Source: a virus
Length of the DNA: 30,328 nucleotides
Strand: one strand, 5' to 3'
Virus record (IMG/VR): IMGVR_UViG_3300034418_001037
Span: 1 to 30,328 of that record
The position numbers and the translations under genes are program-made. Shown here piece by piece: positions 1 through 30,328 of the stretch; position 1 is the stretch's first letter, and the number at the start of each line of letters is the position of its first letter. The notes beneath the pieces were generated by a model. The model saw only the letters and a list, made by a program, of their open reading frames with translations, was not told the DNA's origin and made no database searches.

Positions 1-395
1 CCGCCCTCTCACCCTTCCCGTAGGACGCCCCTCACCGTAGATCACAGTATACTACCGTAGAAGCACTGTGTCAAGAGGGTAGGTGCCCAAACTAGAACCA
101 TTTCTACGGTAATCATGGTTATAGCACCATTCCGCCGTGTTCTATGGTGTCATACGGCTAGGTCAGACGATTTCTCACATTTTACACTATGATAGCACCA
201 TAGACAGCGGTTGTCAATGGTTTTTGGGCAATCTAGAGTGGTTTTTTTACCATTTTCCACCGTGAGATATGGTGATCTCCGTGGTGTTAGGGCTGGTTTG
301 TTCACGGTTTACATTAGAAATACGGTGTAAACCATTGATTTTATTAGACTTTTTTGGTGGGGCCTGTTTGTATCTATATCATATCGCCTGTGCGT
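1..395. other. Gene-free region packed with inverted repeats
   Basis: No plausible coding frame on either strand. The region contains three direct CCGTAG copies (18-23, 35-40, 55-60), one inverted copy CTACGG (104-109), and a perfect 9-bp inverted pair ACCGTAGAA (54-62) and TTCTACGGT (102-110). A further 8-bp pair, CTATGGTG (143-150 region) and CACCATAG (196-203), spans about 45 bases. The palindromic array at 43-333 is listed separately. The composition is more GC-rich than the flanking genes. Possible roles are a replication origin, a partition-like or operator region, or a structured transcript. Confidence 0.6.
43..333. repeat. Array of palindromic units with CCGT/CGGT centres
   Basis: Four units have ACCAT and ATGGT arms, starting at 97 and 115, 126 and 144, 197 and 217, and 249 and 269. 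The start-to-start distance is 18 bp in the first two and 20 bp in the last two. Each has CGGT or CCGT near its centre. Unit 0 has CACAGT (43-48) and ACTGTG (65-70) around CCGTAG. The last unit has GGTTTACA (306-313) and TGTAAACC (326-333) around ACGG. The regular geometry suggests a family of binding sites or hairpins rather than chance. Confidence 0.55.
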
Positions 396-623
396 CTACA
401 CTTCCCCAACAGCACCATCCACTCTAGTTATATGCCAAGCTACTTCTAAAAGCACCAAATATGTGTAGAGTTTTTCACTCATTTCTATGCCTTCCCATAT
501 GTATAAGTCTTCTTCTGGATTAACACTTGTTGCGTATTTTAGTTTGTATTTGTTAACTGTGTGTTCTATATAATCATCTGTAGCACCGTCATAGCACACT
601 ATGTCAACCTTTATGACGTTCAT
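396..623 (-). CDS. Hypothetical small protein
   Basis: 75 residues, ATG after AAGGATATAGTC, overlapping the glycosyltransferase stop by 20 bases. It looks like a small alpha/beta protein (IKVDIVCYDGATDDYIEHTVNKYKLKYATS, SEKLYTYLVLLEVAWHITRV). The C-terminus is VDGAVGEV before TAG. No known family is apparent. It is the last gene before the gene-free repeat region at 1-395. Confidence 0.55.
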   Translation of the reverse strand: MNVIKVDIVCYDGATDDYIEHTVNKYKLKYATSVNPEEDLYIWEGIEMSEKLYTYLVLLEVAWHITRVDGAVGEV

Positions 624-1314
624 GACTATATCCTTGTTGCTTTCTTCTAGTTCCCTTTTTATGATCTAAGTGTGTGCCAAACATGTATTGTATTATATGT
701 CCTCCTGGCACCTTAGGTATTCCTTGTGCTATGTTGTTGAACTTCGCTCCTTGTTGTTCAAACTGCTGTCTTACACTGTCCCATATATAACTGTCATGCC
801 ATTCCTTTAACATGTATAGTTCGTCTGTGTCATATAGTCTTTGTATTTCTGTGAGGTATTCCTGTAGTTTTGCGTGTCTTAGGTTGAAAAGGAGAACGCC
901 TGTTTCTGAATGATAGTTGGGGCGTCCAAAGTAGTTGAGGAGTGCATCGTTGTCCCATAGGTTTTCATCAATCCACTGTTCTGTGATGTCTCTGAGGAAG
1001 TGTGTGTCTGCATCTATCCACAACAGTCTATCATACTCCTCAAACACATAGTCATCCACACATTGGCATATTGCATAGGGTTTGTAGCAGAAACGCACTG
1101 CATCATACTTAAAGTTAGTCTTGGGTCTATGTGTGTTTCTCTCAACAAATGCCTCTTGTAGTATGAGCTGTGTTGTTTTGGTTTCCAACAAATGTTCTGA
1201 ATACACTATTAGTGGGACCTTTAGATGTTGTTGTGCTGATTCAACAAACTGTTTGCCATACTGAGCATATTGTGCTTGCCCCATTGTGGTTATTGCCAGT
1301 GTCTTATTCGTCAT
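604..1314 (-). CDS. GT-A fold glycosyltransferase
   Basis: 236 residues, coupled to the methyltransferase by overlap. The metal-binding DXD motif is DAD (101-103) in LLWIDADTHFL. This is preceded by a nucleotide-sugar-binding N-terminus (LAITTMGQAQYAQYGKQFVESAQQHLKVPLIVYSE) and followed by HSETGVLLFN, which resembles the acceptor-side motif of GT8-like enzymes. The C-terminal HDSYIWDSV and HLDHKKG complete a normal-size domain. There is no signal peptide or membrane segment, so the enzyme acts in the cytoplasm. The likely role is sugar transfer onto phage DNA, a virion protein or a host glycan. The acceptor is unknown. Confidence 0.8.
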   Translation of the reverse strand: MTNKTLAITTMGQAQYAQYGKQFVESAQQHLKVPLIVYSEHLLETKTTQLILQEAFVERNTHRPKTNFKYDAVRFCYKPYAICQCVDDYVFEEYDRLLWIDADTHFLRDITEQWIDENLWDNDALLNYFGRPNYHSETGVLLFNLRHAKLQEYLTEIQRLYDTDELYMLKEWHDSYIWDSVRQQFEQQGAKFNNIAQGIPKVPGGHIIQYMFGTHLDHKKGTRRKQQGYSHERHKG

Positions 1315-1849
1315 CTGCGATTATCTTTCTTGAATATAGCACTGTTTCAAGTCTGCGTCTGTCACGCCATGTTTGCACTGTGTAGTTGTGTATGTCCCAG
1401 TCTTTTGAGAGTAGTTCTAACCACCAATCAGCTTCACGCACTGTAAGATGTGCATTTTCTCCTGTGGGAAATGTCTTTTGTGCAGGGTCTAGATCTATAA
1501 AGTGTATACTTGCGTTGCGAGTAATCCTTGCAAGACTCAGGCTGACGACAGGTAGTTCATGCTCTGGTATGTGTTCCAGCACATCACCTGAATAGGTATA
1601 GTCCCACATTCTATCAAAGTGTTCCTGGCGGTCATATGCCTCTATATAGGGGTCAAATCCTTCAATATATGCGTCTTTTCTCTGTTCTTGGAGCCATTGT
1701 ATAGTCCCACCTTTGCCACACCCAAAATCAAGCACACTGTAAGGGCCTTGTGGAATTACATCAAGTAGTAGTGGATATTGTTTGCCTATACCTGAGCTCT
1801 TTTTGTTGAAGTGTTTGTGAAAGTTGTATTTGTCGTGTTTTATAATCAT
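1304..1849 (-). CDS. Class I SAM-dependent methyltransferase
   Basis: 181 residues, ATG preceded by AAAGGAAAACACA. SAM-binding motif I is VLDFGCGKGG (39-48), motif II is EGFDP (63-67) and the post-motif segment is GDVLEHIPE (88-96), a typical small-molecule or sugar O/C-methyltransferase layout (Methyltransf_11/23 type). The C-terminal part (RDRRRLETVLYSRKIIADDE) is basic then acidic. It is not a DNA methylase of the DPPY type, because no such motif is present. It overlaps the glycosyltransferase start by 11 bases, so the two are probably coupled and could act on one substrate, for instance a sugar on phage DNA, a virion protein or host surface polymer. Confidence 0.82.
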   Translation of the reverse strand: MIIKHDKYNFHKHFNKKSSGIGKQYPLLLDVIPQGPYSVLDFGCGKGGTIQWLQEQRKDAYIEGFDPYIEAYDRQEHFDRMWDYTYSGDVLEHIPEHELPVVSLSLARITRNASIHFIDLDPAQKTFPTGENAHLTVREADWWLELLSKDWDIHNYTVQTWRDRRRLETVLYSRKIIADDE

Positions 1850-1860
1850 TGTGTTTTCCT

Positions 1861-2133
1861 TTAGGCATATGCCTTCATTGGGTCTATTTGTTCTTCGTAT
1901 TTAACTAGGTGTATTTTCAACCAATTTGCTTGTTTATCTGTGAGGTATCCACGCTCCATATACCAAGTGCCAATACCCATCATAGTTGCTAGAACATCAC
2001 CAGGTATTAGGTGTGTTTCTTGTAGATTCTGTAAGAACCAACCAGTAGTTCTAACTAGATAAAGATTAGAGGTGTGATTACCACGATTATATCTTAAATC
2101 CTCAAATACATCATCATATGTCAAATATGCCAT
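1861..2133 (-). CDS. Hypothetical protein, first gene of the left-end operon
   Basis: 90 residues, ATG preceded by the strong AAAAAGGAGTAAACAAA. The sequence contains TYDDVFEDLRYNRGNHTSNLYLVRTTGWFLQNL, an ALATMMGIGTWYMERGYLTDKQANWLKIHLVKYEEQI-like helical part, and ends MKAYA. The Y.TDKQ..WL segment resembles a common helix in small phage proteins that accompany replication or recombination genes, but I cannot name a family. It is separated from the RNA unit by a promoter and two hairpins. Confidence 0.6.
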   Translation of the reverse strand: MAYLTYDDVFEDLRYNRGNHTSNLYLVRTTGWFLQNLQETHLIPGDVLATMMGIGTWYMERGYLTDKQANWLKIHLVKYEEQIDPMKAYA

Positions 2134-2158
2134 TTTGTTTACTCCTTTTTATTACAAC

Positions 2159-2179
2159 ACACTTAACTTCGTTAAGTGT
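2159..2179. repeat. Hairpin in the leader of the 90-residue gene
   Basis: A perfect 9-bp inverted repeat, ACACTTAAC and GTTAAGTGT, with a 3-base loop (TTC on the plus strand). On the minus strand it ends about 9 bases before the AAAAAGGAG ribosome binding site. There is no T-tract, so it is not a normal terminator. It could stabilise the mRNA or be an operator. Confidence 0.5.
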
Positions 2180-2186
2180 ATTCGTG

Positions 2187-2226
2187 ATAATATATTCAGT
2201 TCGCTTTGCTCACTTTCATATATTAT
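2187..2226. repeat. Long imperfect palindrome
   Basis: ATAATATAT (2187-2195) pairs with ATATATTAT (2218-2226), with further AGT/ACT and GC/GC pairs inside, around a central TTT. The -10 box of the adjacent promoter lies at one end. It may be an operator or a leader hairpin. Confidence 0.45.
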
Positions 2227-2250
2227 ACACTCATATATGAAAACAAACAA
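2222..2250 (-). promoter_or_regulatory. Promoter for the 2133-396 operon
   Basis: On the minus strand -35 TTGTTT (2245-2250) and a perfect -10 TATAAT (2222-2227) are 17 bases apart. The nearest gene start downstream is at 2133. The -35 box is weak (3 of 6). It would serve the methyltransferase-glycosyltransferase operon independently of the RNA unit. Confidence 0.55.
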
Positions 2251-2271
2251 GAAATAAATTTTATATACTTC

Positions 2272-2491
2272 CTGTTGAAAGTCATACGACGGCTAATGTA
2301 GTTTCTGACACAAAAAAAATGTCTCACTACCTTAGCTCATCGTCGCTCTCAACAGAAAGGCGCTATCGCTCTTCCTGAGGCCCTATGCGGGCGACCCATT
2401 CCTGGGTTAACGACTCCTTGTATCCTTTAACTGAGATGTTTGACTATGTATAACTCAGACTCTTGCGAGCGGACCAGGCATACCACTGTTA
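2272..2491 (-). ncRNA. Candidate structured non-coding RNA, about 220 nt
   Basis: No gene fits here, and the 3' end of the 139-residue gene is immediately upstream. On the minus strand at least six helices can be drawn: CUC-GCAA-GAG (2461-2470), CUGAG/CUCAG (2431-2458), ACCCA-GGAA-UGGGU (2394-2407), GCCC/GGGC (2380-2392), a 7-bp stem CAGGAAG/CUUUCUG with an inner GC-GAUA-GC (2353-2377), and a long five-part hairpin (2272-2355) with stems of 7, 5, 5, 5 and 4 bp and a U-rich loop. Two loops are GNRA tetraloops only on the minus strand, which sets the strand. The outer stem of the last hairpin and the CAGGAAG stem share bases, so they may alternate. Base composition is visibly GC-richer than the neighbouring AT-rich DNA. 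The class is not identified. Confidence 0.6.
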
Positions 2492-2911
2492 TTATGCACC
2501 CCAAGGAGGAGATGCATCAGCGACAGATTCTTTAGCCGTCATATTGTAATCTGTTTTTTTGTTCTGTGTAATCACAGTAGGGTTCCTAAGTGCCTTGATT
2601 TTTTGTGCCTGGGATAATTTTCTTTGTTGCTTGTATTTTTGTGTGTTTAAGCCGTTGATTGTGATATTTTCTAATTTGTCTAGATGTTTCTGTTTAAGTT
2701 TCTTTTTTCTATGAAAACACCATTCCCAAAAACAAGCCCAACTTGCTTGATTGCTACGAGTGATATCGTTCCATAAATTATTTCTGATCTCAAGCAATAT
2801 TCTTAGATCATTAAATTCAGGATGTGTGAAGATATCTTTGGCTTTTACGCCATACTTTTTCTTGGCCCAATAGCCAATTAATTGTTCTTGTTCAAGTTCT
2901 TGGTAGTTCAT
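2492..2911 (-). CDS. Unknown basic protein, single gene under its own promoter
   Basis: 139 residues, ATG preceded by AAAGGCAGTATAAG. The N-terminal half looks folded and aromatic (EQLIGYWAKKKYGVKAKDIFTHPEF, LLEIRNNLWNDITRSNQASWACFWEWCFH). The C-terminal half is a long basic stretch (RKKKLKQKHLDKL, KYKQQRKLSQAQKIKALR) and ends acidic-neutral in ASPPWGA. There are six Trp, two Cys and many Lys. No known domain is evident; the basic half could bind RNA or DNA. It has its own promoter and is flanked by a terminator upstream and a structured non-coding region downstream, separate from the late operon. The gene might act with that RNA; this is only suggested by position. Confidence 0.6.
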   Translation of the reverse strand: MNYQELEQEQLIGYWAKKKYGVKAKDIFTHPEFNDLRILLEIRNNLWNDITRSNQASWACFWEWCFHRKKKLKQKHLDKLENITINGLNTQKYKQQRKLSQAQKIKALRNPTVITQNKKTDYNMTAKESVADASPPWGA

Positions 2912-2951
2912 CTTATACTGCCTTTGTTGTAATGATATTTATCAATATCTT

Positions 2952-2980
2952 ATAATAACACCAAATAAACTGAAAGTCAA
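2952..2980 (-). promoter_or_regulatory. Sigma-70 type promoter for the 139-residue gene
   Basis: On the minus strand -35 TTGACT (2975-2980) and -10 TATTAT (2952-2957) are exactly 17 bases apart, matching 5 of 6 consensus bases in each box. It begins 3 bases after the terminator's T-tract and ends about 40 bases before the ATG at 2911. The tandem terminator-promoter pair makes the downstream gene an independent transcription unit. Confidence 0.8.
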
Positions 2981-2983
2981 GCC

Positions 2984-3029
2984 AAAAAAAACTCCTCTAG
3001 CACAATTAGGAAGAGTAGCTAGAGGAGTT
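2984..3029 (-). terminator. Strong intrinsic terminator ending the late operon
   Basis: On the minus strand a perfect 12-bp stem (AACTCCTCTAGC, 3018-3029, with GCTAGAGGAGTT, 2990-3001) closes a 16-base loop. It is followed at once by an uninterrupted T-tract overlapping the last stem bases (eight A on the plus strand, 2984-2991). This is the textbook form for Rho-independent termination in the direction of the late genes. Confidence 0.9.
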
Positions 3030-3044
3030 ATAGGATCATACAAT

Positions 3045-3152
3045 ATGCCAGATAGTATAATGTTGTATGAATGTAGATACAGAAAATATGAACACCCCTA
3101 CGGAGTAATTAAATGGCAGTCTAAGAAACAAACGATAGGAAAGAACACTTAA
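3045..3152 (+). CDS. Possible small plus-strand ORF, 35 residues
   Basis: The only plus-strand frame in a gene gap that reads like protein. ATG at 3045 follows AGGA by 9 bases. The peptide includes SIMLYECRYRKYEHPYG and ends KNT before TAA. The same frame stays open upstream to at least 2912 through the terminator stem but has no ATG there. All other genes run the other way. Its Tyr/Lys/Arg-rich make-up is plausible for a phage peptide or an eroded gene, but a chance frame cannot be excluded. Confidence 0.25.
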   Translation: MPDSIMLYECRYRKYEHPYGVIKWQSKKQTIGKNT

Positions 3153-3167
3153 ACTGCATCTACACAG

Positions 3168-3467
3168 TTATTTATCCATTTCTCTTTTGAGAGTTGCTAA
3201 AACGGTTGCTTTTTCCTGACTTGTAAGTGTAAATTTGCCTGTTCTTGGATCCTGGTGTAGTCCACATGCTCTACACTTGTGAGTCCATAACGCAAAAGGA
3301 GTTGTTCTTTTAGAAATGTCTATCACACGCTGACAGTCTAGAATTTTGTCACAGTCTTCACACTGTGTGCCTGCATAGTCTATGCGTTCTAGCACAGGAC
3401 CTACTGCTTCTTCCATTTTTTTAGGAGGAGCATAGATCAATCTTTCTTTTACTTCTTCCCAGCTCAT
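3168..3467 (-). CDS. Small Cys-rich protein, probable zinc ribbon, last gene of the late operon
   Basis: 99 residues from the ATG at 3467, overlapping the previous stop as ATGA; an upstream in-frame ATG at 3533 would overlap the membrane gene by 70 bases and is rejected. A Cys cluster is visible: CEDCDKILDC, then KCRACGLHQDPRTGKF, giving two CxxC pairs plus one more Cys. This suggests a zinc ribbon. The N-terminus (SWEEVKERLIYAPPKKMEEAVGPVLERI) is helical. Similar late, small Cys-rich proteins may bind DNA or protein. It ends about 140 bases before the strong terminator at 2984-3029. Confidence 0.6.
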   Translation of the reverse strand: MSWEEVKERLIYAPPKKMEEAVGPVLERIDYAGTQCEDCDKILDCQRVIDISKRTTPFALWTHKCRACGLHQDPRTGKFTLTSQEKATVLATLKREMDK

Positions 3468-3637
3468 AGAACGGTTATTGCTACTGCTAATAAACTTGCA
3501 CTTGTGCTGAACACAATGCCTATCAGTGTCCAACGAGTGTATCGTTCAATGTGAGCAAGATGATTGTCTCTTATTAATTCTATGCTTTTTTCAATGCGTT
3601 CAAAGCGTTGATTGAGACTGTCTAGATCCATTTTCAT
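3464..3637 (-). CDS. Small membrane protein with coiled coil, holin/XhlA-like
   Basis: 57 residues from the ATG at 3637, which overlaps the fibre gene stop as TAATG and lies 10 bases after AGGAG. A frame open 33 bases further upstream would ignore this coupling. The N-terminal part is a short coiled coil (LDSLNQRFERIEKSIELIRDN), followed by a polar turn and one hydrophobic C-terminal segment (WTLIGIVFSTSASLLAVAITVL). XhlA-type and other small membrane-associated lysis proteins share this layout. It could be a holin, an antiholin or a membrane anchor. No endolysin is visible next to it. The function is inferred from topology only. Confidence 0.55.
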   Translation of the reverse strand: MKMDLDSLNQRFERIEKSIELIRDNHLAHIERYTRWTLIGIVFSTSASLLAVAITVL

Positions 3638-4056
3638 TACAATACCGCTCCTAGCTGAATTGCACGCCAATCATTGCCATCATATACAGCAATACAACCT
3701 ACGCCTGCTGAATCATCGCCACCGTCTGTGCAAAATGCTACATCGCCTGCTTGACTTGTGAGTGCATTTAGTTCTGCTGTGGTTCTACCACTTAATCTTA
3801 GAATATTTTGTATGTTTACAACGCCTGATGTAGGATTTAGAACCTGCACACCTGTTGCTGTGATCTGTGTGGGCATCTGTGTGCCTGACAGTTTGCCGCC
3901 TGAACTTAGTAGAGCTACGCCATTGGCCGCACCACCCTCACTTATAATTGTGTTTACTTTTTGAACTGCATCTAGTAAATCTTCTCTAGCAAGACTAGGA
4001 TCATCCGCGCCGCTGTCAAGATTTGCTGTGCTTATCTGTGTTGTTGGAAAAGCCAT
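3637..4056 (-). CDS. Short tail fibre-like virion protein
   Basis: 139 residues, ATG after AGAGAGGATGTT. The opening FPTTQISTANLDSGADDPSLAREDLLDAVQKVNTIISE is a recurring N-terminus of short marine phage fibre proteins. It is followed by a beta-rich C-terminal part with GDVAFCTDGGDDSAGVGCIAVYDGNDW, a typical knob-like end. There is one DSAG tetrapeptide. The stop overlaps the next gene as TAATG. A tail fibre function is inferred from similarity and context. Confidence 0.65.
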   Translation of the reverse strand: MAFPTTQISTANLDSGADDPSLAREDLLDAVQKVNTIISEGGAANGVALLSSGGKLSGTQMPTQITATGVQVLNPTSGVVNIQNILRLSGRTTAELNALTSQAGDVAFCTDGGDDSAGVGCIAVYDGNDWRAIQLGAVL

Positions 4057-4100
4057 AACATCCTCTCTTTCATATATTTAATCATAACCTTAAAAAACCC

Positions 4101-4862
4101 CTATCTAGTGCGTAAATTGCGCCCATCCATGTATTGTTCTGGTAGCACATTCATTGTCACATCAAATACAGCGTCTACCTTAGAACCTGCTGTGCTGATA
4201 AAAGTTATTTCAGGTGCTGTTCTTGTTTTACTTACTATTGCAGGGAATCCTGGTGCACTATCATCAATATATCCACTTGCAACATAGTCATCTTCTACAT
4301 ATGCACTTGCATGTGTAGTTATTTGCATTTGCAATACCTTAGATACTGTTCTTGGCATTGCAATTTGTCTAGCACTGCTAGACCCATTTAGTGTAGTGCT
4401 GTTAACATCATATTGAATTATTTCAAATCTGTTGCCACTTGCACTCCATTCAAAAGTTGAAATTTCAGGTAATCCTTCTGATGTAGGTGTCATTGTAATT
4501 TCTATTATTACAAATCTTGCATAGATAGCATCTATGTCTGTTTGATCTACTGTGTAAGACTGTGTGCTTTCTTCTCCTGCAAAATCACCAGTAGTAGAGT
4601 AATAAACTGTAAAACTTGGTGTGCCTACACATTCTATTGTCCAAACTAGATTAATCCATGCCGCTTCACCTAGATCAACTGGCACTGTTAGCCAATTAAA
4701 ACTGCTAGGCGCTGTTTGCCAACTTTTCCAATCATCCCAAGTTTGTATTTCATTGTCACCAGCACTGTCACCTGCACCTATGTCTGCCCAAGTTCCTGTG
4801 TTAGGTCCTACAATCTTTTCATTTAATCCGTCAAATAATCCTGTTGGTGTTGGTAATGCCAT
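4101..4862 (-). CDS. Tail fibre or tip-associated structural protein
   Basis: 253 residues, start ATG preceded by GGAGTAGAAC, 3 bases after the J-like stop. It is beta-rich, with a Trp-rich N-terminal half (TWDDWKSWQTAPSSFNWLTVP, AAWINLVWTIECVG). The C-terminal third contains YVEDDYVASGYIDDSAPGFPAI, similar to the 474-residue protein at 21109-22533. A DSAG tetrapeptide occurs in GAGDSAGDN. No catalytic motif, signal peptide or membrane helix is present. Most likely a receptor-binding or fibre-type protein attached to the tail tip. The gene is followed by a 44-base gap before the next one. Confidence 0.6.
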   Translation of the reverse strand: MALPTPTGLFDGLNEKIVGPNTGTWADIGAGDSAGDNEIQTWDDWKSWQTAPSSFNWLTVPVDLGEAAWINLVWTIECVGTPSFTVYYSTTGDFAGEESTQSYTVDQTDIDAIYARFVIIEITMTPTSEGLPEISTFEWSASGNRFEIIQYDVNSTTLNGSSSARQIAMPRTVSKVLQMQITTHASAYVEDDYVASGYIDDSAPGFPAIVSKTRTAPEITFISTAGSKVDAVFDVTMNVLPEQYMDGRNLRTR

Positions 4863-4865
4863 GTT

Positions 4866-7800
4866 CTACTCCAATGCAGGCGATGTTGACGCCGCTATGT
4901 TGCTGTAATTACTTCTATAATTGTATTTGGTGTTGGCAATAGTAATTGCTGTTATTGCCTGATTCAAATTCTTTTCTAAGGCAGAATTATAAGGATTAAA
5001 TGTGCTCAATTCAACTTGTTGTGGACGGAATCCTAGCAATAGATCTCGTTGACTGTCTAGACCACTGTTCATCCTACCTCCTGTTAATAACCATCCTTCG
5101 CTAGCCTCTCCTGAACCATCTACAGCGACTACTAAAAATTGATCTGTGCCTAATGGTCCTGCACCATTAACATTATTTTCTGCAAAAGCATTACGCAAGT
5201 TCAAACTACCGCCTATTACATAATTGTAATTGTATTCTTGAAAATGCAAAGGAGGACGAAGGAAAACAGTAGTATTTGCACTTGGGTTTACACTTGTAAT
5301 ATCTATTTTTTCCCAACGGCCTACACCATAAAAATTAGCCTGTGCTGTAATTGAAAAACTTGCCGCCGCAGGATCATAAGTTCTTCTGTAAATGTTAAGT
5401 TGTGTAAAACCTGATATAGCACGATGATCAAAAGTTAATTTATAATAATGATTTTGGTAGAAATTGTTTTTTACTGCAAGTAATTTCCATTCTACAATAT
5501 CAACAATTGGTGTTGGTGGAGCAGGGAATGCCGCATCAATTGTTTTAAGTGCAAGACTGGTTTTCATGTCAACAAAATTAAAACTCTGCAACCAATTGCC
5601 TGTTGAAGGGTAATCATCTCTTGTTTGTGCTCTATGCACATAGCCTGTGCCAAATAGACTTTCTGTTGAATCGCTTCTTGCACCTGCGTTTGCATATAAT
5701 GGTGTTAGAACAAATTCATACTGCTGATCAAAATCTATTTCTAATTCTATTAGTTGTAGTCCACTTAGACTGCTAATACCTGTGCTGGTGCTGGTAAATG
5801 TTTCAAAGTCTGGATCTGCACCTGGTATAACTTTTCTATAGCGTATGTTTACACCACGCCAATCTGCTAACACACTTGCTTCAGGTGGTTTAACATAAAA
5901 CCGTATTGCTTTGTTGCCACTTAATGTTGAAGTTATTTGGTTTAGTGCAATAGTCATTGAACTTGCCGCACTAGGAACACTAGGATCTGCTACTTCTAGA
6001 TCAAAATCAGTTGCTTTTTCTCTTATGTTAAGAACTTCTGTAAACGGATCAAAATCATACAAACCTGTGGCACTATATTCTGTTCTTGCACCCATGATAC
6101 GAATTTGTTCGCTAGATTCCTGTCCTGTGTCATAGCGTAAACGGAATACAAAGTCATATTTCTGTTGCACACTTGTAGGTATGCTAGGATAACTTGGTGA
6201 ACCTATGTCAGCGTCTAGTGTAAATGTTTGTGTTGTGCCTGGCACATAGTTGCCTGGAAATAGATAGGTATTTTTGGTCCATGCACTACCAGCAGAATTT
6301 CTATAGTAGAAATTTACACCATTCACACGCCAATTAACAGGTTGATTGTTGATGTCTTGTGTTATTGAAACTTCTATTTCTTTTGGATCTCTAGGATTAC
6401 CGCCAGTCAACAGTGTTTGTGCATTTATTACACTAATTTTATTGTTGGTTGCTGTGACTTGTTCACCTGGATCTGCGGGCCAACCTGTTGATGCTTGTTC
6501 AACATAGTCTCTAGGATCTTCAATGGTGACTGCACCACTTGTGTTAAGAATAATTTTGTTTACTCTAGTAGACAATTCATTGGTTGTGTATTTTACTCTT
6601 GAAATAACCTGATATGGTGTTCTGCCTTTCAATAGTGGACCTAAACGGAATGTAAACTGTTGGTTTGCACCTGGTTTAGTTGTGACAACCATTTGTTGGT
6701 ATACTGTTTCACTTGCAATATTGCGTTTGTAGTAGATTAACAGTTCTTTGTAATCTGCACGATTTGGTTGCACGCCTTTGATAGTTGCATACACTAAATC
6801 GCCTTCAACTGAGTATTTTACTTCTATAAATTCTACAAAATCATCAAATGTCACAACAGGAGGTGCTGGATCTACAGGATCATCGTTGTCTCCTGGACCT
6901 TCTGGTGGCGGATCACTAGGTGGTGGTGTCACATCATCATCAGGTGGATCTTCTATCACAGGTGGATCCTGTATAGGTGGATCTGGGTCTGGTGTTGGTT
7001 GTGCAACAGTTTCTTCTACAGCCAAACAGTTGTCTATTCTTGCTGTTAAACTACCTGCACTTGGAGGATTGATTACTTTCAAATCATATGGTGAATTATT
7101 TTCATCCATTCCTGTAAGTGTTTCAAATGTTAATTCTGTAGAACTTATAAAATTAACTTGACTACCTCCTGCACTGTCAGGTGTGTATATCGTGCCATCA
7201 TTACCAATCCATTGTGCTGTAATACCATCTACAAAATTTAGTCCACTAACTGTCACAGTAGTATATCCCGCACTGTCTGTGATAAATGGTGATATGCTTC
7301 TAATGGTAGGTGGTTGATGTAAAACAACACTGCCTCCTCCAGTTGGTGGCACTAATCCTATAGGTGGTGATAAACTTAAATCTGTAGGATATTCAATAGT
7401 TGCACCCACAGGCACATAAGGTGGTAAAACAATATCTTCTTCACCAACAGTTGTGTATGGATATAAATTGTCATCATTTCTAACACAACCTAAATCAACA
7501 GTCATGTCATTGTTGATACGAATTGACACAATACGCCAAGGTGTTGTGCCAAAGTTTAGTTTGAAACTTTGTATTCTTATACAATCACCAACTTCTAGTT
7601 CTAGGCCTTGTGAACTTACTGTAAGACTGCATGATTCTTGGAATCTTGATTTGTTGAACATAAGCCTTGCCATGTCTTTGGCAATAGCAAAGTTTGTAAT
7701 TGTAGTAAATGCCGCATCTAGTTTGTTTTCTCTACCATCAATAGCAATGTAGGTTTGACGCTCTGCATCTGTCTCAGGATATATTACTGTGTCAGTTGTA

Positions 7801-8984
7801 AATTTCTTATCTGGGTTAACATAGGTGACTTGCACAACATTATATTTTGATGTTCTGTCTACAGCACTAAATGTCACAGGTCCTTGTATGTTGTCTTCAT
7901 TAAAAGTTGCAACAATAGTTGCCGCACCACTTGTAATATCTGTAGGGTTGCCTGCGTCTTCTATTTTTAATTTATATTTGCCTTGAATAAAAGGCATGTA
8001 AGCTCTAAATCCACTTAGTAGTGCTTTGGTATTGTTGAATATAGTTTGTCCTGTGTCCAACACATAGTTGCAGGTTAAGATAGGACCAGTTATACCATTA
8101 ACATAAGTGACTGTAGTTGCACATTTGTTTTTTGCAATCAACCAACTGTCAAAATCAATGTCGCTGTTTGCAAGTCCTTTACCATAGCGTGGATTACGCA
8201 TGTAGTCTAGCAATATGTCTGCAGGGTTTGTAGAATATTCTTCTGTTTCTGAATCATATGCTGTGCTACCAGTTGACGCTGTAATTTTATGCACCTTCTT
8301 ACCAAGCATGCCTACTTTAATTCTAGGAATGTTGCCTGAAAAAGGATTGTTATCTGCGTCTTCTTGTGTTTCTATTTTCTTCCATTCATAGCGAGCAAAT
8401 AAAACACTCACACCGTTGTAGATATTGGTAGTCTTCCAACTAGGTGCTTCACTTAGTATGCTCCATGTTCCAACAGGACTACTACTTGGTGTGCTAAAAT
8501 ATTTTCCATGACTGAATTGTAGTTTTACTCTACCATTGTATTTGCCATAGTCAATGTCAACTGTTTGTCCATTGTTTAATTTTCTGACAGTTTCACCTTT
8601 TAGTTTATGATCGTCTATGTAGATGTCATACAAACCTTCAACAGGACCTTCTGACAGTGCATATGCTACCCAAAGATATTGGTTGTTGTCTGAACCTGTT
8701 TCTGCATAGGTTATTGTGCCACCTACTTGTCTAAAACCATACACAACAGGAATATGAACATTTGATCCTGCCTGTGTTAAAGTGACACCTTGTTCTCTTT
8801 GTGCGGCTTGATCCCCAGTGGGCATGTCAGGCACATCAAAGATGCTTAGGAAAGGTTGTGCAACAAAGTTAATGACACTAGAAACAACATCAACAACTGC
8901 CTTTACGACACCTGTGACTACTTTTACAACACCTTTTACAACTCCTGATATTGCGTTTCCAATGCTCTTAACAATATTAGACAT
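4866..8984 (-). CDS. Tail tip / host-specificity protein, J-like, with IPT/TIG domain and Pro-rich linker
   Basis: 1372 residues, start ATG after AAGGAACTAGAAT, overlapping the upstream gene by 8 bases. The N-terminus is a Val/Ala-rich amphipathic segment (IGNAISGVVKGVVKVVTGVV), followed by QGVTLTQAGSNVHIPVVYG, typical of J-like tail tips. The hub and baseplate-like domains run to about residue 530. Then comes an IPT/TIG Ig-like domain (about 555-625: PTIRSISPFI... TVSGLNF), then a Pro/Asp-rich linker (about 655-710). The C-terminal half has fibronectin-like beta domains. The product would contact the host receptor and gate DNA release. It contains two DSAG tetrapeptides. Confidence 0.9.
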   Translation of the reverse strand: MSNIVKSIGNAISGVVKGVVKVVTGVVKAVVDVVSSVINFVAQPFLSIFDVPDMPTGDQAAQREQGVTLTQAGSNVHIPVVYGFRQVGGTITYAETGSDNNQYLWVAYALSEGPVEGLYDIYIDDHKLKGETVRKLNNGQTVDIDYGKYNGRVKLQFSHGKYFSTPSSSPVGTWSILSEAPSWKTTNIYNGVSVLFARYEWKKIETQEDADNNPFSGNIPRIKVGMLGKKVHKITASTGSTAYDSETEEYSTNPADILLDYMRNPRYGKGLANSDIDFDSWLIAKNKCATTVTYVNGITGPILTCNYVLDTGQTIFNNTKALLSGFRAYMPFIQGKYKLKIEDAGNPTDITSGAATIVATFNEDNIQGPVTFSAVDRTSKYNVVQVTYVNPDKKFTTDTVIYPETDAERQTYIAIDGRENKLDAAFTTITNFAIAKDMARLMFNKSRFQESCSLTVSSQGLELEVGDCIRIQSFKLNFGTTPWRIVSIRINNDMTVDLGCVRNDDNLYPYTTVGEEDIVLPPYVPVGATIEYPTDLSLSPPIGLVPPTGGGSVVLHQPPTIRSISPFITDSAGYTTVTVSGLNFVDGITAQWIGNDGTIYTPDSAGGSQVNFISSTELTFETLTGMDENNSPYDLKVINPPSAGSLTARIDNCLAVEETVAQPTPDPDPPIQDPPVIEDPPDDDVTPPPSDPPPEGPGDNDDPVDPAPPVVTFDDFVEFIEVKYSVEGDLVYATIKGVQPNRADYKELLIYYKRNIASETVYQQMVVTTKPGANQQFTFRLGPLLKGRTPYQVISRVKYTTNELSTRVNKIILNTSGAVTIEDPRDYVEQASTGWPADPGEQVTATNNKISVINAQTLLTGGNPRDPKEIEVSITQDINNQPVNWRVNGVNFYYRNSAGSAWTKNTYLFPGNYVPGTTQTFTLDADIGSPSYPSIPTSVQQKYDFVFRLRYDTGQESSEQIRIMGARTEYSATGLYDFDPFTEVLNIREKATDFDLEVADPSVPSAASSMTIALNQITSTLSGNKAIRFYVKPPEASVLADWRGVNIRYRKVIPGADPDFETFTSTSTGISSLSGLQLIELEIDFDQQYEFVLTPLYANAGARSDSTESLFGTGYVHRAQTRDDYPSTGNWLQSFNFVDMKTSLALKTIDAAFPAPPTPIVDIVEWKLLAVKNNFYQNHYYKLTFDHRAISGFTQLNIYRRTYDPAAASFSITAQANFYGVGRWEKIDITSVNPSANTTVFLRPPLHFQEYNYNYVIGGSLNLRNAFAENNVNGAGPLGTDQFLVVAVDGSGEASEGWLLTGGRMNSGLDSQRDLLLGFRPQQVELSTFNPYNSALEKNLNQAITAITIANTKYNYRSNYSNIAASTSPALE

Positions 8985-9444
8985 ATTCTAGTTCCTTGCT
9001 CATAAAACAGCTTTCATCAAATCCTAGATGATTGTAAACTTTTTTTGTTCTTTCAGGATTAATGCCAATGTCACCACCTGTGATTTTTTGTGCACCAAAC
9101 ATCCTTGCCCATTCTTCTACATTCTTAAGAAGCATTTTGAAGTTGTCCATGTTTCTATGACTTTCTAATATAAAAATCATTTCAATGTGTGCATAGTGTA
9201 TTTCTTTGTTCCAGGGTGCTTGTGTGATACAAGCTGAAACAAATCCTACAGGACGCATATTGTCATATAGATTGAACCATACATATTCAGGATGTATATT
9301 TCTTGCTCTGATGCTTTCTATTACTGAATTCTCATCAAACTCATCACCTAGTTCTTCATTGAACTTATGTGCTTCGCCTGCATAATAACGAAACAGTGTA
9401 ATAGTTGCATTCAATTCTTCTGTTTGCATTTTCCTACAAATCAT
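8977..9444 (-). CDS. GNAT-fold acetyltransferase-like protein in tail module
   Basis: 155 residues, ATG coupled by TAATG to the previous gene. The pattern fits the GNAT fold: N-terminal helix (TEELNATITLFRYYAGEAHKF), strands VWFNLYDNMRPVGFVSACI, HIEMIFILESHRNMDNFKMLL (in GNAT proteins the strand-turn-helix that holds acetyl-CoA), and KITGGDIGINPERTKKVYNHLGFDE (the beta6-alpha4 segment). The classical R/Q-x-x-G-x-G/A loop is replaced by ESHRNMDN, so it may bind a different cofactor or have lost activity. It sits between the gpL-like and J-like genes, the place of lambda K/I. Its role there is unknown; it could modify a tail protein or act as a maturation factor. Confidence 0.7.
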   Translation of the reverse strand: MICRKMQTEELNATITLFRYYAGEAHKFNEELGDEFDENSVIESIRARNIHPEYVWFNLYDNMRPVGFVSACITQAPWNKEIHYAHIEMIFILESHRNMDNFKMLLKNVEEWARMFGAQKITGGDIGINPERTKKVYNHLGFDESCFMSKELEYV

Positions 9445-10064
9445 TAGCTATCTCTTCCCCATAAAAATTCTGTGTTTCCTACAAAGCCTGCTTTTTCAAA
9501 TGCTGTGTCATATTTTTCGCCTTGGAATAACCAATTGCTCCAATCAGCTGTTTTTCTTCCTGCACGGCGTTCAAAGTCTGCAAACACACTTGACACATCT
9601 ACTGTAATTGCACAGGTGCTGTCTGTTTCTTGTATGTTAACATTGAATATTTCACCTTTGAACATTAGTATGCTAGGTGTAGCACCTGCTGAATCAGTGC
9701 CTATAATTTCGTGTGTTGTTAGATCTAAAAATACTTTGTGAACAACAACAGTAGATCCTTCTGGTTCTTGTCCTACAAACTTGTCAATGTATCCTGCAGG
9801 TAATCCACTTAGATTGATTGTAAATTTACCTACCCTTACATCAAAGTCTTCATTGATTGGTGTATAACCTAAGAATTGTCCTTGTGCTGAATATGTGTTT
9901 GTGCCTGCGTCAGGTGCTGTGTCTGAGTCAAAATCAATGTCAATTGCACCACTTGCAAGATAGAGTGCACCACCTGACAGATGTATTTCAATCAAGTCAA
10001 CTGCAAATTGATGATCTCTATAATATTCATCACGCAAATATTCTTCTGTGTAAAAAGGTTTCAC
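9444..10064 (-). CDS. Minor tail protein (DUF2163-like)
   Basis: 206 residues, with a GTG start directly following the previous TAG, and GGGAG 9 bases before it. The sequence contains VDLIEIHLSGGALYLASGAIDIDFDSDT, a GQFLGYTPINEDFDVRVGKFTINLSGLP segment and a C-terminal FERRAGRKTADWSNWLFQGEKYDTAFEKAG. This layout, with the R...R.TD..Q...(F/P)GD...E....L tail, is characteristic of tail proteins in the DUF2163/lambda gpL neighbourhood. It likely forms the tail-tip hub. A DSAG tetrapeptide lies in GTDSAGATP. The stop overlaps the next start as TAATG. Confidence 0.72.
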   Translation of the reverse strand: MKPFYTEEYLRDEYYRDHQFAVDLIEIHLSGGALYLASGAIDIDFDSDTAPDAGTNTYSAQGQFLGYTPINEDFDVRVGKFTINLSGLPAGYIDKFVGQEPEGSTVVVHKVFLDLTTHEIIGTDSAGATPSILMFKGEIFNVNIQETDSTCAITVDVSSVFADFERRAGRKTADWSNWLFQGEKYDTAFEKAGFVGNTEFLWGRDS

Positions 10065-10679
10065 CTACCAAGTCTCCCTCATTGACACAGTTGCCGTTGC
10101 CAGTCCTCCAATACCAACTTCATACTGTTGCACATTGTTTAGATTGATTACTGTAAATGGCACTGCTGTAATTGTAAGTGTTTCTCCACTACCTACATTG
10201 CTAACTAATGCACCTGCAAAATTAAGAGTTGCTTCGCCACTACCGTTTGATGTCACTGCGGCTATGCTTTGATATACTTTAGAGTGTCCACTAAATTTAA
10301 AAAAGTCTCCTGCGTTTAGCACAGGTTGTGTTGCACCACAATTTGTAAGAAGAACACTTTTGACACCTTTTACATAACTTGTAGATGTTTGTGGTGTGCT
10401 AGCCGTTTGCGCCGCTAGACTTGTATAACTGATTTCAGGCAATACTATTTCAAAGCTCAATTGACTTCCATATGTCTGTGCAATATAACCTTGCACTGTT
10501 GCTAGATCACTAGGTGATATAGTAGGATACTTTACATCAAATTCATAAAATTGATGTCCATACCCTGTGCGTCTGCTTTTGCCACTGAATGTAGTAGTAG
10601 CAATAGTTGGTGTGTTGACTTTGAAGTTTACTGCGTTAAAACTTGGTGTAGTTGGGTATTGTGTTGCTATGTCAGCCAT
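10065..10679 (-). CDS. Minor tail protein, distal-tail-like
   Basis: 204 residues, coupled to the tape measure stop by TAATG with AAAGGAG before it. It begins with the pattern FNAVNFKVNTPTIATTTFSGKSRRTGYGHQFYEFDVKYPTISPSDLATVQGYIAQTYGSQLSFEIVLP. In marine siphoviruses this strand-rich opening, with a .SG..RR...GG/Y... segment and a following YP.....D...V..F, marks a minor tail protein positioned right after the tape measure. It probably forms part of the baseplate hub. The C-terminal half is Ser/Thr/Val-rich beta structure ending ATVSMRETW. Confidence 0.65.
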   Translation of the reverse strand: MADIATQYPTTPSFNAVNFKVNTPTIATTTFSGKSRRTGYGHQFYEFDVKYPTISPSDLATVQGYIAQTYGSQLSFEIVLPEISYTSLAAQTASTPQTSTSYVKGVKSVLLTNCGATQPVLNAGDFFKFSGHSKVYQSIAAVTSNGSGEATLNFAGALVSNVGSGETLTITAVPFTVINLNNVQQYEVGIGGLATATVSMRETW

Positions 10680-13153
10680 TAGAATCTACTCCTTTGACCT
10701 GTTTCTAAAACAGCGTCTCTTATTACTTGTTGAATTACTCCTCTACGGTTTAATAACATTTCGTCAAAACTTGTTGTGTCCATTGCATTGATTGTAAAGT
10801 TTACATTTACAACTTTGTCACTACCAATGTCACTGTTTTTTGTCACAGTGCCTGAGCTGGCAGGTGTGAATATCTCTGGTCCTGCTTCACCTACTAGATA
10901 GCTTTCGCCTTCCATAACAGATCCACCAAATCTTCTACCTGAATATGATTGGCTTCTAATTGCGGCAACATTTGCCAAACCTGCGGCAACAGCAACAGCG
11001 GCACCTATGAAACCAAAGGGTGGTGGATATGTAGCAAGAGCAAGTGTTGCGGCTTGATATGTAGCCATGATAGCTTCTGCTATGCGTAGTGCTTTACTTG
11101 CTTCAAATGCCTGTTTGTTGTATCTACCTAATTGTTCTAATGCACTGCCAGCTTGTCCTATAGCCCATTGATATTTTTCTGTTTCTGATTTCTTTTCAAA
11201 TTCAATTCTATCTCTAACAATGCGTTCAACTCTTTCTTCGTTGCCTATTTTTTGAAGCACAGCTTTTTGTTCTTCACTAATTTTAAAAGAGTATAGACCT
11301 TTGAGAGCTTCGCCTTCTCTTACTTGATTACGAATTGCATTTTCAACTGCTCTTTTTTGTAATTGTGCTTTTTCAACTTGAAATTGTCTTTCTAAATCTA
11401 ACAGATATTGTTTGTGTTGCTTTTCACTAATTTCTCTATTTTTTAGATCATTATCAAGCACTTGTTTAGCTAAGTCTAAACTTTCTTCTAATTCTCTTAA
11501 ATCTGCTTCTACTGGTAAAGCTCTAGCTTGGAATTCTAATCCTTTACCTAATGCTTCTACAAATTTCTTTCTGCGTTTTTCTTGTTCTTCCAGCTCTGCT
11601 GTTTGTCTTATAAGTAATCCTAATTTTTCTTTTTCATCATCTAGTAATTCTCTACCTAATTTTCGCTCAGTTTCTTTTATTAGGCGTATTTCTTCTTGTT
11701 CAATCTTAGATAGTTGGCTTACTCTTAGTTCTTCTTGTTTGTCAGCAAGTATATCTGCAAATGCATCTGCTTGAGCCTGTGCGGCTGATGCTGTTGCTTC
11801 TGCGGCTTTTTCTACCATTTGTTGTGCCGCCGCTGTTTCGTCAACTGATTGTGTAATTTCTTTTGATCTAACTTTTATGTCATCAAATTGTTCGTTAACT
11901 TTGCCAGAGATATCTGAGAAATCTTCAATTGCACCTACTACAGGACCAGCAATGTTATCTCCTAATTCTCTTGCTTGATTAACAAGATCCTCCATGACAC
12001 TTTCATCACCAATAAGACCCATCTTTTCTGCAAGACTACTTAGAGCACCTGTAAAATATTCTATACCACCTATAACAAGTGCAATACCACCTATGAGAGG
12101 ATGGCGTAAAGCAAGACTTGCTGTTCTTATCAATCCTTTAGCAAGGAATCCTAAAGCCGCTACAGCACCCACAGCAACAGCTTTTGTAAATGCCGCCATA
12201 GCTGTTGCCGCACCTATTGCCCACCTAGCAAAACTTATACCAATTACAATAGCTAGAGCTTTACCTAAAATTTCAATGTTGTTAGCAAGGAATACTGCCG
12301 CTTCTTTAGCATATAAAAATGCTTTGGTAAGAGCATCACCAATTCTTTCAACTGCTTGATCATTTTTTGTTATTAAATCTGTAAATTGTGTTAGAGAGTC
12401 TGCAATAGCAAGTCCCAGACCACCTTCACCTAATGCCGCCGCTGTTTCAAATATTGCACCACGGAAGTTTGACATTGCAAGTGTTAGTGGACCAATTGTG
12501 ACTTCACCAAATCTACCACCTTCTTCACCAAGTGCTTTTAGTTGTTCAACTAGATCTTTTGTTGATGTAGCAACAGCAACTTGATCTTCACCAATCTTTG
12601 CTGTAAATTTGCCATTTTCAGTAGATACTTTAATACCAAACTCTTTCAATCTTTCAAATTCACCAGTAAGTGCATCAGCTACTGCTTCACCTAATTGTGT
12701 AATTGATTTTGAGTTTGCCGCGGCAATGTTTGAAAATGCTCGCATACTTTCATTTGATGTATCTAAACCAAATCTATTGAATATAACAAATGCTTCTGTT
12801 AGTTGGTTAACATCTTGTGGTAGTGTTCTTGCAAGTTTAGATAGTCTTTGTAATTCAGCATTGGCAAGTTCTTGACTGCCTAGATAAGTTGTTAGCTGTG
12901 TTCTAAAACCTTCCATTGCTTGTGTAGCATCTAGTATGCCACTTATGCCTCTGGATGTCACAAAACCAGCAAATGCTGTTGTTGCAAGTGTTAATGCGCC
13001 ACTAATTCTACCAGCGGCTCTGTTTATCCCGTCAAGTGCTCGCTCACTACGCTTTGCACTTCTATTGAGACGCCCAAGTCCTCTTTCAACCTGTCTAAGA
13101 GATCGTAAAAAGGGATTAGCATCACCCTGTATTTGAATTGTCGCTTGCGCCAC
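10679..13153 (-). CDS. Tail tape measure protein
   Basis: 824 residues with a GTG start that shares its G with the frameshift extension's TAG stop (TAGTG). The N-terminal region is helical and basic (RSLRQVERGLGRLNRSAKRSERALDGINRA). A hydrophobic segment around residues 300-360 (WAIGAATAMAAFTKAVAVGAVAALGFLAKGL, GGIALVIGGIEYFTG) could cross the host membrane during DNA entry. Long coiled coils follow, rich in Glu, Lys and Ala (about residues 410-640). The C-terminus is the GYSGRRFGGSVMEGESYLVGEAGPEIF type common to tape measures. The length of the helical protein sets the tail length. The stop overlaps the next start as TAATG. Confidence 0.93.
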   Translation of the reverse strand: MAQATIQIQGDANPFLRSLRQVERGLGRLNRSAKRSERALDGINRAAGRISGALTLATTAFAGFVTSRGISGILDATQAMEGFRTQLTTYLGSQELANAELQRLSKLARTLPQDVNQLTEAFVIFNRFGLDTSNESMRAFSNIAAANSKSITQLGEAVADALTGEFERLKEFGIKVSTENGKFTAKIGEDQVAVATSTKDLVEQLKALGEEGGRFGEVTIGPLTLAMSNFRGAIFETAAALGEGGLGLAIADSLTQFTDLITKNDQAVERIGDALTKAFLYAKEAAVFLANNIEILGKALAIVIGISFARWAIGAATAMAAFTKAVAVGAVAALGFLAKGLIRTASLALRHPLIGGIALVIGGIEYFTGALSSLAEKMGLIGDESVMEDLVNQARELGDNIAGPVVGAIEDFSDISGKVNEQFDDIKVRSKEITQSVDETAAAQQMVEKAAEATASAAQAQADAFADILADKQEELRVSQLSKIEQEEIRLIKETERKLGRELLDDEKEKLGLLIRQTAELEEQEKRRKKFVEALGKGLEFQARALPVEADLRELEESLDLAKQVLDNDLKNREISEKQHKQYLLDLERQFQVEKAQLQKRAVENAIRNQVREGEALKGLYSFKISEEQKAVLQKIGNEERVERIVRDRIEFEKKSETEKYQWAIGQAGSALEQLGRYNKQAFEASKALRIAEAIMATYQAATLALATYPPPFGFIGAAVAVAAGLANVAAIRSQSYSGRRFGGSVMEGESYLVGEAGPEIFTPASSGTVTKNSDIGSDKVVNVNFTINAMDTTSFDEMLLNRRGVIQQVIRDAVLETGQRSRF

Positions 13154-13673
13154 TATCGTCTCCTTGCTTTAGCTTGGTTCATTGCCTGTTTATGTTCTTC
13201 TGCTTCCATTTTGTAGAAAGCCGCCCAAGCAACAAATTCAGCGTTTGACATCTTCATAATGTCTTTTACTGAGGACCCCAAATCTTTGGCTAATCTAAAC
13301 ATAAACTTCAGATCCAGGTCCTGTTTTAGTTTTTTTCTGCATTCTCCAATGTTTCATCAGCTGATACAGCATTCATTTCGCCACACACTCTGATTAAAAC
13401 TTGTGGATCTGCTTCTGCCATAAAAGTAGCCTTGTCTATTTTCTTAAACATCTTTGTGCCGTCTTCGTTTCTTGCCTTGATAATAAGTGTTTCAACAAGT
13501 GCTTCAATTGTTTTGCCTTTTTGTGCAAGTTCAATCATTACAGATTCTTCTTGCAGGGTATTTGTGCCTTTATAGTAGATATCCATGTCCCATTCTTTGA
13601 CATGAAGTTTGTGCAATTCCCCACTAATTTTAGATCTAAAGTGGGCTGTGATCTTATCTATTGGTTTTGTCAT
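13153..13673 (-). CDS. Tail assembly chaperone, frameshift fusion (GT) form
   Basis: A -1 shift on A AAA AAC (13329-13335) would bypass the TAA at 13326-13328 and add 58 residues, giving about 173 in total. The extension begins LKQDLDLKFMFRLAKD and contains NAEFVAWAAFYKMEAEEHK, which has the W.A.Y/F pattern of lambda gpT-type domains. It ends in ARRR and a TAG that shares its G with the GTG start of the tape measure gene. The extension frame has no start codon or ribosome binding site that suggests independent translation. The long form is known in related phages to link the chaperone to the tail tube during assembly. Confidence 0.88.
13326..13673 (-). CDS. Tail assembly chaperone, short (G) form
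   Basis: 115 residues, start ATG overlapping the previous stop as ATGA. Like lambda gpG-type chaperones, it has a beta-rich N-terminal half (ITAHFRSKISGELHKLHVKEWDMDIYY) and a helical C-terminal half (SVMIELAQKGKTIEALVETLIIKA, DKATFMAEADPQVLIRVCGEM). The gene ends in codons GCA GAA AAA AAC TAA; the last sense codons form a slippery site. The normal product would be the abundant chaperone that coats the tape measure protein. The position directly upstream of the tape measure gene is the classic place. Confidence 0.85.
   Translation of the reverse strand: MTKPIDKITAHFRSKISGELHKLHVKEWDMDIYYKGTNTLQEESVMIELAQKGKTIEALVETLIIKARNEDGTKMFKKIDKATFMAEADPQVLIRVCGEMNAVSADETLENAEKN
13329..13335 (-). promoter_or_regulatory. 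Programmed -1 ribosomal frameshift slippery site A AAA AAC
   Basis: Read on the minus strand the zero-frame codons are GAA AAA AAC followed by the stop TAA, so the heptamer A AAA AAC is in the canonical X XXY YYZ phase. The stop directly after the site makes the zero frame end at once. The -1 frame continues for 58 codons to the tape measure start. Confidence 0.9.
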
Positions 13674-13957
13674 TTGTATTTCCTTTTTACTGCCCTTAGG
13701 GTAGGTTGTAGTATACCCTTTGGTGCTTGTTTAGAATAGCCCTCTTCTAATCGTCCAATATATGGAACTTTGTTTTCAATAGTGAATCCTTGGCGTGATT
13801 TTCTGTTGTCCCAATTGCGTCTTGCCCTACCAGTTTTAATTGGTGTTTTTGTGACAGCAATTTGTTGGATATCATCTGCTATTGATTGCATTTCAGTTTG
13901 TGCAATCATTTGCAAATCATCAACAGCATTTTTCACACCAAGGACTCTAATTTTCAT
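13670..13957 (-). CDS. HK97 gp10-like head-tail/minor tail protein
   Basis: 95 residues, beginning with the ATG 5 bases after the tail tube stop. The signature is TPIKTGRARRNW, then VPYIGRLEEGYSKQAPKGILQPTL. It matches the HK97-gp10-like family, whose consensus includes P..TG.LR.S and Y...LE.G. Family members are small head-tail joining or tail completion proteins. At 95 residues this is shorter than most (about 110-150). The stop overlaps the chaperone start as ATGA, so the two are translationally coupled. Confidence 0.8.
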   Translation of the reverse strand: MKIRVLGVKNAVDDLQMIAQTEMQSIADDIQQIAVTKTPIKTGRARRNWDNRKSRQGFTIENKVPYIGRLEEGYSKQAPKGILQPTLRAVKRKYK

Positions 13958-13962
13958 AGCAA

Positions 13963-14391
13963 TTAAGATGCAGAGAATGTAGCTCCGCCACTTCCTTGAT
14001 AAGAAATAGTTGCTTCAACCATGCCGTCCATGCTTGAATTTACACTGAATCCTGTGACAATAATTTCACCTGCGAATTTGTGTGAAGTGTTGTCTAGATA
14101 CAGTTCAATTGAGTATGGACTTGTGCCAACATTCTGTAGTGTTGGATTCAATCCAATGATTTCTCCACTACCATCTGTTGGGAATTCTGCTTCATCAAAA
14201 TAGATGTCTGCAGAACCTGAGAATGAACTCAAACCTTTTAGATAGGTTCTTGTGTCATTTGTCATAGTTGTTGTCTCAATGGTATCACTTGTGATATCCA
14301 AAGTGAAAGTTCTCACGGCGGCGATAGCTGTTGGTGATCCACCATCATCATCTATCTTGAGAACGCCGTTATTACCAGTTAATATAGCCAT
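13963..14391 (-). CDS. Major tail tube protein
   Basis: 142 residues. The sequence has the beta-rich order of phage tail tube proteins: GNNGVLKIDDDGGSPTAIAAVRTFTLDITSDTIETT at the start, then a short YLKGL..FSGSADIYFDE loop, SIELYLDN...FAGEIIVTGFSV, and finally VEATISYQGSGG. The TFTLDIT.DTIETTTM segment, the ADIYFDE strand and the C-terminal ATISYQG are typical of the gpV-like family. It polymerises around the tape measure protein to make the non-contractile tube. Position before the chaperone and tape measure genes supports the call. Confidence 0.85.
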   Translation of the reverse strand: MAILTGNNGVLKIDDDGGSPTAIAAVRTFTLDITSDTIETTTMTNDTRTYLKGLSSFSGSADIYFDEAEFPTDGSGEIIGLNPTLQNVGTSPYSIELYLDNTSHKFAGEIIVTGFSVNSSMDGMVEATISYQGSGGATFSAS

Positions 14392-14392
14392 A

Positions 14393-14641
14393 TTAGTCTC
14401 CTTGTTCTATAGCGTTTTCAACGGACGCTTCAATTGCGGCGGGCGTCTCATCCACCGTTTCACTTTCATCATTGTCAATGACTTCAGTAAATTCTTTTTT
14501 TGCCTTTTTAGTTGGTTTGAGTGCGGCACGCACAGGAGATGCAGGCGTGTCTACCTCTTCCCAACCTTTTGTTTTGTAGAACGGCACTAGATCTTCATTG
14601 TAAACATCTTTTGTGCTGTTCCCTTTTTTCATTACAATCAT
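14393..14641 (-). CDS. Small acidic/charged protein in head-tail region
   Basis: 82 residues, start ATG after GGAG with a short spacer. The N-terminus (NEDLVPFYKTKGWEEVD) resembles a short domain seen in head-tail region proteins of siphoviruses. The rest is disordered-looking: a basic Pro/Lys stretch (RAALKPTKKAKKEF) followed by a highly acidic tail (NDESETVDETPAAIEASVENAIEQGD). The charge layout suggests a flexible binding partner for capsid, tail tube or connector. The family function is unknown. It is tightly placed between the terminator and tail tube genes. Confidence 0.6.
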   Translation of the reverse strand: MIVMKKGNSTKDVYNEDLVPFYKTKGWEEVDTPASPVRAALKPTKKAKKEFTEVIDNDESETVDETPAAIEASVENAIEQGD

Positions 14642-14650
14642 TTGTTTCTC

Positions 14651-15088
14651 CTATGCTGTCCCTCTGGTGAAATAATAAGTTATTTCATATGTCATAGTAA
14701 ACTCCGCCAAAGGTGACAATCTTTCCACAATATCTACTGATACGATTTGTGAATTCTGGACAACGCTGGTTTCTTTGCCTCTATATCTGTCAGCGTCTAA
14801 TTTTTCTTCTATTGCTTCTATTAGTTCATTGCGTTTTTTGTCAAGTTCTGTGCCTCTTACAAAGCCTCTCAATAGGTATTGTATTGTGCCACGACGAACA
14901 CCTGCTGTGTGCATTGTTTCTGTGTCTCTTGACTCTGCACCAGTTTGAACTAATATTGCTGGAAATTGTGTTATTGCTAATTTTTCAACTTCAAAAGGTT
15001 CTCTAGTCACTAACACAGGACGAGGATACCTTATGTCTTGTAGTATTTCTACAATTGAATCTGCTAAATCGTTGCGAATACTTGCCAT
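14651..15088 (-). CDS. Tail terminator / tail completion protein
   Basis: 145 residues, start ATG after AGAGGTAGGCA. The N-terminal helix (IRNDLADSIVEILQDI) is followed by alternating strands and helices: FPAILVQTGAE, GTIQYLLRGFVRG, KKRNELIEAIEEKLDAD, and a final strand pair VSVDIVERLSPLAEFTMTYEI. This is the alpha/beta layout of lambda gpU-like tail terminators and HK97 gp10-type completion proteins. They cap the tail tube and join it to the head. The position between the adaptor and tail tube genes is the usual one. Confidence 0.7.
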   Translation of the reverse strand: MASIRNDLADSIVEILQDIRYPRPVLVTREPFEVEKLAITQFPAILVQTGAESRDTETMHTAGVRRGTIQYLLRGFVRGTELDKKRNELIEAIEEKLDADRYRGKETSVVQNSQIVSVDIVERLSPLAEFTMTYEITYYFTRGTA

Positions 15089-15091
15089 TGC

Positions 15092-15547
15092 CTACCTCTT
15101 AAGGCGTAGGAAATGTGTCGCTTGTCTTTCATCGTCTTGAACTGTTCCTGATGAATCCATGTCGTATTCTACACCGTCTCTTAAAACTAAATCAAATTCA
15201 CGCTCATATTCTGTTCTATAGAACTCCATCTTTCTTTCAAAGACATCTAAGTCTGGTTCAAAGCGTGATAGTTTAGGATAGATATGAAACCCTAGTGCAT
15301 GGTATACACAAGCTCTTGTCAATTGACTTGCTGTGTATAAATCTTCATCTGGTTCTTGCTCGCCACCAGTCAAGAATTTGACATCGTATAATCCAATCAT
15401 TTGAGTGGGCCACCACTTGATTCTCAAGTCGCGGAATACATCATTCTGTGCTTTGGTGAGTTCAGCATCAAAGTCTGCGATGCCGTAATTTAGTATATCT
15501 GGTTCGTATTCAGTAACATCAGATATTGTTGCGAGTGTTATAGCCAT
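15092..15547 (-). CDS. Head-tail adaptor/connector protein
   Basis: 151 residues, start ATG preceded by GGAGCAGGACTC. The helical pattern is that of the gp6/gp15-like adaptors that dock under the portal: ISDVTEYEPDILNYG, FDAELTKAQNDVFRDLRIKWWP, DLYTASQLTRACVYHALGFHIYPKL, FERKMEFYRTEYEREFDLVL. The position after the capsid gene and before the tail terminator fits this. It would form a ring connecting the portal to the head-closure and tail proteins. The C-terminus is polar and ends ATHFLRLKR. There are no enzymatic motifs. The exact adaptor family is not certain, but the role is likely. Confidence 0.75.
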   Translation of the reverse strand: MAITLATISDVTEYEPDILNYGIADFDAELTKAQNDVFRDLRIKWWPTQMIGLYDVKFLTGGEQEPDEDLYTASQLTRACVYHALGFHIYPKLSRFEPDLDVFERKMEFYRTEYEREFDLVLRDGVEYDMDSSGTVQDDERQATHFLRLKR

Positions 15548-15593
15548 GAGTCCTGCTCCAATTTCTGGTAGAGTCCTTCTCTATCCAGTAGTA

Positions 15594-15623
15594 TTTATAT
15601 GATATAAAGAAATAGGGCATCAA
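15594..15623 (-). promoter_or_regulatory. Possible promoter overlapping the capsid terminator
   Basis: On the minus strand TTGATG (15618-15623, in the terminator loop and arm) and TATAAA (15594-15599) are 18 bases apart. The match is 4 of 6 and 5 of 6. It could restart transcription of the connector and tail genes after the capsid terminator. Only the sequence supports it. Confidence 0.35.
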
Positions 15624-15635
15624 AGACGCCCTATT
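15601..15635 (-). terminator. Intrinsic terminator after the capsid gene
   Basis: A perfect 8-bp stem, AATAGGGC (15628-15635 read on the minus strand) with GCCCTATT (15611-15618), closes a 9-base loop. It is followed on the minus strand by TCTTTATATC. The T-tract is interrupted, so read-through to the connector genes is likely. It would lower expression of downstream genes relative to the coat protein. Confidence 0.65.
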
Positions 15636-15657
15636 CCATGTTCTTAGATAATCAATA

Positions 15658-16518
15658 TTAGATTACTGCTGTTGCGTCTGATTGAATTGCAACACCGTAT
15701 TGATCAAATAGTTCGCTTGTTCCGTAAGCCATAGAACCTACGATTTCAAGTGAACGCTTAGATGCATTACGCTCTGTTTCAATTCTCATTGCTCTCTTAA
15801 CCATGTAGCCAAGAGCATCCTGAGTCATTACAGCACCAAAGTATGATCCTGCACTGTCAGAACCGCTTACTACAGTAGATTCAAAGATATCTACACCAGC
15901 TATTCTACCAATGAAACCATCTCTTAATGCTGAATTACCTACATCACTAAGTGCGTGTGACATAGTTGCACCATTGTTAGTCAATTGTTTCTTAATATCA
16001 AATGCTTGGTATGGATGTAGCACACAAACATATGCACCGTTTTGGTTTGCTTTGTTTGCTCTTAGTGTAGCCGCCGCTTTGAAGATATCTTCAACAGTCA
16101 CAGCCGCACCTGATTTGTCAACAACATTAGAAAAACCTGAGAATAGGCCTGCTAGATCTGTGTCAACTTTTTCAGCCATAGCTGCACCAATTTGGCGTCC
16201 AATAGCCGCTGCAACATCGTCAGTTGCAGACTCAGCCGCTAAATCAGTTAATTCAACCATTACACCAACTTCACTTGCTGTGATAGTTTTTGATGTAGTG
16301 TTGAATGCTGTGTTAGTTAGGTCTGTGCCATCAGCTACACCAGCTGCTGCTACTGCTGGATAGATTGGAACCTGTGCTGTTAAGCCAGGTGTTCCGCTCA
16401 TGTCGTAATTTCTTACTAATGGACGGATAACAGTTTGTTCGTTAAGTGTGAATAATGCAGATTGCACGATGTTAGCATACAGTTCTGACAACACACTTGA
16501 AGTTGCTTCATTTGCCAT
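15658..16518 (-). CDS. Major capsid protein, HK97 fold
   Basis: 286 residues, start ATG after AAAGGAGACATAAC. Typical features are an N-terminal helix (SSVLSELYANIVQSALFTLNEQTVI), the strand-rich QVPIYPAVAAAG, a long central helix (LAAESATDDVAAAIGRQIGAAMAEKVD), then VCVLHPYQAFDIKKQL and an A-domain-like segment (VKRAMRIETERNASKRSLEIVG). These match a group of phage coat proteins of about 280-320 residues with the HK97 fold. It would form the icosahedral shell on the scaffold encoded just upstream. One DSAG tetrapeptide lies in the loop VSGSDSAGSYFG. The gene is followed by an intrinsic terminator, as is common for highly expressed coat genes. Confidence 0.92.
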   Translation of the reverse strand: MANEATSSVLSELYANIVQSALFTLNEQTVIRPLVRNYDMSGTPGLTAQVPIYPAVAAAGVADGTDLTNTAFNTTSKTITASEVGVMVELTDLAAESATDDVAAAIGRQIGAAMAEKVDTDLAGLFSGFSNVVDKSGAAVTVEDIFKAAATLRANKANQNGAYVCVLHPYQAFDIKKQLTNNGATMSHALSDVGNSALRDGFIGRIAGVDIFESTVVSGSDSAGSYFGAVMTQDALGYMVKRAMRIETERNASKRSLEIVGSMAYGTSELFDQYGVAIQSDATAVI

Positions 16519-16542
16519 GTTATGTCTCCTTTATTATAGCAA

Positions 16543-17238
16543 TTATAGCCTCACACCTTTTGCTCTCATTATCTCACGATATTGATCGCGGTGTGCCGCA
16601 TTGTTCATATCTAATTTAGATATGTCGTTGTCTACCACAGGAGCTTGTTTACCTACACCTTGTCCAGTTCCAGAACCTGTTGGTCCAGCTGATACAAAAT
16701 GTGGATTCTCTGCAAGAAATGTTTTTACCAAGTTGTTAGGTGTTAATGGATTTCCATTATCATCATAACGCACTTGTCCGTTTGTGTCTACAACATCAAC
16801 TCCACCTGCTTCATTTAGACGAACTTGACTTTTTAACAAAGCCACAACCTGTTGAGGATTGATTGCTTTGTTTGCACTGGCTTCGTTTAAGAGTGTGCCA
16901 TCAACCTTGATTGAGTGTAGTTCAGTTTGATACTGGTTAATTTTAGAATTAAACTTTTCAGCTTGTTCCTTCAATAACTTCTCATACTCACCACGCTGTT
17001 CAAGATCCTGTTGGCGCTGTGCCTCTTGTTTCTCTACCAGTTCGTTGTATAGATCCAAGTCAACATTTGAATATTTCTTTTCAAATTTTGCCTTTTCTCT
17101 TTGAACCCTTTCTGCCACTATGCGATTAACTTCGTCTTGTGATAGAAGGTTTTCTTGCTTCGTTTCCTGTGTCGTTGCCTGCTTTTCATTAGGAGCTACA
17201 GTTTGCTCCGTATCGTTTACCGCTGTTTCTGCGTCCAT
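16543..17238 (-). CDS. Capsid scaffolding protein
   Basis: 231 residues, start ATG after AAAGAGGTAAATTTT. The sequence is a long charged coiled coil rich in Gln, Glu and Lys (residues about 20-120: LLSQDEVNRIVAERVQREKA, EKQEAQRQQDLEQRGEYEKL, EQAEKFNSKINQYQTELHSI). A looser Pro/Gly region follows, with a short basic C-terminus (DQYREIMRAKGVRL). The opening LLSQDEVNRIVAERV is typical of phage scaffolds, and the basic C-terminal helix usually binds the coat protein. The position directly before the capsid gene agrees. There is no Ser protease motif, so if the prohead is matured by proteolysis the protease is not part of this protein. Confidence 0.88.
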   Translation of the reverse strand: MDAETAVNDTEQTVAPNEKQATTQETKQENLLSQDEVNRIVAERVQREKAKFEKKYSNVDLDLYNELVEKQEAQRQQDLEQRGEYEKLLKEQAEKFNSKINQYQTELHSIKVDGTLLNEASANKAINPQQVVALLKSQVRLNEAGGVDVVDTNGQVRYDDNGNPLTPNNLVKTFLAENPHFVSAGPTGSGTGQGVGKQAPVVDNDISKLDMNNAAHRDQYREIMRAKGVRL

Positions 17239-17304
17239 AAAATTTACCTCTTTCCTTTGAGTTGAGTTCTACTCCCTGCCCTCTTAGACAGTATATGTTT
17301 ATTT

Positions 17305-17333
17305 ATAATACATAGCATAGATTCGCACATAAA
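17305..17333 (-). promoter_or_regulatory. Possible promoter before scaffold and capsid genes
   Basis: On the minus strand, TTTATG (17328-17333) and TATTAT (17305-17310) are separated by 17 bases. The -10 box matches 5 of 6 consensus positions; the -35 box is weak. It sits in the gap between the tiny basic peptide and the scaffold gene and could boost scaffold and capsid expression. Confidence 0.3.
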
Positions 17334-17346
17334 TGGCGATTAAATG

Positions 17347-17412
17347 CTACTTCTTCTTGCGTCCACCACGCATAGAATTTTTCTTCTTTTTCTTACCACC
17401 GCGTTTTGCCAT
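17347..17412 (-). CDS. Tiny Lys/Arg/Gly-rich peptide, 21 residues
   Basis: An ATG at 17412 is preceded by AAAGGAGGGTATC, one of the best ribosome binding sites in the window. It opens a 21-codon frame ending in TAG. The peptide starts MAKRGGKKKKK, continues NSMRGG and ends RKKK; 12 of its 21 residues are Lys or Arg, with two pairs of Gly after a basic residue. It lies between the small basic protein and the scaffold gene, the right place for a head-assembly or DNA-condensing factor. The strong Shine-Dalgarno sequence and the position between two late genes support translation. Chance is possible for so short a frame, and no family is recognised. Confidence 0.6.
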   Translation of the reverse strand: MAKRGGKKKKKNSMRGGRKKK

Positions 17413-17423
17413 GATACCCTCCT

Positions 17424-17690
17424 TTATTCATCATCCTCGTCAATGCCAGCCCATGAAGGATGTTCCCAATAACCATAGGCTTGTGTTTTACTTTGTTCAA
17501 GGATTTCTTTGCGTCTTTTACGACACAAATGCCATAGTTCAAGCAGATTGTTTCTTGCTCTTACACCTGCTCGCTTTGAATGTTTGGTTTCAAATCTGTG
17601 TATGTTGTCGTTATACTCTGTCAGCACTTCTCTAATTCTAGCTTCAGTGCCTTCAATATAGTATGGCGTATCTGCAACATATCTACCCAT
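17424..17690 (-). CDS. Small basic helical protein after portal, unknown
   Basis: 88 residues from the ATG at 17690, which overlaps the portal stop by 8 bases; a TTG 12 bases upstream in frame is less likely. The core (TEARIREVLTEYNDNIHRFETKHSKRAGVRARNNLLELWHLCRKRRKEILE, spanning most of the protein) is strongly basic and helical, and the tail is acidic (GIDEDDE). Similar small genes with an R..ARN.L..L..LC..RRKEI core occur near portal genes in marine phages. They could bind DNA or capsid during assembly. I do not recognise a characterised family. Confidence 0.6.
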   Translation of the reverse strand: MGRYVADTPYYIEGTEARIREVLTEYNDNIHRFETKHSKRAGVRARNNLLELWHLCRKRRKEILEQSKTQAYGYWEHPSWAGIDEDDE

Positions 17691-19194
17691 CAGTTGACCC
17701 AAAAAGTGTTGCTAACTCAGGATGTAATTCTAGTATTTGTTCATTGGTATAACCTTGCGATACCATGTCACGCATATGTTGAACTAGATCTTGAGTGTTG
17801 TTGATAGGTGTATGCACCATATCTGTTTGCAATGCCCCCACGCTCTGCTCTGCTTCATAAGGTTCTTCAAAAATTGTTTCATAGATTCTAGCATCAATTT
17901 CTCTTACAATGTTAGGATCTGTAATGGCACTGTCTTTGGCCATTTTTAACATTTGAATATCATTAACCTTGTCTTGTATTGAAAAACTTCTTGGATATTC
18001 TACTGTGCCTTGCCACACTTCACCTTGATACATTGCCCAACAACGCCAAATTTGTTCTTCAGCATGTTCTAGGTTCATTGCAAAGTCTGCGAGTTTTGCA
18101 TTTAGCATTTGGAATTCAGTTTGTAAACCAATACCTGATAATCTTCTACTTTCAATTGAACGGATACCACCTAAGCAAGCCATTCTGTCTATGCTTTCAA
18201 CTTTTCTTTCTAGTGTTTGTAGCACACTTTCAATACTTGCTCCATCTGGTTGTAATAGATAAGGTTTCAATCCTGGATCCATACCTTGTGGTAATTGCAC
18301 AATAGATCCTGCACCTGCACTTGCTTCTGTGTCAACAGTTTTTACAAGTGAAGGGTGATTTGTTAATCTTACAATCTGTTCAATCTCAGAATTAAATTCA
18401 TACAATTCTTTTTGTATGTCAGCGATGTCACCCATTGGTGAAATGCCTATGCCTCTGATATTGCTTCTTTGTGCATACACACATACGGCAGGAACTTTGC
18501 CAAGTGTGTTGGGCATTGAATATTCTAAATCACCAATTTTTTTATCACCATCAATCATGTAAACATTGATTTCATCTGGTGTGTATTCTCTCACATACTG
18601 TTTGTCATCAATAATTTCTTCTTTGACTTTTAAGTATGTTAGAGTGTAAGCACCATTTGCACTTCTTTGGTATTTCCAATCCATTACATTGTCTGGTGTA
18701 AAGATTGACACATAAGGACGAATACCTTGTGCTAGTTCTTCTGCTCTGGTGTTAACCTGTGTGTTGGGTTTGTCAATTATAACCCAGCAATTTCCGTATA
18801 CCATTGTGTATGCACTTAGGTCTCTCATAAATGCATCATAACTTCTACCATCTAGATCCGCATCATCTAAAAATGCATCTAGTGCTGGTCCATTTAGACT
18901 TCCATAATCTCTTTTTACATCTCTGCGATATAAGAAACTGTTGTAGATACCTGTGATTGATTTTACATGATTATCTACAGCAACCATTCTCAATCTTTTT
19001 TCGTAGTCTTCTCTGCTTTCATAATAGTAAGGCTCTAAGTAGCGTCCCATGAAGAAGTCATATCCTCCATTGAAGCTATCGCCTAAAAAAGTCCAACGAT
19101 TTAAATAAAATTTGTATGCATCATGTGCTTGTAAAATATACTGCACATTGTTGCGACTGTCACCTTTAACTATCCTATCTCTTATGTAGGGCAT
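17683..19194 (-). CDS. Portal protein
   Basis: 503 residues. I place the start at the ATG at 19194, which overlaps the terL stop as TAATG and lies 9 bases after AAGGAG. An ATG 9 bases upstream sits directly on the Shine-Dalgarno sequence and is unlikely. The protein begins with a long helical region (AYKFYLNRWTFL, ESREDYEKRLRMV, VKSITGIYNSFLYRR), followed by mixed domains. A long C-terminal helix region (SIESVLQTLERKVESIDRMACLGG, LNAKLADFAMNLEHAEEQIWRC) matches the stem and crown of DUF4055-type portals. It forms the dodecameric ring through which DNA enters and to which the connectors bind. Position after terL supports the call. Confidence 0.9.
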   Translation of the reverse strand: MPYIRDRIVKGDSRNNVQYILQAHDAYKFYLNRWTFLGDSFNGGYDFFMGRYLEPYYYESREDYEKRLRMVAVDNHVKSITGIYNSFLYRRDVKRDYGSLNGPALDAFLDDADLDGRSYDAFMRDLSAYTMVYGNCWVIIDKPNTQVNTRAEELAQGIRPYVSIFTPDNVMDWKYQRSANGAYTLTYLKVKEEIIDDKQYVREYTPDEINVYMIDGDKKIGDLEYSMPNTLGKVPAVCVYAQRSNIRGIGISPMGDIADIQKELYEFNSEIEQIVRLTNHPSLVKTVDTEASAGAGSIVQLPQGMDPGLKPYLLQPDGASIESVLQTLERKVESIDRMACLGGIRSIESRRLSGIGLQTEFQMLNAKLADFAMNLEHAEEQIWRCWAMYQGEVWQGTVEYPRSFSIQDKVNDIQMLKMAKDSAITDPNIVREIDARIYETIFEEPYEAEQSVGALQTDMVHTPINNTQDLVQHMRDMVSQGYTNEQILELHPELATLFGSTDG

Positions 19195-20447
19195 TAGTTC
19201 CATCTCCTTGTGTTGTTATTACCAGTGAATGCCCAACGCTGTGGTGTAGAGGATTCATAGTCAGTTCTAAGTGGGAATAAGAAATCAATCAAATATCCTA
19301 CTGCGTCTGCCATATGATCCAACTCTCCGTCTTTTTCAATTACGGATGTTCCTGGTTTGTATACCATTCTTTCTAAGCTGTTTATAATCTGTTTGCATTT
19401 GGGATCAATAAACATGGTTCTTTGTTCGTTTGTGTTTTTGAGTTTTGCATTTACAGAGTTAACTCTATCTCTAATTGGTGTGTGTGCATTACGCACCTGA
19501 ACACCAAATCCTGCATTCTGCAAAATTGAAATATCAGTTCGCCCTCCAGCTGATGTTTTTCTTTGGCGTCCTGCAGGATCTGGATACATTATAATTCTTG
19601 ATTGTGGATATCTTCTTTTTAATTCATCACAAACTTCATCAGTGTTTGATCCTCTCATACATATTTCATCTACAAAATAAACTGTGTTGCCTTCAATAAC
19701 TGATATTGCAACACTCATTGGGTCCACATTGAAGTCAATGCCGCAATGTATTTCTCTCATAGGCATACCATTGCAAGGCACTACAGTGTGTTCTCTATCA
19801 AAGTTATAATAGACAACTCCTGAGTATGTGTTGAATGTTGCCAAATATTCTTGTTCAAATGTTCTTTGGTCCATGTCACGCTTTGCGGCTTCTATTTCTG
19901 ATTCAGGAACTTGTTCTCCATCTATTGTTCTATATGTAAAACTATCCCAATCATCAGTTGACTGTGCCATTGAATACATTTCATGACTAAAACTACCTAC
20001 GCCTCTTGGTGTGCCTAAAAACAAAGCACTGCCATTTTTGTCAGATAGTGTAGGGCGAAGTATTTCTGTCCAGGCCCTTGGATCTGTGTCTTGGAACTCG
20101 TCCATAACTAGAAAGTCTAGGCCCACACCTCTTAGTGAGTCTGGTGAGTCTGCACCTTTTAAACATATCTTTGATCCGTTTTTCAATCTCATAGTTAATT
20201 CTGCTTCGTTTGTTTGTTCTACCCAACGCAAATCTTTGAGTCTGCCTTTGAGTTGATCCCAAACAATACCTTTTGCCATTCTATAGCTTGGTGCAACATA
20301 CCACACAAGACTATTTTGTTTAGCGGCACTAAATCTAGCAAGTTCACGCATTGCCACATGTGTTTTGCCAAAACGGCGTCCAGTGACTGCTACTCTAAAA
20401 CGCTTGTCACTTTCACATATGTTTTTTTGTGCTTCACTCAATGCCAA
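19194..20447 (-). CDS. terL: Terminase large subunit (packaging ATPase-nuclease)
   Basis: 417 residues. The start codon is TTG, directly after the terS stop, with GGAGG 5 bases before it; no ATG start fits. Walker A is GRRFGKT (residues 23-29), Walker B is FLVMDE (112-117), and the coupling motif is LFLGTPRG. The C-terminal nuclease domain begins with HCGIDFNVDP and has a later acidic segment, MYPDPAGR, matching the RNase H-like metal-binding aspartates. The length is normal for a Terminase_6-type subunit. It powers DNA translocation into the prohead through the portal and cuts the concatemer. The stop overlaps the portal start as TAATG. Confidence 0.96.
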   Translation of the reverse strand: MALSEAQKNICESDKRFRVAVTGRRFGKTHVAMRELARFSAAKQNSLVWYVAPSYRMAKGIVWDQLKGRLKDLRWVEQTNEAELTMRLKNGSKICLKGADSPDSLRGVGLDFLVMDEFQDTDPRAWTEILRPTLSDKNGSALFLGTPRGVGSFSHEMYSMAQSTDDWDSFTYRTIDGEQVPESEIEAAKRDMDQRTFEQEYLATFNTYSGVVYYNFDREHTVVPCNGMPMREIHCGIDFNVDPMSVAISVIEGNTVYFVDEICMRGSNTDEVCDELKRRYPQSRIIMYPDPAGRQRKTSAGGRTDISILQNAGFGVQVRNAHTPIRDRVNSVNAKLKNTNEQRTMFIDPKCKQIINSLERMVYKPGTSVIEKDGELDHMADAVGYLIDFLFPLRTDYESSTPQRWAFTGNNNTRRWN

Positions 20448-20771
20448 TTAGTCCTCCCAAGGCAATGGTGCCTTTGCATCTCCATCTTCAGGCGTATCAC
20501 GCATTCCAAGATATTGTTTTGACAAGAAGATTTGTAGCCTAGAGTCTCCATTCATTGCCTTTTCATACATTGCTCGCCTTAGTGATTGTCTGCCTTCTTG
20601 TTTGCCTTGTTCTAATATTTTTGAAAATCTTCTGCGTAGTGTGTCTACGCTTACGCCAACTACTTCTGCAATTTCTTGATCTGAACACTGAATACACGCC
20701 AAACGAAATACCAAATCTCTGTCAACGGTTTTGTATTTCTTGTTCGTCTTTCTTGGTTCTTGTTCTGTCAT
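20448..20771 (-). CDS. terS: Terminase small subunit (probable)
   Basis: 107 residues directly upstream of the large terminase gene. The N-terminal part contains a helix-turn-helix (CSDQEIAEVVGVSVDTLRRRF, about residues 30-50). This is followed by a helical oligomerisation-like region (KQEGRQSLRRAMYEKAMNGDSRLQIFLSKQYLG) and a short acidic tail. This is the usual design of small terminases that recognise the packaging site and load the large subunit. The start overlaps the previous stop as TAATG. The last codons (GGGAGGAC) double as the ribosome binding site for terL. Its pac or cos target is not identified here. Confidence 0.8.
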   Translation of the reverse strand: MTEQEPRKTNKKYKTVDRDLVFRLACIQCSDQEIAEVVGVSVDTLRRRFSKILEQGKQEGRQSLRRAMYEKAMNGDSRLQIFLSKQYLGMRDTPEDGDAKAPLPWED

Positions 20772-21109
20772 TATAGTTGTCTCTCTACTACTTTGATTCT
20801 AAAATTTCTAGAATCTTGTTTTGAATTGTCTGTGACAATTCTAAATTCAACATTGTAGATATTACCTGCTGTGCCACCGCTGATATATGCTGTAGCAATA
20901 TAACTGGTATTGGTTGTTGAATCTATTGTTAATGGAGCCGCATCTCCTGATATAGTCTCTGCTGTGACACTGACTGTGCTAATCTGTTCACCTGTTGGCA
21001 TCCAATTTTGCCAATCCAAACTATAGTCAAGCACGGCATAAGGATCTTTTTCAATAAAAGCGCCTGCTCTATCTTGTTGAAATCCTGTTAATGATTGTGC
21101 ATCAGCCAT
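20771..21109 (-). CDS. Small beta-rich phage protein upstream of the terminase genes
   Basis: 112 residues, coupled to its neighbours by TAATG overlaps at both ends and preceded by AGGAGACAAGGATA. The segment DPYAVLDYSLDWQNWMPTGEQISTVSVTAE.ISGD..PL resembles small phage proteins with an Ig-like or fibronectin-like fold found near packaging genes in many siphoviruses. In these, LDY..DW..WL..GD.I is the recurring core. The remaining strands (SYIATAYISGGTAGNIYNVEFRI) fit an Ig-like sandwich. The role is uncertain: decoration, fibre attachment or head-tail function. It is cotranscribed with the terminase genes. Confidence 0.6.
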   Translation of the reverse strand: MADAQSLTGFQQDRAGAFIEKDPYAVLDYSLDWQNWMPTGEQISTVSVTAETISGDAAPLTIDSTTNTSYIATAYISGGTAGNIYNVEFRIVTDNSKQDSRNFRIKVVERQL

Positions 21110-22533
21110 TATCCTTGTCTCCTATCTAGTGGATTACCAGCAACTTCAACCAGTTCAAGTGGTTGCACTTCAACTGTTCTTGTTTCTGATTTAACATTTA
21201 TATTTCTATCTTCTTCTGTTATGATATTTATGCGTGTTTCTGTTTTAGTGTTGTAAATCCGTGATTCTGGAACAATTTGTAGTAGTCTTGACTCTACATC
21301 TACTGGATATACCCTAAACGGATCAATATTGAATATTGTTAGAGCACTTACTGTTGTTGCAAATGCTTGTATATCTATTATACCACCAAACAGTATGCCA
21401 CCTTTGAAATTACTGTCAAACACACCATCAAGTGTTTCAACTGCTCTTGCTGTTTTCACAGCGGTTATATCAAGTGTGCCTGCACTTGCTATAATACTAA
21501 TTCCGTCACCAACAGCGTCTGCATCTGCTGTAATTGTAAATGAGCTTGATAGTTGTGCTTCAAACGGACGAGTTCTACTTGGTGTAGATTGAAGATCAAA
21601 CACACCTGCTTTAATAGCAACACCATCTGCAATAGTATCTGCGTCTGCTGTGACTGCAAATTCACCACCTATTGCTTCAGGATAACCTGCAACTTGGAAT
21701 ATACCACTTACTTCAACTGTTGCATTACTGCTGACGTCAATAACAGCATCACCTTGTAGTTGAGCTGTTACATCTACTGTTGCATTTGAACTTATACTTG
21801 CTTGTGCTTCAAAATTACTTGTGCCTGTGACTGCTACTGTTGCTATTGCCGCAGGAGCAATTTCTGCTACTGCTGTGACATCGCCATCTGCTGTAAGTGT
21901 AAATTGACTGCTTGCACTAGATTGACCATTTACAAAGGCATTTGCTTCAACAAATACCATTGGACCCCACACATAATCTTGTGGGTTATCCCAACTTACG
22001 TCATCTTGCCATAAAATGTCGCTTTGGAAAGCATTGATTGTTCCAACTACTGCGTTTACAGTTTTTACTGCTGTGACATCTGTGGTTGCACTTGTAGATA
22101 TAGTGCCTCCTGGTGAGACAGTTGCGTTTGCACTTACACTTGAATCAAATGCACTTATAGTTGTTACATCTGCAACAACTGTTTTGACTGCTGTAATAGT
22201 TGCACTGATAACAGTTGATATACTGCTATCTGTGTCAGTTGTTTTTACTGCATCTGTAGAAACAGCAAATGAAGATGAAGAGGTTCCTATAGCATCAGCA
22301 ATAACATCTGCATCTATTGACGCAGAAAATGCTGAATCTATTGTTGATGAGCTATCTTTTAAGAATCCACCCTTGGCAACTACAGTTGCTTGAGCAGATA
22401 CATTTGCGGCACCTTGTATTGCATCATTAATGTAGCCACTTGCAACATATAAGTCGCTGTCAGTGCCTACAAATCCTGATTCTACATAGCCGCTGTCAAG
22501 ATAATCATCATTCAGTATTACATACTGGGCCAT
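21109..22533 (-). CDS. Low-complexity Ala/Val/Thr/Ser-rich virion protein, probable fibre or tail-associated
   Basis: 474 residues, start ATG after GGAGACAGTTCCT. The N-terminus reads DDYLDSGYVESGFVG and then LYVASGYINDA, a motif also found in the 253-residue protein at 4101-4862. Most of the chain is a degenerate repeat of about 35-45 residues built on patterns such as VTAVKTV.AVV.T..AF.S and ITADADAVGDGI, which suggests a beta-solenoid or a string of small beta domains. The last 80 residues change character (RVYPVDVESRLLQIVPESRIYNTKTETRINI), as in phage proteins carrying a Lys/Arg/Glu-rich tail. The stop overlaps the next start as TAATG. Probably structural; no family is named. Confidence 0.6.
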   Translation of the reverse strand: MAQYVILNDDYLDSGYVESGFVGTDSDLYVASGYINDAIQGAANVSAQATVVAKGGFLKDSSSTIDSAFSASIDADVIADAIGTSSSSFAVSTDAVKTTDTDSSISTVISATITAVKTVVADVTTISAFDSSVSANATVSPGGTISTSATTDVTAVKTVNAVVGTINAFQSDILWQDDVSWDNPQDYVWGPMVFVEANAFVNGQSSASSQFTLTADGDVTAVAEIAPAAIATVAVTGTSNFEAQASISSNATVDVTAQLQGDAVIDVSSNATVEVSGIFQVAGYPEAIGGEFAVTADADTIADGVAIKAGVFDLQSTPSRTRPFEAQLSSSFTITADADAVGDGISIIASAGTLDITAVKTARAVETLDGVFDSNFKGGILFGGIIDIQAFATTVSALTIFNIDPFRVYPVDVESRLLQIVPESRIYNTKTETRINIITEEDRNINVKSETRTVEVQPLELVEVAGNPLDRRQG

Positions 22534-22548
22534 AGGAACTGTCTCCTA

Positions 22549-22965
22549 TTATGCCAATGTGACTGTCAAATTGCCTGCTGTAATCTGAAATGTATCGCCG
22601 TCTTCAATAGTTTTAGAAGTTGTTAGAGCGCCATAAAACAAAATATTGCCTGCTGTTGATGCATCTAGTATAGCAATATGCGTAATTGTGCCCCAGTTTC
22701 CTCCACTTGCAGGATCAAATGTAATGTTGCCTGAAGTTGTTATACTTCCTCCTGATGCGGCTGAAAATGTTGCGGCTTTGCGAGCATATGCAAACCCAGA
22801 TACTTCGTTTGTTAGCGTTCCTTCTTCTAAAAGGTCCGTGTTTTGACCTGCACTGTCACCTTCTGTAAACAATCCTACATAGACTGTGGTTGGTGAAGTG
22901 AAAGCGGTATTTCTGAGAACATGGTCTAATAATTTGTCCTCTAAATAATCACTTGCTTGACTCAT
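22549..22965 (-). CDS. Phage structural protein of the 'YVGLFT...EV.GFAYAR' type
   Basis: 138 residues, start ATG after a strong AAAGGAGATCTCTT. The sequence has an N-terminal helix (YLEDKLLDHVLRNT), then VYVGLFT, EVSGFAYARK and ITHIAILDA...NILFYGAL, ending with strands FQITAGNLTVTL. This order of a short helical start, a .LF. strand and an EV.G.(G/A)YAR segment is shared by a widespread group of phage virion proteins of about 130 residues. They are often annotated as tail fibre or hypothetical structural proteins. It contains a DSAG tetrapeptide (TEGDSAGQN). The function is structural by context. Confidence 0.65.
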   Translation of the reverse strand: MSQASDYLEDKLLDHVLRNTAFTSPTTVYVGLFTEGDSAGQNTDLLEEGTLTNEVSGFAYARKAATFSAASGGSITTSGNITFDPASGGNWGTITHIAILDASTAGNILFYGALTTSKTIEDGDTFQITAGNLTVTLA

Positions 22966-22989
22966 AAGAGATCTCCTTTGTATAATTTG

Positions 22990-23005
22990 TTAATCGCGAT
23001 GTTAA
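22990..23005. repeat. Short palindrome in the intergenic gap
   Basis: The gap between two structural genes contains the perfect palindrome ATCGCGAT (22993-23000) flanked on both sides by TTAA. A TTGACA hexamer lies upstream on the minus strand (23019-23024), but no good -10 box sits at the normal distance. The site could be an operator or simply chance symmetry. Confidence 0.3.
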
Positions 23006-23029
23006 TATTTATTAGTTTTGTCAAAATGC

Positions 23030-23581
23030 TTATGTAATTCGCCTTATTTTGATAGTTGCGGTGCCGCTTACAGTGGTTTGTCCTGTAATGACGCATTCCA
23101 TCATAAAACCTAAAGCTCTTCTTCCTCCTGGAATACTAGGTAATAGATCATCTAATCTGCTGTTAACTTCTACTATCTTTTTTGTGCCCACACTGTCTGG
23201 ATACGATGTATCTATGACATCATTTGTAGCAGAAAATATGTTTATGCGAGGGGTGAGGAATACATTTGTATTGAATAAATCATCTGAATCATAATAAACT
23301 ATACCTGCTTGGCAGGTTGCGCTATTTGTTGCACTACCGCTTATACTAAAACTGGTTATATTGGTAAGTTCTATTTCATATTGTGCAATTCCGTTCCAGG
23401 TAAAATCGCTAACATGGTAATTGCTTGTTTCGTAAAACACATTGTGCAAACCAGTATTATTGTCCAGGGTCATCGTGCCAGGTTTTCTATCAATTATAGT
23501 TTCTGATAGTGTGCTAAATCCACCAGCTGTGTAAGTTGCTGTGGTTTGGTTTGTGCCTAACAGTGGATAGATAAGTGGCAT
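23030..23581 (-). CDS. Virion structural protein, unknown
   Basis: 183 residues, start ATG with AAGGATCGCAG before it. The protein is beta-rich with many Thr, Ser, Asn and Tyr residues, and has the pattern SFSISGSATNSATCQAGIVYY, as in beta-sandwich virion proteins. The C-terminus (TTVSGTATIKIRRIT) also looks like beta strands. No catalytic motif or transmembrane segment is present. Its position in the fibre module suggests a minor structural or fibre protein. The gene is followed by 64 bases without a gene, which contain a palindrome. Confidence 0.5.
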   Translation of the reverse strand: MPLIYPLLGTNQTTATYTAGGFSTLSETIIDRKPGTMTLDNNTGLHNVFYETSNYHVSDFTWNGIAQYEIELTNITSFSISGSATNSATCQAGIVYYDSDDLFNTNVFLTPRINIFSATNDVIDTSYPDSVGTKKIVEVNSRLDDLLPSIPGGRRALGFMMECVITGQTTVSGTATIKIRRIT

Positions 23582-23590
23582 CTGCGATCC

Positions 23591-24076
23591 TTAATTTGTG
23601 CTTAAATCAAGCACATAGCTTACAAGAAATGATGTGCCGTCAAATATCATTGTATAGACATTTGTGCTACTGTCTTCAAAAATTGGTGTTAAACCGCTTG
23701 GATATTTTACTGTGTAATTTTCAAAACTTAAACTATCTCCGCTACTTGCTGTGAATATAAGAATATAAGTTCCACCAGCAATTGGATTCTGTATGTGTAT
23801 GATTGTGCTACCTGATGTTAAAGTTGCTTTTGCTGTTTGTGCTGTTGACACATCCCAGCTGATATCACCTGCACTGTCATATGAGAGAGTTTGTAAACCA
23901 AACACCTGTTGCTTGCTGTAGTTTCCCTGTGTTGCATACGGACCACTGGTGTCATAAAAATCTAAAATGTCATTTACATTGTTAATGTTTTTATTGATTT
24001 CAGCTCGCGCATCAGCAATACGATCCTGACCGCTGTCTGTGTATTGATTACTTGCTTTATCTGTTGGCCAAGTCAT
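23591..24076 (-). CDS. Virion structural protein, fibre-associated
   Basis: 161 residues, start ATG preceded by AAGGAGATAAT. The N-terminal third is helical and polar (RIADARAEINKNINNVNDILDF), and the rest is a beta-rich domain with Ser/Thr-rich strands (GTYILIFTASSGDSLSF, YTMIFDGTSFLVSYVLDL). This resembles the C-terminal head domains of short marine phage fibre proteins, where a helical stem precedes a beta knob. It contains one DSAG tetrapeptide (LSYDSAGDI). I recognise no named family. It lies in a run of tail fibre genes. Confidence 0.6.
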   Translation of the reverse strand: MTWPTDKASNQYTDSGQDRIADARAEINKNINNVNDILDFYDTSGPYATQGNYSKQQVFGLQTLSYDSAGDISWDVSTAQTAKATLTSGSTIIHIQNPIAGGTYILIFTASSGDSLSFENYTVKYPSGLTPIFEDSSTNVYTMIFDGTSFLVSYVLDLSTN

Positions 24077-24085
24077 ATTATCTCC

Positions 24086-26212
24086 TTATGCTGGTGGATG
24101 TTTTCCATTGTCGTCTATGAATACAGTTGAACCATCTGTTCCGTCCATGTGCAACAGTAGTAGTGTGTTAGCATCATTTTGGAATGGTGTGGTATCTGGT
24201 GTAAAACTTGCTGTGTATCTTGCTGTGTCGCTTACTCGCATTTCATCAAGATATCCATCAAACATATGACTGGTATTACCATTCCATCTTGCAATATAAT
24301 CTATACCATCAAATCCAAAATCTGCGCCCATTGTTCCTGAACTTGAATAGAGTGTGGTAAGTTCTGTTCCATCAAAGAAATGTTTTATGGTTGCTCCATT
24401 CTTAACTATTGCCCAGTGATACCAAGTTCCTGTTGAAATGCTTGGTATAGTATAGTAAGTTTCATATAATGTTCCGCCACTATTCCTTATAACCAAATTA
24501 CTTACATAGGTTCCACCTTGGTTAGCAATTGAAGCATATTCTGTGTTACTGTTACCTGCATATATCATTCTAAATGTGCCTGCACTTGGTAAAACATCTA
24601 AATTAATCCAACCTTCTATGGTAAAATCATCTGAATATGACATTGTTGCACCATATATACCAAGATAATCGCCTGTGCCATCAAACAGAGCACTTGCACC
24701 ACCAAACTTACTTTCTGCTGTATCTATTTGTGCATCAGCTGAAGCACTTACACCAACCGCACTTCTACCTGCGGTGTCGCCATTGTCATCACGGAAGTCT
24801 GTTGATGCATCTGTGCCATTCATATGGAATAAGCAGATGGTATCTTCGTCGTTGGTAAATTGTGCTGTTGGAGGTGTAAAACTTGCGCCTGTATATCTTG
24901 CTGTATTACTAACGCGAACTTCATCTATCCATCCATTACCGCCAGCATTAAAAGAACTTACTCCAGACCCAATCCAAAAAGCACCATTATCACCTAACTT
25001 AACACCACTATATGTGACAGTTTCATTTGCAATTCTGGTCCCATTTTGATAAACACTCCAAGTTGATGCATCAGCATCATAAACCATTGCCGCATGGTGC
25101 CAAGTATCTAATGCAAGAGCTGAACCTGCACTTGTAATTAAATCTTGTTTAGGATCTGATCCATTATATGCATCCCATGATGCTTGTAATTTTAGATCAA
25201 AGTTTCTCCATAATATCCCGCCTCCATAGTTAGGAAGTGATGGATGACTACCTACAATAACTAATCCAACTGTGCTACTACCTGTATCATTATCTACATT
25301 GAAGAAACACTCTATTGTCCAACTACCTTCTATAAGATAAAAAGGACTATTGGTGTTTGCACTTACATTAAGTCCGTCGCCTGTTCCGTCAAATAGAGCA
25401 CTTGCGCCACCAAATTTACTTCGTGCTGTGTCAATTTGTGTGTTGCCTACAACATTTAAACTTATTGGTTCTCTAACCCCGTTGTCATCTTCAAAGAATG
25501 TGCTGCCATCTGTGCCGTTCATGTGTAGCAATAGTTTTGTGTTGTCGTCGTTCGTAAAAGGTGTTGTTGAAGGTGTAAATGTAGTTGTGTATCTTGCTGT
25601 GTTGCTTATGCGGAGTTCGTCTATGTGTCCTGGTAATCCGTAGGAACCAGTTAATACCCAGGCCGCCTGACCAATGATCAATCCACCAGTGTTACTAAAA
25701 TTAATTGAACCAGCATAGGTTCCAGTATCAACAGATGTTCCATCTCTATATAGGGTAAATGTGGTTCCTGAACGGACCAGTGCATAATGATACCAGGTGT
25801 TCAAACTCATTGCGGTTGAATCTTCAACAATGTCACCACCACTATCATTTACATAGAATCTAAGCACTGCCGTTCCTGATCCTTTAGTTCCTAATCCCAA
25901 TGAACCTGAACCAAAACTGCCTGTGCTGGAACCAATCACATATCTATCATTAGGAATTGAAGTGGGTCTCACCCAAAATTCAACGGTAAAATTGTCAGTG
26001 CCAAAATTAAATGTATCACTACTGGCAATTTTTAGATAATCAGCGGTTCCGTCAATTGCCAATGATGATCCACCAAACTTACTTTGTGCTGTATCTACTT
26101 GTGCATCATTAACAGCACTTACACCTATTTTTTTACGGACGACTTCTGCTTCTACCGCAACTTCAAAGTTCGCACTTGCTGTTATTCCTAATCCTAAACC
26201 AACTACACTCAT
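24086..26212 (-). CDS. Triple LamG/concanavalin-like domain adhesion protein
   Basis: 708 residues made almost entirely of three tandem Laminin-G/ConA-like domains (about residues 30-235, 250-475 and 485-700). Each opens with (K)FGG.S..(I/F)DGT.DYL (first residues near 44, 265 and 501). Each then has a FT(V/I)E.W strand, W(Y/H)H.A.V..G and I.(Y/W).DG, and closes with G.(L/I)DE.R(V/I)S(N/D)TARYT followed by LLLHM(N/D)GTD. These beta-sandwich domains usually bind carbohydrate, so the protein is a likely host-glycan-binding fibre or decoration. Strong similarity between units at protein and DNA level points to duplication within the gene. It sits between two other fibre-type genes and is start-coupled to the upstream one. 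Confidence 0.85.
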   Translation of the reverse strand: MSVVGLGLGITASANFEVAVEAEVVRKKIGVSAVNDAQVDTAQSKFGGSSLAIDGTADYLKIASSDTFNFGTDNFTVEFWVRPTSIPNDRYVIGSSTGSFGSGSLGLGTKGSGTAVLRFYVNDSGGDIVEDSTAMSLNTWYHYALVRSGTTFTLYRDGTSVDTGTYAGSINFSNTGGLIIGQAAWVLTGSYGLPGHIDELRISNTARYTTTFTPSTTPFTNDDNTKLLLHMNGTDGSTFFEDDNGVREPISLNVVGNTQIDTARSKFGGASALFDGTGDGLNVSANTNSPFYLIEGSWTIECFFNVDNDTGSSTVGLVIVGSHPSLPNYGGGILWRNFDLKLQASWDAYNGSDPKQDLITSAGSALALDTWHHAAMVYDADASTWSVYQNGTRIANETVTYSGVKLGDNGAFWIGSGVSSFNAGGNGWIDEVRVSNTARYTGASFTPPTAQFTNDEDTICLFHMNGTDASTDFRDDNGDTAGRSAVGVSASADAQIDTAESKFGGASALFDGTGDYLGIYGATMSYSDDFTIEGWINLDVLPSAGTFRMIYAGNSNTEYASIANQGGTYVSNLVIRNSGGTLYETYYTIPSISTGTWYHWAIVKNGATIKHFFDGTELTTLYSSSGTMGADFGFDGIDYIARWNGNTSHMFDGYLDEMRVSDTARYTASFTPDTTPFQNDANTLLLLHMDGTDGSTVFIDDNGKHPPA

Positions 26213-27051
26213 TATGCACTCGCCAAATCACCAACCAATACCCATTCGTCTGTTGCAATTTTTATGCAACTTGCCGCTGAATATTGAGCTCTAAAATCTT
26301 TAGTTGGTGTGGCGTTTACTGTCACACCTGAACCTTCTGCTACTGTCACAGTGCCTGCACCCAATTGAACCAAATCAACTTTGGTGCCTACTGGAAATGC
26401 AACAGAACTGTTAGGTGGAATAGTAAGTGTTATTGCCGCCGCATTGTTTAGTGTGACTAATTTGCTTGCATCTGTTAGCACAAGTGTATATGTTGTGCCT
26501 GTTTGTGTGTTTAGTGTGCTTTGTGCTACAACTGTTCCTGTGATATCAACATTGCCTGTGCCTGTGATGTCATTGGAGTTTAGGTCCAAATCTCCACCAA
26601 GTTGTGGCGTTGTGTCATCTACTACTTCTGTAAATGTAATATCACTTGTAAGTGCAAAAGTTCCTGTGCCACCTGGTATGGTGTGTGTGTTTAGTGTGCC
26701 TAAACTTGTAATGTTGTTTGACTGTGCATCTAAATCACCGCCAAGTTGTGGTGTTGCGTCTTCTACAACATTGGCAATACCTGCACTGCCTGTAAAGGCA
26801 ATTTCTACTGTGGTAGCACCTGCTGAGTCTGGTGCACTAACAGTTGTTGAAATATCTGTGCCACCTATAATGTTTAATAATGAATCTCTGTCTGCTTCAC
26901 CAAGTGTTTGTTGCGTTCCGCTGTCAGCGCCTACACTTACTGAGCCTTGACGGAGCAAATGAACAAAGTTGTTGTCTAGTTCAGAATAGGTTAAAGCACT
27001 ACCTTTGGTAGTTGCGCCTGTTGCTGATTCTTGTCTAAGAGTAATAGTCAT
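26212..27051 (-). CDS. Tail fibre / virion structural protein with TPQLGGDLD repeats
   Basis: 279 residues, start ATG after CAAGGAGATACA. It opens with TYSELDNNFVHL, a segment common at the N-terminus of phage fibre proteins, and then has two copies of a repeat: VVEDATPQLGGDLDAQSNNI and VVDDTTPQLGGDLDLNSNDI, about 58 residues apart. The P.LGG.LD.N...I motif is typical of trimeric beta-structured tail fibre shafts. The C-terminal part is Thr/Val/Ala-rich, with a probable beta-sandwich ending in EWVLVGDLASA. One DSAG tetrapeptide is present. The stop overlaps the LamG gene start as TAATG, so the two are coupled. Role: host-contact fibre or fibre-attachment protein (inferred). Confidence 0.75.
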   Translation of the reverse strand: MTITLRQESATGATTKGSALTYSELDNNFVHLLRQGSVSVGADSGTQQTLGEADRDSLLNIIGGTDISTTVSAPDSAGATTVEIAFTGSAGIANVVEDATPQLGGDLDAQSNNITSLGTLNTHTIPGGTGTFALTSDITFTEVVDDTTPQLGGDLDLNSNDITGTGNVDITGTVVAQSTLNTQTGTTYTLVLTDASKLVTLNNAAAITLTIPPNSSVAFPVGTKVDLVQLGAGTVTVAEGSGVTVNATPTKDFRAQYSAASCIKIATDEWVLVGDLASA

Positions 27052-27080
27052 TGTATCTCCTTGGTTTTATAGCGTCAGTA

Positions 27081-27548
27081 TTATTTAGTCTTTCTGTTGA
27101 AATAGGTGTAGTAATCAGTTTCTTTTAACTGTAAACGACTGTTTTTTAGTGTGCTGATACGCTGTATTATAATTAAAGGCTCGTGTGCATATGTGTATGC
27201 AAAGCCTAGAGGTTCTTGTTCTGTGTCTGGGTGCATACCTAGACAAATAACATCTCGTTTGCGATATTGTTTGTTCCAACGGTTAATCTGTTCGTGCATA
27301 TAGTCATAGTCCCAATCAAAACCATTTACAACCACAGCTTCTAGATGAAATATATCTTTGAAGTGGCAAAAACCTTCAACTACATTTTCAGGTGTAGTAG
27401 TTTCTACCATCATAGTCTTGTGCCAATAGTCATTAAGATAAGGACACACCGCATGTCCACTTAGTTTGCTTCTAGGTTTGGCAATAACCTGTTTAAGCCA
27501 TCTCAGTATTTTCTTGTGACTGTCTGACATTGGGTTTGGAAAACGCAT
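27081..27548 (-). CDS. Hypothetical phage protein
   Basis: 155 residues, ATG preceded by GGAG with a 6-base spacer, overlapping the end of the previous gene in another frame. I do not recognise a family with certainty. Visible features are a basic N-terminal helix (KKILRWLKQVIAKPRSK), HAVCPYL, a conserved-looking FDWDYDYMHEQINRWN segment, and ICLGMHPDTE followed by IIIQRIS near the C-terminus. It is a soluble, aromatic-rich protein with no membrane segment. It is the last gene of the accessory block before the fibre genes, with a 29-base gap after it that has no terminator. Confidence 0.55.
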   Translation of the reverse strand: MRFPNPMSDSHKKILRWLKQVIAKPRSKLSGHAVCPYLNDYWHKTMMVETTTPENVVEGFCHFKDIFHLEAVVVNGFDWDYDYMHEQINRWNKQYRKRDVICLGMHPDTEQEPLGFAYTYAHEPLIIIQRISTLKNSRLQLKETDYYTYFNRKTK

Positions 27549-28047
27549 GTTCTACTCCTTGTGGTGTATGTATAACAAATTGTGTATTTGTGTGTCTATC
27601 AAATATTTCGTTCCATATAGGCCACCATCTTTGATGCAATGGAGGACGGTGAGCCCTAGGCACAAGTGTGTCCATTTGACTTGTGCAATCTTTGCTCCAC
27701 ATACTGTCAAAGCCCCATAGGTGTATTTCGCCTTGAGGTTTTGCCATGTAATTGGCGGCATGTAATCCTGCGTTCCAATGATTGGTTTTGTTGTAAATTG
27801 GAAACCAATCGCCTTCAATGTTTTGTTTTAATCTTAATTCTTTTGTTTCTTGTGTTGTGTAAACTGGCACACGAGGATGCCATTTGTTTGATCTCATCCA
27901 ATACACAACTTTTGCATCTATAATTGACAGTGCATTATAGTTGTATCCATGTTGAGGTATGTTGCAACAGATGACATATCTGTCACTTGGTGTGTATAGT
28001 GTGTTGCTGGCACCATTGCCAATTATGTCAACTCTCGTCAATTCCAT
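27493..28047 (-). CDS. DUF115/MptE-like Rossmann-fold protein, putative sugar-related transferase
   Basis: 184 residues, with start ATG at 28047 preceded by AAAAAGGATCT. The N-terminus reads VDIIGNGASNTL (residues 6-17), a Gly-rich loop after a first beta strand. It resembles the IIGNGPSL opening of DUF115 proteins and of some glycosyl- or sialyltransferase-like proteins. Later segments (IHLWGFDSMW, then a Trp-rich helix) resemble the same group, in which a conserved hydrophobic strand ends in GFD. Marine phages often carry such genes near glycosyltransferases. It may work with the GT-B-like product upstream on surface or DNA sugars, but this is inference. The 3' end overlaps the next gene by about 56 bases. 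Confidence 0.5.
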   Translation of the reverse strand: MELTRVDIIGNGASNTLYTPSDRYVICCNIPQHGYNYNALSIIDAKVVYWMRSNKWHPRVPVYTTQETKELRLKQNIEGDWFPIYNKTNHWNAGLHAANYMAKPQGEIHLWGFDSMWSKDCTSQMDTLVPRAHRPPLHQRWWPIWNEIFDRHTNTQFVIHTPQGVEHAFSKPNVRQSQENTEMA

Positions 28048-28228
28048 AGATCCTTTTTTCTAGTAAGTCTATTCGTTTGCTTTGCAATTCTATTTGTTCT
28101 TGTGTTTTGTTTAGTGTGTCCAACAGCACCTTTTGGTTTTTGATTAGATTATTCAAATGCTTGTCTGCATGGTTAGCAAATTTAACCAAATCCATTAGTG
28201 TGTCATATGGGTCTCCGTTTTCAAACAT
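28028..28228 (-). CDS. Small coiled-coil protein, unknown function
   Basis: 66 residues from the ATG at 28228, which overlaps the previous stop as TGATG. A GTG codon sits just upstream in frame, but the TGATG coupling makes the ATG the natural start. After a short acidic N-terminus the protein is one long predicted helix with heptad-like hydrophobic spacing (LNNLIKNQKVLLDTLNK, then EQIELQSKRIDLLEKRI). This suggests a dimeric or trimeric coiled coil. It has no Cys, no membrane segment and no recognised domain. It is translationally coupled to the genes on both sides. The function is not known. Confidence 0.6.
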   Translation of the reverse strand: MFENGDPYDTLMDLVKFANHADKHLNNLIKNQKVLLDTLNKTQEQIELQSKRIDLLEKRIYGIDES

Positions 28229-28662
28229 CACACTAGCCTTTGCTTTAATCTTTTACCATTTTCTATAGGTATACTACTGGCTTGTTCATATGTCCAACCA
28301 AATTCTTTTACTCTGCGTCTAAAACATTCTGCATGTATACCATTTGCCATTGCTATTCTACGCCAATGTCCATATTCTGTGTGATCTATGCGTAGGGTTG
28401 ACATGTTTTTTTCTTTAGAACACCATTCTACATTACCTGGTTCATAATTAGCAAGTTTGTTGATTCTATTTAGAACATGTTCTGCACTTGGACGAGGTCC
28501 TAGATCATCTAACCAATTGATAAACCCTTGTTCTCCCTTCCAATCATCACATACTTCAGTTTCAACATAATATATTTCATTGTGTTCACAAGAATATATC
28601 ATTTTATACCATATGCGCCATTCAGCAAGATATTCTTTTCTTAGATCACTATACAAGCTCAT
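28228..28662 (-). CDS. HNH-type homing endonuclease-like protein
   Basis: 144 residues from the ATG at 28662, which overlaps the upstream stop by 14 bases. An ATG 24 bases further upstream exists but has no Shine-Dalgarno sequence. The core reads VCDDW....FINWLDDLGPRPS.EHVLNRI....NYEPGNVEWCS. This is the classic layout of phage HNH/AP2-associated nucleases, where the family consensus is roughly F..DMG.RP...LDRIDN...Y.P.NCRW. The C-terminal third (YGHWRRIAMANG...FRRRVKEFGWTYEQA) looks like a helix-turn-helix DNA-recognition module, as is usual for these mobile genes. The first Asp of the LDRID segment is Asn here (LNRIN), so catalytic competence is uncertain. It is probably a free-standing selfish gene inserted in the accessory block. 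Confidence 0.65.
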   Translation of the reverse strand: MSLYSDLRKEYLAEWRIWYKMIYSCEHNEIYYVETEVCDDWKGEQGFINWLDDLGPRPSAEHVLNRINKLANYEPGNVEWCSKEKNMSTLRIDHTEYGHWRRIAMANGIHAECFRRRVKEFGWTYEQASSIPIENGKRLKQRLV

Positions 28663-29008
28663 TGTCTCTCTCGTAGTTGATGTCATGGCTGTCAGTCCAT
28701 TCAGTTGTTTTGACTGTTTTCAACATTTTTTCATAACAGTGTTTTCTCATGTGTGTTCTCCTAGCAACAATTATACAGTTGTGAGCACCCCATGCTTCAA
28801 TTGGATCCTTACGCACCATACAGTATTGATGTATTTTAGGTCCTCTGTGTTCTTTGACACCTGAACGATCCCACATGTCATACCAATCTTCTAATTCAAA
28901 AGCCCATTCTTGTCCTAGTGCTCTTGCTTGAGCTTTTGCCATTGAATATTTCGTAATCCATTCTCTTGGTATGCCATTAGGATTGTCATATACTTTTTTA
29001 AATGGCAT
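28649..29008 (-). CDS. Small HNH/homing-nuclease-like protein of a marine-phage family
   Basis: 119 residues, with a very good ribosome binding site (AAAGGAGG) ending about 6 bases before the ATG and a start that overlaps the preceding stop by 11 bases. The sequence has a Trp-rich N-terminal helix region, then WYDMWDRSG..EHRG, then QYCMVRKDP..AWG.HNCIIV.R..H. This order (aromatic helix, RG turn, C-V-R-D segment, W..N segment, terminal His) resembles small phage proteins related to HNH or DUF-type homing nucleases. The standard HNH catalytic triad is not clearly complete, so it may be a degenerate or DNA-binding relative. The next gene downstream encodes a second protein of the same general type. 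The function is not established. Confidence 0.45.
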   Translation of the reverse strand: MPFKKVYDNPNGIPREWITKYSMAKAQARALGQEWAFELEDWYDMWDRSGVKEHRGPKIHQYCMVRKDPIEAWGAHNCIIVARRTHMRKHCYEKMLKTVKTTEWTDSHDINYERDNELV

Positions 29009-29879
29009 TTTTTGCCTCCTTTAGATATTTTGCATCTGGATGATAGTCAATCCAGCTTAGTGTGTTTAATTCTGGTCTATAATAGGTATAACCACATATG
29101 GCAGTGACCCAACTGTCCACAGTTTCTGCGTCATAGTGTATGACATCACCTGTTTCAGCAAAGTGTTCCCATGGTGTTGACACTCTCCTAGTAGGATTCC
29201 ACGGTGATGTAGTGATTACAGGTGTTCCTGTGACTACAGCTTCACTTGCACCTGCTGAATGATTGGCTAAAACACAATCAAAACCACCATTCCTTATAGC
29301 ATCTGTTATTTGATTGCCTATTCTTGCTTTTACTGGAACTTTGCGTCTTACTGTGTATTCAAAACCATGCCGCTTGAGCACTGGTTCAACTCTTGCCCAA
29401 TACTCATCCCAAGTTTCTCCATAGAACTCTCTGTAGTTTCTGTCTGAACTACGGATAACCAAACACTTGCGGTTTTTTAGAGGTGAGGTAGAACGAGTGC
29501 CGTTCCACAGCTGACTGATATCCCGTATGACGCCACCACTGTTGTGTTGTAGGATTTCATTTACTCGCTGTCTGTCGTCCCATCTTGGCAAGTGATGTTC
29601 AGGCATGCTCCAACCACAGTAGGTTAATCTGCTCCACAGTTTGTTTGCTGTTGGATTTGCTGGTGATGGATGTCTTAGATGTGGCATCATACTATTGTCC
29701 CACCAAAACCAACGGAATCCCTTGGGTTCTGTGCCTGGACGATACATGGTGTCTGGTTCACAACCAACAAGACAGTAGGTTTTGTCAGTGTTTATGTTTG
29801 ATTTCTTAACTGGTGCAACTCCAGCTCTAAAATCAGCACCATAAAACTTAGGATCTACTTCAAAATAACCCCACGGCAT
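28998..29879 (-). CDS. GT-B-like glycosyltransferase or related sugar-modifying protein
   Basis: A protein of about 293 residues. I chose the ATG at 29879 over an upstream ATG at 29924. It follows AAGGA by 7 bases and comes one base after the methyltransferase stop, whereas the upstream ATG has no clear ribosome binding site and would overlap by 44 bases. The C-terminal half contains CVLANHSAGASEAVVTGTPVI. This resembles the H.S....EA...G.PVI signature at the donor-sugar site of GT-B fold transferases. The N-terminal half is rich in Trp, His and Pro and gives no recognisable motif. The role is inferred: sugar transfer to phage DNA, a virion protein or host envelope material. Neighbouring DNA methyltransferase and DUF115-like genes fit a modification cluster. 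The family assignment is moderate; no enzyme activity can be named. Confidence 0.55.
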   Translation of the reverse strand: MPWGYFEVDPKFYGADFRAGVAPVKKSNINTDKTYCLVGCEPDTMYRPGTEPKGFRWFWWDNSMMPHLRHPSPANPTANKLWSRLTYCGWSMPEHHLPRWDDRQRVNEILQHNSGGVIRDISQLWNGTRSTSPLKNRKCLVIRSSDRNYREFYGETWDEYWARVEPVLKRHGFEYTVRRKVPVKARIGNQITDAIRNGGFDCVLANHSAGASEAVVTGTPVITTSPWNPTRRVSTPWEHFAETGDVIHYDAETVDSWVTAICGYTYYRPELNTLSWIDYHPDAKYLKEAKNAI

Positions 29880-29880
29880 A

Positions 29881-30328
29881 TTACTGTCCTTGATTTTCAA
29901 ATAATTCTGCAAATTTGTTTTCATATTCCGTTGTGTTCCACGCTTCTATACGACGCTGTGCTATAGCAACATAGTTAGGGTCAAGTTCGCAACCTATAAA
30001 CTCGTGTCCAAGTTCTACTGCCGCCATACCAGTGCTACCTGAACCTGTGAAAGGATCTAACACTGTAGAGTTAGGTGGTGTTACTAATTTTATAAGATAA
30101 CGCATAAGAGCAACTGGTTTAACAGTGGGGTGATTGTTGCCCACATTTACAATTTTATTGTTTGTTTCACACCATTTAGCATAATAGTCTTTAAGACTAT
30201 GAACTTTGATGTATCCGTAGTCTGGTAAGTAGATATCCTTGCCACTTATTTCTTGTTTGTTGCCTTGATTGTCAATATAGTATCCACCCATATCGTCAAG
30301 CATACTCTGTTCTGTGGGGATTTCTTTT
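29881..30328 (-). CDS. DNA adenine/cytosine-N4 methyltransferase, C-terminal part (5' end outside window)
   Basis: The reading frame stays open to the right edge of the window, so the N-terminus is missing; the first ATG (30303) is probably internal. The visible part contains HPTVKP, then VLDPFTGSGSTG, then FIGCELDPNYVAIAQRRI. In amino-methyltransferases the DPF.GSG segment is motif I, which binds S-adenosylmethionine. The HPT.KP segment just before it and the C-terminal position of motif I are typical of enzymes in which the catalytic DPPY-type motif lies upstream; that motif would be off the window. The product would methylate adenine N6 or cytosine N4, most likely to protect phage DNA from host restriction or as an orphan regulator. 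No restriction gene is visible beside it. The stop lies one base before the better start of the next gene, so the two are probably cotranscribed. Confidence 0.88.
   Translation of the reverse strand, partial: KEIPTEQSMLDDMGGYYIDNQGNKQEISGKDIYLPDYGYIKVHSLKDYYAKWCETNNKIVNVGNNHPTVKPVALMRYLIKLVTPPNSTVLDPFTGSGSTGMAAVELGHEFIGCELDPNYVAIAQRRIEAWNTTEYENKFAELFENQGQ

What the first reader, a model, noticed from the sequence alone, without database searches (positions are those of the whole stretch)
2272..2491. Candidate new structured RNA downstream of an unknown gene
About 220 bases that code for nothing fold, on the minus strand, into at least six helices. These include two GNRA tetraloops (GCAA, GGAA) and a long multi-part hairpin with stems of 7, 5, 5, 5 and 4 bp. 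The GC content is higher than in the neighbours. One stem pair shares bases with the next, so a conformational switch is possible. Marine metagenomes contain abundant structured RNAs of unknown carrier, and a phage origin for some of them is plausible.
Basis: partly seen in the sequence, partly recalled or inferred. Interest (0 to 1): 0.82.

Follow-up and report, generated by a model that had tools for sequence, protein, structure and literature searches.

The report
New structured phage RNA with protein
Aquatic phages carry a previously undescribed RNA of about 300 bases, folded into knots that evolution has carefully kept, always sitting right behind the gene of one small unknown protein; what the pair does is not known.

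Summary
No Rfam family matches. Homologues were found in 20 further class A phage contigs (19 complete, one cut off at a contig end), plus 7 of a related class B. Covariation is overwhelming. On an unsupervised alignment of 14 sequences the covariation score is 0.443, against 0.176 shuffled and at most 0.169 slid. There is a loop-to-strand pseudoknot and a conserved U6-U9 loop. The 3' arm can pair with two alternative partners (P1 loop or 5' arm), both kept by evolution, so the proposed switch gains support, although folding energies favour the long hairpin. Every RNA lies directly behind a gene of one unknown family (small, basic, all-helical protein). A search by protein alone found six new distinct loci with complete downstream sequence, and all six carried the RNA. 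The gene-RNA pair often has its own sigma-70 promoter (12 of 24; 0.13 expected) and sits on either strand, so it is a self-contained cassette. Most likely it makes a ribonucleoprotein; binding, switching and function are inferred, not shown.

The parts
2988..3031 (-). intrinsic terminator just upstream of the cassette (14-pair stem, then T run), insulating it from the late operon
   Evidence: read directly
2952..2980 (-). sigma-70-type promoter TTGACT-17-TATTAT with TG before the -10, 69 nt upstream of the gene start
   Evidence: strict match in 12 of 24 members against 0.13 in shuffles
2492..2911 (-). small basic (pI 9.7) all-alpha protein gene, the constant partner of the RNA
2252..2554 (-). 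the structured RNA as now delimited, class A
2523..2554 (-). P1 hairpin: stem 2554-2548 with 2529-2523; loop holds element X
   Evidence: 157/168 cells paired in 24 members, 0/5000 permutations
2532..2540 (-). element X core GACGGCUAA in the P1 loop, complementary to the 3' arm core
   Evidence: 185/216 cells, 0/5000 permutations
2494..2517 (-). P0 hairpin: stem 2517-2511 with 2500-2494; loop holds pseudoknot strand
2502..2508 (-). pseudoknot strand PKa CUCCUUG
   Evidence: 94/98 cells paired, compensatory at 7 of 7 positions
2459..2470 (-). P2 hairpin with GCAA loop, directly abutting P3
   Evidence: 54/56 cells
2431..2458 (-). P3 stem-loop; 18-nt strongly conserved loop UUANACAUAGNCAAACUU (2453-2436)
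2414..2420 (-). pseudoknot strand PKb CAAGGAG, pairs with the P0 loop
2394..2407 (-). P5 hairpin with GGAA loop (GNRA-type loops also in many relatives)
   Evidence: direct reading
2371..2377 (-). strand A (CAGGAAG), first copy of a direct repeat, pairs with B
2353..2359 (-). strand B (CUUUCUG), can pair with A or with A'
2312..2319 (-). U8 run at the tip of the long hairpin; 6-9 U in all 24 members examined
2288..2296 (-). 3' arm core UUAGCCGUC, pairs with the 5' arm or with X
2268..2274 (-). strand A' (CAGGAAG), second copy, closes the long hairpin with B

Best explanation
This is a phage cassette of two parts made as one transcript: a small basic helical protein and, at its 3' end, a roughly 300-nt structured RNA. 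The RNA folds into hairpins P1, P0, P2, P3 and P5, a pseudoknot from the P0 loop to the strand after P3, and a long hairpin with a U6-U9 tip. The lower part of the long hairpin can be rearranged: the 3' arm pairs either with the 5' arm or with the P1 loop, and (in 9 of 14 members tested) strand B pairs either with A or with A'. I propose that the RNA is processed from the transcript, is bound by the protein encoded beside it, and works with it as a ribonucleoprotein in the infected cell, with binding or processing choosing between the two folds. Shown: the helices, the pseudoknot, the strict linkage to the gene, and the alternative pairings as conserved complementarity. Supported by sequence: an own promoter. 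Inferred: processing, protein-RNA binding, switching, and any role in host takeover or in competition between phages.
For: Covariation on unsupervised alignments and on block alignments with permutation controls. All 14 members found by RNA motif have the gene upstream. In reverse, six distinct new loci found only by protein similarity with complete downstream sequence all carry the RNA (E 5e-13 to 1e-6), plus a partial match at a contig end. A second protein subfamily carries a second RNA class with the same P1, U run and 3' arm. The proteins are basic (pI 8.5-10.5) and the window's is predicted all-helical. The cassette stands opposite to its flanking genes in three phages and often has its own promoter. 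The RNA strand folds better than the opposite strand in 13 of 14. Precedent for this layout: RAGATH-18 RNA lying 13 nt downstream of the TnpB gene whose protein binds it (PMC11061315).
Against: No binding, expression or processing data exist. The protein has no recognised RNA-binding fold, and its positive charge is a weak argument. The alternative pairing with X is 4-35 kcal/mol less stable than the long hairpin in nearest-neighbour terms. The duplicated A strand is not evident in 5 of 14 members. A cis role in the mRNA would give the same linkage.
Confidence: 0.5

Rival explanations
1. The RNA is a cis-acting 3' UTR element: the protein binds the end of its own transcript and so controls its stability, its termination or read-through into the next genes; the alternative pairings are the regulatory states.
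For: P0 and P1 overlap the end of the coding region in many members. Few members show a terminator after the RNA, while a U6-U9 run lies inside it. A structured RNA in a 3' UTR has a precedent in the L17 downstream element (PMC2864571).
Against: The downstream gene differs between members and is convergent in some, so control of the next gene cannot be general. The RNA is far more elaborate than known autoregulatory sites (general knowledge).
Confidence: 0.25
2. The RNA is a trans-acting small RNA independent of the protein, for instance pairing with or sequestering host factors through its loops; the gene is only its carrier transcript.
For: Strongly conserved P3 loop and U run; own promoter.
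Against: A second RNA class goes with a second protein subfamily, which suggests co-evolution of the two.
Confidence: 0.12
3. Type III toxin-antitoxin module: the protein is the toxin and the RNA its antitoxin.
For: Small protein plus adjacent structured RNA on a phage cassette with its own promoter.
Against: In known type III systems the RNA lies before the toxin gene and consists of tandem repeats (general knowledge); here it lies after the gene and no tandem array was seen. No PADLOC or Pfam match.
Confidence: 0.06
4. The conserved structure is a DNA element (hairpins of single-stranded or cruciform DNA, for packaging, replication or mobility).
For: The cassette sits at different places and on both strands, as a mobile element would.
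Against: The RNA strand folds better than its complement in 13 of 14 (mean z -5.8 against -4.1); G-U pairs and GNRA-type loops occur on that strand; a promoter points into the cassette.
Confidence: 0.04
5. Chance folding or a by-product of coding constraint.
For: P1 and P0 overlap the coding region in the window and several others.
Against: In other members the stop codon lies before P0 and the stems persist; covariation far exceeds shuffles and slides.
Confidence: 0.01

Closest known systems
GOLLD and ROOL (ornate large RNAs of phages and prophages)
   Same: phage-borne, elaborate, pseudoknotted, function unknown (PMC12286853)
   Different: those exceed 600-800 nt and lie near tRNA islands with no identified protein partner; this one is about 300 nt, no tRNA was found in the window, and it is tied to one protein family; no covariance-model match
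TnpB guide RNAs, for example RAGATH-18-derived RNAs of IS607 TnpB
   Same: structured RNA directly downstream of the gene of its partner protein (PMC11061315)
   Different: the partner here is 104-161 aa with no TnpB match in Pfam, NCBIfam or PADLOC; no RAGATH-18 match
OLE RNA with its protein OapA
   Same: large structured RNA with a dedicated protein partner (PMC12286853)
   Different: no Rfam match to OLE; OapA is a membrane protein whereas this protein is basic and charged
manA and wcaG motifs of marine phages
   Same: structured RNAs found in marine metagenomes and phages (PMC2864571)
   Different: wcaG RNAs appear to regulate particular genes in cis; here the downstream gene is not conserved; no Rfam match
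L17 downstream element
   Same: structured RNA in the 3' UTR of a small protein gene (PMC2864571)
   Different: ribosomal gene of Lactobacillales and Listeria; no match here

Membership tests
any Rfam 15 family, including marine classes such as IMES, Ocean-V and GOLLD | covariance-model score at or above the family's gathering score | tested here: not met
   (gathering); permissive: best E 5, 0.33 and 3.1, all far below gathering scores
TnpB guide RNA (omega RNA / reRNA) | partner protein is a TnpB nuclease with RuvC domain, about 390 aa | tested here: not met
   protein 104-161 aa; no TnpB or RuvC match in Pfam, NCBIfam or PADLOC
tmRNA | tRNA-like domain found by ARAGORN or Rfam | tested here: not met
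retron | reverse transcriptase gene beside the ncRNA | tested here: inconclusive
   no reverse transcriptase was recognised by eye among ORFs within about 4.5 kb; not searched with a profile
type III toxin-antitoxin | antitoxin RNA of tandem repeats upstream of the toxin gene | tested here: not met
   RNA is downstream of the gene; no tandem repeat array seen on reading the 14 sequences; no dedicated tandem-repeat search was run
type III toxin-antitoxin | protein toxic alone, neutralised by the RNA | not testable with these tools
   needs an experiment
known protein fold for the partner | significant fold match in the PDB | tested here: inconclusive
   Foldseek best E 3.0; VIA-align best Z 5.2, usual for helical bundles; only uncultured-phage proteins match in BFVD
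conserved structured RNA (general) | compensatory changes above shuffle and slide controls | tested here: met

The most novel reading that the evidence does not exclude
A new class of phage ribonucleoprotein: a small helical protein and a two-state, multiply pseudoknotted RNA made from one autonomous cassette that is exchanged among aquatic phages, acting in trans during infection.
Probability: 0.45. Interest if true: 0.87.

Novelty: new variant of a known kind. Interest (0 to 1): 0.73.

Why it matters
At family level neither part has a described relative: no Rfam match for the RNA, and no significant Pfam, NCBIfam, PADLOC or PDB match for the protein. Large structured phage RNAs such as GOLLD and ROOL have stayed unexplained for years, in part because no partner is known. 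Here the partner is given by the genome, which makes a direct binding test possible. The RNA also offers two mutually exclusive pairings kept by covariation, a rare natural case of a large RNA switch outside riboswitches. The placement on either strand at different sites suggests a transferable cassette, as counter-defence and superinfection genes often are.

Tried and rejected
Rfam at gathering and permissive thresholds: nothing. Blastn of the RNA against cultured phages: only chance matches. Tblastn of four partner proteins against cultured phages: none. Genome collection pattern scan: three matches, none with the P3 stem, so no prophage copy by that motif. Phage DSL-LC06, a relative with a 756-nt noncoding gap at the matching place, has no match to the model and folds little better than chance (z -1.4). 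Relatives L015, L045 and L052 share neighbouring genes but lack the cassette in the sequence held. Considered and dropped: tmRNA (AUAGUC beside AAAC in the P3 loop is a short resemblance; no tRNA-like domain), retron (no reverse transcriptase seen), reading the loop as a short ORF (the frame is not kept). My early note that the P3 loop is invariant was wrong: members found by protein search vary in it. Hand-made block alignments could favour the structure; the unsupervised alignments were used as a check and agree. Solved-structure sequence search and fold searches for the protein gave nothing usable.

Full report
Observation. The minus strand of 2260-2500 folds at -81.5 kcal/mol, z -4.45, with no shuffle as low; the plus strand is weaker. 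No ORF of note lies in 2272-2491. No Rfam family matches, and there is no tRNA or tmRNA in the window.

First homologues. A protein search with the long tail protein gave 51 related phage loci. Blastn found the RNA in one of them, L047, at 67% identity over 242 bases, behind a gene only 40% identical in protein to the window's gene at 2492-2911. From the two sequences a conserved loop motif was taken and scanned through IMG/VR. Requiring the flanking stem, and reading the surroundings, left 14 members and removed the coding-sequence false positives.

Anatomy. Reading from 5' to 3' on the window's minus strand: P1 hairpin (2554-2523) with element X in its loop; P0 hairpin (2517-2494) whose loop pairs with a strand after P3 (pseudoknot 2508-2502 with 2420-2414); P2 (2470-2459, GCAA loop); P3 (2458-2431) with an 18-nt conserved loop; P5 (2407-2394, GGAA loop); and a long hairpin from 2359 to 2268 with U8 at its tip. 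The run of 6-9 U is present in all 24 members checked.

Covariation. On the MAFFT alignment of 14 sequences, made without knowledge of structure, P0, P2, P3 and the pseudoknot give 79.9% paired cells against 62.1 +/- 1.7 shuffled, 19 pairs with changes on both sides, and a covariation score of 0.443 against 0.176 +/- 0.020 shuffled and at most 0.169 when slid. A register-corrected block alignment gives P0 87/98, pseudoknot 94/98, P2 54/56 and P3 75/76 paired cells; none of 2000 strand permutations reaches these. P1 gives 157/168 with compensatory changes at 7 of 7 positions, 0 of 5000 permutations; unsupervised, its covariation score is 0.719 against 0.188 +/- 0.043 shuffled. All 14 fold better than shuffles, mean z -5.8 on the RNA strand against -4.1 on the other.

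Alternative pairings. Element X is complementary to the 3' arm (185 of 216 cells in 24 members; no permutation of 5000 reaches it), with linked changes such as GACGGC/GCCGUC to GAUGGC/GCCAUC and GGGGUAA/UUGCCCC. The same 3' arm also pairs with the 5' arm of the long hairpin. In 9 of 14 members a 6-12 nt direct repeat (A and A') lies on both sides of a common complement B; own pairs share more than any of 5000 permutations. One fold would have X:3' arm and A:B, the other 5' arm:3' arm and B:A'. Nearest-neighbour energies favour the long hairpin by 4-35 kcal/mol, pseudoknots and protein not counted. So the switch is a comparative inference, and the X-bound form may exist only during transcription or with protein bound.

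Link to the gene. All 14 have a gene of the same family directly upstream. The test in the other direction was independent of the RNA: searching by protein found further loci, and the covariance model matched just downstream of the gene in all six distinct ones with complete downstream sequence (L346, L348, L337, L343 which equals L344, L341, L345; E 5e-13 to 1e-6), and partly in L336, which ends there. L048 and L336 are the same contig. A second subfamily that shares only the N-terminal part of the protein is followed by class B RNAs with a different P3 loop (UUUCAANNCAUCNGU) but the same P1, U run and 3' arm, in 7 distinct loci. In some members the stop codon lies before P0, so the stems are not a by-product of coding.

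Self-contained cassette. In three phages the gene and RNA stand on the strand opposite to their neighbours (L327, L331, and on the left side L328). A strict sigma-70 promoter lies within 170 nt upstream of the gene in 12 of 24, against 0.13 in shuffles. In the window it follows a strong terminator. The gene after the RNA varies: methyltransferase, GIY-YIG endonuclease, terminase region, tail genes.

The protein. It has 104-161 residues, pI 8.5-10.5, and an AlphaFold model at mean pLDDT 77 that is all helical. No significant match in Pfam for the family (scattered weak matches only), NCBIfam, PADLOC or PDB. In PHROGs single members match families of unknown function weakly (best 3e-5). Four uncultured-phage proteins match in BFVD. 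No cultured phage encodes it at the sensitivity used.

Limits. Members were partly collected by a motif in the P3 loop, which inflates its apparent conservation; members found by protein show some variation in it. Several contigs are close relatives (L095 and L119; L132 and L350 identical in the region; L134 and L160; L139 and L173). Contigs are fragments and hosts are unknown. Calling the phages aquatic rests on my reading of the relatives (a lake phage and pelagiphages), not on sample records. Nothing here shows transcription, protein binding or function.

Noticed in passing
window 1-420: Noncoding stretch at the contig end with recurring ATAGCACCAT and 10-nt inverted repeats such as TACCGTAGAA / TTCTACGGTA; possibly repeated regulatory sites.
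   Followed up: partly
L003/L056 (Phage DSL-LC06, OR003941) 572-1328: 756-nt noncoding gap at the place matching the cassette; no match to the RNA model, fold not clearly better than chance, but it shares AUAAACCAGUGCU with the region before class B RNAs.
   Followed up: partly
window, and L003 (whole record of DSL-LC06): No replication gene is apparent in the window or in the annotation of the 29.8-kb circular DSL-LC06 record; most genes with a known role are structural, glycosyltransferase or methyltransferase genes.
   Followed up: no
downstream of the RNA in many members, for example window 2152-2180: Short hairpins of the type AACGAAGTT without a U run, often two or three in a row.
   Followed up: no
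window 28228-29008, L321 and L322: Several small HNH-like or GIY-YIG-like genes near the cassettes, suggesting homing endonucleases are frequent in these phages.
   Followed up: no
apical part of the long hairpin in L067, L127 and L351: A short hairpin stands directly before the U run there, like an intrinsic terminator inside the RNA.
   Followed up: no
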